Assembly: GCA_018716485.1 (NCBI GenBank)
Contig: DVJY01000071.1
Coordinates: 1-64,000 of the forward strand
DNA length: 64,000 bases
DNA from: Candidatus Scybalocola faecipullorum
GTDB lineage: Bacteria; Bacillota; Clostridia; Lachnospirales; Lachnospiraceae
Direction: 5' to 3'
The position numbers were made by a program, and so were the translations under genes. Shown here in pieces: positions 1 through 64,000 of the stretch; positions within the stretch are counted from its first letter, which is position 1; every line of letters begins with the position of its first letter. The notes beneath the pieces are model-generated. The model was not told where the DNA came from and did no database searches. It saw nothing but the letters and a program-made list of their open reading frames with translations.

Positions 1-376
1 TGTTAATGTGAGATGTGAGTTTTGCGTAAGTCCATGTTTCAGCAGCGTAACCGAAATCAATCGGTTTCTGACAGGCAATATTGATGATCCATGCTTTTTC
101 ATCATCGGTGATCTCTGCGTTACGGCCACGACCCGGTGCATCGAATAAGGCGTTTTCCACACCGCCTTCTGCATATTTGTTCAAACAGAGCATAACACTC
201 TTGCGATTGATGCCGACTTTATCCGCAATTTCATTAATGGGGCAGCCTTCCGCTTTCAAGAGCAGGATACGGGCACGGTTTACTGTTTGAGCCTGTATGG
301 TACGGGCACGTGTTTGTGTTTCAAGATATTCACGCTCCTCAGCACTGAGGTTGATAACGATTGATTTTCTTCCCAT
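1..376 (-). CDS. IS630 family transposase, N-terminal part (runs off left edge)
   Basis: The reading frame starts at 376 with MGRKSIVINLSAEEREYLE and stays open to base 2, giving 125 residues without a stop. The first ~110 residues look like the homeodomain-like helix-turn-helix of IS630 transposases: a basic start, then RARILLLKAEGCPINEIADK, then a second helix pair around NRKSVMLCLNKYAEGG, then a GRGRNAEITDDEKAWI segment typical of the linker before the catalytic domain. The DDE/D catalytic core lies beyond the edge, so intactness cannot be judged. A GGAGGT-like ribosome site sits about 8 bases upstream of the ATG. It points away from the pfl operon and is unrelated to it. Confidence 0.85.
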   Translation of the reverse strand, partial: MGRKSIVINLSAEEREYLETQTRARTIQAQTVNRARILLLKAEGCPINEIADKVGINRKSVMLCLNKYAEGGVENALFDAPGRGRNAEITDDEKAWIINIACQKPIDFGYAAETWTYAKLTSHIN

Positions 377-457
377 AGATAGGATACCTCCACCATTTGA
401 TGTATGTATTCTATCATGGCCGGAATATAAAGTCCAGTTATTTAAAAGATACTACAC
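1..457 (-). mobile_element. IS630-type insertion sequence, partial (right part outside window)
   Basis: The left edge holds the transposase start of an IS630/Tc1-mariner-like element plus about 80 bases of upstream element sequence. IS630 elements insert at TA. A TA at 458-459 is the last plausible junction before the neighbouring coiled-coil ORF begins, so the element is drawn to 457. This boundary is inference: the other terminal inverted repeat lies outside the window and cannot be compared. Confidence 0.6.
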
Positions 458-649
458 TAGTGCGTCCATTCGGCGTTCCAATGCATCCAGACGCTGTTCT
501 ATCGCTGCAAGCCGCTTCTCCAGCGTCTGCTCCAAACTGTCCATTTTTTCTTTTACCGGTTCCAGTGATTTCTCAAATATCACCGGCATTACCTGTACTA
601 TACTCTCAACAATTTGGCGTTGAATTAAATTTAAATCGGCGTTTTCCAC
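452..649 (-). CDS. Small coiled-coil protein, probably cut short by the IS
   Basis: A 65-residue frame beginning at a GTG (649), chosen because an AAGGAG motif lies about 11 bases upstream; a longer version from 706 adds only an arginine-rich stretch that overlaps this ribosome site. The C-terminal half is a regular heptad series (KMDSLEQTLEKRLAAIEQRL, then DALERRMDA), so it should form a coiled coil. No enzyme motif is visible and I do not recognise the family. The last codons, CTA GTG TAG, fall at the likely IS630 junction (TA at 458-459), so the stop is probably supplied by the insertion sequence and the original protein was longer. Confidence 0.45.
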   Translation of the reverse strand: MENADLNLIQRQIVESIVQVMPVIFEKSLEPVKEKMDSLEQTLEKRLAAIEQRLDALERRMDALV

Positions 650-741
650 TATTATACAATCTCCTTCCTGATTCTCTCTCCTCCTTCTACGTACATATCT
701 TATCACTGAAGTTCAAATTCACCTAGACAAATTCATACCTT

Positions 742-1452
742 TTAAAAATTTTTTTCAATAATTTGATATAAATTTTCAATGGTCTGCTGACCGCATTCAG
801 GCACATCCTGAAGCGGAAATTCTAATCCTAAATCTTCATATTTAGATAAACAAATCTTTTTAAATGGCAGTAATTCAATTTTTTCAACAGAAGAATATTT
901 CATGGCTATACGCTGAATCCGACGGATATTTTCAGGATCATCTGTCAGGCCCGGCACAACAACGTGCCTGATCCAAACGGGTAAATGTTTTTTCTCCACA
1001 ACATCAAGAAAATTAAGCACTTGCCGCAGGCTTCCGTGACAATATTTTTTATAATCCTTCTCTGAAGGAAATTTAAGATCACATAAAACAAGATCTGTAT
1101 GCTCCAAAACTTCTTCTGCCTTATCAAGATTTCCCATACCTGAAGTATCCAGTGCTGTATGAATCCCTTCCTGCTTTAACCGCCGGAACAAATCTGCACA
1201 AAAATCCGCCTGAACTAACGGCTCGCCGCCGGAAACGGTCACACCGCCGCCTCGGCATATGAAACTTCGATATCTTAAAATCTTTTTCACAAGCTGTTTC
1301 GTATCCACAGTCTGACCATTGCCGCTTATCCAAGTCTCCGGATTATGGCAGTAGACACACCGCAAAGGGCAGCCCTGCATAAAAACCACACACCGCACGC
1401 CCGGACCGTCAACTGCCCCCATACTCTGAAATGCACTGATTTCCCCAATCAT
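742..1452 (-). CDS. pflA: Pyruvate formate-lyase activating enzyme (radical SAM)
   Basis: Radical-SAM activase that installs the glycyl radical on PflB using S-adenosylmethionine and a [4Fe-4S] cluster. The cluster motif is C28-x3-C32-x2-C35 in FMQGCPLRCVYCHNPETW, and the SAM-binding GGE-type motif is VTVSGGEPL. Length (236 aa) matches PflA (about 246 in E. coli). I start at the ATG at 1452, whose A is the last base of the pflB stop; a GTG one codon upstream is also in frame, but a GAGG motif 7 bases before the ATG favours the latter. The one-base overlap implies translational coupling with pflB. No clear terminator follows the stop at 742. Confidence 0.95.
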   Translation of the reverse strand: MIGEISAFQSMGAVDGPGVRCVVFMQGCPLRCVYCHNPETWISGNGQTVDTKQLVKKILRYRSFICRGGGVTVSGGEPLVQADFCADLFRRLKQEGIHTALDTSGMGNLDKAEEVLEHTDLVLCDLKFPSEKDYKKYCHGSLRQVLNFLDVVEKKHLPVWIRHVVVPGLTDDPENIRRIQRIAMKYSSVEKIELLPFKKICLSKYEDLGLEFPLQDVPECGQQTIENLYQIIEKNF

Positions 1453-3683
1453 CACATCGCCTCATGAAATGTTCTCGCAATAACTTCTTTTTGCTGCTCT
1501 TTAGACAATTTATGGAAGTTCACCGCATATCCCGATACACGGATTGTCAGATTCGGGTACTTTTCCGGATGTTCACAGGCATCGATCAACATCTCACGAT
1601 TCATCACATTAACATTCAAATGCTGCGCCATCTGCGCAAAATATCCGTCAATAATCACTGTCAGATTTTTAAGGCGTTCTTCCTCATTCTGTCCCAAAGC
1701 CTTTGGCACGATTGAAAATGTATTGGATATGCCATCTTTGCAGACATCATACGATAACTTGGCAACAGAATTTAATGAAGCCAGTGCGCCGTTCTTTTCC
1801 CGGTTATGCATCGGGTTGGCTCCCGGAGCAAACGGCGCGCCTGCTTTTCTGCCATCCGGCGTACTTCCAGTCTTCTTACCATAAACAACATTGGAAGTAA
1901 TTGTCAAAATAGATAAAGTATGTTCCGCATTTCTATAAGTAGGATTTTTCTTTAATTCCTCATAAAAGAGTTTCACCTGTTCTTTTGCAATATCATCAAC
2001 TCTGTCATCATCATTGCCGAACGCCGGATAATCCCCAACAGTCTCAAAGTCTTTAATCAAGCCTTCTTCATCTCTGATTACTCTCACTTTTGCATATTTG
2101 ATAGCCGACAACGAATCTGCCAACACAGACATACCTGCAATGCCGAACGCCATAAATCTATGCACATCTGTATCGTGAAGCGCCATCTGTGTTTTTTCAT
2201 ACGCATATTTATCATGCATATAGTGAATAATGTTCATTGCATTGACATAAGTTCTTGCGAGCCACGGGCGGTAAATATCCATCAATTCTATGACTTTATC
2301 ATATTCAAGATACTCTCCTTTATATGGCTCATGTTCAGGCGCCACCTGAATTCCCGTCTTTTCATCGCGCCCGCCGTTTAAACTCATCAAAAGCAGCTTT
2401 GCCAAATTAGCCCTTGCGCCAAAAAACTGCATATCTTTTCCGACACGCATTGCGGATACACAGCAGGCAATGGCGTAGTCGTCGCCGAATTTCGGCCGCA
2501 TCACATCATCATTCTCATACTGAATCGCATCTGTATCGCAGGATACTTTTGCCGCAAAACGTTTAAATGCTTCCGGAAGCTTTTCAGACCAAAGCACCGT
2601 CAAATTAGGTTCTGCTGACGGCCCAAGATTGTATAAAGTATTGAGCATACGAAATGTACTTTTTGTTACCAATGTTCTGCCATCTTCACCCATACCGGCC
2701 AACGCTTCTGTAATCCACATCGGATCACCGGCAAATAATTCGTTATATTCCGGTGTTCTCAAATGTCTCGCCATACGCAGTTTCATGACAAAGTCATCAA
2801 TGATTTCCTGTGCGCCGGATTCATCAAGGATTCCTTCTCTAATGTCTCTTTCAAAGTAAATATCCAAAAATGTACTGACCCGTCCAAGACTCATCGCCGC
2901 GCCATTCTGTTCTTTAATGGATCCGAGATATCCGAAATAAAGCCACTGCACAGCTTCTTTGGCATTAGAAGCCGGCTGTGAAATATCAATACCGTAAATT
3001 TGTGCCATCTCTTTTAATTTGCCGAGAAAATTAATCTGCTGATATAATTCCTCAGAAAGACGGATCGTATCCTGATTCATCATCTCTCTGGCCACCGCCC
3101 GCTTATCTTCTTTTTTCTTTTCAATCAAATAGTCCACACCGTACAGTGCAACACGGCGATAATCTCCAATAATACGTCCTCTGCCGTACGCATCAGGAAG
3201 CCCTGTAATAATACCGCAGTGACGCGCTGCTTTTATTTCATCACTGTATACACGAAAGACACCGTCATTATGAGTCGTTCTGTAAGTAAACTCCTGCTCT
3301 ACTTTATCTGACAGTGTATATCCGTAAGCTTTGCACGCTTTTCTTGTCATATTTAAACCGCCGAAAGGATTGACACCCCGCTTTAACGGACGGTCGGTCT
3401 GGAGTCCGACAATAATCTCTTCATCCTTATCCAGATATCCCGGTCCAAAATTGGTCAGCGACATTGCTGTATATGTGTCAATATCCAAAACACCGCCGAA
3501 CTGCTGCTCCAAATCAAACAAATGATTGAGCTTTGTCATCAACTTCGTCGTACGCTGCGTCGGCGGGGCAAGGAAATCTTCATTACCTTCATACGGTACA
3601 TAATTCTTCTGAATAAAATCCCTTACATTAATTTCTTCCTGCCAAACGCCGCCTTTGAAACCTGTCCATTGTTCTCTCATCAT
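1452..3683 (-). CDS. pflB: Formate C-acetyltransferase (pyruvate formate-lyase)
   Basis: Glycyl-radical enzyme cleaving pyruvate with CoA to acetyl-CoA and formate, a main fermentative carbon route and a formate source for one-carbon metabolism. The adjacent catalytic cysteines are C407-C408 in IACCVSAM, and the glycyl radical residue is G718 in RVSGYAV, 26 residues from the C-terminus as in the family. Length 743 aa is close to E. coli PflB (760). The gene is transcribed with pflA. It is preceded, in order of transcription, by a promoter (3990-4018), a ZTP riboswitch with terminator (3861-3975) and a repeated leader element (3684-3756) that provides the ribosome site. Two tandem ATGs (3683, 3680) are possible starts. 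Confidence 0.98.
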
Positions 3684-3756
3684 TTCCTCTTTCCTGACGC
3701 ACCTGCTGCGTCAATAATGGTAGATTTGGAAGTTTACTCCCAAACTTTTTCCTCCT
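3684..3756 (-). repeat. Dispersed leader element, copy 1 (before pflB)
   Basis: About 73 bases found again at 39282-39357 (before glf) and 51200-51274 (before modA), always on the coding strand and ending within 0-2 bases of the start codon. Order: AGGAGG; hairpin TTTGGGAG-TAAA-CTTCCAAA (one G-U pair here); spacer; hairpin TGACGCA-GCAGG-TGCGTCA; then GGAAAGAGGAAA, the ribosome-binding site of pflB. The block from CATTATTGACG through the second hairpin to GAGGAAA is identical in all three copies. In this copy a 49-codon frame (3777 to 3628, starting MPCQFCFRRKKFGSKLPNL) runs through the element and into pflB in another frame. Confidence 0.85.
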
Positions 3757-3860
3757 GAAACAAAACTGACACGGCATACTGCTCTTTTAACATATCAGGA
3801 TATGGAAACCATCCTAACATCTTTTATCTATAGGAAATCTTAAAAACTTTACTATAGAAC

Positions 3861-3889
3861 AAAAAAAGAGCAGCATATCCATGCTGCCC
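3861..3889 (-). terminator. Intrinsic terminator of the ZTP riboswitch
   Basis: In the transcript GGGCAGCAU pairs with AUGCUGCUC (9 pairs, one G-U) across a GGAU loop, followed by seven U (3861-3867). The 5' arm uses the GGGCA of the aptamer's 3' domain (3885-3889), so terminator and ligand-bound aptamer should be mutually exclusive. Confidence 0.85.
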
Positions 3890-3975
3890 AGACGGTCGGC
3901 TTTTCAAAATGATAACTCCACTGTGTCTATCCACATCTCTGCCCTGCAGAGTTTCCGTCAGGAATTATCATCCTT
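3885..3975 (-). promoter_or_regulatory. ZTP riboswitch (pfl motif) controlling pflBA
   Basis: Reading the minus strand, AUGAUAA (3971-3965) pairs with UUAUCAU (3915-3909) to close the first domain. Inside it are the conserved CUGACGG and a CUCUGC-AGG-GCAGAG hairpin. The second domain is GCCGACCGUCUGGGCA (3900-3885), the hallmark 3' domain of the pfl/ZTP class. GACGG and CCGUC are complementary and would form the pseudoknot. A terminator overlaps the 3' domain, so binding of the folate-stress signal ZTP/ZMP should prevent termination and switch the operon on. The class was named after its association with pfl genes; assignment here is by motif and context, not by a model search. Confidence 0.88.
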
Positions 3976-3989
3976 TCAATTACATAACC

Positions 3990-4018
3990 ATCTTATCAAA
4001 GACACCATGAAGCGTCAA
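3990..4018 (-). promoter_or_regulatory. Promoter of the pfl transcript
   Basis: TTGACG (4018-4013), 17-base spacer, TAAGAT (3995-3990). Transcription would begin about 10 bases before the riboswitch aptamer. Confidence 0.65.
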
Positions 4019-4035
4019 GAGTTAATCGACAATTT

Positions 4036-4767
4036 TTAATATGCATCACTACCAATACCAAGCACAACAAAATAGACTTTTAAAATGCCATGTTCTTTCA
4101 AAAGTTTTGCACAGGCATCCATCGTACTTCCTGTTGTATAAATATCGTCGATCAATAATACTGTTTTATATTGTTTTTGGGGATTTAAATGAACTTGAAA
4201 TGCTTTCTTCAGATTTGCAAATCTTTGGATTGGCGACAGATTTTTCTGAGGCTCTGTCCAATGACTTCGTATGAGAGTTTTTGTATCTACAGTGATATTC
4301 ATACGCCGTCCGATGACTTTGGCAAACAGTTCCGCCTGATTAAAACCGCGGGTTCTTAATTTTTTTCGGTTTAACGGTATCGGTATAATCACGTCCGGAT
4401 GTATATGCTCAATCCAATATCCATCAGCACTGACAGCAGATTCTCCATAAAAATCGGCAAATTCCCTGCAATGCTTATACTTAAACCATATGATTGACTG
4501 CCGGATATGCTTTTCGTAAATCCACACTGCCCTGCCGCCGTCAAAGTAATGTCTCCGTGCCATACAGTCGGAACAATATTCGTCTTCGGCCTCCAAAATC
4601 GGCTTGCCGCATAAAAGACAGACCGGCTCCTGAACATACTTCAGTTTTTTGTGGCATGCAGCATGAATCTTCCCATCCTCCGGAACAAGAATATCCCGGC
4701 ACACAGGGCATCTCGGCGGAAACAGCAGACGCAGACCTATATCCGCGCTTTTCCTTAATAAATCCAC
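4036..4767 (-). CDS. comFC: ComF family phosphoribosyltransferase-like protein
   Basis: ComFC/GntX-type protein of 243 residues. The N-terminus carries zinc-finger cysteine pairs (CPVC at 20-23, later CLLC and CSDC). The C-terminal half is a type I phosphoribosyltransferase fold with the PRPP loop VLLIDDIYTTGST at 203-215. In naturally competent Firmicutes ComFC acts with the ComFA helicase in DNA uptake; in other species it is retained with unclear function. No comFA is adjacent here, and recD2 is 36 kb away. It starts 4 codons after a GGTGAGG-type ribosome site. The stop at 4036 is only about 18 bases from the pfl -35 region. Confidence 0.88.
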   Translation of the reverse strand: MDLLRKSADIGLRLLFPPRCPVCRDILVPEDGKIHAACHKKLKYVQEPVCLLCGKPILEAEDEYCSDCMARRHYFDGGRAVWIYEKHIRQSIIWFKYKHCREFADFYGESAVSADGYWIEHIHPDVIIPIPLNRKKLRTRGFNQAELFAKVIGRRMNITVDTKTLIRSHWTEPQKNLSPIQRFANLKKAFQVHLNPQKQYKTVLLIDDIYTTGSTMDACAKLLKEHGILKVYFVVLGIGSDAY

Positions 4768-4942
4768 ATCCTCACCACCATTGTAAGATTATTGTAACAG
4801 GCAACAAAAGCGCTGTATAGGGGTAATCGTACGACATGTTTCGACATAGAGGAAATCGAAAAATTACACTAATACTTCACAACTTCAAAGTATTTTAATC
4901 AATCGAATCTGGGATATTCTTCCCCTTATCCGATTGACCACT

Positions 4943-4992
4943 CAAAAAAAACTGCCCGTCAGCCAATAATTTCTCTTACTGACTGACGGACA
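4943..4992 (-). terminator. Terminator after the small secreted protein gene
   Basis: CCGTCAG pairs with CTGACGG around a 20-base loop and is followed on the minus strand by a run of T (4944-4951). The 4768-5003 gap holds nothing else I can support except a possible weak comFC promoter (TTGTTG-N16-TACAAT). Confidence 0.75.
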
Positions 4993-5003
4993 ATATATTA
5001 TGT

Positions 5004-5468
5004 TTAATAAATATATGTGGCACTGTAGGCAACATGGTTTTCATACTTGCTTCCGGCATAGGCATAATAGCTGACTTTAAGACGGTAAGTGCCTCTGGAA
5101 CAATCATATTTCAAACGCTCCGCAGTACCATAATAATTATTAAATTCATCTTTTGTCCATGTCAGGTTTTTCCATATACCATCCTGACGTCTCTGCAGAT
5201 ACATATAAATAATTACTTTTGTTGTCGTTCCTCTATAGCCTGTCAACGAACCTGTCATAATCGCTGTAGAGTCATCAGTGATACTCATGCCCTGACTTGT
5301 TCTTGCTATATATGACCATCGTTCCGTTGACGGTGTCCCTTCGATATCCTCTTTTTCCCAACTGTAATCGTTATAGTCGTCATGATCAGTTTCTACCGAG
5401 GCAAAAGCTGTTAATGACATACCAACTGTCATAATAACTATTAAAATAAAGCCTACAATTTTTCTCAT
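5004..5468 (-). CDS. Small secreted protein of unknown function
   Basis: 154 residues. The first ~23 (MRKIVGFILIVIMTVGMSL, ending TAFA) are a clear Sec signal peptide with an A-x-A-like cleavage site before SVETD. The mature part is rich in Tyr, Thr and Ser and alternates polar and hydrophobic residues (KVIIYMYLQRR, TYRLKVSYYAYAG), suggesting a small beta-sandwich. No catalytic motif is visible and I do not recognise the family. It follows the DUF4367 gene by 7 bases and precedes a terminator, so the two form a short operon and may act together at the cell surface. Confidence 0.75.
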   Translation of the reverse strand: MRKIVGFILIVIMTVGMSLTAFASVETDHDDYNDYSWEKEDIEGTPSTERWSYIARTSQGMSITDDSTAIMTGSLTGYRGTTTKVIIYMYLQRRQDGIWKNLTWTKDEFNNYYGTAERLKYDCSRGTYRLKVSYYAYAGSKYENHVAYSATYIY

Positions 5469-5475
5469 TTTTTCA

Positions 5476-6576
5476 TCAATCTCCTCTAGTATCTGTAACT
5501 AATGAATTAGCGATATTAATCATATCTTCTAGTTCAAGATTGCCCTGTACTGAAAAAATATAATCCTCGTAATACCAACTCAATTGAAATTCTTCCATCT
5601 TCTCACTATAATAAGCATCACCAAACAATATTTTATATTTTTTATACTGTGTATCCTCGGTATTAATATGTTGTCCCATATCCTGAGTTTCTTGTAAGAA
5701 TGTATAGCTTGTACCTCTCTCTTTATTCACGTAAACTATTCTTACTTGTTTTAAAAGTACCTCCTCAGATTCAACTTCATACCCCTCCGCCACTACGGTC
5801 GGCACATACACTGTCTCAATCGTATCCGGATATTCTGCATCGTCATGTTTAATCACATTATAAATATCAAGTTCCGAATACTCATCAAAATTCTCCATCA
5901 AAAACGACAAATCTTCCCACCAATAAGCATTGGCTACGTCTTTATTGAACGCCAGCGTAAGCACTGCCGCGGCCAAAAGGACAGACGCCGCTTTTACTGC
6001 TTTGGAGCGTCCGACCGACGCAAGTTTTGACGTTATACCGTGATGAACTTTTGAAGTTTTTTCGGCCTTCTTCATTGGGATCATTGAAGACTTGGCATGT
6101 CTTTTCTGAGTGTTGTGAAGAGTATCTAAAGAAATATGTTCTGTAGTTGAAGTATCGGAATTGCATTCAGATTTGTCTGCATATGATGACGGCAGGAAAT
6201 CTTCAGACATAATATACTGTCTGTATTCCTGCTCTGCGTTTTCTCTGACTTTTCTGCGGGCTTCAAGAATAAGCTGTGCCTGAACAGTGCCAAATTTTTC
6301 TGTAAGCGACTGTTCCAGCTTTTTTTCATAATCTTCCGAAAAATGACAGGGCTTTACAGGTGTCTGATCATTCAGCAGCGCTTCAATATCTTCATCCATC
6401 TGCTTTTCAAGATGCGCCAATACTTCCGACCCTTCTTCTGACTTAAAATCCGCAGGTGAAATACCATCCGATGCACCGATATGGTCTTCTTCCCTGAGAC
6501 TTTTTTCTTTGGTGGAATCCAATCTGTTGTCCTGCTGATCGCGACATTCTTCCTTATGTCCCCGCGGTTCGGCCAT
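5476..6576 (-). CDS. DUF4367-containing membrane protein
   Basis: 366 residues from the ATG at 6576, chosen because AAAGGGGG lies 6 bases upstream; a start at 6621 would add 15 residues encoding that site. The N-terminal ~200 residues are charged and look cytoplasmic. A single membrane segment (AVKAASVLLAAAVLTLAF) is followed by an extracellular region. The C-terminal 70 residues (LSWYYEDYIFSVQGNLELED, then MINIANSL) match the DUF4367 pattern, usually seen in RsgI/anti-sigma-like proteins encoded beside an ECF sigma factor. No sigma gene is adjacent, so a regulatory role is only inferred. A consensus promoter lies 125-154 bases upstream. Confidence 0.75.
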   Translation of the reverse strand: MAEPRGHKEECRDQQDNRLDSTKEKSLREEDHIGASDGISPADFKSEEGSEVLAHLEKQMDEDIEALLNDQTPVKPCHFSEDYEKKLEQSLTEKFGTVQAQLILEARRKVRENAEQEYRQYIMSEDFLPSSYADKSECNSDTSTTEHISLDTLHNTQKRHAKSSMIPMKKAEKTSKVHHGITSKLASVGRSKAVKAASVLLAAAVLTLAFNKDVANAYWWEDLSFLMENFDEYSELDIYNVIKHDDAEYPDTIETVYVPTVVAEGYEVESEEVLLKQVRIVYVNKERGTSYTFLQETQDMGQHINTEDTQYKKYKILFGDAYYSEKMEEFQLSWYYEDYIFSVQGNLELEDMINIANSLVTDTRGD

Positions 6577-6700
6577 GTGTACCCCCTTTCCCGCAGCACA
6601 GTCTTCGAAACATTCAGACATCCACCAGATCGAATACAGCTTTGACCGGTCTGCCGCAGCGCCCCATGTCAGGACGCCGCAGCGTCTGTATTATGTTTCC

Positions 6701-6730
6701 ATTATAAAAGTCTGCTTCTGCGACTGTCAA
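6701..6730 (-). promoter_or_regulatory. Consensus sigma-A promoter for the DUF4367 operon
   Basis: TTGACA (6730-6725), 18-base spacer, TATAAT (6706-6701): both hexamers are perfect. It overlaps the region just after the LTA synthase coding end (6744) and leaves a leader of about 115 bases containing a small GACGC-TGCG-GCGTC hairpin. Confidence 0.7.
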
Positions 6731-6743
6731 ACGATTGCGTTCG

Positions 6744-8558
6744 TCATTTCCCGTCAAAATATGCGCTATTTCGACTTTCTCCTCCAAACAGGTTTTCATA
6801 CTGCAGCAAATTATATTGATGGATCAAATCGTCAAACTCGGTCTCTTCCAAATGGCTGTATGCATTGCCTTCCGTATCAAAATAGCCTGCAAAAGTCAGC
6901 GCAGGTATCTGCGCATATACTGAATTTAAAAATTCACCGTATGGCGTCTGCTCAATCCCCGCGTATTGAAGCACCTTCTGTCCTAAAAAGTTCAGACTGA
7001 TTTTATCAATTGTATCATCCGGCAGTTCATAGTTTGCCCAAATTACAAACGGCACTTTAAACTTGCCCATATATTGTTCCATCGTCATATCATCCTGCTC
7101 CACCCCATACGCTTTATCCAAAAACTCCTGTTCAAGGGACGGCTGATGATCTCCGAACATGACAATCAATGTAGGCTCGTCCTGCTGTTCAAAGTAATCG
7201 ACAAGTATTTTAAATGCCTGATCCGTTTTATTGGCCAAAGTCAGATATTGTTCCGCCATCGGGTACTTGCCCGGCTCATCTGCCAGCTGCACCTGGGCTG
7301 TATAATCTTCATCTGTATAACTGCCGTGATTTTGAATTGTCACATTAAATACAAATAACTTCTCGTCCTCTGCTTTATGTTCAAATTCATAAATAATCTG
7401 ATTAAATGAAGATTCGTCGCTGACATAACCGTGTTCTTCGGTCAGCTCCACATTCATATCATCCACACATTTAAATTCATCAAAACCCAGTCTCGGGTAT
7501 GCCTGATTTCTCTGCCATGAATTTCTCTCGCCCGGATGAATCGCCACGCATGTGTAGCCATTATCTTTCAGGCGGGAAGCTAGCGACGGGAACGGACCGA
7601 GAATATACTGCTGATAGGGAATACTTCCCGACGGCAGAAATGCCATGGAATTTCCGGTCAGAAATTCAAACTCACTGGTACTCGTCCCCGCACCGAAAAC
7701 AGAAGCATACGCTTCACCATACACAGCATCCAGCGACGAAATATAATCTACAACGCTTTCTGTCAGTTCAAGATTGCCAAAAGACTCAAAATCTGCCCAT
7801 GATTCATTCATAATCGCAATAATATTGGGCTGAGACACATTTTCAGAAGTCACTGTCTGCATTTCTTTCTCACTTGTCGACGCCATAATCGTCTCAACAT
7901 TTTCCGGAGAGTAGTCTTCAGGCTCTTCCACATCCATAAATTTAATATTCATCAAAAAAGCGGCAACTGCACCTTCCTTCTGATAGCTTCCGGTTTGATC
8001 CCATACATCTGTATCAATGTCTAAAACTTCAAGGGCTGTAAAATTGATCATCGTCACACTGCAAATCAGCCCGATCAGCAGTGCATTGACCCGAAATCTC
8101 AGCCGCTCCTTTTTTATCCGCAGAGAGCCTTTCCGTCCCTTTTTTTTCATTATAACCGCCAAAATAATCACAAGCACTGCCGCAGTGATCATTTGCCATG
8201 TGGGCGCGAATTTGTAATTTCCCGCAACGGCCATGGCTGTATTCAAAGCTGTAAAATCCCACGGCAGTATCGGTGTTCCCCGGAACTGGGAAATAAATGC
8301 ATTGGCACTGCCCCAGATTACGCAAAGCGCATGCACAGCAATAGAACAAACAACAATGTGATCTGTCAGTCCGCACAAAATAAAATATACCATACCGATA
8401 CATATATAATTGGCCAGCACAACAGACGGTGCTAATTGCCAAAAGTAGCCGCCGCAGGCAAGCTGCATTAAATAAAAAGCCGTCAGCGGCGTTGCCGCAA
8501 AGATAATCGCCGTCCATACATTCTCAGGCAATATCTGTTTATTCTTAAAAAAACGCAT
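6744..8558 (-). CDS. ltaS: Lipoteichoic acid synthase family protein
   Basis: Polymerises glycerol-phosphate from phosphatidylglycerol on the outer face of the membrane. About five N-terminal membrane segments (first ~190 residues) precede an extracellular sulfatase-fold domain. Active-site features are the metal-ligand region IIAIMNESWADFE, the catalytic threonine T292 in GAGTSTSEFEFL (aligned with the GKTSDSEF threonine of S. aureus LtaS), VTIQNHGSY, and the metal motif MFGDHQPSL. Start: the ATG at 8558 has AAAGGA 9 bases upstream, whereas an in-frame ATG at 8576 has its GAGG motif touching the codon. The gene lies directly after a terminator and is probably a separate transcription unit. 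Assignment to LtaS rather than another phosphoglycerol transferase is by motif. Confidence 0.88.
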   Translation of the reverse strand: MRFFKNKQILPENVWTAIIFAATPLTAFYLMQLACGGYFWQLAPSVVLANYICIGMVYFILCGLTDHIVVCSIAVHALCVIWGSANAFISQFRGTPILPWDFTALNTAMAVAGNYKFAPTWQMITAAVLVIILAVIMKKKGRKGSLRIKKERLRFRVNALLIGLICSVTMINFTALEVLDIDTDVWDQTGSYQKEGAVAAFLMNIKFMDVEEPEDYSPENVETIMASTSEKEMQTVTSENVSQPNIIAIMNESWADFESFGNLELTESVVDYISSLDAVYGEAYASVFGAGTSTSEFEFLTGNSMAFLPSGSIPYQQYILGPFPSLASRLKDNGYTCVAIHPGERNSWQRNQAYPRLGFDEFKCVDDMNVELTEEHGYVSDESSFNQIIYEFEHKAEDEKLFVFNVTIQNHGSYTDEDYTAQVQLADEPGKYPMAEQYLTLANKTDQAFKILVDYFEQQDEPTLIVMFGDHQPSLEQEFLDKAYGVEQDDMTMEQYMGKFKVPFVIWANYELPDDTIDKISLNFLGQKVLQYAGIEQTPYGEFLNSVYAQIPALTFAGYFDTEGNAYSHLEETEFDDLIHQYNLLQYENLFGGESRNSAYFDGK

Positions 8559-8581
8559 GATAAAAATTCCTTTCATACCTC

Positions 8582-8626
8582 AAAAGGCGTCTGCAAGCAT
8601 ATCATAAATTGTTGCAGACGCCTTAA
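8582..8626 (-). terminator. Terminator of the first LCP gene
   Basis: A perfect 13-base stem (AAGGCGTCTGCAA at 8612-8624 read on minus, with its complement at 8584-8596) closes a 15-base loop and ends in a short T tract. It separates the LCP gene from the LTA synthase. Confidence 0.85.
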
Positions 8627-8637
8627 ATGTCAATTAT

Positions 8638-10452
8638 TTAGTTTGCCGACGATGTCTGCGGCTCTACGACAACTTGCCCGTCATAAAGCTGCTGGATCAT
8701 ACTCTGAGCCTCTGCAATTGAATTCGAATCCGGAAGCACGACTGAAGCGGAAGCACCAAGAGAATAGCAATATTCTGTTGATGATGTTCCCTGAGTCTCA
8801 TAGCTTACAAAATTCCAGCCGTTGCTGCCTTCACTCAGAACAAATCTGACAAGACTTGTGATATCACCGGAAGACATGCTTGTCACAAAACTGTCTTCAA
8901 GGCTTGACATAATACTGCTGTAACCCGTGAGTATTGCAGGAGACATTGCTTTCTGGATCATTGCCATAAGCACTTGCTGCTGATGTTCACCCCGGCTGAA
9001 ATCACCGTTTGGCAGACTCTTTCTTTCACGGGAATATGACAGTGCATCTTCACCATTCAAATGATTGACACCCTGTTCAAAATATTTGCCGTCAAATGTG
9101 GAGAAGCTGTAGTCGGTTGTAACATCAACACCGCCCAAGGCATCGACCATCTGAATCAAAGATGAAAAATTGACGCGTACATAGTAGTCAATATCAGTAC
9201 CATATACTTGCTCCAGTGTATTCATCGAAGTTTCAACTCCGTAAAGTCCCGCATGGGTCAGCTTGTCGCTTGTACCGTTGGTTACACCCGGGAATTCCAC
9301 ATAGTAGTCACGCGGTGTGGTCACAAACAAAATCTGCTTTGTTGTTGGATTTACATAAACAAGGATATTAACATCGCTCCGGCCCTGAAGCGCTACAGAT
9401 CCGTAACCGTCATTGCCGCTGATATAAACGCAGAACGGCTCTTTGGTCACGGATACATCCGAAGATGTACTGCTGTCTTCCGCAACTTTTGTTCTGATTT
9501 CAACGCTGTCCAGTTCTCTTGTATCTTCGGAAAACGTGGGAAACAACTCTTCCACACTGCCTCTGAAACCTTCATTGTAAATAATTGCGCCGACTTCGCC
9601 GTCGTAAAGGGCCTGTACCTGAGCCTGAAGACTGTCATATGTCTGTGTTGTGATCGTCGTATTCAGTTCTTCATTAATGTCATTAACGGCTTCGGTAATT
9701 TTATCTGTCTGAAAAGACTGCTGAATACCGAACGTATATCCGGCTGCATCCTGAAGCGACTGCGCAGGATCGTCATTCATCACAATAACCGCAATCTTAT
9801 CTACCGTGTAGCCAAGGCTCGTAATCTGCGCCAGCATATTTTGTGTAATCAGCAAATAGTAACTGCAGAAAATAAGCACAATACTGATAATAACCGACTC
9901 GATCTTGCCCGGTATATGACTCTTTCGCGTAAACTGTGAGAAGAACGCAAAAAACCAAAGCAAAAGCAATACAATCGCTATCGCGGCCAGATACATCATC
10001 GGCAGTACATTCAAAATGAAAAGCACTGCAAGCACAAGCAGCGATAAAATCGCCTGTATCATCGCAATAATTTTTCCTACTGTATGACGCTTTTTCCTTT
10101 TCGCAGGATTTCTCTGATAATCATCATTCTGCGGCATTCTTCTATAATTACCATAGTCATCACTCTTTGGCGCTGTCCGCCTGCGGGTGCCGCCTGTATT
10201 CCGGCCTTCATACTCATAGTTCTGACGGCTCTGCTGTCTGTTCTGCCCTCGGCTTTCAGAGTAGTCTGAAGCATGTCCTGCTCTGCCCCATCCGTCGTCA
10301 ACATACTGACCTGCACCGGTGCTTCTTCTATATACATCTTCTTGGCGTCTTCCTGAATCTGCACGCCGGTTTTGTCCGCTGCCCATCCTCTGAGCAGAAT
10401 CAGGACGCGGCCTTTTTCGTTTATGCCCCGGTGTATAGTTGTTATCACTCAT
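8638..10452 (-). CDS. LytR-CpsA-Psr (LCP) family wall-polymer ligase, paralogue 1
   Basis: LCP enzymes transfer undecaprenyl-linked teichoic acids or capsule to peptidoglycan outside the membrane. This 604-residue protein has an Arg/Asn/Gly-rich cytoplasmic tail (~120 residues), about three membrane segments (~125-205), and then a ~120-residue region (from VDKIAVIVMNDDPAQSLQDA to the EIRTKVAED region) shared with the second LCP protein but not part of the LCP core. The LCP domain follows: SRSDVNILVYVNPTTKQIL, the basic TTPRDYYVEFPG, GGVDVTT, and the ALSYSRERK and FSRGEHQQQVL arginine motifs that bind pyrophosphate. It has its own promoter and terminator. Confidence 0.92.
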   Translation of the reverse strand: MSDNNYTPGHKRKRPRPDSAQRMGSGQNRRADSGRRQEDVYRRSTGAGQYVDDGWGRAGHASDYSESRGQNRQQSRQNYEYEGRNTGGTRRRTAPKSDDYGNYRRMPQNDDYQRNPAKRKKRHTVGKIIAMIQAILSLLVLAVLFILNVLPMMYLAAIAIVLLLLWFFAFFSQFTRKSHIPGKIESVIISIVLIFCSYYLLITQNMLAQITSLGYTVDKIAVIVMNDDPAQSLQDAAGYTFGIQQSFQTDKITEAVNDINEELNTTITTQTYDSLQAQVQALYDGEVGAIIYNEGFRGSVEELFPTFSEDTRELDSVEIRTKVAEDSSTSSDVSVTKEPFCVYISGNDGYGSVALQGRSDVNILVYVNPTTKQILFVTTPRDYYVEFPGVTNGTSDKLTHAGLYGVETSMNTLEQVYGTDIDYYVRVNFSSLIQMVDALGGVDVTTDYSFSTFDGKYFEQGVNHLNGEDALSYSRERKSLPNGDFSRGEHQQQVLMAMIQKAMSPAILTGYSSIMSSLEDSFVTSMSSGDITSLVRFVLSEGSNGWNFVSYETQGTSSTEYCYSLGASASVVLPDSNSIAEAQSMIQQLYDGQVVVEPQTSSAN

Positions 10453-10498
10453 AAAACACCTCTTTTGTAATCTTCCTAGTAACAGTTATCAGTATTTG

Positions 10499-10528
10499 AT
10501 TATACGCCAAAACCCTTTTGCATGTAAA
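10499..10528 (-). promoter_or_regulatory. Promoter of LCP paralogue 1
   Basis: TTTACA (10528-10523), 18-base spacer, perfect TATAAT (10504-10499), about 45 bases before the start codon. The 10453-10598 gap shows no convincing terminator for the upstream teichoic operon. Confidence 0.6.
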
Positions 10529-10598
10529 GGCTTAAATCTTAAAAATCCCTGAATATTTCATATCTTTTAGTATTTTTTCGGGAAATCGGGCGATTTGC

Positions 10599-11798
10599 TC
10601 AGTCAATCTCAAGTAATTTCAATATTTTTTCAGTCGCGTGACCATCACAGGCACCCATAAATTTTTCCTTAAACTGACGGACTCTCGTCGGGTCAAATCC
10701 GCCTTTCAATGATTGAATATATGCCACTATCTCCTTATTTGTGGTCACGATCGGCCCCGGAGCCAATTCGTCATACGGATAGTAAAAACCTCTCCAGTCA
10801 AAATAATTGTCCAAATCATAAGCAAAAAACAGCATCGGGCGCTCAAACAGCGCATATTCAAAGATAAGCGATGAATAATCCGAAATGCAGACATCACTGA
10901 CACAGATCAAATCTTCGATATTCATTGTCTTTGTTACATTTCTTGCAAAATCCTGATGCTCTGCCGCTATAGCCGGCGGCTTCTTTACAAACGGATGGTG
11001 TTTGATCACAAGGACGTACTCATCTCCCAGCAACGCTTTTAAATAACCGACATCTAAACGGCCCGGACTTTTGGCTTTTTTTACCCGCCCTCTGAATGTC
11101 GGCGCATATAAAATCACCTTTTTCCCCTCGCTTTCAGGGAAAACTTCCTTCAGTTTCTGTGCTGCCTGTTTTCTGAAATTTTCATCATAAAAAATATCTG
11201 TACGGCTGACGCCCACCGGCCGGACAATGTGATCTTCCGGCTTAAGATCCATGGCTTCTTCATAAGCCCACACAACTTCCGGACTGCTGACTGTCACATA
11301 TTTTAAATTGCGGTAGTTGGGATATTTTTCCAAAGTGGCTCTGTCTGCTCCGAAAATTTTCTCGGCCGTACTCATGCCGAATTTTTTAAATGCACCGCAG
11401 CCATGCCAGAGCTGGGTCATCACAGTCTCTGTGCGCATATCAATACAGCTCGTCACATCACAGGCATCATTTAAAAAAACATACTTTGCATCGCCGATTT
11501 CTTTGAGCATCGCCAGACATCTCTGAATATACGCCTTGCGCCCCGGCACAATATTCCTTAAAAAGCAGCTCTTAATTTCATATCCGCGGCTTTCCAGCGC
11601 ATCATACATCAGCCGGAAATTATCTGTGATCTCATTGAAACGAACTTCAATAAACACAACTTTCTTTTCATTAATTTCTTTTTTACTGTATTTCTTATAA
11701 TATTTTGGATAAATATATTTAAAAAGCAATGGCTTCATCACTTTATTGACATATTTATCTAACCCGAATTTCTTTAAAATCCATCGAAGTAATTTCAT
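10599..11798 (-). CDS. CDP-glycerol/CDP-ribitol glycerophosphotransferase family, copy 1
   Basis: 399-residue member of the TagB/TagF/TarL family, which transfers glycerol- or ribitol-phosphate units from CDP-alditols to a membrane-linked teichoic acid. Visible family motifs are TQLWHGCGAFKKFG, the VSSPEVVW segment, VGVSRTDIFY, VILYAPTFRG, the basic VIKHHPFVK, and ISDYSSLIFEYALFERP, with FYYPYDELAPGPIV near the end. It is the last gene of the teichoic operon, 40 bases after tarJ. Whether it is a primase, a glycerol polymerase or a ribitol polymerase cannot be read from motifs. The neighbouring tarI and tarJ make ribitol-phosphate transfer likely for at least one of the two copies. Confidence 0.9.
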   Translation of the reverse strand: MKLLRWILKKFGLDKYVNKVMKPLLFKYIYPKYYKKYSKKEINEKKVVFIEVRFNEITDNFRLMYDALESRGYEIKSCFLRNIVPGRKAYIQRCLAMLKEIGDAKYVFLNDACDVTSCIDMRTETVMTQLWHGCGAFKKFGMSTAEKIFGADRATLEKYPNYRNLKYVTVSSPEVVWAYEEAMDLKPEDHIVRPVGVSRTDIFYDENFRKQAAQKLKEVFPESEGKKVILYAPTFRGRVKKAKSPGRLDVGYLKALLGDEYVLVIKHHPFVKKPPAIAAEHQDFARNVTKTMNIEDLICVSDVCISDYSSLIFEYALFERPMLFFAYDLDNYFDWRGFYYPYDELAPGPIVTTNKEIVAYIQSLKGGFDPTRVRQFKEKFMGACDGHATEKILKLLEID

Positions 11799-11838
11799 GG
11801 CCTGCCTCCTCTATCAGCCAGCACTGCAGCTGTATTCA

Positions 11839-12864
11839 TTATTTATCCCAAATCATAATCGTCTTTCCGATCAATTTGTGAATATCCGCTTCGAAAGCCT
11901 GCGTAATATCCGCAATGTCTCTGACATGGATCTGAGAACCGACAATATTTTCCAGATATTCAGGCAGTTCCGGATATTTCTTATAAAGTTCCAGCAAACC
12001 GATAAAATCTTTTCTGCCGCTTCGGCTGCTGCCAAAAACACGCAGTCCCTTTTCAAGAATCATACGGGTATTCAGAGGCGCAAACTCTTCAGAAACCCCC
12101 ATGATCGCAATGGTACCCTCAGGGTGAATATAATCTATAATCTGATTGATTGCTTTGGATGCACCGCCGCCGCCCACGCACTCGAACGCATGATCAATGG
12201 CAATATCTCCAAAATCCTCGGTCACAAGAAATGTTCTGTCGGCAAAAGTAAAATCCGCCAGCTTCTCTTCATTCACACCAAACACATAGATTTGCGCCTG
12301 AGGACATAATTTAGTCAGAAGAAGCGATGTAATATAGCCGAGATTTCCGTCGCCCCACACACCGATCCGTTCCCGGCGCTGATGGGCAATATTTAAAAAT
12401 CGGCTGATCGTATGATAGCTGACACTGACAATCTCCGTAAATGCAGCGACACTCATATTCATGTGTTCAGGAAGAGGAACGACTCGATCCGGTACCGTTA
12501 AAATATATTCCTGAAGGAAACCGTCTGTACTGCTTCCCCGAAATTTGCTGGACCGCAGATAATTCTCGCCGATAATCTCATCTGTTTCCGTCGGAATATT
12601 TGGAATCATAACGACATCCGTGCCGATTTCAAATGTTCCCGTCGGATCATAGATGACCCTGCCAACGCCTTCATGGATCAGCGCCATCGGCAGTTTCTGG
12701 CGGAGTACAGCCTCTGCCCTTGTTCCCTGATAATATCTCTGGTCAGCATTACAGATAGACAAATAGGTCGGGCGTACTAAAAGATGCTGGTCATCGCATT
12801 CAATATCCTGAAAAGACACTTCAAATTGTCTCGGTTTTTTCAACTGATAAACTGTATTTAACAT
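11839..12864 (-). CDS. tarJ: Ribulose-5-phosphate reductase (zinc-type dehydrogenase)
   Basis: Medium-chain zinc-dependent dehydrogenase of 341 residues that reduces D-ribulose 5-phosphate to D-ribitol 5-phosphate with NADPH, feeding CDP-ribitol synthesis. Features: LSICNADQRYYQG (catalytic cysteine region), ALIHEGVGRVI (the GHE-like zinc segment), and a nucleotide fold around GVWGDGNLGYITSLL. It overlaps tarI by 7 bases, the usual tarI-tarJ pairing in ribitol teichoic acid loci, which is why I choose TarJ over a generic alcohol dehydrogenase. Confidence 0.88.
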   Translation of the reverse strand: MLNTVYQLKKPRQFEVSFQDIECDDQHLLVRPTYLSICNADQRYYQGTRAEAVLRQKLPMALIHEGVGRVIYDPTGTFEIGTDVVMIPNIPTETDEIIGENYLRSSKFRGSSTDGFLQEYILTVPDRVVPLPEHMNMSVAAFTEIVSVSYHTISRFLNIAHQRRERIGVWGDGNLGYITSLLLTKLCPQAQIYVFGVNEEKLADFTFADRTFLVTEDFGDIAIDHAFECVGGGGASKAINQIIDYIHPEGTIAIMGVSEEFAPLNTRMILEKGLRVFGSSRSGRKDFIGLLELYKKYPELPEYLENIVGSQIHVRDIADITQAFEADIHKLIGKTIMIWDK

Positions 12865-13583
12865 GTCTGACCGCCTCCCAGTATGGATTTTGCTACACGT
12901 ATATCATACGGGTAAGTAATCTTGATGTTGAACACCTCGCCCTCTACAAGATGCACCTTCTCACCTTTAAGGACAAGAATTTTGCAGGCATCTGTCAAAA
13001 TCTCTTTTTCTTCCCTTGTCAGTCCCTCATACAGTTCTCTCAGTTTTTTCGCATGAAAACTCTGCGGTGTCTGACCCTGATACATCAGAGAACGATCCGG
13101 AATTTCCGTAATACACTGATGATCCGTACTGGTTACGATCGTATCTGTGGCCGGAATGACTGTATCAGTGGCTCCGAATTCTTTGGCATATTTCACATTC
13201 TCTTCGATAATTCTGTGGGTCACAAACGGTCTGACCGAATCGTGAGTGACAATAATGGTATCATCATCCAAGCGATGGTTTTTTTCAATATACTTTACTG
13301 CATTCATAATCGTTTCATTGCGTGTGGCGCCGCCCTCGATCACCACAATATTTTCCGGATGACGGATATACTTCTGGATAATATCCTGTGTATGCAGAAT
13401 CCACTGTTTTGGCGAAAGCACAATAATTTTCTCAAACTCCGGATAGACCGCAAACTTTTCAATCGTATGAATAATAATCGGCTTGCCGCCGATTTCCATA
13501 AATTGTTTTGGTTTTTCAACATTACCCATGCGCGTGCCTTTGCCGCCGGCTAAAACTACGCCGAAAACATTACTTCCTTCCAT
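12858..13583 (-). CDS. tarI: Ribitol-5-phosphate cytidylyltransferase
   Basis: IspD/TarI-type nucleotidyltransferase making CDP-ribitol from CTP and ribitol 5-phosphate. The CTP loop is VVLAGGKGTRMG near the N-terminus; VTHDSVRPFV and the C-terminal NIKITYPYDI are typical of the fold. The start is set at 13583 because AGGAGG lies 9 bases before this ATG; a start at 13688 would add 35 residues overlapping the previous gene. From 13583 the protein is 241 aa, the usual TarI/IspD length. The partner tarJ directly downstream favours TarI over IspD, though a dual role cannot be excluded. Confidence 0.88.
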   Translation of the reverse strand: MEGSNVFGVVLAGGKGTRMGNVEKPKQFMEIGGKPIIIHTIEKFAVYPEFEKIIVLSPKQWILHTQDIIQKYIRHPENIVVIEGGATRNETIMNAVKYIEKNHRLDDDTIIVTHDSVRPFVTHRIIEENVKYAKEFGATDTVIPATDTIVTSTDHQCITEIPDRSLMYQGQTPQSFHAKKLRELYEGLTREEKEILTDACKILVLKGEKVHLVEGEVFNIKITYPYDIRVAKSILGGGQTC

Positions 13584-14700
13584 CTTTAAAAACCTCCTGT
13601 ACAATGCGCTCAGTAGCTCTGCCGTCGCATTGTTCCATATATTTTTTATAAAAGCAGTCATAAGTCTCCCGGGATGATGCCCGTTCACCTTTCAGTGCAC
13701 GGCGAACGGTCCCGGCAAGTACTGCTTCATTGTCAGCATGAAAAAACGGAATTTGATCGTATGCCGTATAAAAGCCTCTGTCAGCCGTATAATCGCCGGC
13801 ATCAGGCGCAAACAAAACGATCGGTTTATCATATATCATAAAATCAAATATAATTGATGAATAATCTGTAATTAATATATCCGCTGCTGCCATTACTTCC
13901 TCAGTTCCCATGCTGCAGTTAGAGTGCCCGCATTTACCTTCCATATGCGGATGGAGTTTCCGCACAACAAAGCAGTCTTCCATCGTTCTTTCAAGCATAT
14001 CTATAGCCTTGGCGCCCTGGAGTTTCGGCATACGGGCGTTTCCGCGGAACGTGGGCGCCCATAAAATAATCTTTTTGCCTTTGGCGCCGGGACATTCCTT
14101 ATAAAACTTTTCTCTGCACACCGCTTTATAATCTTCAGAAAAATATCTGTCTGTCCGGCTGACGCCAAGAGCTTTAACTCTCTGTTTTGGAATACCGAAA
14201 GCGCGGGCATAAATCGGTTCGCATATTTTGGAACTTACCGTCACAAGCGTGCAGTTTTTCATTGAATTGCCTTTATAAAAAGAGGATATGTCCTCTTCGG
14301 CATCATATCCAAACTTTTTTAATGCACCGCAGGCATGCCACAGCTGCACCACCTGTGTCTCTTTTCTTTTCCTGCATGAACCTGCCGGCAAATAATAATC
14401 ACAAAGAAATACGCATTCCGCCTCAGCATACGCTTTCATAAAACGGATCATTGATTTCAGTCCCGACATATAAGATGCTTTTCCAAAATCCGAAAAAAAA
14501 CTTTGAATGTGATATCCCCGGCTTTGAAGGTAATCATACATCTGCACCATACTGTACGGTATTGTCTCATGATGTCCGTCAGCAAAAATCACACTTCCCT
14601 TTCTGACCGGCTTTTTACAGTATATTCGGTAGACTGCCGGCAGAAAAAAATGATGAACAGCCGTTTTTATATATTGTCTGAAAATGAACTTGATATCCAT
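13570..14700 (-). CDS. CDP-glycerol/CDP-ribitol glycerophosphotransferase family, copy 2
   Basis: 376 residues, same family as the gene at 10599 but clearly diverged. Motifs include VVQLWHACGALKKFGYD, LGVSRTDRYFS, IILWAPTFRGNARMP, VRKLHPHMEG, ITDYSSIIFDFMIYDKP and RGFYTAYDQIPF. It probably adds alditol-phosphate units to the teichoic acid on the cytoplasmic face. Its 3' end overlaps tarI by 14 bases, and the ATP-binding subunit of the exporter is 12 bases upstream, so supply of CDP-ribitol, polymerisation and export are translationally linked. Two such enzymes in one operon suggest primase plus polymerase, or polymers of two alditols. Confidence 0.9.
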   Translation of the reverse strand: MDIKFIFRQYIKTAVHHFFLPAVYRIYCKKPVRKGSVIFADGHHETIPYSMVQMYDYLQSRGYHIQSFFSDFGKASYMSGLKSMIRFMKAYAEAECVFLCDYYLPAGSCRKRKETQVVQLWHACGALKKFGYDAEEDISSFYKGNSMKNCTLVTVSSKICEPIYARAFGIPKQRVKALGVSRTDRYFSEDYKAVCREKFYKECPGAKGKKIILWAPTFRGNARMPKLQGAKAIDMLERTMEDCFVVRKLHPHMEGKCGHSNCSMGTEEVMAAADILITDYSSIIFDFMIYDKPIVLFAPDAGDYTADRGFYTAYDQIPFFHADNEAVLAGTVRRALKGERASSRETYDCFYKKYMEQCDGRATERIVQEVFKDGRK

Positions 14701-14712
14701 AGGCGCCCTCGT

Positions 14713-15444
14713 TTATTTCATAAACTCCTTATACCGCTTCAGCACTTCTTTCGGTTTTCCGATTTCCTTAATCTCGCCGTCATGCATCCACATCACATTG
14801 TCACACAGATCCGTCAATGTAGAAATACTGTGGGATACGATGACTACTGTTCTGTCTTTATTTGAGATAAGACTTTTCATTTTATTATAACTTTTCTTTT
14901 TAAATCGCTCGTCGCCCACACTGAGGACTTCGTCAATAAGCATAATATCTGTCTCTAAAATAGCCGTAATAGAAAATGCCAGCTTGGAATGCATACCGCT
15001 GGAATATGTTTTCACAGGCATGTCTATAAAATCTCCAAGTTCCGCGAATTCAATAATACCCGGCATTTTCTCCTTAACCTCATCTTCGGTAAATCCAAGG
15101 AGCATACCGGACAAAAGAATATTCTCACGCCCGGACAGTTCCGCCTGAAAACCGACACCAATAGACAAAAGAGAGACCGAATTTCCTTTAAGATCGATCG
15201 TTCCCGAATCCGGCGAAAAAATGCCGGCCAATGCTTTCAGCAGCGTTGATTTTCCGCTGCCGTTTTTGCCGATAATCCCTAAAATTTCTCCCTTCTCCAC
15301 ATTAAAGGAAATATGTCTGACTGCTTCAAAGACATCCGCCTTGGCCCGTTTTAAATGAAGCAGGCTTTTTTTAATCGAATATTTCTTAAAATTTCTGTAG
15401 CTGATACATAAATCTTTCACTTCGATCGCATAATTGTTTTCCAT
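14713..15444 (-). CDS. tagH: Teichoic acid/polysaccharide ABC exporter, ATP-binding subunit
   Basis: 243-residue ATPase of the TagH/RfbB class that powers export of undecaprenyl-linked polymer. Walker A is GIIGKNGSGKSTLLKALAG, the signature is SSGMHSKLAFS, and Walker B is DIMLIDEVLSVGD; the LSVGDERFKKK stretch is typical of polysaccharide-export ATPases. It lacks the long C-terminal extension of B. subtilis TagH. It overlaps the permease gene by one base. Substrate is inferred from the operon. Confidence 0.88.
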   Translation of the reverse strand: MENNYAIEVKDLCISYRNFKKYSIKKSLLHLKRAKADVFEAVRHISFNVEKGEILGIIGKNGSGKSTLLKALAGIFSPDSGTIDLKGNSVSLLSIGVGFQAELSGRENILLSGMLLGFTEDEVKEKMPGIIEFAELGDFIDMPVKTYSSGMHSKLAFSITAILETDIMLIDEVLSVGDERFKKKSYNKMKSLISNKDRTVVIVSHSISTLTDLCDNVMWMHDGEIKEIGKPKEVLKRYKEFMK

Positions 15445-16226
15445 CAGATCACCTTTACATAACTGTTTTCATTTTTATAAATTGTACGCACACCAAGCAT
15501 CGAAATCACAATCCCCACGACAAACCATATGCCCAGGAGCACCAGATTCGGTGATTTGTGATACAGCAGCACATCTCTCATGGAAGACAGCAAAAATGCC
15601 AGCGGGTTATACCGCTCAGCATACTCTCCGTAAGGCGCCGGAATTCGTGTGCTGACACTGTAAAAAATACCTGTGATATAAAATAAAAGTCTGAGAACAA
15701 TCTGGATCACATTGGATAAGTCTTCCACAAACACACCAAAATGCAGCAAAAATGTTGCACAACCAAATGAAAGAACAAACAAAACAGCAAGAATAGGCAG
15801 CGCATACAGTATGCGGATATCCGGAGTAACCCGCCATACGATCATCATAGCTGCAACAATGGCAAAAGAAATCAGCATCTTAAACGCATTAACCATCATT
15901 TTAACATAAATCAGCACAAACTTCGGCAAATATACTTTTGAAACAATAGCCTTATTGTTTTTTACAATTTTAATGCTCGTCGTCATCGTGCGGTTAAAAA
16001 AATCCCACATTGTCAGACCGATAAAAATAAAAATCGGGAAATACGGTTCAGACCCATCAAAAACAACACCGAAAATAAATGTGTAAATCAGCATAAAGCA
16101 CAGCGGATCGAGCACCCACCAAAGCCAGTTAAGGTACGAATTGGCAACTTCTGACTTTAAAGCAGATCTCGCCGAATAAACGGCATACTTTCCATATTTT
16201 GCCGTATCCGAAAAAAACCTTTTCAT
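15444..16226 (-). CDS. tagG: Teichoic acid/polysaccharide ABC exporter, permease subunit
   Basis: 260-residue ABC-2 type membrane protein with six predicted helices, e.g. LCFMLIYTFIFGVVF, MLISFAIVAAMMIVW and LVLLGIWFVVGIVISMLG. The LNWLWWVLDPL segment near the N-terminus and YNPLAFLLSSMRDVL between helices 4 and 5 are characteristic of TagG/RfbA exporters. Forms the channel partner of the ATPase encoded immediately downstream, and overlaps the preceding glycosyltransferase gene by 4 bases. Confidence 0.88.
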   Translation of the reverse strand: MKRFFSDTAKYGKYAVYSARSALKSEVANSYLNWLWWVLDPLCFMLIYTFIFGVVFDGSEPYFPIFIFIGLTMWDFFNRTMTTSIKIVKNNKAIVSKVYLPKFVLIYVKMMVNAFKMLISFAIVAAMMIVWRVTPDIRILYALPILAVLFVLSFGCATFLLHFGVFVEDLSNVIQIVLRLLFYITGIFYSVSTRIPAPYGEYAERYNPLAFLLSSMRDVLLYHKSPNLVLLGIWFVVGIVISMLGVRTIYKNENSYVKVI

Positions 16227-17014
16227 TTCTTCCTCCTGAATTTATCCGGCAGTGACCGTCTGCCGAACTGATATTTAAATACGCCGTGAACAGCATAAGA
16301 AATAAAGCAGAGCGTGGATTTTACATAGCCGAATCCCATATATCTGTACGCTTTGTAGGTCATTTTTGCAGACTTTAATTTATTTCCCGATTTGCTGCCT
16401 GCGCTCAGCCGGTATTTCAGTAAAGGCTCATCAATGGCGCACGACGCGCCGTATTTGCGCAATATTTTCAGCCATGTGATATAATCCTCATGGCTGTCTT
16501 CATATCCCATCGGGAATTCCAAAATGACCTCCCGCTTCACAACAACCGATGAACAATTAATACTGTTGTGATAAAGCAGATTATGATATGTCAGCCGCCG
16601 TTTAACATGGATAATCTTTCCGGTGGGACGGCCGTCGCTCGTCATCAGTTCCCTTGCTGTTGAACAGAGCACAAGCCCTGTTTTCTTCAGCAGCGCCAGC
16701 TGCCGTTCCAATTTTTTCGGCATCCACCAGTCATCAGCATCCAAAAATGCAATATACTCTCCCCGCGCTTTCTGGATACCTCTGTTCCGCGTTGCCGCAG
16801 CACCCAAATTTTTTTCATTTTTTAAAACAATAATATCTGAACGGTTTCCTGCAAAACGGGCAATAATATCCCCTGTCCGGTCTGTCGAGCAGTCATCAAT
16901 GATGATCAGCTCAAAATCAACTTTCTGTATCAGCACGGACTCGATGGCCTTTTGTATATATTTCTCTCCGTTATATACCGGCATAATCACCGATACTACA
17001 GGAACTGTGCTCAT
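16223..17014 (-). CDS. Family 2 glycosyltransferase of the teichoic operon
   Basis: 263 residues with a GT-A fold: VSVIMPVYNGEKYIQKAIES, ELIIIDDCSTDRTG, NEKNLGAAATRNRGI and the metal motif FLDADDWW. It has no obvious membrane anchor except a weakly hydrophobic C-terminus. It lies between the priming sugar-phosphate transferase and the exporter, so it probably adds the second sugar of the linkage unit or decorates the polymer. The donor sugar cannot be told. Confidence 0.88.
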   Translation of the reverse strand: MSTVPVVSVIMPVYNGEKYIQKAIESVLIQKVDFELIIIDDCSTDRTGDIIARFAGNRSDIIVLKNEKNLGAAATRNRGIQKARGEYIAFLDADDWWMPKKLERQLALLKKTGLVLCSTARELMTSDGRPTGKIIHVKRRLTYHNLLYHNSINCSSVVVKREVILEFPMGYEDSHEDYITWLKILRKYGASCAIDEPLLKYRLSAGSKSGNKLKSAKMTYKAYRYMGFGYVKSTLCFISYAVHGVFKYQFGRRSLPDKFRRKK

Positions 17015-17017
17015 CTT

Positions 17018-18436
17018 TTATTCTCCTTTACTGCGCTCTTCCACTTTAGCTGCCGCCGCCTGAGAAAAGCTGCTTCCCGGTTTGTTGCGCAGCGCATTCT
17101 TCTGCCAGCTGTCAACACCTTCTGAGGTCTCTTTCTGGAATAAAATTCGGAATGTCATAAACATCAGCTTAATATCCAGCCAATATGAATAATTCTGTAT
17201 ATAAAACAAATCCAATTTCAGCTTATCGTACGGCGTCGTATTATATTTGCCGTAAACTTGCGCATATCCTGTCAGGCCTGCCTTAACCTTCAGACGATAA
17301 TGAAACTCCGGTATAAATTTTTCATAAGTTTTCAAAATTTCTTTGCGTTCAGGGCGCGGACCTACAACCGACATATCTCCTTTTAAAATATTAAACAGCT
17401 GCGGAAGTTCGTCTACATGAAGATTGCGCAGAACTTTCCCCACCGGCGTCACACGGTCATCATTTTTCTTTGCAAGCATAGCGCCTTTCTTCTCCGAATC
17501 CACACGCATACTTCTGAACTTATATATCATAAACGGCCTGCCTCCGGTCGTCAGACGCTCCTGCTTATAAAATACCGGCCCCCGGTCGTACAGTTTTACA
17601 CACAGAGCAATAATCAGCATAAACGGTGATGTCACTATAATCGCAGCTGCAGAGATAATAATATCAGTCAGCCGCTTAAAAAATCTCTGCTCCACTGTAA
17701 AACCTGTATTTCTTGAAAGAAGCAGCGGTGTATCAAACATATGCATCTGTTCGGCGCCGCGGATAATAATATCCGAAATTTTCGGTGTCTGATAGCAGCG
17801 TATAGAATGGGAAAAACAAAACTTAAGCAAATCGTTGCGCACCTGCGCCGGCAGATCCCATATCACGACTGCATCATACTGACGCATTTTCTTATAAATT
17901 ATCTGCTCGCCTTCGCTTATATGGATCTTTTCCCGGATTGAAAATTTATCGCGGCGTTTCATCATCTTGCGCATAAAATCTTCCGGATCCTGATCTCCAT
18001 AAACAATCAGCATTTTCCGCGGCTGATACAGCTTGCTGTAAGCCCATGCCGATACAAAAGTCCAAATAATTGAAATTATAATATCCAAGACAGTCAATAC
18101 AAGCATCGGACGTACACTGACAAGCCCGCGGTCAATCAAAGATACCTGAAAATAGGTAATGATATTCGTACAAATAACTGTCAGAATCAACGATGTTACA
18201 ACATCAATTTTTTTAAGATATCCGACACGAAGGGCGCCATACATTTTTGAAAACAGCAGTAAAATAATGCCGTAAATAATGACAACAAGGATGTTGCCCC
18301 TCCGCCAGAACGGCAGTTTAATACGAATATTATACACATTATACCATATATAAGCAAATGCAAGTGTCATTAATATAATAAGCACAATGCCCATGGCATA
18401 AACAGTAACGCGCTTTATATATTCCTTAATCTGCAT
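17018..18436 (-). CDS. Polyprenyl glycosylphosphotransferase (priming sugar transferase), copy 1
   Basis: 472 residues from an ATG with AGGAGG 6 bases upstream; a longer frame to 18484 is rejected for that reason. Four N-terminal membrane helices, a soluble nucleotide-fold-like middle, a fifth hydrophobic segment (~270-295), and a C-terminal bacterial sugar-transferase domain with FMIYKFRSMRVDSE, HVDELPQLFNILKGDMSVVG, then PRPER and the VKAGLTGYAQVYGKYN block. It loads a sugar 1-phosphate onto undecaprenyl phosphate, the committed step of polymer synthesis. First gene of the teichoic operon, directly behind a promoter. A paralogue heads the glycan steps of the second cluster (25544). Confidence 0.9.
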   Translation of the reverse strand: MQIKEYIKRVTVYAMGIVLIILMTLAFAYIWYNVYNIRIKLPFWRRGNILVVIIYGIILLLFSKMYGALRVGYLKKIDVVTSLILTVICTNIITYFQVSLIDRGLVSVRPMLVLTVLDIIISIIWTFVSAWAYSKLYQPRKMLIVYGDQDPEDFMRKMMKRRDKFSIREKIHISEGEQIIYKKMRQYDAVVIWDLPAQVRNDLLKFCFSHSIRCYQTPKISDIIIRGAEQMHMFDTPLLLSRNTGFTVEQRFFKRLTDIIISAAAIIVTSPFMLIIALCVKLYDRGPVFYKQERLTTGGRPFMIYKFRSMRVDSEKKGAMLAKKNDDRVTPVGKVLRNLHVDELPQLFNILKGDMSVVGPRPERKEILKTYEKFIPEFHYRLKVKAGLTGYAQVYGKYNTTPYDKLKLDLFYIQNYSYWLDIKLMFMTFRILFQKETSEGVDSWQKNALRNKPGSSFSQAAAAKVEERSKGE

Positions 18437-18475
18437 AGCTTTCCTCCTCGAATGTCCCCTCATCCAACTGTTAGC

Positions 18476-18504
18476 ATTATACAAAAAAACAAATCAATTT
18501 ACAA
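18476..18504 (-). promoter_or_regulatory. Promoter of the teichoic-acid operon
   Basis: TTGTAA (18504-18499), 17-base spacer rich in T, perfect TATAAT (18481-18476). Transcription would start about 30 bases before the sugar transferase start and could run to tarJ and the polymerase at 10599 without another visible terminator. Confidence 0.6.
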
Positions 18505-18547
18505 TATCCTTACAAATTATATAATATAATTTTCACATTTAAAACAC

Positions 18548-18580
18548 AAAAAATATGGAAGGAGCATCATACCCCTTCCA
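18548..18580 (-). terminator. Terminator of the second LCP gene
   Basis: On the minus strand TGGAAGGGG pairs with CTCCTTCCA (one mismatch) across a short loop, followed by ATATTTTTTG. Confidence 0.75.
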
Positions 18581-18593
18581 CCCAAGGCATAAT

Positions 18594-20198
18594 TTACCAT
18601 GCGCCGGATATGCCAAGCGCCGTGTCTAAACCGTCGGCGCCGGCTTCTGCAGCTGCGCTTCCAGGCTGGTCTTCAGATGCCATATTTTTTAAAATGTTTT
18701 CAGCTGCATACACAGCTTCAGGGGCGTCCTCCTCAAGTCCGAGTACCCTGAGAATACCCTGCCGTGCTTCCGCAACCGACGTCTCGTCAGGATACATAAT
18801 ACTCAGCAGCTGATAACCGCCGGAATAACAGTATTCATTGCCAAACGTTCCAGTCACACTCTGAGATTTAATATCCCAGCTGCTGCCGTCAGCCAGCTGC
18901 ATCTTCACAAGACTTGCGATTTGATCCATACCCATATTTGTCTCAAAATTACCTTCAATGCTGTCCAAAATGCCAAGATATCCTGTTAATATGGACGGCG
19001 ACATGACTTTTTCAAAAAGCGCTTTTAAAACGGCCTGCTGATCTCTGCCGCGTTGTTCGTCTCCGCCGGGCACATTATAGCGCTCTCTTGCAAAAGCAAG
19101 CGCCTTTTTGCCATCCATGAAATTATAGCCTTTTTTAATCTCGTAGCCGCCATTTTTATAATGGGTGGTAAACTCGTATTCAGAGTATACATTCACACCG
19201 CCCAATGCATCAACAAGATTGCGCAGCGTCGTAAAATTCACTCTCACATAATAATCAATCTCAATATCATACAGCTGCTCCAAAGTATCTATTGAACATT
19301 GAATACCATAAATACCAGCGTGAGTCAGCTTATCTCTGGATTCACCTGAAACCCCCGGAAGCTGAACATAATAATCTCGCGGCGTTGTCGTCATGACAAC
19401 TTCTTTTGTCTGCGGATTCACTGTCACAAGCATGTTTACATCGCTTCGGCTTGTTTGACTGATTTCGCCATAAACATCAATACCGCTGATATATACAGTA
19501 AACGGATTCTGCGTTACGTTGATATCGTTGCCCGTCATCTGTGTCTGCGTGCGGATTTCATGATTTTCAAGCACTTTAATCTGATCCGTAAAATCTTCAA
19601 CCGTTTCTTCTATCGTATCATCATAAGCTGCATTATAAATGACCGCCTGAACCTGTCCGTCATATAATGCCTGTGCCATCGAAGCCAGATCATCAAACTC
19701 TGTCACATTCAGCGTTGTGCCGCTCTGTTCTTCAATATTTGAGATCGTTGTATCTGTATTTTCCCGATCCAGAGTCTTTTGAATACCGAAATTATAAATC
19801 AGCGTATCCTCCAGTTCCTCCGCGGGATCATCTTTGAGCACAGCGATCACAATCTGATCCACTTTATAATTATTGTCTTCAACTGTAATATCACTGAGTA
19901 CCATATGCGTTCTTGCAAGATAGATATCGCCAAGAATAAAAACCAGACAGAAAATACCGCTCAATATGCAGCCCGCCAGCCTGGTCTTCCTTGGAAACTG
20001 CATCAATATCATCAGAATTGCCAGAAAAATCGTTAAACCGATTACAGCACCCGTATATCGAACAGGGAGTACATTCAGCTGCATCATCAGAATCAACAGC
20101 ACTGCCGATGCGACCACCTGAAGCGCATTTATGCACAAACCTGCCGCCCGAAGCACTTTACTGTGCCTCTTCTTTTTCCTTCTGCGTTTACCTTCCAT
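18594..20198 (-). CDS. LytR-CpsA-Psr (LCP) family wall-polymer ligase, paralogue 2
   Basis: 534 residues from the ATG at 20198, which has AGGAGG 6 bases upstream; the ATG at 20213 overlaps this site. A very basic start (EGKRRRKKKRH) is followed by three membrane helices. Then comes the same extra ~120-residue region seen in paralogue 1 (VDQIVIAVLKDDPAEELEDT to NHEIRTQTQ). The LCP catalytic domain follows, with SRSDVNMLVTVNPQTKEV, TTPRDYYVQLPG, GGVNVYSEYEF, ALAFARERYNVPGGDEQRG and the arginine-rich RGRDQQAVLKALF. The C-terminal tail (AAAEAGADGLDTALG) is low complexity. It probably attaches the products of the adjacent polymer operons to peptidoglycan. Confidence 0.92.
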   Translation of the reverse strand: MEGKRRRKKKRHSKVLRAAGLCINALQVVASAVLLILMMQLNVLPVRYTGAVIGLTIFLAILMILMQFPRKTRLAGCILSGIFCLVFILGDIYLARTHMVLSDITVEDNNYKVDQIVIAVLKDDPAEELEDTLIYNFGIQKTLDRENTDTTISNIEEQSGTTLNVTEFDDLASMAQALYDGQVQAVIYNAAYDDTIEETVEDFTDQIKVLENHEIRTQTQMTGNDINVTQNPFTVYISGIDVYGEISQTSRSDVNMLVTVNPQTKEVVMTTTPRDYYVQLPGVSGESRDKLTHAGIYGIQCSIDTLEQLYDIEIDYYVRVNFTTLRNLVDALGGVNVYSEYEFTTHYKNGGYEIKKGYNFMDGKKALAFARERYNVPGGDEQRGRDQQAVLKALFEKVMSPSILTGYLGILDSIEGNFETNMGMDQIASLVKMQLADGSSWDIKSQSVTGTFGNEYCYSGGYQLLSIMYPDETSVAEARQGILRVLGLEEDAPEAVYAAENILKNMASEDQPGSAAAEAGADGLDTALGISGAW

Positions 20199-20288
20199 GG
20201 AGGCCCTCCTCATGAGATAACATTGTTTTAGTATGATTCTAAAAAAAAATTATACAATATTTTTTTTAAAAAATACAGAGCAAATACC

Positions 20289-20340
20289 AAAAAAGTCAAA
20301 AAAGAGCGCTTTTTACATCTCTTTTTTGACTTTTTTTCTG
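20289..20340 (-). terminator. Strong terminator after the NlpC/P60 gene
   Basis: An 18-base perfect stem (20289-20306 with 20319-20336) around a 12-base loop. Both flanks are A/T runs, so it could work in either direction. It lies 11 bases after the NlpC/P60 stop. Confidence 0.9.
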
Positions 20341-20350
20341 GTATATAACT

Positions 20351-22471
20351 TTATACAAAAGGTCTTACAACGCCTTTAATATTACTTCGGTACGCATTTT
20401 GTATCGGCTGTACGACAACTCTGTTAAACGGCGCACATGTGGACTCGATGACCTGATTATTTCCAAGATAAATCGCCACATGTATGACTGCTCCTCTTGA
20501 ATTTTGATAGAAAATCAAGTCACCCCTCTTGCGCTGTGAATAGCTGACATGTTTAAATTTTGAGGAAGCCCACATATTTGCCGATTCATATTCATATCCC
20601 GGATAAGAATGTCTGACCGGATTGATCGGCGAAATATCCAGTCCTGCCGCATACAGCGCCTGCATCACCATGCCGCTGCAGTCCACGCCGGTTCCCGGCG
20701 CGCCTGAAGCGCCGATAATATAACTCGTCCCAAGATAATCATAAGCCCTGTCAATCATCGCCTCAATATGCTCTGACCGTGTGCTTGTCTCATCTACCCG
20801 AATCGGACTCACATAAGCGCCAAGACCGTACCAGTCAGACTCACTGTATCCCATTGCCTTCCATGTGGCCAAATTTACAATGCCTGTCTGTGACAGTCCG
20901 TGCTTTCTCTGGAATGTTTTCACATAATTGGCCGTTGACTGCGTGTACAGTGCGCCATTTAATCCGATGGCATTGCCAAGCCCAAGCGCCCGCTTCACAT
21001 AGGCAACTTTAAGCCCCTCGTAGCCCACACTCAGATTATAACCGCCGCCGGATAAAGTGATCGAAGATTTGATTTGGTAATATTGAGATGGGTTTTGGTA
21101 GACGCGTACTTTGCCGATCAGCACGCCTGTAACTTTATTAAATTCATATTTGATGCCGTCAATCGTTTTTTGTCCGTGAACCATCGCACCGTTGCTGTCA
21201 TAATAATACTTATGTCCATGGTGTGTAACCCATCCTGTAACCATCACACCTGTCTTCTCATCAAAATAGCGCCACGCTTTAGCTATATACTTCTCTCCAT
21301 AGATTTTTACGCCTTTCACTTCATCGAAGCCGTATTTTTTCCCGTCGATTGTCTGGAGGCCATACTTCATTGCACCATCTGTGCCATAATAATATTCCTT
21401 ATTATGATGCTTTGTCCATCCTGTCGCCATCACACCGGTTTTTTCATCGAAGTAACGCCACGCCTGATTGATATACTTCTCGCCGTAAATTTTTACGCCT
21501 TTTACTTCGTCAAAGCCATACTTCTTGCCGTAAATCGTCTGAACGCCATACCACATCGCGCCGTCTGTGCCATAATAATATTCTTTATTATGATGCTTCG
21601 TCCATCCTGTCGCCATCACACCGGTTTTTTCACCAAAATAACGCCATGCTTTACTGATATACTTTTCACCATAAATTTTTACGCCTTTTACTTCGTCAAA
21701 GCCATACTTCTTGCCGTCAATCGTCTGAACGCCATACCACATCGCGCCGTCTGTGCCATAATAATATTCCTTATTATGATGCTTCGTCCATCCTGTCGCC
21801 ATCACACCGGTTTTCTCATCGAAGTAACGCCATGCGCCCGACAAATATTTTTCTCCTAAAATCTGAACACCGGTTACATCATCAAAGCCGTAGGTTTGAT
21901 TGTCAATAACATAAAGCCCGTGTACCATCTTGCCATCTTCTTCGTAATAATAGCGTTTCTGATGATGCGTTGTCCATCCGACGGCCATCTCCCCGGTCTT
22001 TTCAGCAAAATAATACCAGCTGCCGTCAATACACAATTCCTGCCCCACGACTTTCTGATTATTTTTATAATAATAAACTTTCTTATTTTCTGTGATAAAA
22101 CCATTCTTTGCAACGGTATTTTTTGAGGCATCTGACGTTTCTGTCTCAGTTTCAGGCGTCACTGTTTCAGAAGCTGTTTCCGCCGGCTCCAAAGCATATG
22201 GCTGCTGTATATCTTCTTTTGTTTCTTGTGATGTACTTTCTTCAGATGCCGCTGTTTCCTGCGGTACGCTGCGCGCGGCAGATACCTCGGTCTCTTGTAT
22301 TATACTCTCCGCAGACGCCTCTGTTTCCTGAATCACATTTTCATCAGTGCTTTCTTCCTTTTGTACTGCTGATACTTCAGGCGCAACACTCTCGCCGACA
22401 GCGACGCTTCCAAATATCAAACTCACCGTTAAAAGGCCGAAACATATTCCTCGAAGTTTTTTCAGCCACAT
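20351..22471 (-). CDS. NlpC/P60 peptidoglycan endopeptidase with cell-wall-binding repeats
   Basis: Secreted wall hydrolase of 706 residues. Domains: signal peptide (~1-30), a Glu/Thr/Ser-rich linker (~35-120) with repeated ETxxSxE blocks, cell-wall-binding repeats (~120-440), a peptidoglycan_binding_1 domain (~470-540, YEGLKVAYVKRALGLG to GIVNLATWKAMGY), and NlpC/P60 (~565-706). The catalytic cysteine is C598 in GVDCSGMVMQAL and the histidine is H664 in VIHVAIYLG. Family members cleave stem peptides. The repeat array consists mainly of nearly identical 62-residue units. No promoter is obvious between this gene and the terminator of the upstream transpeptidase, so it may depend on readthrough. 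Confidence 0.93.
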   Translation of the reverse strand: MWLKKLRGICFGLLTVSLIFGSVAVGESVAPEVSAVQKEESTDENVIQETEASAESIIQETEVSAARSVPQETAASEESTSQETKEDIQQPYALEPAETASETVTPETETETSDASKNTVAKNGFITENKKVYYYKNNQKVVGQELCIDGSWYYFAEKTGEMAVGWTTHHQKRYYYEEDGKMVHGLYVIDNQTYGFDDVTGVQILGEKYLSGAWRYFDEKTGVMATGWTKHHNKEYYYGTDGAMWYGVQTIDGKKYGFDEVKGVKIYGEKYISKAWRYFGEKTGVMATGWTKHHNKEYYYGTDGAMWYGVQTIYGKKYGFDEVKGVKIYGEKYINQAWRYFDEKTGVMATGWTKHHNKEYYYGTDGAMKYGLQTIDGKKYGFDEVKGVKIYGEKYIAKAWRYFDEKTGVMVTGWVTHHGHKYYYDSNGAMVHGQKTIDGIKYEFNKVTGVLIGKVRVYQNPSQYYQIKSSITLSGGGYNLSVGYEGLKVAYVKRALGLGNAIGLNGALYTQSTANYVKTFQRKHGLSQTGIVNLATWKAMGYSESDWYGLGAYVSPIRVDETSTRSEHIEAMIDRAYDYLGTSYIIGASGAPGTGVDCSGMVMQALYAAGLDISPINPVRHSYPGYEYESANMWASSKFKHVSYSQRKRGDLIFYQNSRGAVIHVAIYLGNNQVIESTCAPFNRVVVQPIQNAYRSNIKGVVRPFV
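21299..21856 (-). repeat. Three tandem 186-bp repeats inside the NlpC/P60 gene
   Basis: Three units of 186 bases (62 codons) begin near 21856, 21670 and 21484 reading with the gene, plus diverged flanking units. They are almost identical at DNA level, including third positions (for example GATGTTTC-type stretches encoding TGWTKHHNKEYYYG). Recent duplication or gene conversion is the natural explanation, and copy number may vary between strains. Confidence 0.8.
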
Positions 22472-22490
22472 ATTTTTAACGCTCCTCCCT

Positions 22491-22540
22491 AAAAAATCCC
22501 CATTGGTATATCACTAAAGATATCTCCAACGGGGATTTGA
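22491..22540 (-). terminator. Terminator between the L,D-transpeptidase and NlpC/P60 genes
   Basis: AATCCCCGTTGG pairs with CCAATGGGGATT (one mismatch) around a loop that itself can pair weakly, followed by six T. It ends about 19 bases before the NlpC/P60 start codon, leaving room only for a GGGAGG ribosome site. Confidence 0.82.
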
Positions 22541-22555
22541 ATCCTTTCTTAAACG

Positions 22556-24469
22556 TTAATTAAATGCCGGGTCTGTAGGATCATAGCCATAATCGCCGGA
22601 AACAACAACAGGATTTGGTCTTGACGGTTTTGTAAATGGATCACCATCTGTTCTGCTGCTGTAAATGTAAACCTTGGATCCATTACAATTATCATAAATC
22701 CATTTTGCATCTGCTACAGTTAGACGTACACAGCCATGAGAAGCGTTCGTTCCCAACTTTCTATATTCAGAAACACTCAGTGTTCTGTTGTTGCCATTGA
22801 CGTAATACCATGCAGAATGGAATAAATACCCGCCATAAATCTGTGAGCAGTACTGACCGTAAACAGGTCCCATCAATGTGCCCCATCTTGCATACCTCTT
22901 AATTGTATAGGTTCCCTTAACTGTCGGCGTACCTGCTCTGCCTGTAGAACAGATCATTTTCTTTACAGGAATAATATAGCCATTAGCGCCGTCTTTTGCA
23001 AATACTGTAACAGTATTGGTATATGTATTAACCTTTACATAATAGCTGCTCTGCTTGCCAATGATAGAATCCACGTTCTGTACAAGCTGTCCTGAACTGT
23101 TATAATATACTTTATACCCGTTCTCATATCTCCATCCTGTCTTTAATACACCAGTCACTTTATCAAAATAATAGGCTTTGCCGCTAATAGTCTGTTTGCC
23201 GTAAACCATTTCACCTTTGCTGTTGTAATAGTATTTATTGCCGTTATGTTCTGACCAGCCTGTAACCATAGCGCCGCCTTTTGCTTTATCAAAATAGCGC
23301 CACTTGCCGCCTACAACTTTTTCACCATAATATCTTGAACCATCACTGTTGTAATAATAATATTTGCCGTCATGATATGCATATCCTGTTGCCATAACGC
23401 CAATTTTTTCAGTAAAATAGTACCATTTGCCGTCAATTTGTTTTGCGCCATAGTACATTGAACCATCAGAATTATAATAATATTTATGCCCGTTATGAGT
23501 GCTCCAGCCGGTTGCCATCTTTCCGGTCTTCGTATCAAAATAGCGCCATGCTTTTTCAATATACTTTTCACCGTAAATTTTAACGCCTGTTACTTCGTCA
23601 AATCCATACGTCACACCGTCAATCTTTTCAATACCATAATACATCGCACCGTCTGCGCCATAATAATACTCTTTATTATGATGTTTTGTCCAACCAGTAG
23701 CCATTTCACCGGTTTTCTCATCAAAGTAACGCCATGCATCGCATGTATATTTCTCACCGAAAATCTGAACACCGGTCACTTCGTCGAAACCATAGGTTAC
23801 TCCGTCAATGGTCTTGATGCCATAATACATCGCACCATCCTCACCGTAATAATACACTTTGCCTTTTCTGTCTGCCTGCTGGGTCCAGCCAGTTGCCATC
23901 TCACCTGTCTGAGGATCAAAGTAACGCCATGCGCCGGAAAGATTCTTTTCACCAAAAATCTGAACACCTGTCACATCATCGAAACCATAGGTTTTTCCAT
24001 CAATGACATAAAGCCCATGAACCATCTTGCCCTCTGCATCATAGTAATACTGATTATTGTGATGTTTTATCCAGCCAGTCCGCATAATGCCATTTGCATC
24101 GAAATAGCGCCAGCCGCCGTCAAGAAACTTTTCAGCATCTTTCAGATATTCACCATTTTCATAATAAAAAGTATGGCCTTCTTCATCTGTATAGAAACCA
24201 TTTTCCGGTTTGACACTATCTACTGTTTCATCCACAGCGTCTGTTTCAGGTTCAGTTTCTGTAGTTTCAGTTTCATCAACATACGTCTCCGGTTCAACCG
24301 TCTGAACCGAAGCAAGCGATGTTTCTGATTCAGTGACTGCAGCAGTTTCACTTTCTGACTGAACTGCTGCCTGAGTTTCTCCGCTTGTCTCACTGGCAAA
24401 AGCAACACTGGTCTGCATTAATGCCACAATGCCGACTAATGCCAGTTTTTTCCAAAAACCTTTTTTCAT
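22556..24469 (-). CDS. L,D-transpeptidase with cell-wall-binding repeats
   Basis: Secreted 637-residue enzyme. A signal peptide (~1-26, ending AFA) and a Glu/Thr-rich linker (~27-90) precede cell-wall-binding repeats (~90-480). The C-terminal YkuD domain (~485-615) holds the catalytic motif SHGCVRL with C580, and its upstream histidine is in YLFHSAWYY. Such enzymes form 3-3 peptidoglycan cross-links or attach proteins, and resist most beta-lactams. The repeat units (WRYFDEKTGEMATGWTKHHN type) match those of the other three wall proteins in this window, so all four should bind the same wall polymer. It ends the long capsule operon, 17 bases after a GT2 gene. Confidence 0.93.
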   Translation of the reverse strand: MKKGFWKKLALVGIVALMQTSVAFASETSGETQAAVQSESETAAVTESETSLASVQTVEPETYVDETETTETEPETDAVDETVDSVKPENGFYTDEEGHTFYYENGEYLKDAEKFLDGGWRYFDANGIMRTGWIKHHNNQYYYDAEGKMVHGLYVIDGKTYGFDDVTGVQIFGEKNLSGAWRYFDPQTGEMATGWTQQADRKGKVYYYGEDGAMYYGIKTIDGVTYGFDEVTGVQIFGEKYTCDAWRYFDEKTGEMATGWTKHHNKEYYYGADGAMYYGIEKIDGVTYGFDEVTGVKIYGEKYIEKAWRYFDTKTGKMATGWSTHNGHKYYYNSDGSMYYGAKQIDGKWYYFTEKIGVMATGYAYHDGKYYYYNSDGSRYYGEKVVGGKWRYFDKAKGGAMVTGWSEHNGNKYYYNSKGEMVYGKQTISGKAYYFDKVTGVLKTGWRYENGYKVYYNSSGQLVQNVDSIIGKQSSYYVKVNTYTNTVTVFAKDGANGYIIPVKKMICSTGRAGTPTVKGTYTIKRYARWGTLMGPVYGQYCSQIYGGYLFHSAWYYVNGNNRTLSVSEYRKLGTNASHGCVRLTVADAKWIYDNCNGSKVYIYSSRTDGDPFTKPSRPNPVVVSGDYGYDPTDPAFN

Positions 24470-24486
24470 TGACTGCTATCCTCCCT

Positions 24487-25554
24487 TTATCGCCCTGCTT
24501 TTAAAAGCGCAAACAACTTCACATTTCTGCTTTTCACAAAACTAATACATTTTGCTTCCAGCAATATAAGCCAAATGTTCTTCCATCGTATCGGAAGCAG
24601 CATCAGTTTCATATATTTTGATTTCGGCCGCGCTCTCTTTAAAGACCAGACTACCCATCGGTTTTTCAACATTTTCTTTATTGTAGCACACTTTTCCTTA
24701 TATGTTAATGTACATTTTGGATTTGTAAGATTTTCTATACATCCGACAAACCGCTCTATATATCTTCTTGCAATCATCTCAAGACTTCTTGAATCTCTGA
24801 TTTGCCAATATTTATACAAATCCACCATCCATTGATGTTCTTCTTCCCGTTTCTCATACATATTATCTCTATATGCTGCCGTCTCAGATTCCGCCCTTGC
24901 ACGGATAAAGTGATAATACTGCTGCTTCATCACAGAAACTCTTTCAATGTCCCGTACAACATATAAATTAAATGGAAAATCATCCCAAAAAGTGTTCGGG
25001 AATCGAATCTCATGCTCCATAATATATGCACGTTCAATCAGCTTATTCCATGGTGTATATAATAAATTCCTGTCAAATAATTTATATGCATTTTTTCTAA
25101 ACTCTGACTGACTTTGATAAACTACAGACGTTGGAACCCGGTAATCACTCGTTACATATTTTTCGTCTGAATAATATGTATCAATATAAAACCCGGCAAT
25201 AACCATCTGACTGTGATTCTTCTTTGCAAAATCATACATATCCTGAAGCATTGTCGGCTCCACCCAGTCATCTGAATCCATAAAATACAAAAATTCTCCT
25301 TTTGCAATATCTATAGCTGCATTCCTTGCACTCGGCGCACCGCCATTCTCTTTATGGATGACTTTCAGTCTGGAATCCTGCTTTGCATAGCGATCACAGA
25401 TTTTTCCGCTTCTGTCCGGTGTTCCATCATCTACGATTAAAAATTCAAACTCTTTTAATGTCTGATTCTGAATACTTTCAATAGCCCGGCCTACATATTT
25501 TTCCACATTATACACCGGCATGATGATACTTACTTTAATCTCTTCATTTCTCAT
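24487..25554 (-). CDS. Family 2 glycosyltransferase (capsule cluster)
   Basis: 355 residues. The N-terminal GT-A domain shows VSIIMPVYNVEKYVGRAIES, FLIVDDGTPDRSG, NGGAPSARNAAIDIAKG and the metal-binding MDSDDW. The C-terminal ~120 residues are basic and typical of EpsH/CpsJ-like transferases. It overlaps the priming transferase gene by 11 bases. Acceptor and donor sugars are unknown. Confidence 0.88.
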   Translation of the reverse strand: MRNEEIKVSIIMPVYNVEKYVGRAIESIQNQTLKEFEFLIVDDGTPDRSGKICDRYAKQDSRLKVIHKENGGAPSARNAAIDIAKGEFLYFMDSDDWVEPTMLQDMYDFAKKNHSQMVIAGFYIDTYYSDEKYVTSDYRVPTSVVYQSQSEFRKNAYKLFDRNLLYTPWNKLIERAYIMEHEIRFPNTFWDDFPFNLYVVRDIERVSVMKQQYYHFIRARAESETAAYRDNMYEKREEEHQWMVDLYKYWQIRDSRSLEMIARRYIERFVGCIENLTNPKCTLTYKEKCATIKKMLKNRWVVWSLKRARPKSKYMKLMLLPIRWKNIWLILLEAKCISFVKSRNVKLFALLKAGR

Positions 25555-26950
25555 TTTTATTCTCTGCCTTATTTTCTAATTTATTTTTATAAAGCTGAAA
25601 TTCCGTCTGATACTTTTCTCCGAACGCCTCGGTGCTGTCAGACTTAAAGAAGACAATCAGTGTCTGCAAAATCAGTTTTATATCCCGCCATATACTGTAA
25701 TTTTCAATATACATCAAATCAAGTATTAACTTATCTTTCGGTGATGTATTATACTTTCCGGCAATCTGCGCGTAACCTGTCAGTCCTGCTTTCACTCGCA
25801 GACGATATGCAAATTCCGGAAGCGCCTCTGTATAATCGCATACATTTTTCAGCATTTCCGGCCTTGGTCCTACAGTGCTCATATCTCCTTTTAATATATT
25901 TAAAATTTGAGGCAGCTCATCAATTCTGAGTTTTCTCAGTACTTTTCCAACACTTGTGATTCTGTCATCATCAGAAATTGCGGAATAATTTTGAACATTT
26001 TCTTTCATTGTTCTGAATTTATAAACTTCAAAAATTTTTCCGTTCTTCGTAGCCCGTTTCTGCTTAAATAATATCTTTCCGCCATCATTATGTTTTATCG
26101 CAATCGCACAGATAAGCCATATCGGGCTTGACACTATCAGCGATACAAGTGCAAAAACAATATCCATCAATCGCTTTATAATTCTCTGTTCCAGCGAAAG
26201 TTCCTTCACATGGGCGCAAACCATAGAAATATCATCCAAGATTACATGTTTGGCATTAAGTTCGATTACATCAAAAATTTCCGGATTAAAATAAATATTT
26301 TTCATTAATTTGTAGCAATATTCTACGATAGGTATTCGGACATCATAAGGCACATCATATATAAACACCGTATCACATACAGCGATACGTTTATACAGAT
26401 CATGAGCTCTATAATCCACAACATCCTTGATATTATACTGTAATTTGTATTTATTTATACCTCTGTAAATTTGATCCAGACTTTCCTGCGAAGATGTTAT
26501 CAGGCAGCACTTCTCAGGCTTATTAATTTTGAAATAAATATAATTTCCAAAATAAGTCATGAATATAATATATATAATTTGAAGCACAATAATTAGAAAT
26601 AAAAGTCCCAGATTTTCCAAAACAAAGGTTTTATTTCTGGCTTCATTTGTATTCATAATACTCAGCTGCAAATAAGTGACTATATCCGTAATCACAACTG
26701 CAAGACCTAAAGAGTATATAATCGGCTTGCTTTTACGTTTTCCGATGTCATAGTGGCCATAAGCGGCCAACATCGCAAGGCCTACGGAAATAAATGTCAG
26801 TATTGTTACACCTGCTGTCCTTGAAAATCTTAAAAGCTGCCAGTTTGGTATACTGAACAATAAATAAAAAATTGCAAACAGCCCCGCAAACAAACACAAT
26901 TTTAGAAAAAAAACAATGGTATTTTGAAAACCTCTGATTACTCTTTTCAT
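25544..26950 (-). CDS. Polyprenyl glycosylphosphotransferase (priming sugar transferase), copy 2
   Basis: 468 residues with the same architecture as the enzyme at 17018: four N-terminal helices (VIFFLKLCLFAGLFAIFYLL and following), a soluble middle, a hydrophobic segment (~265-290) and the sugar-transferase domain with FEVYKFRTMKENVQNY, RIDELPQILNILKGDMSTVG and the VKAGLTGYAQIAGKYN block. It would start the capsule repeat unit on undecaprenyl phosphate. The presence of two primers implies that the teichoic and capsule polymers are begun independently, possibly with different sugars. Confidence 0.9.
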   Translation of the reverse strand: MKRVIRGFQNTIVFFLKLCLFAGLFAIFYLLFSIPNWQLLRFSRTAGVTILTFISVGLAMLAAYGHYDIGKRKSKPIIYSLGLAVVITDIVTYLQLSIMNTNEARNKTFVLENLGLLFLIIVLQIIYIIFMTYFGNYIYFKINKPEKCCLITSSQESLDQIYRGINKYKLQYNIKDVVDYRAHDLYKRIAVCDTVFIYDVPYDVRIPIVEYCYKLMKNIYFNPEIFDVIELNAKHVILDDISMVCAHVKELSLEQRIIKRLMDIVFALVSLIVSSPIWLICAIAIKHNDGGKILFKQKRATKNGKIFEVYKFRTMKENVQNYSAISDDDRITSVGKVLRKLRIDELPQILNILKGDMSTVGPRPEMLKNVCDYTEALPEFAYRLRVKAGLTGYAQIAGKYNTSPKDKLILDLMYIENYSIWRDIKLILQTLIVFFKSDSTEAFGEKYQTEFQLYKNKLENKAENKNEK

Positions 26951-26982
26951 AAATACTCCTAAATTGAAATATTCTCAAAATT

Positions 26983-28236
26983 TCATACTGATGTCTTTAG
27001 TTTCTTACGATTAAAAAATACAACAAGCACTCTAAAACTTAATGTGCATACTTCGGTGATACATGTCGCAATACACAATGCTTCCACAGTCAAACCGCCT
27101 GCGAAATATAAAATAATCAATTGGATAATCTGAATACAGGCACCAAATATATTCGATATATTTGCATACTTTGCAAGCCCCATCGGTGAAAGCACCGGAA
27201 ATCCAAAGGTCATCGCCGGAAATGAACACCATACAGCAGGAATCAGCAATCTGAGATACTTTGCTGAATCAACAAATTCGCTTCCAAATAGAAGACCACA
27301 GATTGGCTCAGCTAAAATCCATACGCCAATACAGCCTGCAGTCATGACAGGCAGTCCGATCATCATCAGCTTCCTAATAAGTTTAAAATCTTTTTTACGC
27401 ACCATATATGGATACAAACTGTCTGTCACCGGCGTAATTGCCTGTTTAGCTGTTGTAATCAGCTTATCTGCTGATGTATAATAACCAACAATCGGTGATG
27501 CATCACCGTAAATAAATCCCATAATAAATGTGTTCGTTGCGCTATATACGGTCGAAGCAATTCTGGAATAGAAGAATATGCTGGATCTTTTTAAAGACTG
27601 CAGGACTTCTTTCAAAGAAACTTTGACAAATCCGACACCAACTCTTTTTTTCAGATCGGCATAAACAAATACAACCGCTCCGGCATTGCCTATAATATTA
27701 AGCAGCGGCACGATATAATACTGTGAAGGTTCCCGCAGAAAAACAAAAATCATAACAGTGAAAAATAATTTTATGCAAACGCTTCTCACTGTGATGGATT
27801 TCATATCTTCAAGTCCTCTGTATAAATAATCCGGCAAAAATGAATTCACCGCCGTTGAAACAAAATATAAAATAAATAGCATGCTGTCCGATCTGAACCT
27901 TTCTACCGAACCGCATAAAATCAAAAGTACAATCAGCGAAGCCGCAATTAAAATTAATTTACACCAGCAAACAACGGAAAAAATACGAGAAACCGCCTTT
28001 TTATCATTTCTGAAATTGGCAACTTCCTCAGTAGCAGATAATAAAAATCCAAAGTCCAAAAACAGTTGGATATACACCATAAATGCTGTAGCAAACCCCA
28101 GTCTTCCATAATACACAGGTCCCAGCACTCTTGTCTGATATGGTACGGTAATAAAATTAAAAAAATAATTTGAAAAGGTTAAGACATATAACATAATTGT
28201 ATTTGTCATTAACCCATTGGCTTTGATTTTTTTCAT
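26983..28236 (-). CDS. wzx: Wzx-type oligosaccharide flippase
   Basis: 417-residue integral membrane protein with 11-12 predicted helices, opening NTIMLYVLTFSNYFFNFITV and PYQTRVLGPVYYGRLGFA, the usual start of PST/MATE-like polysaccharide flippases. It moves the lipid-linked repeat unit to the outer face for the polymerase encoded two genes upstream. It is somewhat shorter than the common 450-480 residues but appears complete. The gene and its neighbours are visibly AT-rich, as is common for exchangeable capsule genes. Confidence 0.9.
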   Translation of the reverse strand: MKKIKANGLMTNTIMLYVLTFSNYFFNFITVPYQTRVLGPVYYGRLGFATAFMVYIQLFLDFGFLLSATEEVANFRNDKKAVSRIFSVVCWCKLILIAASLIVLLILCGSVERFRSDSMLFILYFVSTAVNSFLPDYLYRGLEDMKSITVRSVCIKLFFTVMIFVFLREPSQYYIVPLLNIIGNAGAVVFVYADLKKRVGVGFVKVSLKEVLQSLKRSSIFFYSRIASTVYSATNTFIMGFIYGDASPIVGYYTSADKLITTAKQAITPVTDSLYPYMVRKKDFKLIRKLMMIGLPVMTAGCIGVWILAEPICGLLFGSEFVDSAKYLRLLIPAVWCSFPAMTFGFPVLSPMGLAKYANISNIFGACIQIIQLIILYFAGGLTVEALCIATCITEVCTLSFRVLVVFFNRKKLKTSV

Positions 28237-28260
28237 AATATAACCTTCTATATCTGCTTT

Positions 28261-29247
28261 CTACTTTTCAAAAATTGACTTTTCCGGAAGGATTCTGTCA
28301 AAACATTGTCTTAAAAACACTTTTTCTTTATCATAATCCAAATGCATATCATCATCACTTAAGCATATAACTTTGTACTTCTGTTTTGTAATTGCCTCCC
28401 GAATTTGTTCATCATCACGGCCAATAGAAAAAAACTGACCTAATCCCGGATTACCCGGCATAAACTTACCCGAGGCAAATTGCCAATATCTTGCCAGCCA
28501 CTGATTTACATCCTCATTTGAACGGAAACGGTGGCTGCATACCTCCCGCATCAATTCCGGTTCTTCCCGCCATATCTGCGCAAAAGTACTCTTTAAATAA
28601 GGAAAAATAATATGCGGATTCATAAATCCCACAAAATTTGCAAATGGCATCATATAAATATTTCTCAGCAGCCCTGCTTTATACCGAGGTGAAAACCATT
28701 TCCCCGCATTCTTTCTGAGGCATTGACGTTTTTGAAAATGGCCGTTCAAAACAGACAGATTATTGGCTGTAATTAAATCAATACCGCCCTTTTTAAAATG
28801 CTGCACATTTTCAATCGGACAATCCACAGGAAGTCCCTTCTTAAAAAAATCCTTTTGCTCAGTTACTGCCGTAAAAAACATATCATCATTGGCATAGATA
28901 AAATATTCGGACAATCCCTGAATCCGATGCATATTCATCTCAATCACATGGGAACTGAACGTCGGTAAATATTCGTGCGGAATATAATCCCGGTGATTCA
29001 CGATATGAAGCTGTTCACAATTTATATTCAGCCATTCCGGCAGATGTCCATAAGTAATAAAATGTACTTTTCTGATCCATGGCGCAAACTTTTCCACACC
29101 TCTGAACCAATATTTAAGCAAATCCCAATCTCTGTATCTTATCTCCCGGTCATCACCTTTACTGCTGTCATATTTACGTTTTTCTTTCTGCCACTTTTCG
29201 TCATTTCCATCAACCCATGGTATTACTATATCAACTATTTTTTTCAT
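28261..29247 (-). CDS. Stealth-type sugar-phosphate transferase
   Basis: 328 residues with the Stealth family conserved regions: CR1 VDIVIPWVDGNDEKW at the N-terminus, CR2 RYRDWDLLKYWFRGVEKFAP through FITYGHLPEWLN, and CR3 YFIYANDDMFF. The family transfers hexose-1-phosphate (UDP-GlcNAc-1-phosphotransferase is the animal relative) and builds phosphodiester-linked capsules. So the polymer made here probably contains phosphodiester bonds. The gene abuts the polymerase gene with no gap. Confidence 0.9.
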   Translation of the reverse strand: MKKIVDIVIPWVDGNDEKWQKEKRKYDSSKGDDREIRYRDWDLLKYWFRGVEKFAPWIRKVHFITYGHLPEWLNINCEQLHIVNHRDYIPHEYLPTFSSHVIEMNMHRIQGLSEYFIYANDDMFFTAVTEQKDFFKKGLPVDCPIENVQHFKKGGIDLITANNLSVLNGHFQKRQCLRKNAGKWFSPRYKAGLLRNIYMMPFANFVGFMNPHIIFPYLKSTFAQIWREEPELMREVCSHRFRSNEDVNQWLARYWQFASGKFMPGNPGLGQFFSIGRDDEQIREAITKQKYKVICLSDDDMHLDYDKEKVFLRQCFDRILPEKSIFEK

Positions 29248-30699
29248 TTATTTAACTTCTTTCTTAATATCTTCTTTATTTTTTCTTGCTAAATAAACTA
29301 AGGCTCCTAAAAATATCCAAAAACAGTTAGCATTCGGTGTACTGTTATAAAACATTGTAGATACAGTCATTGCACTGATACACAAAATAAACACTATCGC
29401 AAAACATAAAATCCAAAAGTCTGTATCCTCCTTAGCCCTAACCATCTGAGGAAGTACAAGAACCAAAACTCCAACAACAAAAATAATTAACAGGACGATG
29501 CCGACAATTCCCTGTGATACAAGTATGTTCATAATCTCATTATCTAATGTATCCATCTGCTTATAATCATTATTTACAAGGTAAGTATCCGGCAAATGTT
29601 CAAGTGCATATTCTGTCATACCTCTGAAAGACACGCCAAAAACAGGTTCTGCCATAAAAATTTCCAAACCGCTTTTCCATACATCAAAACGACGGTTTGA
29701 TATATCTCCGCTCATATCATAACCGCGTTCTATGATATTTGTCGATCCGTTGTTTTTTACAGCACTATAGTTATTATTTTTAATTTCTTCTTCAATCTGC
29801 TGTTTCACATCATCACTTTCATTTGCAATGCTTCTCTCTGCCACCCATACATTATACTGCTGCTTTACCTGACCCGGAATCCAAAAAGCAATGCCGGCTG
29901 CGGCAACTGCTGCCAAGATCACAACAACTTTTAAAAACCATTTTCTCCCGCGCAGTGCATAAAGTCCTTTGAGCATCACAAGAACACCGGCAAGGGCACA
30001 TAGGCATACTCTGCCGATTCTCGAATCAGAAAATATAATATAAAACATCTGGAGCAAAATGTTTGCCACGAGGACAATACGCCAAATAAGATGTTTGTTT
30101 TTAAAAATAAAATATACTGAAAGAATAATCGCAATACATGCTGTCACGGCAGCGGAATTCGGATTTAAAAACATCCCCCAAAGCCGGCCGATTGAAAACC
30201 CTGAGAACAACTCATAGCCATCTGACGCAATCCGCCGATTGGAATATCCTGTAAACATCATAACAAAAGCAATAATTGTACATACTGCCATATAAACCAA
30301 AAGAATAATACCTAAAATTTCACATTCTTTAATAATTTTTTTCTTTTCACGACGTGTATCATTTGTATACAAAAGAAAAAAATAAATGCACCATAAAATA
30401 AGGGTAATCAAGTTTTCTTTAAACCCATACTGACGATTTATGAGCATGGAAATCAGAGCACTTAAACAAAAAGCAGCTAACACGAATATATATGGCGTTT
30501 TTATATAATTTTTCAAATGGATGAGCCTGTCTATACACAAAATTCCGGCAAGGAGAAACATCGGCCACACACATAGTGTCACAATAAATGATTCTCTCAA
30601 AAAAACATTTGTCCCTAAAAACGTATAAACAAATAGCCAAATCTTTAAAATAAATGTCAATCTTTCCCGATATTTATCTGCTGATATTTTTGTGCTCAT
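29248..30699 (-). CDS. O-antigen ligase/polymerase-like membrane protein (Wzy candidate)
   Basis: 483 residues with about 12 hydrophobic helices and one large external loop (~265-375, containing FGVSFRGMTEYALEHLP and TLDNEIMNILVSQGIVG). That layout and the N-E-I-xx-L-xxx-G-I pattern are typical of O-antigen ligase/Wzy_C proteins. In this context it is the best candidate for the repeat-unit polymerase, acting outside the membrane after Wzx. Specific substrate cannot be read. Confidence 0.85.
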   Translation of the reverse strand: MSTKISADKYRERLTFILKIWLFVYTFLGTNVFLRESFIVTLCVWPMFLLAGILCIDRLIHLKNYIKTPYIFVLAAFCLSALISMLINRQYGFKENLITLILWCIYFFLLYTNDTRREKKKIIKECEILGIILLVYMAVCTIIAFVMMFTGYSNRRIASDGYELFSGFSIGRLWGMFLNPNSAAVTACIAIILSVYFIFKNKHLIWRIVLVANILLQMFYIIFSDSRIGRVCLCALAGVLVMLKGLYALRGRKWFLKVVVILAAVAAAGIAFWIPGQVKQQYNVWVAERSIANESDDVKQQIEEEIKNNNYSAVKNNGSTNIIERGYDMSGDISNRRFDVWKSGLEIFMAEPVFGVSFRGMTEYALEHLPDTYLVNNDYKQMDTLDNEIMNILVSQGIVGIVLLIIFVVGVLVLVLPQMVRAKEDTDFWILCFAIVFILCISAMTVSTMFYNSTPNANCFWIFLGALVYLARKNKEDIKKEVK

Positions 30700-30712
30700 C
30701 TCAAAATTCCTT

Positions 30713-31792
30713 TCATTCCTGCAGTATTTTTACCAATTTCCGATCATATTTCTGAATATTACGGATATTATACAATGACCCGTCAATCTCTGTCAAATCC
30801 CAATGCCTTGGTTCTTTCAACGCTTCACATACAGCCGCTGCCCATTGGTCATTGTTTCTTCTTAAAGAAATAAAATGAACATATCCATTAATATCAACTT
30901 CTCTTGAGAGTACATTTGAAAAAATGCACGGAATACCCGTTACCTGTGCCTCCAAAGCGGCAATACTTAATCCCTCATACAGTGATGGCAATATAAACAC
31001 ATCTGATGCCATTAATATATCTGGGACATCTTTTCTTGATCCAAGAAAATAAATCCGATCTGAGCATTTCTTGGAAGCTGCATAAGCCTTTACTTCACCT
31101 TCCAATTCTCCGCTGCCCACTGATAAAAGCACTGCCTCCGGCACCTTCTCAGCCACAATATCAAATATATCTATCAAACGGTATGGATTTTTTTGCATCG
31201 ACAGCCTTCCGACGTGACAAATCACTTTAGATTGCTGAACATGAAGTTCTTCCCGCTTTCGCTGTCTTGTACGTTCATCATATTTGTATTTTTCAAAATC
31301 TATGGCATTGGGCATGATAAAAATCTCTCTTCGTGTTTTCCCAAACATATATTCTCCTGCCTGACTGGAACACGCCACATAATTTTTACATATCATCTTC
31401 AATAATGGTCTGCATATTCTGTGAAGCCTCATTTTATCTGTAGAACCATTATGACTGTGAAATACTATTTTTCTTCCCATAAAAAAAGGCACGATACATG
31501 TCAGCGCCGCCCCGGCGTCAAGCGCATTGACATAGACCGTATGATATTCAGGATGCTTTTTTAAAATAGTATAAAACTTCTTCCACTGCTGCAACAGCCC
31601 CTGACTTTTTGCCGGAATGAAAAAGATTTTAGACTGCATGGATTCAATCTTTCCTTTATATGCAATTGTTTTAAAATCAGTCACATAGTCGAAAACAATG
31701 CCGTATTCTGACATACGCGATGCTGTATTCATCAAGTATGTCTCTATCCCACCGGGATTATCCGTCATTCCGTATACAAGAATTCTTTCCAC
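30713..31792 (-). CDS. Family 4 glycosyltransferase
   Basis: 359 residues, GT-B fold. N-terminal domain: GMTDNPGGIETYLMN acceptor loop. C-terminal nucleotide-sugar domain: VICHVGRLSMQKNPYRLIDI and the E-x7-E motif in LPSLYEGLSIAALEAQVTG. A retaining transferase, probably adding a sugar to the capsule repeat unit in the cytoplasm. Start at 31792 is preceded by a CACGTGGAAAG-type ribosome site, 8 bases after the upstream GT2 gene. Confidence 0.9.
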   Translation of the reverse strand: MERILVYGMTDNPGGIETYLMNTASRMSEYGIVFDYVTDFKTIAYKGKIESMQSKIFFIPAKSQGLLQQWKKFYTILKKHPEYHTVYVNALDAGAALTCIVPFFMGRKIVFHSHNGSTDKMRLHRICRPLLKMICKNYVACSSQAGEYMFGKTRREIFIMPNAIDFEKYKYDERTRQRKREELHVQQSKVICHVGRLSMQKNPYRLIDIFDIVAEKVPEAVLLSVGSGELEGEVKAYAASKKCSDRIYFLGSRKDVPDILMASDVFILPSLYEGLSIAALEAQVTGIPCIFSNVLSREVDINGYVHFISLRRNNDQWAAAVCEALKEPRHWDLTEIDGSLYNIRNIQKYDRKLVKILQE

Positions 31793-31800
31793 GTCATCCC

Positions 31801-32877
31801 CTACTTTCTTTGCTTTAATTTAGAAAAAATCTCCGGGCAGTACTTTTGTACGATAAATAAGCCTCTTCCGGCTGCCATCAGCACCAATGTCATATGGTGC
31901 GCGAAAATCGGCTGTATCATTGCCATTTTTTGCTGATCTGCTTTGGAAGCCACAATCAATTTCTGATATAGTTTTCTTTGATAAAGCAGGTGAATCCACC
32001 GGTATCTTTGAATAAAACCATATCCTGACCTCCGGTCGCAGTTGCGTGCCAGCGCAGAGAGTATATACCTCAAATAAATAGAAGTAAGTGTACCTTTGAC
32101 CTTCTCATCTAAGGCATCCCAATATTTGTACTGTCTGTATATTTCAGACACTCGTCTCTCATGAAGCTTATAATAATCTTTCTCAAATCTTGATGTCAGA
32201 TTACTGCCGTCTCCGATTCTTTTTCTATAGTGGTACGGCGCAATACCCAGGATATTCATCGTGGTCACATCCATCATATATCGGACATTAAAAAACAAGT
32301 CCTCATTCATACGCATATTTTCAAATCTGCATCCTGTTGTTTTTAAATAATCCGCATCATATATTTTATTCCATACATAACCGTACAGTGTTTGCTTTTC
32401 CAATTCAATCACATGTTTGTGTATCTCTTGGGCTGTTCTCAAAACAGCAGGATTTGGCCTGATGACTGTGCTGCCAGTATATAAGCCGTCCTGATCATAG
32501 TATTCCTCAACAAGTCCAAAGACAACCACCTGAGCCGGATGACGCTCCAAAGAACGTTTTGCCTCAGATAAAAGTTCAGCATCAATCATATCATCTGCAT
32601 CCATAAAATATACATATCGTCCCGATGCCATCTCGATGCCTCGATTTCTGGCAGCTCCCGGGCCCAAATTCTTTTCCTGTTCAATCCAATGAATTCTGTT
32701 GTCTTTGTCACACAATTTTTGTCCAGTCTGCTTTGTATGATCCGTAGACGCATCGTTAATGCACAAAACTTCAAAATCACTGCATTTTTGTGCCTGTATG
32801 CTCGCTATTGTATTTTCCAATGTCGTTTCCGCATTATACACAGGTATAATAATCGAAAAAAAAGGGGATCTGCTCAT
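31801..32877 (-). CDS. Family 2 glycosyltransferase (capsule cluster)
   Basis: 358 residues with FSIIIPVYNAETTLENTIAS, VLCINDASTDHT, EKNLGPGAARNRGIEMASG and the metal motif MDADDM. The C-terminal part is rich in aromatic and basic residues and probably peripheral to the membrane. It overlaps the yfhO-like gene by 4 bases. Substrate unknown. Confidence 0.88.
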   Translation of the reverse strand: MSRSPFFSIIIPVYNAETTLENTIASIQAQKCSDFEVLCINDASTDHTKQTGQKLCDKDNRIHWIEQEKNLGPGAARNRGIEMASGRYVYFMDADDMIDAELLSEAKRSLERHPAQVVVFGLVEEYYDQDGLYTGSTVIRPNPAVLRTAQEIHKHVIELEKQTLYGYVWNKIYDADYLKTTGCRFENMRMNEDLFFNVRYMMDVTTMNILGIAPYHYRKRIGDGSNLTSRFEKDYYKLHERRVSEIYRQYKYWDALDEKVKGTLTSIYLRYILSALARNCDRRSGYGFIQRYRWIHLLYQRKLYQKLIVASKADQQKMAMIQPIFAHHMTLVLMAAGRGLFIVQKYCPEIFSKLKQRK

Positions 32878-35189
32878 GCTTTAGACACTCCGTTTCTTTC
32901 TTTTTTTCTGCCAATATAAATATATGCAATAAATATAATGATGCCGGCTGCTGTCGATACCCAACCCGCTTTTATCATCGGTGTGTGATATTCAAACTTC
33001 ACATCATTATGACCGGCTTCAAGCTTCACTGCCATAAATCCATTAATATCTATAATTTCAGTTTCCTGTCCATTGACATATGCTTTCCAGCCGCTGTCAT
33101 TGGGTATACTGAAAAATCCATAGGTTTCCCGAGATGTCGTTATCGATGCTTCATAACTATTTGAACCATAAACGGCTTCATCTATACATTCGTTTCCCCG
33201 CTCTTTCAAATAGTCGTCGATAGCTTCTGTTGTTATAATTCCATCCTCTGCTTCCTGATAATCATCTAAAATATCACTGACCCTGTCTTCGTATTCATCA
33301 GGAATTACCAATACTTTCAGCATGGCAGCCGCTCTCACTGAAGGGTCCAGCTGAACGAACTCACCAACCGTCATATATTGATCATAAGTAAAGCCAATCG
33401 GCAAAACGTCAGTCTTCTCATAAATATAATAATGATAATTTTCCTGCTGGATTTCCTGAACAAGCACAACATCCTCTGCTTCCATAGGTTCTGTAAGAAT
33501 TATATATCTCCCTGAAAGCAGTTCCTCAGTCCCTTCCGGTCCTTCAGGGCAATTGACACTTCTATACAAGCCTAACCGTTCATAAAATGTAAATATAGAA
33601 CCACTGACTGTCGAACTAAAGCTCCCCGTTCCAGATATATTATGCAGCATCGTTATCGTATTATCAGATGTTCTAAAGCGGTACATATCGCCATAATCTT
33701 TAACTTGTTCCAATGCCTCATACCGCTGATAATAGTCTTCTGAAGAATTATTTTCCACATCTTTATATAAATAGAGTGTTCCCGCTGTAGAGGCAACAGC
33801 AAACAAACTTACCGCACAAAGAAAATACCTTTCATATTTTTTAATGTTTTTCACCATAAAATAAAGCACAGCGCAAATGACTGTTCCCGCCAGTGCTGCT
33901 GCAGCGAAAATCAAAAAAAGTACCGGTCTGTAAATCACCGCTTCACCGCCGCGGCCTTGTCTGATCTCAACGACTGCCACAAAAAGAAGCAGAAAAGCAA
34001 TATATCCAAACCATATTTTCTTTTTCCCATACTGCTCTCTATGTTCAAGCACTTTAATCGTGGCAAGTGACATAAGCAAAATAAACATGTAAAACCAACG
34101 CTCATATATATAGCTGTTAAACATCGTAAATGCATTATTCAAAATTGGAACAAATGCAATAACGAAACAAAGAATAAGCATTCTTTTCAGCCAATCCTTT
34201 TTTGTATACATAATATACAGAATCACAAATATAAGCCCTGCCATCGGCAGATAAGCCGCACATGAAGAATATTCAGTCGGATAAAATGCCGTCTGCTTGC
34301 TCATAATACTTCCCGGGAAAATAAATGCCTGAATAATTTGAAGGAACTTTCTTTTTTCCAGTATAAAAGCATCTGAAAGCTGCATATGAATACTTGCTTT
34401 TGGAATCCCCAGAACATAATAAGCAGATGGAATAAACAATACACCTGCGGCCATTACGCCAATGATACCTTCAGACAATGCCCAGCCAATCTTTTTCAGC
34501 TTTATTTGTATGCTTCCTTTAATACTTATCTTTTCTTCCAATACACTTTCACTGACGAATAAAAATCTTACACAAAAATAAAGAATGATAAAAAGGACTT
34601 CACCGACAAAGAAGAAATAATTCAAAAATGCATTTAAGCCGACAGCAGCGGCAAAAAAAACCTTTTTATGCTCTGTCATTAACTTTTCCAAGCCAATAAG
34701 CATTAAAGGAAAGAACGCAACTACGTCATGAAAATGATAAAATAGTAAATTAACAGACTGAAAGCCGGAAAATGCATATAATACAGATCCTATGACAGCA
34801 TATATATCTTTGCCGCAAAATCGTCTTAAATATAAAAAAGAAAAAAGGCCTGCAGCCACATATTTTAGAATGTATAAAATACCAACAAGATACGGAAACC
34901 ACATCGCAGGGAAAATACAGGAAATCCAAAAAAACGGACTTCCTATATTATAAAAACTGAATGCCGCAATAAAATTTGTTCCTAAATCTATATAGGGATT
35001 CCAGCTGATATTACCGCTTTTTACAGACTCGTTGGCCAATATATTGAAAGGTATTTGCTGATTATTAAAATCAGCAAGCATGATCAGTCTGCCGGAATCT
35101 GTTATTAAAAAAATAATAAAACTTAAAAAAGCCAATAATAAGTGAATCCCTAAAACTTGAATCACTATTTTTTTATTTGTCATTTTCAT
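32874..35189 (-). CDS. yfhO: YfhO family membrane glycosyltransferase
   Basis: About 771 residues with 12-13 membrane helices and a C-terminal external domain (~480-745). YfhO proteins are GT-C-like enzymes; in B. subtilis and Listeria they take sugar from an undecaprenyl-phosphate carrier made by CsbB/GtlA-type enzymes and place it on lipoteichoic acid outside the cell. The conserved loop LADFNNQQIPFNILANESVK with acidic residues after helix 1 is present. The ATG at 35189 or 35183 is preferred over 35210, because the extra N-terminus lies inside the preceding gene. The csbB-like gene overlaps it directly upstream, matching the known partner arrangement. Confidence 0.87.
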   Translation of the reverse strand: MKMTNKKIVIQVLGIHLLLAFLSFIIFLITDSGRLIMLADFNNQQIPFNILANESVKSGNISWNPYIDLGTNFIAAFSFYNIGSPFFWISCIFPAMWFPYLVGILYILKYVAAGLFSFLYLRRFCGKDIYAVIGSVLYAFSGFQSVNLLFYHFHDVVAFFPLMLIGLEKLMTEHKKVFFAAAVGLNAFLNYFFFVGEVLFIILYFCVRFLFVSESVLEEKISIKGSIQIKLKKIGWALSEGIIGVMAAGVLFIPSAYYVLGIPKASIHMQLSDAFILEKRKFLQIIQAFIFPGSIMSKQTAFYPTEYSSCAAYLPMAGLIFVILYIMYTKKDWLKRMLILCFVIAFVPILNNAFTMFNSYIYERWFYMFILLMSLATIKVLEHREQYGKKKIWFGYIAFLLLFVAVVEIRQGRGGEAVIYRPVLFLIFAAAALAGTVICAVLYFMVKNIKKYERYFLCAVSLFAVASTAGTLYLYKDVENNSSEDYYQRYEALEQVKDYGDMYRFRTSDNTITMLHNISGTGSFSSTVSGSIFTFYERLGLYRSVNCPEGPEGTEELLSGRYIILTEPMEAEDVVLVQEIQQENYHYYIYEKTDVLPIGFTYDQYMTVGEFVQLDPSVRAAAMLKVLVIPDEYEDRVSDILDDYQEAEDGIITTEAIDDYLKERGNECIDEAVYGSNSYEASITTSRETYGFFSIPNDSGWKAYVNGQETEIIDINGFMAVKLEAGHNDVKFEYHTPMIKAGWVSTAAGIIIFIAYIYIGRKKERNGVSKA

Positions 35190-36138
35190 GAAGCAGCATT
35201 GCCTCCACATTATATCTAGGTCTTTCTTTTGTTTCTATATATACTTTGCCTACGTATTGTCCAATCAGCCCGATAGATACAAGCTGCACACCGCCTAAGA
35301 ACCAAATTGATAAAATTAAACTTGTCCAACCCGGCTCGGCATGACCCATAAAATAAGAAATAAATGCATAAATTGCAGCAATAATACATACAAAAACAAT
35401 GCAGCAGCCTAAACCGGTAATCATACTGATGGGTCTGATACTTAATGAGGTAATGCCATCAAACGCAAAACTGAGCATTTTCTTTAGAGGATACTTTGAC
35501 TCTCCGGCCATACGCTCTTTTCTTTCGTAATAAACAGACGTAGTATTATAGCCAATCATCGGAACAATACCGCGAAGAAACAGATTCCTTTCTTTATATT
35601 TTCCAAGCTGTTCCACAGCCCGTCTGCTCATAAGCCTGAAATCCGCATGATTATAAACTGTATTTGCCCCCATAAGCCTCATAAACTTATAAAATCCCTG
35701 CGCAGTCATCCGCTTAAACGCCGTATCTTTTTTTCGTGAACTCCGGACGCCGTAAACAATATCAAATCCTTCCGACGCCCGGTCAATCATTTCTTCAATC
35801 ACAGAAATATCATCCTGAAGATCTGCATCAATAGAAATTGTAATATCCGAAAGATCCTTTGATGCCGTCAGTCCGGCCAAAAGCGCGTTTTGATGCCCCA
35901 CATTGCCGGCCAGTTTTAAACCACATACCCATGAATTTGTTTTATATTCATTTTCAATCAACTCCCATGTACGATCTTTACTCCCGTCATTGACAAAAAG
36001 TATGAAGCTGTCATCGCTGATTTTTTTCTTTTGATTCAAATCAATCATTAAACCAGTTAATTGAGCCGCTGTATCTTTAAACACTTCCTGCTCGTTATAA
36101 CATGGTACAACTATCGCCAAGCGAAACATAAAACGCAT
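35173..36138 (-). CDS. GtrB/CsbB-type undecaprenyl-phosphate glycosyltransferase
   Basis: 321 residues: a GT2 domain (LAIVVPCYNEQEVFKDTAAQ, FVNDGSKDRTWELIE, GNVGHQNALLAGL, SIDADLQDD) followed by two C-terminal membrane helices (~228-252 and ~262-286) typical of DPM1/GtrB/CsbB. It loads a sugar from a nucleotide donor onto undecaprenyl phosphate. The YfhO-like gene overlapping its 3' end is the expected acceptor-side enzyme. Two ATGs (36138, 36129) are possible; AAGGAG is 2 bases from the first and 11 from the second. Confidence 0.9.
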   Translation of the reverse strand: MRFMFRLAIVVPCYNEQEVFKDTAAQLTGLMIDLNQKKKISDDSFILFVNDGSKDRTWELIENEYKTNSWVCGLKLAGNVGHQNALLAGLTASKDLSDITISIDADLQDDISVIEEMIDRASEGFDIVYGVRSSRKKDTAFKRMTAQGFYKFMRLMGANTVYNHADFRLMSRRAVEQLGKYKERNLFLRGIVPMIGYNTTSVYYERKERMAGESKYPLKKMLSFAFDGITSLSIRPISMITGLGCCIVFVCIIAAIYAFISYFMGHAEPGWTSLILSIWFLGGVQLVSIGLIGQYVGKVYIETKERPRYNVEAMLLHENDK

Positions 36139-36150
36139 ATCTCCTTTGTA

Positions 36151-38148
36151 TCAGGCTTTCAAAACACCCGTCCTTGTATCAAAATAATATGTCTTTCCGT
36201 CAATTTTATACGTTCCATATACCATACGGCCATTTTCATCATAATAATACGTATTACCGTGATGTTTTGTCCAGCCTGTTGCCATTTCTCCTGTATCTTC
36301 ATCAAAATAACGCCAGCTGCCGGAAGTATATTTCTCACCATAAATCTTTACACCGGTAACTTCATCAAACCCATATGTTTTGCCGTCGATGGTCCGAATA
36401 CCGTAATTCATCTTACCGTCAGTTCCGTAATAATATTCATGATTATGGTGCTTTGTCCAACCCGTTGCCATTTTTCCTGTATCTTCATCAAAATAACGCC
36501 AACCGCCAACGGTATATTTCTCGCCATAAATTTTTACGCCGGTTACTTCATCAAATCCATACGTTACACCGTCAATGGTCTGAATGCCGTATAACATACG
36601 ACCATTTTTATCATAGTAATATTCATGGCCATGATGCCTTGTCCAGCCTGTCGCCATCACACCGGCATCTTCCTCGAAGTACCGCCATGCACCTTCAATA
36701 TACTTTTCGCCATATATTTTCACGCCGGTTACTTCATCAAATCCATACGTTACACCGTCAATGGTCTGAATACCGTATAACATACATCCATTCTTATCGT
36801 AATAGTATTCGCGGACATGCTCTGTCCAGCCTGTCGCCATTTCTCCTGTTTCTTCGTCAAAATAACGCCACGCGCCTGCAATATACTTTTCACCGTATAT
36901 TTTTACACCGGTCACATCATCAAATCCGTACGTTACGCCGTCAATCGTATAGATACCATGAACCATTCGGCCTTCGCTGTCATAATAGTATTCATTGCCG
37001 TGATGCTTTGTCCAGCCTGTCGCCATCGTTCCGTCACTGTAGAAATAGTACCATGATCCATTAATACATTTTTCTGTACCCTGCGTATTGTCCTGATCTT
37101 CCTCACTGTAATATTCCAGATCCAAATCCACATTAGTGCTGATGCCGTCGATTTTTCCCTGTGATGTAAACTGCCACATTCTGAACTCACCGGCATATGA
37201 TGTGATTGTTCCTTTCACAGCGTCATAAGACGGATATTCTACGCCCCAGTCAGTATAATACGGATAGTGCGCCACCCACATATCAAACAGTGATTCAAGA
37301 CGGCTTGTTTCCCAATTATTTTCATTTTCATAGCCGCTCTTGCTTGCATACATCATGGCATCGTAGCCGCCCTGCTCAACGCGGTTCAAAAATGCAATGG
37401 CATTATCTGTACGCGCTGTTTTGGAAAGGCCATAAGTACGGTAATCAGGATTATCGAATCCTTCACAGTCATAGACAATCGGATATGTCACATTATAGTC
37501 ATCAAGAATATCCATCACATATTCCGCTTCTTCGACAGCTTCTTCTTCATTAATAGCCGTTGAGAAGAAATAAGCGCCGATTTTCACACCGGCTTTCTGA
37601 GCGCCTGCCAAATTATTCAGCGCCTGTGAATCTATAACAATTCTTCCTGTACCGTAGCCTCTGTAGCCGATTCGGATAATTGCAAAATCCACACCGGCAT
37701 TTTTTACTTTATTCCAATCAATAGTTCCGTTAAATTCAGACACATCAATGCCATAAGCTTTGATCTCTTTTTGCTCCTGCTCTGAAAATGTCTGTATATC
37801 AAATCCTTCTCTGGCAGCATCTCTGTAGTTTCTGTCCGCCTCCGGATCGTCGTTGGCCTGCTGCGTTTCACTTTGTGTCCCGGTTTCCGTCTCGGCAGCT
37901 TCGGTCTCGGTTATCTCAGTTTCTGTTTCAGTCCCGGCCTGTTCAGTTTCCGTCTCAGTCTGTACAGCCTCTGTTTCTTCGGCTTCTGTCTGAAGATTTT
38001 CTGTCTCGGCTTCCGTCTCAGTCTGCTGCGTCTCACTCTCAGTCTGTACGGCAACTTCTCCTGCCATAGCAGATGCCGGATAGACCGATGTACTGATCAG
38101 TGCCGCTGCTGTCAGCAGTATAAAACCTTTTCTAAATCTGTTAAACAT
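36151..38148 (-). CDS. GH25 lysozyme with cell-wall-binding repeats
   Basis: 665-residue secreted muramidase. A signal peptide (~1-30, ending SAMAG) precedes a long Glu/Thr/Gln-rich linker (~30-100) and a GH25 domain (~130-350) with AYGIDVSEFNGTIDWNKVKN, FAIIRIGYRGYG, the catalytic acidic pair in PIVYDCEGFD, and MWQFTSQGKIDG. The C-terminal half (~360-665) is cell-wall-binding repeats of the TGWTKHHGNEYYYDSEGRMV type. It cleaves the MurNAc-GlcNAc bond. Located between glf and the csbB-like gene, it sits inside the capsule operon, so expression of the hydrolase is tied to polymer synthesis. Confidence 0.93.
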   Translation of the reverse strand: MFNRFRKGFILLTAAALISTSVYPASAMAGEVAVQTESETQQTETEAETENLQTEAEETEAVQTETETEQAGTETETEITETEAAETETGTQSETQQANDDPEADRNYRDAAREGFDIQTFSEQEQKEIKAYGIDVSEFNGTIDWNKVKNAGVDFAIIRIGYRGYGTGRIVIDSQALNNLAGAQKAGVKIGAYFFSTAINEEEAVEEAEYVMDILDDYNVTYPIVYDCEGFDNPDYRTYGLSKTARTDNAIAFLNRVEQGGYDAMMYASKSGYENENNWETSRLESLFDMWVAHYPYYTDWGVEYPSYDAVKGTITSYAGEFRMWQFTSQGKIDGISTNVDLDLEYYSEEDQDNTQGTEKCINGSWYYFYSDGTMATGWTKHHGNEYYYDSEGRMVHGIYTIDGVTYGFDDVTGVKIYGEKYIAGAWRYFDEETGEMATGWTEHVREYYYDKNGCMLYGIQTIDGVTYGFDEVTGVKIYGEKYIEGAWRYFEEDAGVMATGWTRHHGHEYYYDKNGRMLYGIQTIDGVTYGFDEVTGVKIYGEKYTVGGWRYFDEDTGKMATGWTKHHNHEYYYGTDGKMNYGIRTIDGKTYGFDEVTGVKIYGEKYTSGSWRYFDEDTGEMATGWTKHHGNTYYYDENGRMVYGTYKIDGKTYYFDTRTGVLKA

Positions 38149-38180
38149 CTTTTATGTTTCCTTTCTTCCAATCAAGTCCA

Positions 38181-39281
38181 TTAATTTCCAAGTTCTTTCT
38201 CTGCCAGATTAAAAGCGGATTCAATGACTTTATCCATATCATAATATTTATATTCCGCCAAACGTCCGCCCAAGATATAGTGATCCTGTGCTGCCCGGTC
38301 TCTATACTGCTCATAAAGTTTCTGATTTTTCTCGTCATTCATCGGGTAGTACGGCTCCATGCCCGGCGCCCATGCGGCAGGATATTCGCGGGTAATCACT
38401 GTTTTAGGCTGAGTACCGAATTCAAAATGTTTATGTTCGATAACGCGTGTGTACGGTGTTTCTCTGTCTGTGAAGTTCATTACAGCAACGCCCTGATAAT
38501 TTTCCTTGTCCAAGACCTCTGTTTCAAATTTAAGACTTCTGTACTCCAATTTTCCGAAACAATAGTCATACAATGAGTCCAGCGTACCCGTATACAGTAC
38601 CTTGTCCCCCATTGCATTATACATTTCTCTGTTTTCGTTATAATCAACGCCGGTTTTAATATCACAGCCTTCAAACAGTTTTTCAATCAGCACGTTGTAG
38701 CCGCCGATCGGGATTCCCTGATATAAATCGTTAAAATAATTATTATCATATGTATATCTGACCGGAAGTCGGCGGATAATAAATGCCGGAAGGTCTTTGC
38801 AGTCTCTGCCCCACTGTTTTTCAGTGTAACCTTTGACAAGCTTTTCATATATATCCGTGCCCACAAGGCTGATTGCCTGCTCTTCCAAGTTTTTCGGCTC
38901 TCCGGTAATTTTTTGTTTCTGGGTTTCAATGATTTCTTTTGCCTCATCCGGTGTGGCAATACCCCACATCTTGCTGAATGTATTCATATTAAAAGGCATA
39001 TTGTAAATCTCTCCGTGATAATTGGCTACCGGAGAATTTGTATAGCGGTTAAATTCCGCAAGGCTGTTGACAAAATCCCATACTTTTCTATTGCTTGTGT
39101 GAAAAATATGCGCACCGTATTTGTGAACGTGAATGCCTTCCACATCTTCACAATAAATATTACCGCCGATAGTATCACGTTTTTCAATAACAAGGCATGT
39201 CTTCCCCTTTTTCACCGCATGCCAGCAAAATACACCGCTGAACAAACCGGCGCCGACAACAACATAATCATATTTTTTCAT
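38181..39281 (-). CDS. glf: UDP-galactopyranose mutase
   Basis: 366-residue flavoenzyme converting UDP-galactopyranose to UDP-galactofuranose. The FAD dinucleotide motif is YVVVGAGLFSGVFC, followed by CLVIEKRDTIGGN and the substrate region KYGAHIFHTSNRKVWDF; RLAEYKYYDMDKVI near the C-terminus is typical of bacterial Glf. It indicates that the surface glycan contains galactofuranose. Its start and ribosome site come from copy 2 of the dispersed leader element, which fills the gap to the upstream deacetylase gene. Confidence 0.95.
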   Translation of the reverse strand: MKKYDYVVVGAGLFSGVFCWHAVKKGKTCLVIEKRDTIGGNIYCEDVEGIHVHKYGAHIFHTSNRKVWDFVNSLAEFNRYTNSPVANYHGEIYNMPFNMNTFSKMWGIATPDEAKEIIETQKQKITGEPKNLEEQAISLVGTDIYEKLVKGYTEKQWGRDCKDLPAFIIRRLPVRYTYDNNYFNDLYQGIPIGGYNVLIEKLFEGCDIKTGVDYNENREMYNAMGDKVLYTGTLDSLYDYCFGKLEYRSLKFETEVLDKENYQGVAVMNFTDRETPYTRVIEHKHFEFGTQPKTVITREYPAAWAPGMEPYYPMNDEKNQKLYEQYRDRAAQDHYILGGRLAEYKYYDMDKVIESAFNLAEKELGN

Positions 39282-39357
39282 GCTTTCCTCTTTCCTGACG
39301 CACCTGCTGCGTCAATAATGATAGATTTGGAAGTTTACTTCCAAACATTTTCCTCCT
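39282..39357 (-). repeat. Dispersed leader element, copy 2 (before glf)
   Basis: Same element as at 3684-3756. Here the first hairpin is a perfect TTTGGAAG-TAAA-CTTCCAAA and the second is TGACGCA-GCAGG-TGCGTCA. An ATG lies 3 bases after AGGAGG, opening a 26-codon frame (39348 to 39268, beginning [20 protein letters not shown]) that ends inside glf. The element fills almost the whole 83-base gap between two co-oriented genes, so it was inserted into, or substituted for, an intercistronic region. Confidence 0.85.
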
Positions 39358-39364
39358 GAAACTA

Positions 39365-40501
39365 CTATTTATAAAAACTATAATATACATGTCCATCCTG
39401 AAGTTCAATATTTCTGGCCCTTGCCAGTTCACTGACTGTCACAAGCTGATAACCTTTTTCTATTAATTTCGGTATGATTGTTTCCGAGGCTTCAGCTGTC
39501 TGTTTATATAAATCATGCATCAATACGATATCTCCGTCTTTCACATGATCGAGCACCGCTTCAACCGTTTTTTCGGCATCTTTTGTCTCCCAGTCTTTCG
39601 TATCGATCGACCAGTAGATCATTGGCATATCTGCCTCCTCCTGAACAGCAGTATTATAGAATCCGCCCGGCGGACGCATCAGTGTCGGGCGGATACCCGT
39701 AATTGATTCAATGGTATCGCTGGTATGATCCAGCTGATAGTTAATGCCGTCTCTGTCCAAATTCGAAAGCCACTGATGTTCCCATGTATGATTGGCAAGC
39801 TCACAATCTAAAGAGACAATTCTTTTTTCCGTTTCCGGATATGTACTCACCTGACTGCCGATCTGGAAAAATGTTGCTTTCGCATGATACTTTTCAAGAA
39901 TATCCAAAATTTTATCTGTATGTGCCGACGGTCCGTCATCATAAGTAAGGGCAACCATCGGTTTTGAAATATCCACGTTTAATTCCTGATATTCACCGGT
40001 ATCACTGTCAAACCAGCATACTTTTCCGTCAATTTCTTTTTTCCCGAATACTTGACTGCCGTCACTGTCATAATAATACATCTTTCCATCCCGTTTAATC
40101 CAGCCGACCGCCATATTGCCTTCATCATCAAAATAATACGTCTTACCCGCGATACTTAGAGTTCCGGTCACAAGCGCACCATCCTCTCCGAAATACCTTC
40201 TCTGTCCGCCAAAATTTTCCCAATAATTGCGTTTCATATAATTCAAACGATCGTCAAAAACATATTGTTTCCCGTCAATCTCCGCAGCGCCGCGGCTTTT
40301 AGCGCCATTTTCATCATAATAATAGTCATGCCCTCTGTCAGTGACCCACTGGTTTTTATATTCTGCAGACTGACGCTTTTTTCCCAAAGGACGAACAGTT
40401 CGCCCCACCATTGCCGTCGACGGGTACAGACTCACTGCCGCATAAACAAACGCTGCAAGCAGCGCCGCTGTAATAAAAAATATCATAAGTATCTTTTTCA
40501 T
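39365..40501 (-). CDS. Polysaccharide deacetylase with cell-wall-binding repeats
   Basis: 378 residues. An N-terminal membrane anchor or signal (ILMIFFITAALLAAFVYAAV) is followed by cell-wall-binding repeats (~50-170) and a C-terminal NodB domain (~180-375). Motifs: MVALTYDDGPSAHTDK (metal aspartate), the H-x3-H pair in ANHTWEHQW, LMRPPGGFYN, WSIDTKDWE and IVLMHD. It probably removes acetyl groups from peptidoglycan or a wall polymer, giving lysozyme resistance; the exact substrate is inference. Repeats precede the catalytic domain here, the reverse of the GH25 protein. First gene of the large capsule operon. Confidence 0.92.
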   Translation of the reverse strand: MKKILMIFFITAALLAAFVYAAVSLYPSTAMVGRTVRPLGKKRQSAEYKNQWVTDRGHDYYYDENGAKSRGAAEIDGKQYVFDDRLNYMKRNYWENFGGQRRYFGEDGALVTGTLSIAGKTYYFDDEGNMAVGWIKRDGKMYYYDSDGSQVFGKKEIDGKVCWFDSDTGEYQELNVDISKPMVALTYDDGPSAHTDKILDILEKYHAKATFFQIGSQVSTYPETEKRIVSLDCELANHTWEHQWLSNLDRDGINYQLDHTSDTIESITGIRPTLMRPPGGFYNTAVQEEADMPMIYWSIDTKDWETKDAEKTVEAVLDHVKDGDIVLMHDLYKQTAEASETIIPKLIEKGYQLVTVSELARARNIELQDGHVYYSFYK

Positions 40502-40531
40502 AAATCACCATAATTATTAAAGTATAATCCC

Positions 40532-40560
40532 TGCACGATGTGCAATCATTATATCATACA
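40532..40560 (-). promoter_or_regulatory. Extended -10 promoter candidate of the capsule operon
   Basis: The minus strand has TGATATAAT about 45 bases before the deacetylase start: a perfect -10 with the TG extension and no good -35. It is the only promoter I see for the 13 co-oriented genes down to the terminator at 22491. The rest of 40502-40665 shows only two copies of CTGGAAAAT and no terminator for recD2. Confidence 0.4.
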
Positions 40561-40665
40561 TACCTTTGTTTTTCCTAGCCATTTATTACAAAATTATGAC
40601 ATTTTCCAGTAGATTTGTTAATATTTTCCAGTCAATTATATTTCACCGGCAGCTGTGCATATTTT

Positions 40666-42891
40666 TCAGCCTGATATTTCGCAGATTCGCTCTGCCAGAG
40701 ATGAATAACGCTTCTGCTCACTGCCGTTTTCGATCATTGCCTGCACTGCTGCATCACTGCCCACAATCGCCACACAAGTTTTGGCCCGCGTCACAGCGGT
40801 ATACAAAATATTTCTGTTAAACAACATTCGCGGACCGGAAAGCAGCGGTATAATAACCGCCGGATACTCACTGCCTTGAGATTTATGTATTGTAATGGCA
40901 TAAGCCAGTTCCAGTTCATCCAACTGTGCAAACGGATAAACAATCTTTCGGCCTTCATCGAATTCAACTGTCATCTGCTCCGAAAAAAGATTCACAGACT
41001 GAATAATCCCCATATCTCCGTTAAATACGCCGACGCCTTTATCAATTGTCACACCGTAATTGCCTGTAATTTCCCATTCAAGCTGATAATTATTTTTTAT
41101 CTGCATCACTTTATCGCCTTCGCGGAAAGTACAGCCGTGGGCTTCTTTTTCCCGCTTATTTTCTGAAGGCGGATTCAAAAAATTCTGAAGTACCTGATTC
41201 AGTTTTTCAACACCCAGCTCTCCTTTGCGCATCGGTGTCAGCACTTGAATCTCATATGGCACCGCATGTACATTCGGCGGAAGCTTGTCTCTGATCAGCG
41301 CCCCCATGACACCCAGAATACTCTGGGTATCGTAACGCTTAAGGCAGAAAAAATCTGTTGTTTTATGCTCCAAATCCAGCTGCTGTCCGGCATTAATTTT
41401 ATGTGCGTTTGTAATAATCGCACTTTCCATAGCCTGACGAAAAATTTTAGTTAACATAACTACATTAAAGCAATGGGAACGGATCATGTCTTTCAGCACA
41501 TTGCCCGGCCCGACACTTGGCAGCTGATTCACATCACCGACAAGAATCAGACGCGTTCCCGGGAGAATTGCTTTCAGCAAAAAATTCAGCAGATTAATGT
41601 CAACCATAGACATCTCATCAATAATGACCGCATCAGCCTCCAGCGGATTATTTTCATTGCGTTCAAACCGTGCCGCCGTGCTGTCCGAAGGCGCCCCCGA
41701 AAGTTCCAGCATACGGTGGATTGTCTGCGCCTCATACCCCGTCGCCTCTGACATCCTTTTGGCAGCCCGCCCCGTCGGCGCCGCCAGACGGATCTCCAAA
41801 CCTTCATATTCAAAATACTTGATAATAGCGTTGATTGTCGTTGTCTTTCCGGTACCCGGTCCGCCGGTAATAATGAGCACGCCGTTTCCTGCTGCTTCCG
41901 CCACGGCCATTTTCTGCATTTCATCAAGACTCAGCCCTTCATCAGCTTCAATTCTTGTAATCATACGCCTGACAGCAGGCATATCCACGTCGTATTTTAA
42001 ATTCAGCTGACATAGCATCCTCGCCGCATTTAATTCCTGATAGTAATAAGCAGCGGCATATACAGCTCTCTGCCCATCTGTTTCTTTAATAATGATTTTC
42101 TTATCCATGCTCAAATCCGTCAGATGCTTTTTTATATATTCGGCGTCAATCTCCAAAAGCTTGGCTGCCGAAGCAATCAGTGCATCTTCGGGCAGATATG
42201 TATGTCCGTTTAGGGAGGCCTGCTGCAAAGCATAAATAATGCCGCTTCGTATACGGTAATCAGAATTAGATCCGATACCGGCCCTGACGGCAATCTCATC
42301 AGCCAGCTTAAATCCGATGCCAGAAATATCCTCGGCCAGCCGATACGGATTTTCTTTGATAATATCATATAGTTTCTCATGATATTCATTGTAAATTTTA
42401 ACAGCAAACGTGGTAGAAATACCATATTTTTCCAAAAACATCATTGCCTGACGCATATCCTGTTTTTCGTGGAACTGCACATAAATATCCTGCGCTTTCC
42501 GTTCACTGATCCCTTTAATTTCTGACAAACGCTCCGGTTCTTCCTCAATGATTCTGAATGTATCCTCTTTAAATTTTTTTACAATCTTTCCGGCCAGCGC
42601 CGGGCCGATACCCTTAATGACGCCGGAACCTAAATAGCGCTCCACTGAATAAATATCCTCGGGCATCTCCACCACATAGCTGTCGATTCTGAACTGGCGG
42701 CCGTAAACCGGATGTTCCACATACTGCCCTTCTGCCTTAATATATTCGCCCTCGCTGATTGCCGGGAGCATACCGACACAGGCAATTTCCCTGCCCTGAG
42801 CCATCAGATTCAGTACCGTATAGCCATTGGTTTCATTTTGAAAAATAATATGTTCAATCAATCCCTGTATTTCTTCCACCGTTTTTATCAC
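40666..42891 (-). CDS. recD2: RecD2 family ATP-dependent helicase
   Basis: 741-residue SF1B 5'-3' DNA helicase of the RecD2 type, which works without RecBC and has roles in repair and replication-fork stability. The N-terminal helix-hairpin-helix region (LGSGVIKGIGPALAGKIVKK, LSEIKGISERKAQDIY) distinguishes it from RecD1. Walker A is GGPGTGKTTT with K349, Walker B-like VIIDEMSMVD, and motif VI region ELAYAITIHKSQGSEYPAV. The frame opens with GTG at 42891; a second GTG at 42879 is equally possible because the GGAGA motif is better spaced for it. Confidence 0.92.
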   Translation of the reverse strand: MIKTVEEIQGLIEHIIFQNETNGYTVLNLMAQGREIACVGMLPAISEGEYIKAEGQYVEHPVYGRQFRIDSYVVEMPEDIYSVERYLGSGVIKGIGPALAGKIVKKFKEDTFRIIEEEPERLSEIKGISERKAQDIYVQFHEKQDMRQAMMFLEKYGISTTFAVKIYNEYHEKLYDIIKENPYRLAEDISGIGFKLADEIAVRAGIGSNSDYRIRSGIIYALQQASLNGHTYLPEDALIASAAKLLEIDAEYIKKHLTDLSMDKKIIIKETDGQRAVYAAAYYYQELNAARMLCQLNLKYDVDMPAVRRMITRIEADEGLSLDEMQKMAVAEAAGNGVLIITGGPGTGKTTTINAIIKYFEYEGLEIRLAAPTGRAAKRMSEATGYEAQTIHRMLELSGAPSDSTAARFERNENNPLEADAVIIDEMSMVDINLLNFLLKAILPGTRLILVGDVNQLPSVGPGNVLKDMIRSHCFNVVMLTKIFRQAMESAIITNAHKINAGQQLDLEHKTTDFFCLKRYDTQSILGVMGALIRDKLPPNVHAVPYEIQVLTPMRKGELGVEKLNQVLQNFLNPPSENKREKEAHGCTFREGDKVMQIKNNYQLEWEITGNYGVTIDKGVGVFNGDMGIIQSVNLFSEQMTVEFDEGRKIVYPFAQLDELELAYAITIHKSQGSEYPAVIIPLLSGPRMLFNRNILYTAVTRAKTCVAIVGSDAAVQAMIENGSEQKRYSSLAERICEISG

Positions 42892-42894
42892 TCT

Positions 42895-42932
42895 CCAAAA
42901 AATGTACTGCCAAATATTCGGCAGTACATTGA
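42895..42932 (-). terminator. Terminator of mreB
   Basis: AATGTACTGCC pairs perfectly with GGCAGTACATT across an 8-base loop and is followed by a T run. It reaches into the GGAGA ribosome site of recD2, so recD2 has no separate visible promoter. Confidence 0.85.
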
Positions 42933-42941
42933 AATTTTCCT

Positions 42942-43961
42942 TTACATTTCTTTGCTCTCCGGCATTTTCTTTCCCATTTTACAGGCAGCGGCTGACTGTG
43001 CGTAACATCCCGTGCCTATAGCCACAACAGACATCGGGTCTTGGGCGATTGTCGTTTGTATACCGACCGTATTTTCAATCAGCCGGTCGAAACCATACAA
43101 AAGACTGCCTCCTCCTGTCATCACAATGCCTCTTCGCGCAATATCCGCAGCCAATTCAGGCGGTGTACGCTCCAGCACCTGCCGGATTCCAGAAACAATG
43201 ATCTGCGCCGGAGCCATGAAAGCTTCCATGGCCTCTTCTGACGTAAATTGTATTGTCTTTGGCAATCCTGTCAGCTGATTTCTTCCATGGACTTTTATGA
43301 TTTTTGCTTCAATAAAAGGACATACGCATCCTGCCTGCTTTTTTATTTCTTCCGCGGTACATTTACCGATCAGCATATTATGCTTTTTCTTAATATAGCG
43401 TATCAGAGCCTCATCAAAATTATCCCCGGCCACTCGAACGGAGGTGCTGATCACTGTCTCATTCATAGAAATTACCGCAATATCTGTTGTTCCTCCGCCG
43501 ATATCTACGATCAAACTGCCGACCGGCCGTGAAATATCGATGCCTGCACCGATAGCGCCCGCCACAGGTTCCTCAACAATCTGTACTTCTCTGGCTCCGG
43601 CGCGGACTGCAGCCTCAACAACCGCTCTTTTTTCCACTTCTGTCGCACCGCTGGGCACGCATATACTTAATCTCGGTTTTTTAAAATGTTTTTTGCTTAG
43701 CGCTTTCTCTATAAAATACTTCAGCATCTGGCCGGCTGCCTTATCATCAGAAATCACACCCCGGCTCAGCGGACGGATGGCTGCGATATTTCCCGGAGTC
43801 CGCCCGATCATCATCTGTGCTTCCTCGCCAATGGCTTGAATTTCCTGAGTGTCTTTGTCATATGCGACAACCGACGGCTCATTGACCACTATGCCTCTGC
43901 CGCGTACATAAACAAGCACACTGGCTGTTCCCAAGTCAATACCGATATCGGAGACAAGCAT
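42942..43961 (-). CDS. mreB: MreB/Mbl actin-like cell-shape protein
   Basis: 339-residue bacterial actin that organises lateral wall synthesis with the elongasome. Phosphate-1 motif DIGIDLGTASVLVYV at the N-terminus, connect motifs, phosphate-2 LIVDIGGGTTDIAVI, and the adenosine motif GIVMTGGGSLLYGFD. The start at 43961 has GGAGGAGGA 5 bases upstream; the frame extends to 44018 but without a ribosome site. There are no mreC or mreD genes beside it, so it may be an Mbl-like second actin. Confidence 0.92.
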   Translation of the reverse strand: MLVSDIGIDLGTASVLVYVRGRGIVVNEPSVVAYDKDTQEIQAIGEEAQMMIGRTPGNIAAIRPLSRGVISDDKAAGQMLKYFIEKALSKKHFKKPRLSICVPSGATEVEKRAVVEAAVRAGAREVQIVEEPVAGAIGAGIDISRPVGSLIVDIGGGTTDIAVISMNETVISTSVRVAGDNFDEALIRYIKKKHNMLIGKCTAEEIKKQAGCVCPFIEAKIIKVHGRNQLTGLPKTIQFTSEEAMEAFMAPAQIIVSGIRQVLERTPPELAADIARRGIVMTGGGSLLYGFDRLIENTVGIQTTIAQDPMSVVAIGTGCYAQSAAACKMGKKMPESKEM

Positions 43962-44027
43962 TGCTCCTCCTCCTTCCAAAACTATAGAATCTATTACAGT
44001 ATGCCCGGGAAATGCCAATTTAAACCC

Positions 44028-44056
44028 ATCATAGCATTAGCCTTTAATTTGGTCAA
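44028..44056 (-). promoter_or_regulatory. Promoter of mreB
   Basis: TTGACC (44056-44051), 17-base spacer, TATGAT (44033-44028). It lies downstream of the ncRNA terminator, so mreB and the ncRNA are separate units. Confidence 0.65.
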
Positions 44057-44131
44057 GTGAATGGGCCCGCCCGCTGAATAAGTTTTTAAATTCTGTTCCT
44101 GTCCGGTATCCGGTTTTCGGGTCTATTGCAC

Positions 44132-44176
44132 AAAAAAAATGGGGAACACCAATTCTCAATTTAATTAGTGCTCCCC
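44132..44176 (-). terminator. Terminator of the free-standing RNA
   Basis: AATTAGTGCTCCCC pairs with GGGGAACACCAATT's partner strand (two imperfect positions) across an 8-base loop, followed by eight T. It ends about 75 bases before the mreB -35 box. Confidence 0.85.
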
Positions 44177-44410
44177 ACTTAGGCTATTTCCTCACTGTGC
44201 ATTGGACTATACCTCTTTTTCAAATTCTCTGTATTTCGTCCTTTGTTTATATCCCTTCCCCGGGATCAGGTCCTGTTATCCATTCGGATAAAAAATTACG
44301 TTGCTGGCGGTTTGTACCTCCTTCTTTAAGATTTCTTTTTTAGAAAAGCTTTAACGTTTTCTAAGACTTTTTTGTACCTCATCTTTCTTATAAAACCTTT
44401 CCTCTTTGAT
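44132..44410 (-). ncRNA. Free-standing structured RNA, ~280 nt, family not recognised
   Basis: A perfect promoter (44417-44445) and a strong terminator delimit a transcript without a convincing coding region. Predicted hairpins in order: TTAGAAAA/TTTTCTAA; GGAGGT-ACAA-ACCGCC, which hides an AGGAGG; TTATCC-GAAT-GGATAA (perfect); ATCCC-GGGGAA-GGGAT; GGAC/GTCC enclosing TAC/GTA; and the terminator. GAGGTACAAA occurs twice. The only short frame, MRYKKVLENVKAFLKKKS, has no good ribosome site. It is not tmRNA, RNase P RNA, SRP RNA or a T-box by the motifs I know; raiA and 6S models should be tried first. The 44446-44583 stretch upstream is AT-rich with nothing I can support. Confidence 0.7.
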
Positions 44411-44416
44411 GGTTCT

Positions 44417-44445
44417 ATTATATCCTCTCGCCTTTTAATTGTCAA
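44417..44445 (-). promoter_or_regulatory. Perfect sigma-A promoter of the free-standing RNA
   Basis: TTGACA (44445-44440), 17-base spacer, TATAAT (44422-44417): consensus at all twelve positions with optimal spacing, implying strong expression. Confidence 0.85.
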
Positions 44446-44583
44446 TACTATTTTTAATTTTTTTCTATGTTTTTCTGATTATTTTATAATTATTATCAGA
44501 ATTTTCAGATTAATATTTTTTTAAATTTACAGTCACCATAATAGAAATCAGCAAATCTTTTCACGCTCCATGGAATATTTGTA

Positions 44584-44635
44584 AAGAAAAACATAAGGGT
44601 ACTTCCCTGTATACAGGGCGTATCCTTATGTTTCC
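44584..44635 (-). terminator. Terminator of proS
   Basis: AAACATAAGG pairs with CCTTATGTTT, with inner CCCTG/CAGGG pairing, followed by TTCTTT. It lies about 40 bases after the proS stop. Confidence 0.75.
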
Positions 44636-44673
44636 TGCATCATGTCAATTCATTATTTTTAAGCCGCAAAAAA

Positions 44674-46107
44674 TCAATACGCTTTTCCCCAGTAAACCAT
44701 AGCTTTTGCCGGTTTTCCGCAGCATACGCACACGTCAGAAATCTTCTCCTGTTCAAACGGCATGCATCTTGCGGTTGCTGTCGTTTCTTCTTTAATCTTA
44801 TCCTCACATGCCTGATCACCGCACCACATCGCTTTAACAAAGCCCGGTTTATGAGCAACTGTTTCTTTAAACTCTTCATAATTCTTTGCAATATACGTAT
44901 GTTTATCGCGATGTGCTCTTGCACGCTCCAGCATATCTTTTTGCATTGTTTCCAATGTATTTGCAACCTGCGCTTTAAGTTCATCCAGTGATACAATCTG
45001 TTTTTCTCTCGTGTCACGGCGCACTATAACTGCCTGATTTGCTTCGATATCTTTTGGTCCGATTTCAATTCTCACCGGAATACCGCGCATTTCAGCTTCA
45101 GAGAATTTCCAGCCCGGACTCTTTTCGGAATCATCGACTTTAACTCTGAAATCAGCAAGCGCTTCTTTTAACTTGGCAGCGGTTTCAAGCACACCTTCTT
45201 TATGCTGTGCGATCGGAATGATCATGACCTGAACCGGAGCAATTCTCGGCGGAAGCACAAGGCCGCTGTTATCGCCGTGAACCATGATAATGCCGCCGAT
45301 CAGACGGGTTGAAATTCCCCATGATGTCTGATGTACATACTGCAGTTTATTGTCTTTATCTGTATACTGGATATTAAACGCCTTCGCAAAACCATCTCCG
45401 AAGTTATGGCTCGTACCTGACTGAAGCGCCTTCCCGTCATGCATCAGCGCTTCGATTGTGTATGTTGCCTCGGCGCCCGCAAATTTTTCTTTTTCTGTCT
45501 TGCGTCCTCTGATCACCGGAATTGCCAGCACTTCTTCGCAGAAATCCGCATAAAGGTTAAGCATTAATTCTGTTCTTTCTTCTGCTTCTTCTGCCGTTGC
45601 ATGAGCTGTATGACCTTCCTGCCATAAAAACTCTCTGGAACGAAGGAACGGACGTGTTTCTTTTTCCCAGCGCACAACCGAACACCATTGATTATAAACT
45701 TTCGGCAGATCTCTGTATGACTGAATTTCTTTTGCATAAAAATCACAGAATAATGTTTCTGATGTCGGTCTGACACACAGTCTTTCCTGAAGCGGCTCCA
45801 GACCGCCGTGTGTTACCCATGCCACTTCCGGCGCAAATCCTTCAACATGGTCTTTCTCTTTCTGAAGCAGGCTTTCCGGAATAAACATCGGCAAATAGAC
45901 ATTTTCTACACCGGTCGCTTTAAAACGGGCGTCTGCTTCCTTCTGAATATTTTCCCAAAGCGCGTATCCCGCAGGTTTAAGCACCATACAGCCTTTAACG
46001 CTTGTATAATCCATTAAATCTGCTTTTTTCACAACATCCGTATACCATTGTGCAAAATCGTCTTCCATTGAAGTAATTGCTTCAACTAATTTTTTGTCCT
46101 TAGCCAT
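44674..46107 (-). CDS. proS: Prolyl-tRNA synthetase, archaeal/eukaryote-like type
   Basis: Class II synthetase of 477 residues charging tRNA-Pro. The length and the lack of the ~180-residue editing insertion place it in the ProRS type without INS, common in Clostridia alongside or instead of the 570-residue form. Motif 2 region is [15 protein letters not shown], motif 3 region is [16 protein letters not shown], and the C-terminal zinc-type cysteines are in [20 protein letters not shown]. It is controlled by a T-box leader immediately upstream and ends in a terminator. Confidence 0.95.
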
Positions 46108-46126
46108 GATATTCTCCCTTTCTCAA

Positions 46127-46393
46127 TAAAAAAATTAAAAAGCCCTTTGATCCCTGCCGGATATACTCCGAACCCAAGGGACCAAAAGGCTGTCATATAC
46201 ATCTCTTTCGGCGGTACCACCCTGATTAACTGTACTTACAGTTCACTCGTCTGCCGATAACGCCGGGCTGCGCCGCGCTTTCACACGGAGGCTCCAAGGC
46301 AGGTTCCAAAACTTCCGCGTAAAAACTCTCAGCATATGTTTTCTCTCTGTACCGCTTCCGACTTTGTACTATTCCTCTTCATTGCCGTATTAT
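46127..46393 (-). promoter_or_regulatory. T-box riboswitch (proline) of proS
   Basis: The signature T-box AGGGTGGTACCGCCG lies at 46223-46209. Downstream the antiterminator competes with a terminator in which AGCCTTTTGGTCCCT pairs with AGGGATCAAAGGGCT, followed by T runs (46127-46192). Upstream is a long stem-I region; CCT in the GGAACCTGCC stretch is a plausible proline specifier codon. Uncharged tRNA-Pro should bind and allow readthrough into proS. Confidence 0.9.
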
Positions 46394-46399
46394 TTACTT

Positions 46400-46428
46400 A
46401 TCTTAGGCTAAAATTTGTCATTTGTCAA
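46400..46428 (-). promoter_or_regulatory. Promoter of the proS T-box leader
   Basis: TTGACA (46428-46423), 17-base spacer, TAAGAT (46405-46400). The -35 box overlaps the trxB stop codon. The same TAAGAT -10 variant is used by the pfl riboswitch promoter. Confidence 0.7.
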
Positions 46429-47330
46429 CCCAGATATTCACAAGCTGCCAATGCAGCCGTCGCTCCGTCAGAAGCTGCTGTTGTCAGCTGGCGCACTGTC
46501 TTTGTCCGACAGTCGCCCGCCGTAAAAATACCTTCCACATTTGTCCTGCAATCCTCATTAGCAACAATGTACCCGCTGCCGTCCAACTTAACCAAACCGG
46601 AAAAAGAATCATTCTGAGGCATCTGTCCGATTGCCACAAATAGACCGCTGACCGGAATGTGTCTGATCTCACCTGAGAATTTATTTTTAACATCGACACC
46701 ATCCACAAAATCGCTGCCGGTAATCTCCTCAACTGTACTGTTTAATACAAATTCCACATTATCTTTTTCTTTTAATCGATCCACATATTTTTGTTCCCCC
46801 CGGAAAGCATCCCGGCGATGGATCAAATAAACTTTTTGACAATAACCGGATAAAAACAGAGCATCTTCCAGCGCCGTACTGCCGCCGCCGACCACGGCCA
46901 CATCTTTGCCTTTAAAAAATGCGCCGTCACAGGTTGCGCAGTACGAAACGCCCGCGCCGATAAAATCTTCCTCTCTGTCTACGCCAAGCGGACGGTTCAC
47001 CGCCCCTGTCGCCAAAATGACCGAACGGCCCGTGTATTCTTGGTCTTCTGTCACCACATACTTTTCTTTGCCGTCGGCCCGGATTTCCACAACATTTTCA
47101 AACTCAATCTTGGCGCCCAGCCCTGTCGCCTGCGCATAAAGGTTTTCTGCAAATTCGTAACCTGAAATATGGGCAATACCCGGATAATTTTCTACCTCCG
47201 GAGAACGGATAATCTGTCCGCCATAGCTGTTTGCCTCCAATACAAGCACACTTTTTCCGGCTCTCGCACCGTAAATCGCTGCAGACAACCCTGCCGTTCC
47301 GGCACCGACTATAATAATATCATATACCAT
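46425..47330 (-). CDS. trxB: Thioredoxin reductase
   Basis: 301-residue flavoprotein passing electrons from NADPH to thioredoxin. FAD motif IIIVGAGTAGLSAAIYGARA, redox pair C131-x2-C134 in YCATCDGAFF, NADPH motif VAVVGGGSTALEDA, and the C-terminal FAD motif IFTAGDCRTKTVRQLTTA. It is divergent from the Crp/Fnr gene across 79 bases, and its partner trxA lies on the other side of that gene. Confidence 0.95.
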   Translation of the reverse strand: MVYDIIIVGAGTAGLSAAIYGARAGKSVLVLEANSYGGQIIRSPEVENYPGIAHISGYEFAENLYAQATGLGAKIEFENVVEIRADGKEKYVVTEDQEYTGRSVILATGAVNRPLGVDREEDFIGAGVSYCATCDGAFFKGKDVAVVGGGSTALEDALFLSGYCQKVYLIHRRDAFRGEQKYVDRLKEKDNVEFVLNSTVEEITGSDFVDGVDVKNKFSGEIRHIPVSGLFVAIGQMPQNDSFSGLVKLDGSGYIVANEDCRTNVEGIFTAGDCRTKTVRQLTTAASDGATAALAACEYLG

Positions 47331-47349
47331 AAAATCGCCTCCATCTACT

Positions 47350-47378
47350 TGCCATCACCCGTTAATTTCCGTATATTA
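47350..47378 (+). promoter_or_regulatory. Promoter candidate of the Crp/Fnr gene
   Basis: TTGCCA, 17-base spacer, TATATT within a palindromic ATATTATAATAT. The symmetry means the same box could serve trxB on the other strand. Confidence 0.45.
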
Positions 47379-47409
47379 TAATATATAGAATCATCGGGGA
47401 GGACTGATT

Positions 47410-48102
47410 ATGACTTTAAATTCTGAAATCAGCCGTTTTGTCACAGAAAGCCTTCCGTTTTGGGGAAAGCTTTCGGAAAAACAGCAGCATATTCTTTTAA
47501 ATTATACAACACAGCATCATTACTGCAAAGGCGAAGCCATATTAAGCAATGCCTTTGAGTGCATCGGACTTCTGCTGATCCGCTCGGGAACAATGCGCAT
47601 TTACATCTTATCAGAAGAAGGCAGAGAAGTGACGCTTTACAGACTTTCTAAAGGAGATATCTGTATTCTCTCAGCTGCCTGCGTCTTAAAATCTATTACA
47701 TTTGATGTATGCATAGAAGCGGAAAATGACTGCGACGTTATTCAAATCGCATCTTCTGCCATTTCTCTGCTTTCCTCTGAAAACATTTATATGGAATGTT
47801 TTATTTACAAATTAGCCGCCGAACGTTTCTCTGATGTCATGTGGACTATGCAGGACATTCTTTTTACAAGCTTTGATAAAAGACTGGCGGCATTTCTGCT
47901 TGATGAAACCGAAAAAGCACACAGCGATACGCTGAAAATGACTCACGAACAAATCGCCAAATACATGGGATCTGCCCGTGAGGTCGTTTCGCGAATGCTC
48001 AAATACTTTGCCAATGAAGGCTATGTTTCACTTTTTCGAGGCGGTATCCGCATTATCAATAAAGAAAAACTCCGGGCGCTGCTTATGCCAGCAGTTTCTT
48101 AA
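47410..48102 (+). CDS. Crp/Fnr family transcriptional regulator
   Basis: 230 residues: an N-terminal cyclic-nucleotide-type effector domain (~15-125) and a C-terminal winged helix (~150-225). The recognition helix reads GSAREVVSRMLKYF; the R-E-xx-S/G-R pattern resembles the CRP helix that contacts the GTGA half-site. Eight cysteines are scattered through the effector domain but do not form an Fnr cluster motif I can identify, so the signal is unknown. A GGGGAGGA ribosome site precedes the ATG. It lies between trxB and trxA, and its end overlaps that of trxA by 20 bases, suggesting a redox-linked role. Confidence 0.88.
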   Translation: MTLNSEISRFVTESLPFWGKLSEKQQHILLNYTTQHHYCKGEAILSNAFECIGLLLIRSGTMRIYILSEEGREVTLYRLSKGDICILSAACVLKSITFDVCIEAENDCDVIQIASSAISLLSSENIYMECFIYKLAAERFSDVMWTMQDILFTSFDKRLAAFLLDETEKAHSDTLKMTHEQIAKYMGSAREVVSRMLKYFANEGYVSLFRGGIRIINKEKLRALLMPAVS

Positions 48103-48391
48103 CGGCAGCCTTTGGCTTTGCGCCTACAGATGTAGTGACAACCTTACCCTGATCCATAACAACAAGCATCGGGATGGTCATCGCCTTAAACTGCACCGCC
48201 AGCTGCGGCTCTTCATCCACATTGATTTTGCACACTTTAATTTCCGGCATCTCTTCCGCAATTTCCTCAATAACCGGAGAGAGCATACGGCAAGGGCCGC
48301 ACCAGTCTGCATAAAAATCAATTAACACTTTCTTATCGGATTTTAAAACTTCCTGCTCAAAATTTTGTGATGTTATCTTTAATGGACTCAT
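48083..48391 (-). CDS. trxA: Thioredoxin
   Basis: 102-residue thioredoxin with the active site W-C31-G-P-C34 (ADWCGPCRML) and the cis-proline in AMTIPMLVV. Start at 48391, where AGGAGG is 7 bases upstream; the ATG at 48397 is only one base from it. It overlaps the convergent Crp/Fnr gene by 20 bases and has a palindromic operator candidate upstream. Confidence 0.95.
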   Translation of the reverse strand: MSPLKITSQNFEQEVLKSDKKVLIDFYADWCGPCRMLSPVIEEIAEEMPEIKVCKINVDEEPQLAVQFKAMTIPMLVVMDQGKVVTTSVGAKPKAAVKKLLA

Positions 48392-48425
48392 AATCATACC
48401 TCCTGTAATTCACTGTGATAAGTTT

Positions 48426-48466
48426 ATTATAACCGATTTTTTCTAAACTTCTGTGACAAAGTCACA
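48426..48466 (-). promoter_or_regulatory. trxA promoter with Crp/Fnr-like operator
   Basis: A perfect -10 TATAAT (48431-48426) lacks a good -35. The perfect inverted repeat TGTGACTTTGTCACA (48466-48452) is centred about 40 bases before the expected start site, the position used by class II Crp/Fnr activators. Half-sites are TGTGA/TCACA, but the 15-base site is one base shorter than the E. coli CRP site. Confidence 0.5.
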
Positions 48467-48483
48467 TAAAATCATTTTTCAGG

Positions 48484-49548
48484 TCATTTCAGCAGCATAA
48501 TATCTTCAGGGCTGACTTTAAGGTATACCGGCATATTTTGCTGCGCCGATTCATTGACCGCAAACTTAGGCACTTTCCACCAAACCGGCGCTTTATCCGA
48601 AGCGTCTGTATTCTGCATAAAATAATGAATTTCAAAAGGCGATTCTTCTATTTCCAACAGTCTGACAGGAAAACAGTTGATCTGATCTTCGTGTTCATGT
48701 TCGTAAACCGGTATGAAATGATGTGCCCGAATACCGATATGGGTCACATCATCCGTTACTTTTCGCCCTGTCACAAGCTTTAATCCCCAGTCTGATGCTA
48801 TCACTTCATAGGCGCCCAGCATTTCAATCTTCGATATATTTTTACACCCGGTCAGCCGCGCGGCCTGGACATATTCCGGCCTGTCAAATACGGCTTTTGT
48901 CTCATCCATATGTAAAATACGGCCGTCGCCCATAACCGCCATTGAATGACACAGACGGTACAGTTCATCCCTGCTGTGGGAAACGATGATCACATGGCCC
49001 TTAAACTGATCCGTCATCCGCTTCATTTCTCTCTGAAGCGCATCCCGCAGGTAGGTATCCAGCGCTGAAAAAGGTTCATCCAGCAAAATCATCTCCGGTT
49101 CCGAAGCCAACATACGTGCCAGAGCCGCCCGCTGCTGCTGACCTCCGGACAGCTGACCCGGCAAACGTCCTTCCAATCCTTCAAGCCCCATCATGGCAAT
49201 AAATTGATGGGCCTTTTCCTGCCGCTGCCGCCGGTCTTTAACCTGAATACCGGCTTCCACATTTTTTTGTACAGTCATGGTCGGAAAAAGGGCATAATTT
49301 TGGAAAAGATATCCCGTCTTTCTCATCTGCGGCGGCAGATTGATTTTCTGCCGGGCATCAAAAAGCACCTTGCCGTCTAAGACAATGCGTCCTTCATCCG
49401 GCTTCTCAATACCGGCTATACATTTAAGAGTCATACTTTTTCCGCATCCGGAAGCGCCTAAAATACCCAGACTGTGATCTTCCGTCTTAAAATTTACATC
49501 AAGACAGAATCCTTTAAATTTCTTTTTTATATCGACTTCAAGACTCAT
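48484..49548 (-). CDS. modC: Molybdate ABC transporter, ATP-binding protein
   Basis: 354 residues. ATPase domain with Walker A GILGASGCGKSMTLKCIAG, Q-loop FQNYALFP, signature LSGGQQQRAALARML and Walker B EMILLDEPFSALD. The C-terminal ~110 residues form a TOBE-like regulatory region (THIGIRAHHFIPVY). It overlaps modB by 4 bases. It energises molybdate (or tungstate) uptake. Confidence 0.93.
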   Translation of the reverse strand: MSLEVDIKKKFKGFCLDVNFKTEDHSLGILGASGCGKSMTLKCIAGIEKPDEGRIVLDGKVLFDARQKINLPPQMRKTGYLFQNYALFPTMTVQKNVEAGIQVKDRRQRQEKAHQFIAMMGLEGLEGRLPGQLSGGQQQRAALARMLASEPEMILLDEPFSALDTYLRDALQREMKRMTDQFKGHVIIVSHSRDELYRLCHSMAVMGDGRILHMDETKAVFDRPEYVQAARLTGCKNISKIEMLGAYEVIASDWGLKLVTGRKVTDDVTHIGIRAHHFIPVYEHEHEDQINCFPVRLLEIEESPFEIHYFMQNTDASDKAPVWWKVPKFAVNESAQQNMPVYLKVSPEDIMLLK

Positions 49549-50231
49549 CTTCTGTCTCCCTTAACAATGTTCATCAGAAAAATAATGATAAAAGCAATCA
49601 GTACAACAACTACTGTCCAAAAACCGGCTGTCGCATAATCGCCGTCCTGAATGACCATTGCGATTTTCTGCGCGATTGTCCCCGTCTTTCCCGGAATATT
49701 TCCGGCCAGCATCGAAGTGGCCCCGTATTCTCCCAAGGCTCTGGCGAATGTCAGCACAGTGCCTGAAAGAATGCCCGGCCTTGCGGCTGGAACGGCCACT
49801 CTCCAAAAAATTTCTGACTCTCTCATACCAAGTGTTCTTCCTGCATAGATCAAATTTTGATCAATCTGCTCAAACGCTGCCCGGGCATTTCTGTACATGA
49901 GCGGAAAAGCAATAACGACTGCCGCAATGACACATCCCGCAAAGCTTTGGACAACAGCTGTATTAAAAGTTGTATCCAAAAAACGGCCGACAAGCCGGCG
50001 TCTGCTGAAAATCATCAAAAGAAAAAAGCCGCATGCTGTCGGCGGCAGCACCATCGGCAGTGTCAGAATACCGTCAATAACCGCACGCCATCGATTTTTC
50101 ATGCGTGCTATTTTCCACGCCGCAAAAATACCTAAAGAAAATGAAATTACTGTCGCTATAATTCCTGTTTTTAAAGAAATAAACAGAGGCCGCCAGTCCA
50201 GCGCTGCCAGCCATGCACCCAATTCTTCCAT
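49545..50231 (-). CDS. modB: Molybdate ABC transporter, permease
   Basis: 228 residues with five or six helices and the EAA-type cytoplasmic loop (RAAFEQIDQNLIYAGRTLGM) that docks to ModC, plus RALGEYGATSMLAGNIPG, highly typical of ModB. The start at 50231 has GGAGG 5 bases upstream. A longer frame to 50282 would have to be translated through a strong hairpin and is rejected. Confidence 0.93.
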   Translation of the reverse strand: MEELGAWLAALDWRPLFISLKTGIIATVISFSLGIFAAWKIARMKNRWRAVIDGILTLPMVLPPTACGFFLLMIFSRRRLVGRFLDTTFNTAVVQSFAGCVIAAVVIAFPLMYRNARAAFEQIDQNLIYAGRTLGMRESEIFWRVAVPAARPGILSGTVLTFARALGEYGATSMLAGNIPGKTGTIAQKIAMVIQDGDYATAGFWTVVVVLIAFIIIFLMNIVKGDRR

Positions 50232-50244
50232 TGCTTCCTCCGAA

Positions 50245-50273
50245 AACAGCCGGAGCCAAATGCTCCGGCTGTT
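50245..50273 (-). terminator. Intercistronic hairpin between modA and modB
   Basis: A perfect 12-base GC-rich stem (AACAGCCGGAGC with GCTCCGGCTGTT, 5-base loop) is followed by only four T. It lies directly after the modA stop and 14 bases before the modB start. Probably a leaky terminator or mRNA-protecting hairpin that keeps ModA in excess. Confidence 0.7.
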
Positions 50274-50278
50274 TATAA

Positions 50279-51199
50279 TCATACGTTAGTATCAAATAAA
50301 TATTGGTCAAAAATTGCTTTTGCTTCGTCCGAAATAATAAATACATAAAATGCGTCGGCAGCTACATTCACCGTCTCATCTGCCTGATCATTTTGGATTC
50401 TGCATACCGGGTAGATCACATTGCCGGTCAGATCATAGCTGACCATCTCAAGAATATCCAGATCATCCTCAAATCCATATGTATCTGAATAATAAACGGT
50501 TCCAACCTCGCATGAACCTTCAATAACTGCTGTCCGAACTTTACTTACGTTTCCCTGTTCGCTGATTTCCACACCGCCGAGGGCGTCGGAAATTTCCTGC
50601 GTCGTAATTGCTGCCGGATCGTCTGTCTCAGGAAGCATACCGGCATTGACCATAGCCTGCCGTGTATATCTGCCTACAGGGACACTGCCGTCAGCCAGCG
50701 CAATGCTTTTGGCATTTCCGATATCTTCCAGTCCTGTCACTGCTGTATCACTGTCTTTATAAGTTACCACACATACCTGATTATTGACAACATCCTTTCT
50801 TGTGCCATCCACGATAAATCCTTTTTCTTCAAGTTCGTTCATCTGTGTCTGCGCTGCAGAGAAGAAAATGTCACACTCAAATCCTTCTTCGATCTGCGTC
50901 ATCAATGTGCCTGAACTATCTGCGTTAAAAAGAATTTCCACATTCGGATAAGTTTCATTAAACGCTGAGGCAACTTCTTCCATGACGTCGCTGAGACTTG
51001 CGGCAATAAATACGTTGATTTCCCCTGCCACTTCACTGCCGTCCTCACTTTCGGCCGCTGTCTGAGCAGTCGTTTCGGTATCCTCTGCCGCCGGAGTTTC
51101 AGTGCTGCTTTGACCTTGTGCATTGTTGCCGCATCCGGCCACCATCGTCAATGTAAGCGCCGCGGTCAGACATGCATTTAAAATTTTTGCCTTTTTCAT
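50279..51199 (-). CDS. modA: Molybdate-binding lipoprotein
   Basis: 306 residues. A lipoprotein signal with lipobox MVAGCGNN puts the mature N-terminus at Cys23, followed by an Ala/Glu/Thr linker. The type II solute-binding domain begins EINVFIAASLSDVMEEVASA, the oxyanion-binding start of ModA proteins, with FNADSSGTLMTQIEEG further on. It captures molybdate or tungstate outside the membrane for ModBC. Translation starts directly after copy 3 of the dispersed leader element. The operon is controlled by a promoter overlapped by a ModE-like operator. Confidence 0.93.
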   Translation of the reverse strand: MKKAKILNACLTAALTLTMVAGCGNNAQGQSSTETPAAEDTETTAQTAAESEDGSEVAGEINVFIAASLSDVMEEVASAFNETYPNVEILFNADSSGTLMTQIEEGFECDIFFSAAQTQMNELEEKGFIVDGTRKDVVNNQVCVVTYKDSDTAVTGLEDIGNAKSIALADGSVPVGRYTRQAMVNAGMLPETDDPAAITTQEISDALGGVEISEQGNVSKVRTAVIEGSCEVGTVYYSDTYGFEDDLDILEMVSYDLTGNVIYPVCRIQNDQADETVNVAADAFYVFIISDEAKAIFDQYLFDTNV

Positions 51200-51274
51200 C
51201 CTTTTCCTCTTTCCTGACGCACCTGCTGCGTCAATAATGGCAGATTTGGAAGTTTACTTCCCAACTTTCCTCCT
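51200..51274 (-). repeat. Dispersed leader element, copy 3 (before modA)
   Basis: Third copy of the element at 3684 and 39282, with the same second hairpin and ribosome site. The first hairpin has one mismatch, and two bases are missing just after AGGAGG compared with copies 1 and 2. Upstream, a frame with AAAGGA 8 bases before its ATG (51322) encodes MFDGFSVKNGEADVSKRRK and stops inside the first hairpin because of those missing bases. Restoring them would join it to the [17 protein letters not shown] frame seen in the other copies, so this may be the longest form of the element. Confidence 0.8.
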
Positions 51275-51374
51275 TTTTGACACATCAGCTTCGCCATTTT
51301 TCACAGAAAAACCATCGAACATAAAAAAATTCCTTTCCCCGGTCCGCCGCGATACCGCATGTCATTTTATCATC

Positions 51375-51403
51375 ATTATATTGGAAAATATCGTTATTGT
51401 CAA
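51375..51403 (-). promoter_or_regulatory. Perfect sigma-A promoter of modABC
   Basis: TTGACA (51403-51398), 17-base spacer, TATAAT (51380-51375). Leader to modA is about 170 bases and includes leader element copy 3; I see no molybdenum-cofactor riboswitch in it. Confidence 0.85.
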
Positions 51404-51415
51404 TCAAGAATAACG
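51392..51415 (-). promoter_or_regulatory. ModE-like operator over the modABC -35 box
   Basis: CGTTAT-N12-ATAACG (51392-51415), the same half-sites and spacing as the E. coli modA operator bound by ModE. It covers the -35 hexamer, so binding should repress when molybdate is plentiful. No modE gene is in the window. Confidence 0.65.
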
Positions 51416-51426
51416 CTTGTCCATCC

Positions 51427-52476
51427 TCACATTTTGTACCTTTCTTTCAGCTGTCTGAGTAATTCCAAAATAAGTACAAGGCCGACAGGACCAAGAATAA
51501 TGCCCCATAAACCAAAAAGATTCATACCAATAAAAGTCGCCGCCAGCATATAAAATTCATTGACGCCCATACTGTTTCCCATCAGCTTTGCTTCCAGCAC
51601 CTCCCTGAGTGCAGCGCACAGCGCATATACAACCGCTAAAATCAGTGCCGCCTTATAATTGCCTATAAATATGTCAATAATCGCCCATGGGATCAGTATT
51701 GTCCCGCTTCCGATAACCGGCAGTGCGTCTAAAAGCGCGATCACAATACCCGTCAGCACCGCGTATTCGCTGCCTGCCAGCTTCAGACCAATACTGCACA
51801 CAACAGCTACAAGTGTAATGATGATACACTGAGACCTGAAAAAACACCATGTCGCCTTACATAATTTAGCTGTAATTTCGGAAATTTCCCAAAAGAATTC
51901 GCTTTGTTTTAAATGCCGGTCGATATCTTCTTTATTTTTGATGAGCAGCGCGCCTGCCAGCAGCGCCACTGCAAATACGATGCCAAATGCCGCAATTCCC
52001 CGAATCACGGGAAATCCATGATCCTTTAAAATTTCAAACCAATGCTCCTGAATGACGGTAATCATCTGTCCGAGCCACTGCCCGAGATGATCCGATACGT
52101 TTTCAAAGCTTATTCCGGTAAAGTTACTGACGACCCTGCAGATACTGTAAAAAATATCTGCTGCCGCCGCACTGTACTGCTCGCGGTGGACAATCAGCTT
52201 CCTGATCTGCCCGAAAATATAGCTGCCGCCAGCATAAAAAACAGCAAGCGCCAACGCGCCGGTAATTGTCACCAGCAGCGTTCCCGCAATACCAACCGGC
52301 AGTTTAATTTTTCTTCGAACAAGGCAGGCTGCCGGATAAAGAAAGCGGCACAGGGCATACGCAAGCACAAACGGCAAAATAACAGGGAGCATATACTTAA
52401 AAATGATATACACTCCCAGAGTAACTGACGCTATTTTTAAAAGCTGCAGAAGTTTTTTCTTTCCGGATAAACCCAT
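51427..52476 (-). CDS. ytvI: YtvI/AI-2E family membrane protein
   Basis: 349 residues with about eight helices in the AI-2E transporter (PerM) arrangement: N-terminal hairpin, a long extracellular/amphipathic middle, and C-terminal helices with DALPVIGSGTILIPWAI and AKLMGNSMGVNEFYMLAA, typical of the sporulation protein YtvI. Transport substrate is unknown; in spore formers it is made during sporulation. The start at 52476 has GGAGG 8 bases upstream; the frame to 52545 adds a polar stretch with no homologous look. Confidence 0.82.
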   Translation of the reverse strand: MGLSGKKKLLQLLKIASVTLGVYIIFKYMLPVILPFVLAYALCRFLYPAACLVRRKIKLPVGIAGTLLVTITGALALAVFYAGGSYIFGQIRKLIVHREQYSAAAADIFYSICRVVSNFTGISFENVSDHLGQWLGQMITVIQEHWFEILKDHGFPVIRGIAAFGIVFAVALLAGALLIKNKEDIDRHLKQSEFFWEISEITAKLCKATWCFFRSQCIIITLVAVVCSIGLKLAGSEYAVLTGIVIALLDALPVIGSGTILIPWAIIDIFIGNYKAALILAVVYALCAALREVLEAKLMGNSMGVNEFYMLAATFIGMNLFGLWGIILGPVGLVLILELLRQLKERYKM

Positions 52477-52546
52477 CACATCTTCCTCCGTTTCTCGTAT
52501 ACTCAGCTCTATTATGTGATGATTTTTCCGAAAAAATTCCGTCATT

Positions 52547-53107
52547 CTACAGCTTTGAATATTTAAAAATATGATTAAATTCTTTTTGGGATTTTAATCC
52601 AAGCTTTTTTAAAATGTTCGTCTTTTGATTGGCGATCGTTTTCGGCGCAGACATCAGCGCTACGTTTCCGCCAAGCATACCATAAAAAACCGCTCTTTCC
52701 GCAGGGGACAATTCCGACATAATTAAACTCGTTACCAAATATTCCTGCGTTATATGTCCAAAAGCCAATGCCTTTACTGTCTGGATCACCAGATCCGGCT
52801 GGTCTTTAAATACATATCCGGAGACAAACAGCTTTCCGGATATTTTTACCATATCCGATATCTGGTCTTTTGCTGCAAGCATAAGAATCTTTGCATCAGT
52901 CCGCAGCCGTATTTCTTTAACCGCGCCGCAAAATTCCATATCCGCCAGTACGATATCCGGCTGTGCCTCCACACAGATATCCAAAATATCCTTTACTGTA
53001 CCTCCTGCACAATCCGCCGATATATCCGCACACACCCCTAAACATTTCCTTAATTTACGAATCATTTCAAAATCATTTGAAGCAATCATCATCTGTACTT
53101 TTCCCAC
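52547..53107 (-). CDS. Response regulator with LuxR-type DNA-binding domain
   Basis: About 186 residues from a GTG at 53107, which has AGGAG 8 bases upstream; the frame open to 53233 adds 42 residues that do not look like a receiver domain. The receiver part contains MMIASNDFEMIRKL, the phospho-acceptor region DIVLADMEF and the conserved lysine in GYVFKD. The C-terminus has a LuxR/NarL-type helix-turn-helix, LSPAERAVFYGMLGGN to ILKKLGLKSQKEF, with unusual residues before the recognition helix. No histidine kinase is adjacent. It is divergent from the kinase module. Confidence 0.78.
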   Translation of the reverse strand: MGKVQMMIASNDFEMIRKLRKCLGVCADISADCAGGTVKDILDICVEAQPDIVLADMEFCGAVKEIRLRTDAKILMLAAKDQISDMVKISGKLFVSGYVFKDQPDLVIQTVKALAFGHITQEYLVTSLIMSELSPAERAVFYGMLGGNVALMSAPKTIANQKTNILKKLGLKSQKEFNHIFKYSKL

Positions 53108-53330
53108 AGTATCTTCTCCTGTTTTCACGGAATTTAATGTCCTTATCATATCAAACTGAAAAAATAACTGCGGCAACTTTTTTCCATATTTTCCTAATGC
53201 CAAACTATCTGCTTTCGTGTAAAATAAAAGCAAATACGGAAAAAAGTTTTCGCCGGATTCCCATATGCTTATTATAATTGACTATAAAAGCCCTTGACTG
53301 CGGCAATTTATCATTTAAGGAGGCGAGCAA

Positions 53331-54461
53331 ATGGCACCGGAAATATTTTCAGATATGGATCGGCTCATTGATTTTTTAAATGGAAAGGCGAAAATCTGGT
53401 CTTTTGGCAAACTGCTTTCAGAAATTTACAAAGGCAGTATACCAATCCACACAAAACTGACTGACCAGCTGACTGTCTACACCCTTGGCAGCCGTACAGA
53501 CGCCGGTTTTGAAGATATCCGTCCTCAGACTGCGAGAAAAGTGCGGAATTGGTTATCCGGAGCAAATCAGCCGGCCAGTCGGGAAGAGTTATTTAAAATC
53601 TGTTTTGCTCTGGAACTTAACAGCTATGAGGCCGAAATTATTTTAAGTTCCGGTGCTGAAAGCGGCATTCATTACCGTAACCCGAAAGAACTTGTATATG
53701 CGTTCTGTCTTAAAAAGGGCATGGACTTTCTTTCTGCACAGCATCTCATTCTTAAGCTGGGTATATCCGATCTGCCGTCCGGCTGTCTTGACTATCAGCA
53801 GCAAATACGTCAAACAAGCAAAACCGATAACAATATGTACCTGACCACATCTATACGCGATGAATTTAAACAGCTTTCCACCGTGGAAGAACTTCAGAAC
53901 TTTCTTGAACAGCATAAAGAGCATCTGGGACTGCATCATAATACAGCCTATCGAAAATTCTGTCTGATGCTCCGGTATCTTGCAGACGGCATCAGCAGCG
54001 ACTATCCTGACGCCCCTGAAGAAAAACAATACAGCCTTGAAAGAGTCACCGAAGAATATTTGCGAATGGGTATTCCTTATCAAAAGCAGAACCGCACATA
54101 TACGAAACTTCAGAAACAAATTAAAAAACACTGGCCTTCGCCCAAAATAATTCAGGAAATGTATTCCCGAAAAAGAGATGTCAGCCGCAAAGCGCTGCTG
54201 CTTTTATATCTTGCCACAGAAGGGATGGGGGCTGACATTGCCGATCGCACATATATCGAAGAACATTACCGCAGAATCAATTTAATGATGGTCTCCTGCG
54301 GCATGGCACAGCTGAATCTTCACAATCCTTTTGATTATTTGATTGTCCAGTGCCTGTACCGTGAAAATGATGATGATTTTATGAGCTGGCGTATGGAACG
54401 TTTCCTATCACGCCTATTTCAGAATGAAACAGGCGCAGCCTATGTTCATGTAGATGTATAA
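53331..54461 (+). CDS. Unrecognised 376-aa protein paired with a membrane kinase
   Basis: Soluble, mostly alpha-helical, without signal peptide or membrane helix. I do not recognise a named family. Residues ~60-110 (QTARKVRNWLSGANQPASRE, then ELFKICFALELNSYEAEIIL) resemble a Cro/C1-type helix-turn-helix followed by a short helix bundle, with GIHYRNPKELVYAFCLKKG beyond; the rest is helical with many Leu, Tyr and Lys. An AAGGAGG ribosome site precedes the ATG by 8 bases. It is 14 bases before the kinase gene on the same strand, so the two are co-transcribed; it may be the kinase's substrate or a DNA-binding output. Confidence 0.75.
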   Translation: MAPEIFSDMDRLIDFLNGKAKIWSFGKLLSEIYKGSIPIHTKLTDQLTVYTLGSRTDAGFEDIRPQTARKVRNWLSGANQPASREELFKICFALELNSYEAEIILSSGAESGIHYRNPKELVYAFCLKKGMDFLSAQHLILKLGISDLPSGCLDYQQQIRQTSKTDNNMYLTTSIRDEFKQLSTVEELQNFLEQHKEHLGLHHNTAYRKFCLMLRYLADGISSDYPDAPEEKQYSLERVTEEYLRMGIPYQKQNRTYTKLQKQIKKHWPSPKIIQEMYSRKRDVSRKALLLLYLATEGMGADIADRTYIEEHYRRINLMMVSCGMAQLNLHNPFDYLIVQCLYRENDDDFMSWRMERFLSRLFQNETGAAYVHVDV

Positions 54462-54475
54462 GTCATGGAGGAATT

Positions 54476-56398
54476 ATGGAAAAAAGAACCCTTTTGCCGG
54501 AAGGTTATATTTTAAACGGCGGCAGCCGTACATACATTATTGAGAAATATGTGAGCGCCGGATCTAATTCTATTGTATATCAGGCCTATTACAAAGATAC
54601 ACTGATGCCCGATCACCGCCATACAATTCTTTTAAAAGAACTGTACCCTCTGGATGACCTCGGACGCATATACCGCGACAGCCATTGGTCGCTGATTGTC
54701 CCAAAAGAGGCAGAAAATTTCTTTGAATATCATAAAAGCAGTTATCTTCTGGGCAATCAGGCGCATTTGACCCTTGCTGCCCACGGCGGTGAACGGATTG
54801 CGCAAAACCTTGACTCTTTTGAGGCCAACAATACAATATATACTGTGCTTACTTCAAAAAAAGGCCAGGTGCTTTCGGAAGCGCTTGCCGGCGGCAGGCT
54901 TTTTCCGACACTGACCGATACGATCCATATGATTTTGAATATTTTAAAAGCGCTTCAGGTCTTTCACGGACACGGGCTGCTCCATTTAGATATCAGCCCG
55001 GACAACATTTTTCTTTTGGACAATGAAGACGGCGCTTTTCCCACGGAAGTCCTTTTACTTGATTTCAACAGTGTCTATAATATGAATGACAAAGACGCTG
55101 TGACCCATCAATACTATTGGGGCAAAGAAGGCTATATGGCGCCCGAAATCATTCTCCACAAAAAGGAAGAAGTCGGCCCGTGGACAGACCTATATTCGGT
55201 CACGGTCGTCTGGTATGAAATCCTTGCGGATCATCGCATGGAAGCAGACCGGGAACTGATGGATTTTTCAGCATTGATTTCACCATATTCCCGACTTCTC
55301 CTTCACGAAAAAGAACAGTCTGCCCTTTTTTTAAACACAATTTTAAAAAAAGGACTTGAGGTGCTGCCTGAAAACCGCTATCAAAATGTTGACATCATGC
55401 TTAAGGATGTACTTAAGCTTTTGGACATCGTTTCCGGCCGTATTCGGGAGCCGATGGCTGCCGTCAGCACAGCGCCTTCTCAAGTTAAAAGACGGACAGC
55501 CAGACGGCATCCCATACGTCTGGCCGCCGCATCTGCGGCACTATTGCTGGCAGGCGGCGCTGCCGGAGCTATGCTGATGTCACAGGTTATTTCACCTAAC
55601 CTTCAGGTATTTCAGCAGCCGGAATCTGATACTCCCCTTGACCTGAGCCAGATTCCTCTGGAAATTGACGACACCCTTATTTTGACTGAAAAAAATAACC
55701 GCCAGCCTCTCAGGGAAAATCAATATGTTATGCGCATGCAGGTTCAAAGTTCCATGTCCGTACGGGCAACGCTGAAAGATTACACCCACCCGCGGGACAC
55801 GTCCGATGTTTTTCAAAGCTACGGCATTTTCTGTATTTATAACAGCAATGAAGATAAACGCGGATGGCAGTTTGCCGATCTGACCTACGACTTTTTCTAT
55901 ACGCCGGACAATGCATTGCATATGGAACTGCCTTTTCAGGATACCAATGATTTCAGCCTGGATTATATCGGCGTTATTTTCGCCAATTACAATTATACAG
56001 AAACTTCTGTGCTACTGGACATCAGCGACTGCACGCTCATCGACGGTAAGGGTGAGGAACATGAAATTACCGAACTTGAAGGCAGCCATATTTTGTTTTT
56101 CGATGAAGAAAACTGGCAGTGGAATCTGATGACAACCCAAAACCAAGATTATGTGGATGATTTTAAAGATATTTACGGCGGTCGTCTTGTTGTTGACGCC
56201 CAAGTCTGCTACCTTGATCCGGTGCTTGATATTACATTTGAAAGCGATAATCCGGAAATCGCATCCATCGATGAACAGGGACGCATTTTTGCCAATCGTC
56301 AGGGACAGGCAAAGATTACTGTGACAGTCACAGACAAGACAACACAGGAAACAAGACGCTCCCAAATGATTGTTAATGTCATTTCAAAATTAGGGTGA
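54476..56398 (+). CDS. Membrane Ser/Thr protein kinase with extracellular Big2-like domain
   Basis: 640 residues. N-terminal Hanks-type kinase (~15-315): nucleotide loop SAGSNSIVYQAYY, catalytic lysine K54 in ILLKELYP, catalytic loop HLDISPDNIFL with D172, DFG variant LLLDFNSVYN with D196, and GYMAPEI. These key residues suggest an active enzyme. A basic stretch and one membrane helix (~349-370) follow. The ~270 external residues end in an Ig-like Big2 repeat (~573-638, ITFESDNPEIASIDEQGRIF, AKITVTVTD). Unlike PrkC-type kinases it has no PASTA repeats. The ligand is unknown; the likely output is the protein encoded 14 bases upstream. Confidence 0.88.
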   Translation: MEKRTLLPEGYILNGGSRTYIIEKYVSAGSNSIVYQAYYKDTLMPDHRHTILLKELYPLDDLGRIYRDSHWSLIVPKEAENFFEYHKSSYLLGNQAHLTLAAHGGERIAQNLDSFEANNTIYTVLTSKKGQVLSEALAGGRLFPTLTDTIHMILNILKALQVFHGHGLLHLDISPDNIFLLDNEDGAFPTEVLLLDFNSVYNMNDKDAVTHQYYWGKEGYMAPEIILHKKEEVGPWTDLYSVTVVWYEILADHRMEADRELMDFSALISPYSRLLLHEKEQSALFLNTILKKGLEVLPENRYQNVDIMLKDVLKLLDIVSGRIREPMAAVSTAPSQVKRRTARRHPIRLAAASAALLLAGGAAGAMLMSQVISPNLQVFQQPESDTPLDLSQIPLEIDDTLILTEKNNRQPLRENQYVMRMQVQSSMSVRATLKDYTHPRDTSDVFQSYGIFCIYNSNEDKRGWQFADLTYDFFYTPDNALHMELPFQDTNDFSLDYIGVIFANYNYTETSVLLDISDCTLIDGKGEEHEITELEGSHILFFDEENWQWNLMTTQNQDYVDDFKDIYGGRLVVDAQVCYLDPVLDITFESDNPEIASIDEQGRIFANRQGQAKITVTVTDKTTQETRRSQMIVNVISKLG

Positions 56399-56420
56399 TT
56401 TCAAAAATCACCCTGATTTT
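56391..56420 (+). terminator. Terminator of the kinase module
   Basis: AGGGTGATTT pairs with AAATCACCCT across a 3-base loop (56392-56414), followed by GATTTTC. The stop codon of the kinase gene is in the stem. It may also stop transcripts from the facing FAD dehydrogenase gene. Confidence 0.75.
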
Positions 56421-56440
56421 CTGTCTGCTGCATATCGTTT

Positions 56441-57817
56441 TTATGATTCAATACTCTCTGCAATCTTTCTTGCCACATACACGCCGCTGGCTGAAGCATG
56501 GGACAGAGAATGGGTCACACCGCTGCCGTCGCCGATGACATATAGGCCCTTATGAATTGTTTCAAGATTGTCGTCAACCTGAACTTCCATATTATAGAAT
56601 TTTACTTCAACGCCATAAAGGAGCGTATCGTCGTTGGCCGTGCCCGGCGCAATTTTATCCAGCGCGTAAATCATTTCAATAATGCCATCCAAAATTCGTT
56701 TCGGCAGAACAAGACTTAAATCACCCGGCGTCGCCTCAAGTGTCGGTCTGACATAACCTTCCTCGATTCTTTTGATTGTACTTCTTCTGCCGCGGATCAG
56801 ATCACCGAACTTCTGGATCATCACGCCGCCGCCGAGCATATTGGACAGACGGGCAATGCTTTCGCCGTATCCGTTGCTGTCTTTAAACGGTTCTGAAAAA
56901 TGTTTGGATACTAAAAGCGCAAAGTTTGTATTTTCCGTCTGCTTATCCGCGCCTTCATAACTGTGGCCGTTGACCGTAACAATCCCCTTTGTATTTTCCG
57001 TCACAACAAAACCATGGGGATTCATACAAAATGTGCGCACATTGTCCTCAAATTTTTGGGTTCTGTAAACGATTTTGCTCTCATACAATTCATCGGTCAG
57101 ATGGGAGAAAATTTCTGCCGGAAGCTCCACACGCACGCCCAGATCGACCCGGTTGGAACTTGTCGGAATTTGAAGCTGACTGCATACATGTTCCATCCAC
57201 TTGCTTCCGCTGCGTCCCGCTGAAATAATACACCGTGTACATGTATCTTCCTGATCTTTTCCACAAACCTTGTAGCCGTTTTCAAGTTTTTCCACATTTT
57301 CCACTTCGTAATGGAATCTGAATTCCACTTTATCTTTTAATTCATCATAAATATTTTTTAATACGATATAGTTAATGTCTGTTCCCAAGTGGCGAACACT
57401 GGCATCCAAAAGATTCAGCCGGTTCTGCATACATATCTTTTTAAACTTGGTACCTGCTGTGGAATACATTTTGACATCCGACGCACCGTGGCTCATATTA
57501 ATTTCATCTACATACCACATCAGATCAAGCGCTTCTTTTTTTCCGATATGTTCATAAAGGCTGCCGCCGAAATCATTGGTGATATTGTATTTTCCGTCGG
57601 AAAATGCTCCCGCGCCGCCAAAGCCGCTCATGATAGCGCATGTTTTACAGTTAATACAGTGCTTTACTTTCACACCGTCAATCGGGCATTTACGTTTTTC
57701 CAGTTCTGCCCCCGCCTCAAATACGGCAATTTTAAGTTTCGGACATTTTTTTGTAAGCTCATAGGCCGAAAAAATACCTCCGGGTCCCGAGCCGATAATA
57801 ATCACATCATATTTCAT
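56441..57817 (-). CDS. FAD-dependent dehydrogenase (COG2509 type)
   Basis: 458 residues. FAD motif IIIGSGPGGIFSAYEL at the N-terminus, then a cysteine cluster CPIDGVKVKHCINCKTCAI (ferredoxin-like spacing, perhaps not a full cluster), GFGGAGAFSDGKYN, and a C-terminal FAD motif LYVIGDGSGVTHSLSHASAS. It belongs to the large uncharacterised oxidoreductase group found in Clostridia; the substrate is unknown. It overlaps rarA by 11 bases, implying co-transcription but no clear functional link. Confidence 0.85.
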   Translation of the reverse strand: MKYDVIIIGSGPGGIFSAYELTKKCPKLKIAVFEAGAELEKRKCPIDGVKVKHCINCKTCAIMSGFGGAGAFSDGKYNITNDFGGSLYEHIGKKEALDLMWYVDEINMSHGASDVKMYSTAGTKFKKICMQNRLNLLDASVRHLGTDINYIVLKNIYDELKDKVEFRFHYEVENVEKLENGYKVCGKDQEDTCTRCIISAGRSGSKWMEHVCSQLQIPTSSNRVDLGVRVELPAEIFSHLTDELYESKIVYRTQKFEDNVRTFCMNPHGFVVTENTKGIVTVNGHSYEGADKQTENTNFALLVSKHFSEPFKDSNGYGESIARLSNMLGGGVMIQKFGDLIRGRRSTIKRIEEGYVRPTLEATPGDLSLVLPKRILDGIIEMIYALDKIAPGTANDDTLLYGVEVKFYNMEVQVDDNLETIHKGLYVIGDGSGVTHSLSHASASGVYVARKIAESIES

Positions 57818-59153
57818 CCTCTTCTTCCTCCTTCATCATTTCTCTGCGTTTCCATGCTTTAATTTTTTCAAGCCGCTCCCATGTTTTCATTTCATCGCCC
57901 TGCTGTGTCGGATAATAATAAACACGGTCTTTAAGAGAATCCGGCATACACTGCATATGAGTCAGTTTTTCCTCTGTATCATGGGCATATTCATAGCCTT
58001 TGCCGTAGTCCAATGCTTTCATCAATTTTGTCGGCGCATTGCGCAGCACAAGAGGCACAGGCTCTGCTTTGAGTGTTTTCACATCCTTTTTTGCAGCCTC
58101 ACACGCCTTATATAAGGCATTGGATTTTGGCGCCGTTGAAAGATAGACGACCGCATGAGTCAAATGGACATCACACTCGGGCATGCCAAGGAAATGACAT
58201 GCCTGATATACTGATACCGCCAACGGCAGCGCATGGCTGTCTGCCATCCCGATATCTTCACTGGCAAACCGAATGAGCCGCCTTGCAATATACAACGGAT
58301 TTTCGCCGCCGTCAAGCATCCGGCACAGCCAGTATACCGCCGCGTCCGGATCACTGTTACGCATTGATTTGTGCAGCGCAGAAATCAGATTGTAATGTTC
58401 CTCTCCTGTTTTATCATAAAGCAGTGATCTTTTGCTGATGCACTGAGCCAGTCCTTCATCAGTCACCCGAATACCGTCAGCACTGATTTCTCCGTTAAAT
58501 ACAACCATTTCCAACGTGTTTAACGCGGTTCTCGCATCACCGTTGGCAAACCCTGCCACTGCCCGAATCTGCTGATCTGTCATAGCAACATGCTGCTCCT
58601 TAAAACCTTTCGGGCTTGAAAGCGCCCTGCGGAGCAATGTTTCTATCTCCTTTTCTTCCAGCGGTTTTAAAACAAAAACTTTACATCTTGATAAAAGGGC
58701 GGAATTGACTTCAAATGACGGATTTTCCGTCGTTGCCCCGATGAGTATAATACTTCCTTTTTCCACGAATGGCAGAAAGGCATCCTGCTGTGCCTTATTA
58801 AACCGATGAATCTCGTCTATAAATAAGACTGTTTTCTGTCCCATCCTCCGGCTGTACTCAGCCTGCTGCATAACTTCCTTAATTTCTTTGATCCCGCTTG
58901 TCACTGCACTGAAATTAATAAATTGAGCGCTTGTACATCGGGCAATAATCTGTGCAAGCGTCGTCTTTCCAACACCCGGAGGTCCCCAGAAGATCATCGA
59001 CGATATCTGATCTTTTTCTATAAGCTGCCTCAATATTTTTCCTTTGCCCAGCAAATGCTCCTGTCCTACAAATTCATCCAATGTTTCCGGGCGAAGCCTT
59101 GCCGCAAGGGGCGCCGTCCTGTCTCTGTCGTCGAATAATGATAACTGCTCCAT
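57807..59153 (-). CDS. rarA: Replication-associated recombination protein RarA (MgsA)
   Basis: 448-residue AAA+ ATPase related to clamp loaders that acts at stalled forks. N-terminal PLAARLRPETLDEFVGQEHL, Walker A FWGPPGVGKTTLAQII, Walker B LFIDEIHRFNKAQQD, sensor 1 GATTENPSFEVNSALLSRC, then the tetramerisation domain with AVYWLCRMLDGGENPLYIAR. The start at 59153 has GGGGG 6 bases upstream and gives the usual family length (447 in E. coli); a longer frame to 59291 is rejected. Confidence 0.94.
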   Translation of the reverse strand: MEQLSLFDDRDRTAPLAARLRPETLDEFVGQEHLLGKGKILRQLIEKDQISSMIFWGPPGVGKTTLAQIIARCTSAQFINFSAVTSGIKEIKEVMQQAEYSRRMGQKTVLFIDEIHRFNKAQQDAFLPFVEKGSIILIGATTENPSFEVNSALLSRCKVFVLKPLEEKEIETLLRRALSSPKGFKEQHVAMTDQQIRAVAGFANGDARTALNTLEMVVFNGEISADGIRVTDEGLAQCISKRSLLYDKTGEEHYNLISALHKSMRNSDPDAAVYWLCRMLDGGENPLYIARRLIRFASEDIGMADSHALPLAVSVYQACHFLGMPECDVHLTHAVVYLSTAPKSNALYKACEAAKKDVKTLKAEPVPLVLRNAPTKLMKALDYGKGYEYAHDTEEKLTHMQCMPDSLKDRVYYYPTQQGDEMKTWERLEKIKAWKRREMMKEEEEDEI

Positions 59154-59389
59154 ATATATCCCCCATTTCTGTCCACTGCCATAAAATACCGGCACACAAA
59201 CTGAGTTCTGTCTATGTACCGGTTCATAATGATTTTTACCCTTCTCTTTTACATTCGTTTTCATACTCCTCTTGATTACGATACCATTCAAAAATGTACG
59301 AAAATCTATATTGGCAAATCTCCTGTAATTATTTTGTCTTATCTACTTTAAATATCATACCATAAGATTATATTTTCTTCAATAAAATC

Positions 59390-59416
59390 AATAGACCGGC
59401 TATATAGCCGGCCTAT
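59390..59416 (-). terminator. Terminator of the amidohydrolase gene
   Basis: AGGCCGGCTA pairs with TAGCCGGTCT (a near-continuous palindrome), followed by ATTGATTTTATT. The T tract is weak, so efficiency is uncertain. The rest of 59292-59433 shows nothing definite. Confidence 0.6.
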
Positions 59417-59433
59417 GCCATTTTTAATTCATA

Positions 59434-60819
59434 TTAATACCAAACGCTTTTAAATTCATCTCTGAGCACTTTTGTGCACACTTCCTCGCCTTCTCTGGCA
59501 AGCTTTTCTTCGTCTACACCTGTGAGATGTCCGTCTTTATATACAACTTTTCCGTTAACCATTGTCATCCATACCGGCCCTGTCACACCGACTCTTGCGA
59601 GAAGATTTTTAGGATCATGCAGCGCTCCGGCCAGTTCAAGGCAATCTGTATCAATCATGAACAAATCGGCGCCTTTTTCCGGCTCCAAAGAGCCCAGATC
59701 ATGGCGGCCAAGCATTTTAGCGCCGTTGACCGTAGCCACTTTAAGCATATCATAAGCAGATGCACATCCGCCTCTGGCTTTTGTATGATAGGCCTGCATG
59801 AGATAAGCCATTCTCAAAGCATCCAATTCATTAGAGCTGTCGTTTGTTGCTGAACCGTCACAGCCAAGGCTGACTAATACGCCCTGCTCCATGAGCCATT
59901 TGATATCCAAAATAGGGAAGCCGCCAAGAACCGCAGGGGCCGGACAGTGTGAAATACCGGTGCCGGTCTTTGCAAGCACTTTATATTCATCCGGCGTCAA
60001 TTCCCAAGCATGAGCTACAAAAACATCCTCGCCGAGGAAACCGATCTGCTGACACCATTCAACAGATCTTACGCCGTAACGTTCTTTAATACCTTCGCTT
60101 TCGCCTTCACCCAGATGTGTATGCAGACGTACACCTTTATCTCTTGCCAGTTTCAGAGATTCCACAAAAGTGTCTTTATAACAGTTGATCGGCTGGCACG
60201 GCGCAATAACAATCTGCTGCATCGCATACGGATTCGGATCATGATACTGATCGATCAGCCGCTCACAGTCTTTGATAAATTCATCTGTAGATTCGACCAT
60301 CGGCGCCGGAATTGAACTTCCGTTTTCCCGCTCCAGTGTGTTGCCGCCGCGGCCTGCTGTGTAACGGATACCAAGCTGCGCCGCCGCTTCCATCTGGCGG
60401 TCAACCGGGCGTTTGCCGGTCGATGTCGTATAACAATATTGATGATCAAATGCCGTTGTACATCCATGCTTCAGCAGATCTGCCATTGCTGTTAAAGATG
60501 AATAATAAATGACGTTGTCATCAATCTTCTGGAATATTCTGTAAATTTTATCAATCCAGTCCATGACCAGCATATTCGGATAATCAATGGCTGTCAGGTT
60601 GCGGACAAATGTCTGGAAGAAATGATGATGGGTATTTACAAGTCCCGGATAAACAAATTTTCCTTCAGCATGAATAATCTCCGCATCGTCTGCTTCAATA
60701 TTTTTTCCGATTGCCGCGATTTTCGGCCCGTCAATCAGCATATCGCAGTCATAAAACACCTGATCTTTTACATCGCATGTAACGATCGCTTTTGCATTTT
60801 TAATTAAAACTTTACCCAT
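59434..60819 (-). CDS. Amidohydrolase, 8-oxoguanine/guanine-type deaminase candidate
   Basis: 461 residues, metal-dependent TIM-barrel hydrolase of the AtzB/SsnA/8-oxoguanine deaminase group. Metal ligands: VNTHHHFFQTFVRN, RLHTHLGEGESEGI, VFVAHAWEL and LGCDGSATNDSS. HHHFFQT and CPAPAVLGGFPILDIKWLM resemble 8-oxoguanine deaminases, but SsnA-type or methylthioadenosine-deaminase-like activity cannot be excluded. It follows the nucleoside-type ABC transporter genes, 26 bases after the last permease, which supports an imported purine as substrate. Confidence 0.8.
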   Translation of the reverse strand: MGKVLIKNAKAIVTCDVKDQVFYDCDMLIDGPKIAAIGKNIEADDAEIIHAEGKFVYPGLVNTHHHFFQTFVRNLTAIDYPNMLVMDWIDKIYRIFQKIDDNVIYYSSLTAMADLLKHGCTTAFDHQYCYTTSTGKRPVDRQMEAAAQLGIRYTAGRGGNTLERENGSSIPAPMVESTDEFIKDCERLIDQYHDPNPYAMQQIVIAPCQPINCYKDTFVESLKLARDKGVRLHTHLGEGESEGIKERYGVRSVEWCQQIGFLGEDVFVAHAWELTPDEYKVLAKTGTGISHCPAPAVLGGFPILDIKWLMEQGVLVSLGCDGSATNDSSNELDALRMAYLMQAYHTKARGGCASAYDMLKVATVNGAKMLGRHDLGSLEPEKGADLFMIDTDCLELAGALHDPKNLLARVGVTGPVWMTMVNGKVVYKDGHLTGVDEEKLAREGEEVCTKVLRDEFKSVWY

Positions 60820-60845
60820 TTCAGGTATCCCCTCTTTCCTGAATA

Positions 60846-61787
60846 TTATCTGGAGCCGCGAACATAAGGCTTAGAAAGACTTTCCGGCTCGTTGCTTCTT
60901 CCGATAGAACCAAGCAGCGCGATCAGCGTCACAATATACGGCAGCATTGCCAGCGCCTGTGTCGGCAGCGGCACACCAAGTGCCTGAAGACGGATCTGAA
61001 GCGCATTGGCGCCGCCAAAGACAAGCGCTGCGCCAAAACTTCCAAGCGGCGTATAACGTCCCAGAATAACTGCCGCAAGCGCGATATAACCACGTCCGGA
61101 AACCATATTCTCCGAAAATTTTCCGGTCTGTACAAGGACAAGTACCGCACCGCCGATACCGCCTAAAATACCATTGACAATAATTGCGATCCACTGATAT
61201 TTGTAAACAGAAATACCTGCCGCATCTGCTGATGCCGGATGTTCGCCGATAGATGAAAAGGCCAGCCCGGCGGCAGTCTTCTTATAAAAGACAATTGCAA
61301 TGACGATTAATACATAAACACAATACGTCAGTATGTCCTGATTAAATAATGCGTCGCCGATCAGCGGAATATCGCCAAGCAGCGGAATTTTAATCGTTGC
61401 AAACGGTTCAATCTGCTGGTATGACTGGCCTTCAGACATTAATCTGTATCCGAAGCTTGTTACGCCAAGCATAAAAATATTCAGAGCAATACCGCTGACA
61501 GACTGATTCTGAGATAGTTTGATACACAAAAATCCGTGGATCAGGCTGACCACACAGCCGCCCAGCATACCGCAGATCAAACCGATAAAAAGGTTATTGC
61601 TGTAAAACGCTCCGGCAAAGGAAAAGAATGCGCCGCCCAGCATCACACCTTCCATACCGATATTTAAAATACCCGCGCGCTCAAGAAAAACTTCGCCGAG
61701 GGCGGCATAAGCGAGAGGCACCGCCATACGCACGGTTGCCGAAAAAAATGCTGTAAAAAATGTAATCGTAAAAATTTGTTCAAGCAT
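60846..61787 (-). CDS. nupQ: Nucleoside-type ABC transporter, permease 2
   Basis: 313 residues with eight or nine helices in the BPD_transp_2 (ribose/nucleoside) arrangement. YAALGEVFLERAGILNIGME and VSGRGYIALAAVILGRYTPL are close to the patterns of B. subtilis NupQ (YufQ). Forms the membrane channel with the permease encoded 12 bases upstream. The substrate is probably a purine nucleoside or related compound, inferred from family and the adjacent deaminase. Confidence 0.85.
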   Translation of the reverse strand: MLEQIFTITFFTAFFSATVRMAVPLAYAALGEVFLERAGILNIGMEGVMLGGAFFSFAGAFYSNNLFIGLICGMLGGCVVSLIHGFLCIKLSQNQSVSGIALNIFMLGVTSFGYRLMSEGQSYQQIEPFATIKIPLLGDIPLIGDALFNQDILTYCVYVLIVIAIVFYKKTAAGLAFSSIGEHPASADAAGISVYKYQWIAIIVNGILGGIGGAVLVLVQTGKFSENMVSGRGYIALAAVILGRYTPLGSFGAALVFGGANALQIRLQALGVPLPTQALAMLPYIVTLIALLGSIGRSNEPESLSKPYVRGSR

Positions 61788-61799
61788 TGCCGCACCTCC

Positions 61800-62831
61800 T
61801 TAATTTTTCGCTTTTTTTCTGAAAAAAGAAAGTCTGAATATCTTTCTTCCCAGAATCAATAAAACGACAAGGCCAATCAGAATGTTGACGATCGCGGAAG
61901 GAATACCCATCTGCCGCTGCATGGAGTTTGCTCCCACCTGCATCGCTGCAAATCCGACAGCCGCGATCAGCACACCGATCGGATTGTTGGAAGCAATCAG
62001 CGCAATCAGCACAGCCGTATAACCGCAGTCTGAGGAAATACCTTCCAAAAGTTTTTTCTGAATACCTATGACTTCGATAACACCTGCAAGACCTGCAAGA
62101 CCACCGCTCAAAAATGCGGATACAACAATATTTTTCATCACGGAAATACCATTGCATTTTGCTGCCCGTTTATTGAAACCGACGACTTTAATCTCGTAGC
62201 CGACTTTTGTCTTCTCCATAAGGATCCATACAATGATCACTGCCGCAACAGCAATAATAATTCCCGCATTCAGACGGGTCGGCGGCATCAGAAGTCCGAG
62301 TGCTGACGAACTTTCAATTCTTGCAGACTGGGGCACTGTGCCTTCCGGATCCATCAAAAATGTACGCACGGCAATACCGAGGAAATTAATTGCGATATAG
62401 TTGAGCATGATCGTTACAATAATTTCGGAAATACCGAATTTTGCTTTAAATATTGCTGCAATAAGCGCCCATACACCGCCGCATATAAATCCGGCCAGCA
62501 TTGAAAGCACAATACGGGCAGGTCCCGGCACACCTGTAAGATTTAACGCAACCATTGCCGCCGCAATGGCTCCTACATAAAACTGACCTTCAGCACCGAT
62601 ATTAAAAAATCCGGTTCTAAAAGCAACTGCACAGCCCAGACCTGTCAGAATAAGCGGTGTCGCCTTTACAAAAACCTCACAAAAACTGCTCAGATTTCCA
62701 AAAATTCCATTAAAAAACATCTGATAAGCTTCCAGAGGACTTGCCTTACAAAGTATCATCATCAATGTGGTGGCCGCAACAGCAATAATCACGATCCACA
62801 AAATATCCAGCAAATGTTTTTTCGTTTTCAC
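61800..62831 (-). CDS. nupP: Nucleoside-type ABC transporter, permease 1
   Basis: 343 residues, BPD_transp_2 family, about nine helices. Typical stretches are PLILTGLGCAVAFRTGFFNI, GAEGQFYVGAIAAAMVAL and FGISEIIVTIMLNYIAINFL, the last being the ATPase-facing motif. Overlaps the ATPase gene by 4 bases. Counterpart of B. subtilis NupP (YufP). Confidence 0.85.
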   Translation of the reverse strand: MKTKKHLLDILWIVIIAVAATTLMMILCKASPLEAYQMFFNGIFGNLSSFCEVFVKATPLILTGLGCAVAFRTGFFNIGAEGQFYVGAIAAAMVALNLTGVPGPARIVLSMLAGFICGGVWALIAAIFKAKFGISEIIVTIMLNYIAINFLGIAVRTFLMDPEGTVPQSARIESSSALGLLMPPTRLNAGIIIAVAAVIIVWILMEKTKVGYEIKVVGFNKRAAKCNGISVMKNIVVSAFLSGGLAGLAGVIEVIGIQKKLLEGISSDCGYTAVLIALIASNNPIGVLIAAVGFAAMQVGANSMQRQMGIPSAIVNILIGLVVLLILGRKIFRLSFFRKKAKN

Positions 62832-64000
62832 GGCTGTTCCTCCTCTTTTGCAATACCGCCCATAAGCAGTCCAAGTTTTTGAAGTGTAATATCATCATGC
62901 TCTAAAATGCCCATAATCTTTCCTGAGAACATGACGGCAACCCTGTCGGAAAGCTGCATGATTTCTTCCAGATCGGCCGAAATAAGGAGCACGCTCTTTC
63001 CCAGATTTCTCTGTTCCATCAATGCTTTGCGGACGAACTCTGTTGCGCCGATATCCAGTCCTCTTGTCGGCTGATTGGCAATGATAAGATTTGCTTTATC
63101 TGTAATTTCTCTCGCCAAAATAATCTTCTGCTGATTTCCGCCGGACATCAGCTTAACAATCGTATCACTTGTAGATTTCCCTGATGTCTTAATCCGGTAA
63201 TCTTTAATTGCATCCATCGAAAGATCTTTAATCCACCGCTTATTAAAAAACCCTGCTTTAGAATACGGATATTCATCATACTGGCGCAGGATCATATTAT
63301 CTGCAAGGCTCATATCCAAAACAAGCCCGTCGGCATGGCGGTCATCTGAAATATAAGAGATACCTTTTTTGAACCGTGCTTTAACTTTGTCTGATGTAAT
63401 GTCGCCGCCCATAAATTCCAGCGTACCCGACGTCGGCTTTCTGATACCTGCAATCACTTCCGCCAGTTCTTTCTGTCCGTTGCCATCCACACCGGCAATA
63501 CCGAGAATCTCTCCTTTACGGACTTCAAGATCAATATGATCAAGCTGCGGCGTTTTACGGCTTTTCTTAATTGTAACATCTTTTAAGACGAGCGCATTGT
63601 CTTTTCCTGCAGGCTTTCTGTCTTCATATCCGCCGCCCAGCTGCCGCCCGATCATAAAATAAGATAGTTCTTCAGGATTTGTCTTAGCTGTTACAAGATC
63701 TTTTACTTTTTTACCGTCCCTTAAAATTGTGACTCTGTCACTGATGCTCATAATCTCACTCATGCGATGCGTAATAATGATGACAGCATAGCCTTCTTTC
63801 TTTAATGTCCTCAATACATCAAAAAAGTGTTCAGTCTCTGACGGCGTCAGCACACCGGTCGGTTCATCGAGAATAAGCAGTTCTACATTTCTGTACAGTG
63901 CTTTTAAAATTTCCACACGCTGCTGCTGACCGACGGATAAAGTATTAATTCTGGCATCCGGATCCACATCAAGCCCATACTTCTGCGCCAGATCAATCAA
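62828..64000 (-). CDS. nupO: Nucleoside-type ABC transporter, double ATPase (N-terminus missing)
   Basis: The gene runs off the right edge. The visible 390 residues begin within the first ATPase domain (IDLAQKYGLDVDPDARIN, signature LSVGQQQRVEILKAL, Walker B LLILDEPTGVLTP) and contain the entire second one (GIAGVDGNGQKELAEVIAG, LMSGGNQQKIILAREI, NQPTRGLDIGATEF). In such double ATPases the second site is degenerate at several positions, as here. Walker A of the first domain lies outside. An ATG at the edge is internal, not the real start. A substrate-binding lipoprotein gene would be expected just upstream. Confidence 0.88.
   Translation of the reverse strand: MIDLAQKYGLDVDPDARINTLSVGQQQRVEILKALYRNVELLILDEPTGVLTPSETEHFFDVLRTLKKEGYAVIIITHRMSEIMSISDRVTILRDGKKVKDLVTAKTNPEELSYFMIGRQLGGGYEDRKPAGKDNALVLKDVTIKKSRKTPQLDHIDLEVRKGEILGIAGVDGNGQKELAEVIAGIRKPTSGTLEFMGGDITSDKVKARFKKGISYISDDRHADGLVLDMSLADNMILRQYDEYPYSKAGFFNKRWIKDLSMDAIKDYRIKTSGKSTSDTIVKLMSGGNQQKIILAREITDKANLIIANQPTRGLDIGATEFVRKALMEQRNLGKSVLLISADLEEIMQLSDRVAVMFSGKIMGILEHDDITLQKLGLLMGGIAKEEEQP

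Follow-up and report, generated by a model that had tools for sequence, protein, structure and literature searches.

Immediately upstream of three unrelated genes (pflB, glf and a modA-like gene) in the analysed stretch of 64,000 nucleotides, hereafter the window, there are copies of a short sequence of about 63 nt, very probably a non-autonomous mobile DNA element, which inserts precisely at a ribosome-binding site (RBS) motif and rebuilds the RBS with a Shine-Dalgarno (SD) sequence of its own. The copies are dispersed and have defined ends, orthologous sites in related organisms are empty, and the element has no coding capacity, as expected for a mobile element of this kind. An initial annotation of the window had described a mobile-looking leader element with its own ribosome site, an interpretation that our analysis supports, although the limits of the element and its relation to the leader had to be revised.

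The repeated unit and its boundaries

A 20-nt core, TTGACGCAGCAGGTGCGTCA, is found on the minus strand of the 64-kb window at 3695-3714, 39296-39315 and 51215-51234, compared with zero occurrences expected in shuffled sequences. Alignment of the regions around the core confirmed three near-identical copies, all in the sense orientation, sharing two hairpins and an identical 3' half, and in which the A-to-G stem change of copy 1 does keep the pairing as G-U. From the alignment of the window copies and their comparison with other copies of the same genome, the shared unit is GTTTGGAAGTAAACTTCCAAATCTACCATTATTGACGCAGCAGGTGCGTCAGGAAAGAGGAAA, 63 nt long. This length is fixed by head-to-tail pairs at C51:80317-80451 and C17:57780-57915 of the same genome, and replaces the initial estimate of about 73 bases. 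The element begins with GTTTGGAAG, directly after the SD of the host gene, and finishes with its own SD (GAGGAAA), 2, 2 and 3 nt before the start codons of pflB, glf and the modA-like gene, respectively (Table 1), so that the proposal of an own ribosome site holds. The AGGAGG formerly taken as the start of the element is the native SD of the host gene, since the sequence at this position differs among copies. The suggested replacement of 5' leaders is correct in that the element sits in the leader, but it is inserted after the native SD, ahead of the start codon, and the leader is not wholly replaced. Copy 2 occupies nearly all of the 83-nt gap between the upstream gene and glf, and pflB is taken to start at its second ATG (3680), in agreement with its orthologues.

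Two known RNA elements are also present in the window, a T-box leader upstream of a prolyl-tRNA synthetase gene, and a ZMP/ZTP riboswitch upstream of pflB. A terminator-like hairpin and its T run follow the riboswitch, and copy 1 lies between this terminator and pflB.

Table 1. Coordinates of the element copies and neighbouring features in the window
Feature	Position	Strand	Remarks
Element copy 1, pflB leader	3683..3745	-	63 nt
Copy 1, hairpin 1	3744-3725	-	followed by linker TCTACCATTAT
Copy 1, hairpin 2	3713-3695	-	followed by SD tail GGAAAGAGGAAA
Native pflB SD	3746..3756	-	AGGAGGAAAAA; pushed upstream by the insertion, outside the element; other copies differ here
pflB-like glycyl radical enzyme gene	1452..3680	-	PF02901, PF01228
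ZMP/ZTP riboswitch	3879-3975	-	Rfam RF01750
Element copy 2, glf leader	39284..39346	-	63 nt
Native glf SD	39347..39357	-	AGGAGGAAAAT
glf, UDP-galactopyranose mutase	38181..39281	-	PF03275
Prolyl-tRNA synthetase gene	44674-46107		
T-box leader	46174-46391	-	Rfam RF00230
ATPase gene adjoining the modA-like gene	48484-49548		
Permease gene adjoining the modA-like gene	49545-50282		
modA-like extracellular solute-binding protein gene	50279..51199	-	PF13531
Element copy 3, modA-like leader	51203..51265	-	63 nt; ATG 3 nt on
Native SD of the modA-like gene	51266..51274	-	AGGAGGAAA

Hairpins and subfamilies

The element is formed by hairpin 1, a conserved linker (TCTNCCATTATTG in the subfamily of the window), hairpin 2 and the SD tail. 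Both hairpins covary, with 98% of the cells paired and changes on both sides in 10 of the 14 pairs, a level reached by none of 500 shuffles, and the predicted fold as single-stranded DNA is strong (z = -5.1). In divergent subfamilies the stems of hairpin 1 are GTATGAAAGG/CCTTTCATA or GTTTGAAAG/CTTTCAAAC, again compensated, and those of hairpin 2 are GGCGC/GCGCC, GGCAGGT/ACCTGCC and others, always with compensating changes, whereas the tail varies in its letters and remains SD-like (GAGGAAA, GGAGTAAA, GGAGGTTAAA, GGAGGACAAAAA).

Some copies depart from this anatomy. The apical loop of hairpin 2 is enlarged in many copies of Candidatus Blautia faecavium (L124, L130, L133, L151, L392, L397 and L408) by an added hairpin of about 17-18 nt, for example AACGTACTCCGTGAGTAAA. 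Divergent subfamilies (L259-L285, from genomes G039, G330, G359, G217 and G174) keep hairpin 1 and the arrangement of AA before the element and of SD and ATG at its end, with a different second half that is often longer, up to about 99 nt, and that in some cases has an additional hairpin. Upstream of a GntR-family gene of the window's genome (L207 1501-1800, G000:C38), hairpin 1 is replaced by another palindrome-rich sequence.

Pairing of the linker (TCTNCC) with the tail was considered as a means of sequestering the SD and rejected, since on inspection it is present in some subfamilies only and the mean accessibility of the SD zone is unchanged (predicted values of 0.57 for filled and 0.55 for empty sites, p = 0.81). 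An insulating role was likewise discarded, as the variance of this accessibility is not significantly lower with the element.

Copy number and distribution

The existence of a genome-wide family was borne out. The genome of the window (2.67 Mb, 95.8% complete) has about 35 copies (35-36), all sense, besides a few truncated or decayed ones, including the partial copies at C45:3231, C38:1762 and C22:16200; a match at C5:6751 was dismissed as a chance match within another gene. A covariance model built from 37 copies detected relatives in 24 of the 397 Lachnospiraceae genomes sampled, with a patchy pattern; among the 391 genomes of a class-level sample it matched only the window's genome and G027, which share the same family. 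Two of the G027 copies are identical to copies in Hominisplanchenecus faecis CLA-AA-H246, a Lachnospiraceae species. Counted by pattern, copies are most numerous in Fusicatenibacter MAG.350 (89), followed by Candidatus Blautia faecavium (49). The element is not an artefact of MAG assembly, since copies are carried by the cultured isolates Hominisplanchenecus faecis, Blautia sp. An249 and Eubacterium sp. An11.

Tandem arrays of two to three exact 63-nt units occur. In Fusicatenibacter MAG.350 three head-to-tail elements precede one gene (L436, L438, L433), and their sequences drift towards the upstream copies. The viral contigs and plasmids searched gave no matches to the element, and a phage or plasmid origin was rejected on this basis.

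Insertion sites

An ATG or GTG comes next after the element in 146 of 166 distinct copies, and is found 5-6 nt past the element's SD in 129 of these 146, while the SD-start spacing of native genes in the window ranges over 2-14 nt; 13 further copies of the 166 are upstream members of tandem arrays. Among the 33 copies analysed in the window's genome, the codon exactly 14 nt past hairpin 2 is ATG in 28 and GTG in one, and in two others it is a TTG belonging to the tandem element that follows. The SD at the 3' end, by its fixed spacing, rebuilds the RBS before the start codon, and its conservation and spacing suggest that translation may proceed from the SD carried by the element.

On the opposite side, AA directly precedes the element in 91 of 112 copies, and in 132 of the 166 copies of the larger set, whereas it occupies the equivalent position in 7 of 39 native RBSs. 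When joined, the flanks resemble ordinary RBSs; in the window's genome 21 of 29 such junctions contain an SD core, and in at least eight copies the joined flanks restore the stop codon of the upstream gene at an overlapping ATGA; therefore, the insertion is precise, without duplication or loss. A target-site duplication was also considered, and rejected given that the left and right dinucleotides mismatch wherever the left one is not AA. The insertion thus takes place without target duplication at an RBS-like motif, composed of a purine-rich SD followed by AA^NN-ATG.

The initial annotation had the copies always flush with a start codon, which is true for most of them, but for a minority the RBS-like motif at the copy does not mark a real gene start, and some of these copies are inside the 3' ends of genes. 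Four copies of the window's genome are not at clear gene starts: L212, which falls within the final codons of a uvrC-like gene; L213 and L029, each in the 3' part of a different ORF; and L025, upstream of a 9-codon ORF that itself precedes a cobO-like gene. In all four, GTGAA or GAGGAAA stands before the element, and a start codon (ATG or GTG) follows it at a distance of exactly 2 nt. Judging from codon frequencies, such a fixed offset in every one of the four, with either of two start codons accepted, would have a chance probability of about one in a million. Since these copies keep both the SD-like sequence and the start codon at the exact offset, we read this as pointing to sequence-specific targeting of the RBS-like motif, and not just of gene starts. 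Copies away from true gene starts are in general mostly still on RBS-like motifs, and those with no start codon after the element (L101, L141 and L405) are exceptions. In L213 and L029 the 63 nt (21 codons) are read through without a stop, giving extra residues in the predicted protein.

Empty sites were found at orthologous loci. In Candidatus Blautia faecavium the purN-purD junction consists of TTAAGGAGTAA, the element and AAATG, whereas at all 29 other Blautia loci examined this junction is short and normal, contains an ordinary SD and lacks the element, and among the pflB orthologues of relatives, which have ordinary leaders, the element is present in 0 of 29. As these filled and empty sites are compared between species, we infer the movement of the element from this comparison. 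The initial annotation had named two outcomes at odds with its reading, namely copies placed at random relative to genes and orthologous genes sharing the element by ancestry, and both are excluded by the non-random positions and by the purD and pflB orthologues that do not have it.

Alternative explanations

The high similarity of the copies would also be expected if they were 5' leaders common by ancestry or gene duplication and not by insertion, but nothing further speaks for this origin: the flanks and the genes are unrelated and the orthologous sites are empty, which refutes it and leaves it scarcely conceivable. A cis-regulatory RNA, i.e. a riboswitch or protein-binding leader of a regulon whose copies are spread or kept by selection for co-regulation, would agree with the constant sense orientation, the location in 5' leaders and the covarying, RNA-like hairpins adjoining the SD. 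However, the genes hit are functionally unrelated (pflB, glf, modA-like, dnaE, pth, uppS, cbiO, metH-like and others, named by sequence), and only about two clear orthologous pairs between carriers exist among 98 downstream proteins, so it is unlikely that the targets form one regulon. In addition, some copies are located in the 3' ends of genes or ahead of very small ORFs, the tandem arrays are precise, the predicted fold has no consistent effect on SD accessibility, and the element falls below the gathering cut-off of every family in Rfam 15. We consider a regulatory RNA very unlikely. The lineage-specific structured leader RNAs of Rfam similarly have conserved hairpins directly before start codons within a single lineage, but the element, with no Rfam match and with empty orthologous sites, behaves as an insertion.

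Among mobile elements, the closest described families are the REP/REPINs and CGTC repeats (PMC3733652, PMC3116915), together with the IS200/IS605-derived MITEs. REPs are located mainly downstream of coding regions, form inverted dimers and have an unpaired GTAG/CGTC tag, and CGTC REPs have likewise been reported without a dedicated transposase (PMC3733652). The element is similar in being a short, non-autonomous palindromic family with tens of copies and tandem clusters, some REP/REPIN families having no known transposase, and in having GACG/CGTC within hairpin 2. Nevertheless, this CGTC is not an unpaired tag at the hairpin foot but is inside the stem, where it covaries with GACG and is compensatorily swapped for CGCC and others; the two hairpins differ from each other, and the copies are all sense, in head-to-tail arrays upstream of start codons, with an RBS target and their own SD. 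Membership of the GTAG or CGTC REP superfamilies is therefore highly improbable. An IS200/IS605-type (Y1 HUH) MITE mobilised by a genome-encoded TnpA is also unlikely, even if the element shares with these MITEs (PATEs) the subterminal hairpins at both ends, the strand-specific insertion in one orientation relative to the target, the absence of target duplication, the HUH-like resemblance of the right end to the left-flank target, and a strong single-stranded fold. Y1_Tnp is present in 12 of 24 carriers versus 218 of 397 genomes overall, which shows no association of the Y1 transposase with the element, and carrier G039, which is 100% complete, has no Y1 gene. None of the Y1 loci of the carriers has element copies or element-like ends in the assembled sequence, although a single Y1 copy with such ends may lie in assembly gaps, and the flanking of a RAYT gene that characterises REPs is likewise not seen at these loci. 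The geometry is also different, since hairpin 1 abuts the left boundary and leaves no room for the guide and cleavage spacing that is usual between hairpin and boundary in IS608, and the target preference of the element reaches the start codon side. A Y1 (IS200/IS605/RAYT) transposase was thus rejected as mobiliser, given the lack of co-occurrence and the non-matching ends. The window's genome does encode an IS200/IS605-type TnpA ORF (L186, G000:C36:2583-2942), whose flanks have no similarity to the element. An IS110-type element was discarded as well, as PF01548 of the DEDD IS110 transposases has no match in the window's genome (G000) or in G027.

Rickettsia palindromic elements (RPEs) insert within coding sequences. 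The element is similarly short, palindromic and tolerated inside or at the edge of genes; its 63 nt correspond to 21 codons with open frames, and in at least two copies at the 3' end of an ORF the reading frame continues through the element. It differs from RPEs in being overwhelmingly at RBSs and in supplying a new one. No description of an RBS-targeted, RBS-carrying repeat was found in Rfam or in the open-access literature. For this reason, and because the distinguishing REP and IS200/IS605 features looked for are lacking, we call it a short non-autonomous palindromic mobile element with an unusual target rule.

Discussion

The most likely explanation for our observations is a selfish element, not autonomous, that enters the RBS and then restores it. 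We propose that a recombinase or transposase acting in trans would recognise both hairpins, probably as single-stranded DNA, and join the end of the element to a target that is similar to the element's own end-to-end junction (GAGGAAA^GTTTG/GTATG, to be compared with SD-AA^NNATG in the target). Since an SD is put back 5-6 nt from the start codon, insertion would be nearly harmless to the host gene and would re-create a target, and exact tandem arrays would follow from this. The target motif is indeed matched by the end-to-end junction of the G306 subfamily, GAGGAAA^GTATGA, which also accounts for such arrays. Either a single-strand (HUH-like) or a site-specific recombination mechanism is consistent with the absence of duplication, the fixed orientation, the two hairpins and the end that resembles the target. 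No longer, autonomous copies were found among 70 additional copies, and every full copy examined is without an ORF insert. It is possible, and we suggest it only tentatively, that the element represents an undescribed class of mobile elements acting as a genome-wide RBS rewriter, in which dedicated machinery recognises SD-AA^NN-ATG, the element's own junction copies this motif, and each insertion regenerates both the RBS and the target.

Most mobile elements harm the gene control region at their landing site, whereas this element seems to persist by targeting the RBS and swapping like for like, also before essential-looking genes such as the homologues (by sequence) of dnaE, pth, uppS and cytidylate kinase. 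The annotation of carrier genomes is affected, since dozens of their 5' leaders are recent insertions. If confirmed, these findings would show how selfish DNA can spread through gene-dense genomes, would tie a recombination enzyme to a specific target motif, and would provide a natural, movable translation-start cassette for gut Lachnospiraceae, for which genetic tools are scarce.

Follow-up and report, generated by a model that had tools for sequence, protein, structure and literature searches.

What is transcribed from the gap between mreB and proS in Candidatus Scybalocola faecipullorum, and does it encode anything? The window analysed here is a stretch of 64,000 nucleotides, and a preliminary description of it had placed in this gap an independent RNA gene of ~280 nt with about six hairpins and no credible ORF. 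The elements of the unit that the following analysis rests on are:

44417..44445, minus strand: promoter TTGACA-N17-TATAAT, perfect consensus (12/12 positions)
44132..44411, minus strand: predicted transcript of ~280 nt (promoter and terminator positions, fold, alignment with the homologue L004)
44371..44394, minus strand: module copy 1, degenerate (AAGAAAGATGAGGTACAAA), as it is in L004 (by sequence)
44295..44333, minus strand: module copy 2, complete (TCTTAAAGAAGGAGGTACAAACCGCCAGCAACGTAA; match to the module model R1 with E 4e-7; folded)
44203..44220, minus strand: module copy 3, the putative ribosome-binding site GAGGTATAGTCCA before the micro-ORF (by sequence and L004 comparison)
44179..44202, minus strand: micro-ORF ATG CAC AGT GAG GAA ATA GCC TAA, MHSEEIA (L004 indel, family-wide tests)
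44132..44180, minus strand: intrinsic terminator, GTGGGGAGCACTAATT...AATTGGTGTTCCCC followed by T8 (by sequence)

The unit between mreB and proS

Both borders proved to be as described. The promoter is perfect, and the terminator consists of an 18-bp stem (44180-44137, minus strand) with a T run to 44132. With up to one mismatch allowed, the 64-kb window contains three TTGACA-N17-TATAAT sites, two of them perfect, where 0.8 are expected. The predicted fold of the RNA beats 200 of 200 shuffled sequences (z = -3.38); the count of about six hairpins is only roughly right. mreB lies downstream in the same orientation and has a separate, weaker promoter-like site at 44056-44028, and a palindrome followed by T, whose pairing is visible in the sequence, stands near 44590-44635 after proS, which agrees with the earlier view that both neighbours have signals of their own. 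The second perfect promoter site in the window (51375-51403, minus strand) precedes a modA-like ORF for a molybdate-binding protein (50279-51199, minus strand) by ~175 nt. The window also holds a T-box leader upstream of proS (Rfam RF00230, 107.6 bits; 46174-46391, minus strand) and a ZMP-ZTP riboswitch barely over the gathering score (3879-3975, minus strand).

Comparison of the unit with Rfam 15 gave no match at gathering score and chance matches alone at E values up to 10. Similarly, 13 homologous loci matched no Rfam model at gathering score, raiA and 6S included, and three homologous loci yielded nothing at a relaxed threshold. A literature search by motif sequence strings and by topic found no description of an RNA of this type. 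Two short motifs show a possible resemblance to known elements, GAGGUAAAGUCC to RNase P CR-I and ACGAGA to the sarcin-ricin loop. Judged from sequence, the window unit is an independently transcribed member of a previously unnamed RNA family.

Homologous units and their surroundings

Homologues were sought in 397 genomes of the same family. Nucleotide searches gave mostly weak matches, several of which became collinear after local realignment. A shared 15-mer, GAGGTACRRACCRCC, was found at 99 places in 89 of the 397 genomes, compared with ~9 places for a reversed control pattern; its matches in coding DNA were similarly few and were taken as chance. About 80 of the matches are genuine homologous units, a degree of conservation in relatives on which the preliminary description had made its case depend, and the window unit is not species noise. 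The nearest relative, L004, is alignable with the window transcript from the 5' end to the terminator stem and likewise adjoins recD2; the window unit with its long 5' hairpin has one close relative only.

To look further afield we used R1, a sequence-only model of the 41-nt module, with copy 2 of the window among its building sequences. In an order-level sample, R1 matched 26 of the 33 genomes from the family, though a few of the matches were weak (as counted among the matches listed); in a set of family genomes picked mostly for absence of the 15-mer, it matched 12 of 38. Outside the family, the order contributed one convincing copy and the class weak matches only. This copy (L264 in genome G607, from another family of the same order) is isolated and carries RBS-like modules; it could reflect horizontal transfer or an ancient member. 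Eighteen matches in viral contigs were rejected as chance coding matches by their context. Save for the one outside copy, the RNA family, which is spread over many related Clostridia of gut type, is probably restricted to one family of Clostridia. From the size of that family and a named relative whose mreB matches at 60% (L041), it is probably Lachnospiraceae.

The homologous units are ~170-800 nt long (median 385 nt in the 75 units with a called terminator) and contain one to eight module copies. An upstream promoter, strong and of constitutive type, is present at most loci, with a score of 12/12 in 47 of 89 units, and a downstream terminator at many. Genomes usually carry a single unit. Two units with different terminal peptides, separate or in tandem, occur at L294/L307 (G035), L295/L308 (G025), L022/L229 (G307), and L234 (G136).

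Adjacent genes vary between genera and are locally constant inside subclades. One subclade has the unit between an aspartokinase gene and a nagZ-like gene; another has a radical-SAM gene downstream on the opposite strand, all three names being our reading of the sequences. We found no consistent regulated downstream gene, since the genes that follow the units are not constant and in many cases point the other way, and a search for mreB-based synteny in named genomes gave no close relatives. Promoter and terminator are kept in dozens of homologues while the neighbours differ, a combination that excludes a general function as leader or trailer and identifies the unit as a putative orphan RNA gene; the neighbour pattern is the one expected for such a gene under vertical inheritance.

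Hairpins, repeated module and terminal micro-ORF

About a quarter of the units contain a hairpin with an invariant UGACGAGAAAG loop, and among the collected loci 26 of 27 matches to this loop fall in units of the family, six of the 26 being members not flagged by our script or duplicate loci. In an alignment of seventeen loop-anchored pieces, all five flanking pairs show double changes, 89% of the cells are paired, and the stem has a covariation score of 0.84, compared with 0.20 after shuffling and at most 0.17 when slid. This hairpin, however, is absent from the window unit, and whole-RNA alifold for two genera yielded few compensatory changes and thus no confident global structure. In L193, L227, and L251 it is the terminator hairpin that bears the UGACGAGAAAG loop, which therefore seems to be a movable element. 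A further hairpin, ~35 nt after the promoter, is found in L199, L217, L238, and L239; its loop reads ACGCGAG and its stem varies (ACAG/CUGU, ACGG/CCGU).

The pattern that led to the homologues was the module GAGGUAC-R-R-ACC-R-CC. Its consensus is AAUCUAAGAAAGGAGGUAC(G/A)GACC(A/G)CC(A/G)AAAC(N)UAA, or in full AAUCUAAGAAAGGAGGUACRGACCACCRAAACNUAA, where the CC(A/G)CC core of internal modules is biased by the starting search pattern. The window has a degenerate copy at 44380, a complete one at 44320, and the terminal one at 44215, and the duplication noted earlier is that of GAGGTACAAA at 44380 and 44320. The AGGAGG said to be hidden in a hairpin is indeed predicted to be sequestered: in copy 2 this Shine-Dalgarno (SD)-like sequence pairs with ACCGCC, and the unpaired probability of GAGG is ~0 at three of four positions. 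The suggested ribosome interaction is plausible because the hidden AGGAGG and the repeated GAGGTAC both belong to a conserved RBS-like module.

In the terminal copy, ATG, TTG, or GTG replaces the CC(A/G) block at an unchanged distance from GAGG. SD and start are separated by UANRGWCC, a spacer that translated and start-less copies share although SD pairing alone would not require it. Several lineages deviate in the SD part (GGAUGG, GGAAGG, GGCAGG), yet GGUACRGWCCA is mostly preserved. Together with the shared spacer, this argues that something reads beyond the SD. Since AAAGG and GGU are still present in the altered forms, they could pair with the 16S tail by way of a bulge, and the 30S subunit stays one of two candidate factors. 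The module could form a small hairpin, GGU-ACRG-ACC (predicted -2 to -5 kcal/mol), which has no covariation support, its core being near-invariant, partly since the core pattern was used to find the units. In L193, L194, L220, L232, L236, L251, and L264, the first module copy contains an ATG that opens an ORF of three codons, in many cases M-x-T, whose stop (TAA, TAG, or TGA) is fixed in position (ATG GGA ACT TAA; ATG AAG ACA TAG; ATG GGC ACA TGA).

The claim that the unit lacks a credible ORF did not survive. Positions 44202-44179 form a conserved acidic micro-ORF that would be driven by the last module and ends at the terminator, its stop coinciding with the terminator base. An in-frame stop at the terminator base, defined as a stop end between -8 and +1 nt relative to the stem's first G-C pair, was present in 55 of 63 units and preceded by no earlier stop, whereas the other two frames gave 17 and 5. 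With identical ORFs removed, the counts were 51 of 59 in frame and 16 and 5 in the other two frames (Fisher p 6e-11 for the comparison with frame +1). The unique ORFs that are well placed, 55 in number, start with ATG (37), TTG (17), or GTG (1), stop at TAA (35), TAG (15), or TGA (5), and use all four codons for Val and six for Ser. Peptides are 5-14 residues long across genera, and length changes by whole codons: MHSEEIA* in the window corresponds to MNEIV* in L004 through a 6-nt in-frame indel, and within genus g231 ORFs of 13 and 14 codons occur with TAA and TAG exchanged.

Composition adds to this signature. D and E make up 35% of the peptide residues and K and R 2%, whereas the composition of the RNAs concerned would predict 10.5% and 24%, respectively; D or E is present in 55 of 55 well-placed unique peptides. 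Genus g177 departs from the rule, with its in-frame stop inside the terminator loop, and a minority of units has another type of terminal ORF or none identifiable. Terminators and starts were assigned with a heuristic terminator finder and a heuristic start-codon choice, and twelve units had no assignable terminal start, in some of them because the wrong terminator was picked. From these frame, codon, and composition patterns we predict with high confidence that the terminal micro-ORF is coding. An independent unit, a repeated module, a coding-like terminal ORF, and one covarying hairpin type make up a sequence-level architecture that is well supported.

Possible functions and comparison with known systems

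The mechanism that we infer from this architecture is that of a regulatory RNA, which we put forward tentatively, as possible rather than probable: start-less operator/RBS copies would titrate a trans-acting factor and the terminal copy would be translated. The module would be a translational operator overlapping an RBS, and upstream copies without a start codon would be decoy sites for whatever recognises GGUANRGWCCA, either an RNA-binding protein or the 30S subunit via an extended SD. The terminal copy would place the micro-ORF under the same factor as the decoys, so that translation at the 3' end could report or feed back on the availability of factor or ribosomes and may affect RNA lifetime. 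With slightly more reserve, the family may represent a new class of ribosome-engaging RNA, never annotated yet common in a large Clostridia family, in which tandem RBS operators lacking a start codon titrate 30S subunits or a translation factor and the terminal acidic micro-ORF, read by ribosomes as far as the terminator, senses the ribosome or factor state. What has gone unannotated in this large family is an RNA gene that is probably strongly transcribed. Its operator/RBS repeats, with a micro-ORF selected for acidity and a stop at the terminator, suggest RNA-based sensing or tuning of translation, and units classed as noncoding can conceal five-codon ORFs whose coding signature is clear.

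The coding signature and strong acidity would also suit a micropeptide gene that makes the acidic peptide and has the long, A-rich, module-bearing 5' part as its regulatory 5' UTR. Although acidity is kept across the peptide classes MDxIV, MIEES, MVEVH, and MEIAEHH, we consider this reading unlikely: the product would be very small, peptide sequence and length (5 to 14 residues) vary between genera, and most of the RNA, including its most conserved part, falls outside the ORF. That the repeats are a ribosome decoy, extended Shine-Dalgarno sequences without start codon that hold 30S and damp translation, is decidedly unlikely in our judgement. The module consensus, UCUAAGAAAGGAGGU, would complement almost the entire 16S 3' tail, as judged from the well-known Firmicutes sequence (the window's assembly contains no 16S gene), and start codons or CCR stand at proper RBS spacing; however, several lineages have a weakened or bulged SD with the remainder of the core in place, and the SD of the window unit is predicted to be paired.

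Ribosomes stall or dissociate when acidic residues that are adjacent or one apart occur early in a peptide (PMC11282234). A ribosome-stability sensor, in which such residues cause pausing or drop-off by MgtL-like intrinsic ribosome destabilisation and so control the RNA, would accord with the peptides found: 26 of 55 unique ones contain a pair of acidic residues within three positions, and all contain at least one such residue. It is weakened by the 29 of 55 peptides without two close acidic residues, and a regulated downstream gene is not consistently present; we hold it to be very doubtful. A leader-peptide ORF followed by a terminator is the classic attenuator layout, and mreB is co-oriented downstream of the unit. 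Control of a downstream gene, here mreB, by attenuation can nevertheless hardly be maintained, and we rejected it on the neighbours: downstream genes differ and are often antisense, as is the conserved opposite-strand radical-SAM gene, rather than being a co-directional regulated gene directly downstream. Moreover, mreB has its own promoter-like site and no alternative antiterminator was seen.

With attenuator leader peptides and MgtL (PMC11282234), the family shares a short ORF, early acidic residues, and a nearby termination signal; it differs in its intrinsic terminator, its repeated modules, and the lack of a consistent regulated downstream gene. The dual-function sRNAs SgrS/SgrT, SR1/SR1P, and RNAIII/hld likewise have an independent promoter and terminator and a small ORF in the RNA, all of which the sequence of the present units provides, the small ORF in conserved form. 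Here, however, the ORF has 5-14 codons and in nearly all cases occupies the very 3' end, its stop lying at the terminator, the RBS-like modules are in tandem, and homology is lacking. Like raiA, ROOL, and OLE, the units are orphan, intergenic, widespread in Clostridia, and transcribed on their own; they have no Rfam match to any of the three, in which such repeats and a micro-ORF are not known. CsrB/RsmZ-type sponge sRNAs similarly carry an RBS-like motif in multiple copies, by which a factor could be titrated. A CsrA sponge, which would have repeated ANGGA motifs in hairpin loops, was rejected on the loop variants: 23 of 83 strict copies are of the ACAGA rather than the ACGGA type, the CsrA ANGGA core is replaced by ACAGA or AAA in about a quarter of the strict-pattern copies, and terminal copies mostly read UANAGU. 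In contrast to these sponges, the conserved element of the present family is GGUANRGWCCA, and its terminal copy is predicted to be translated.
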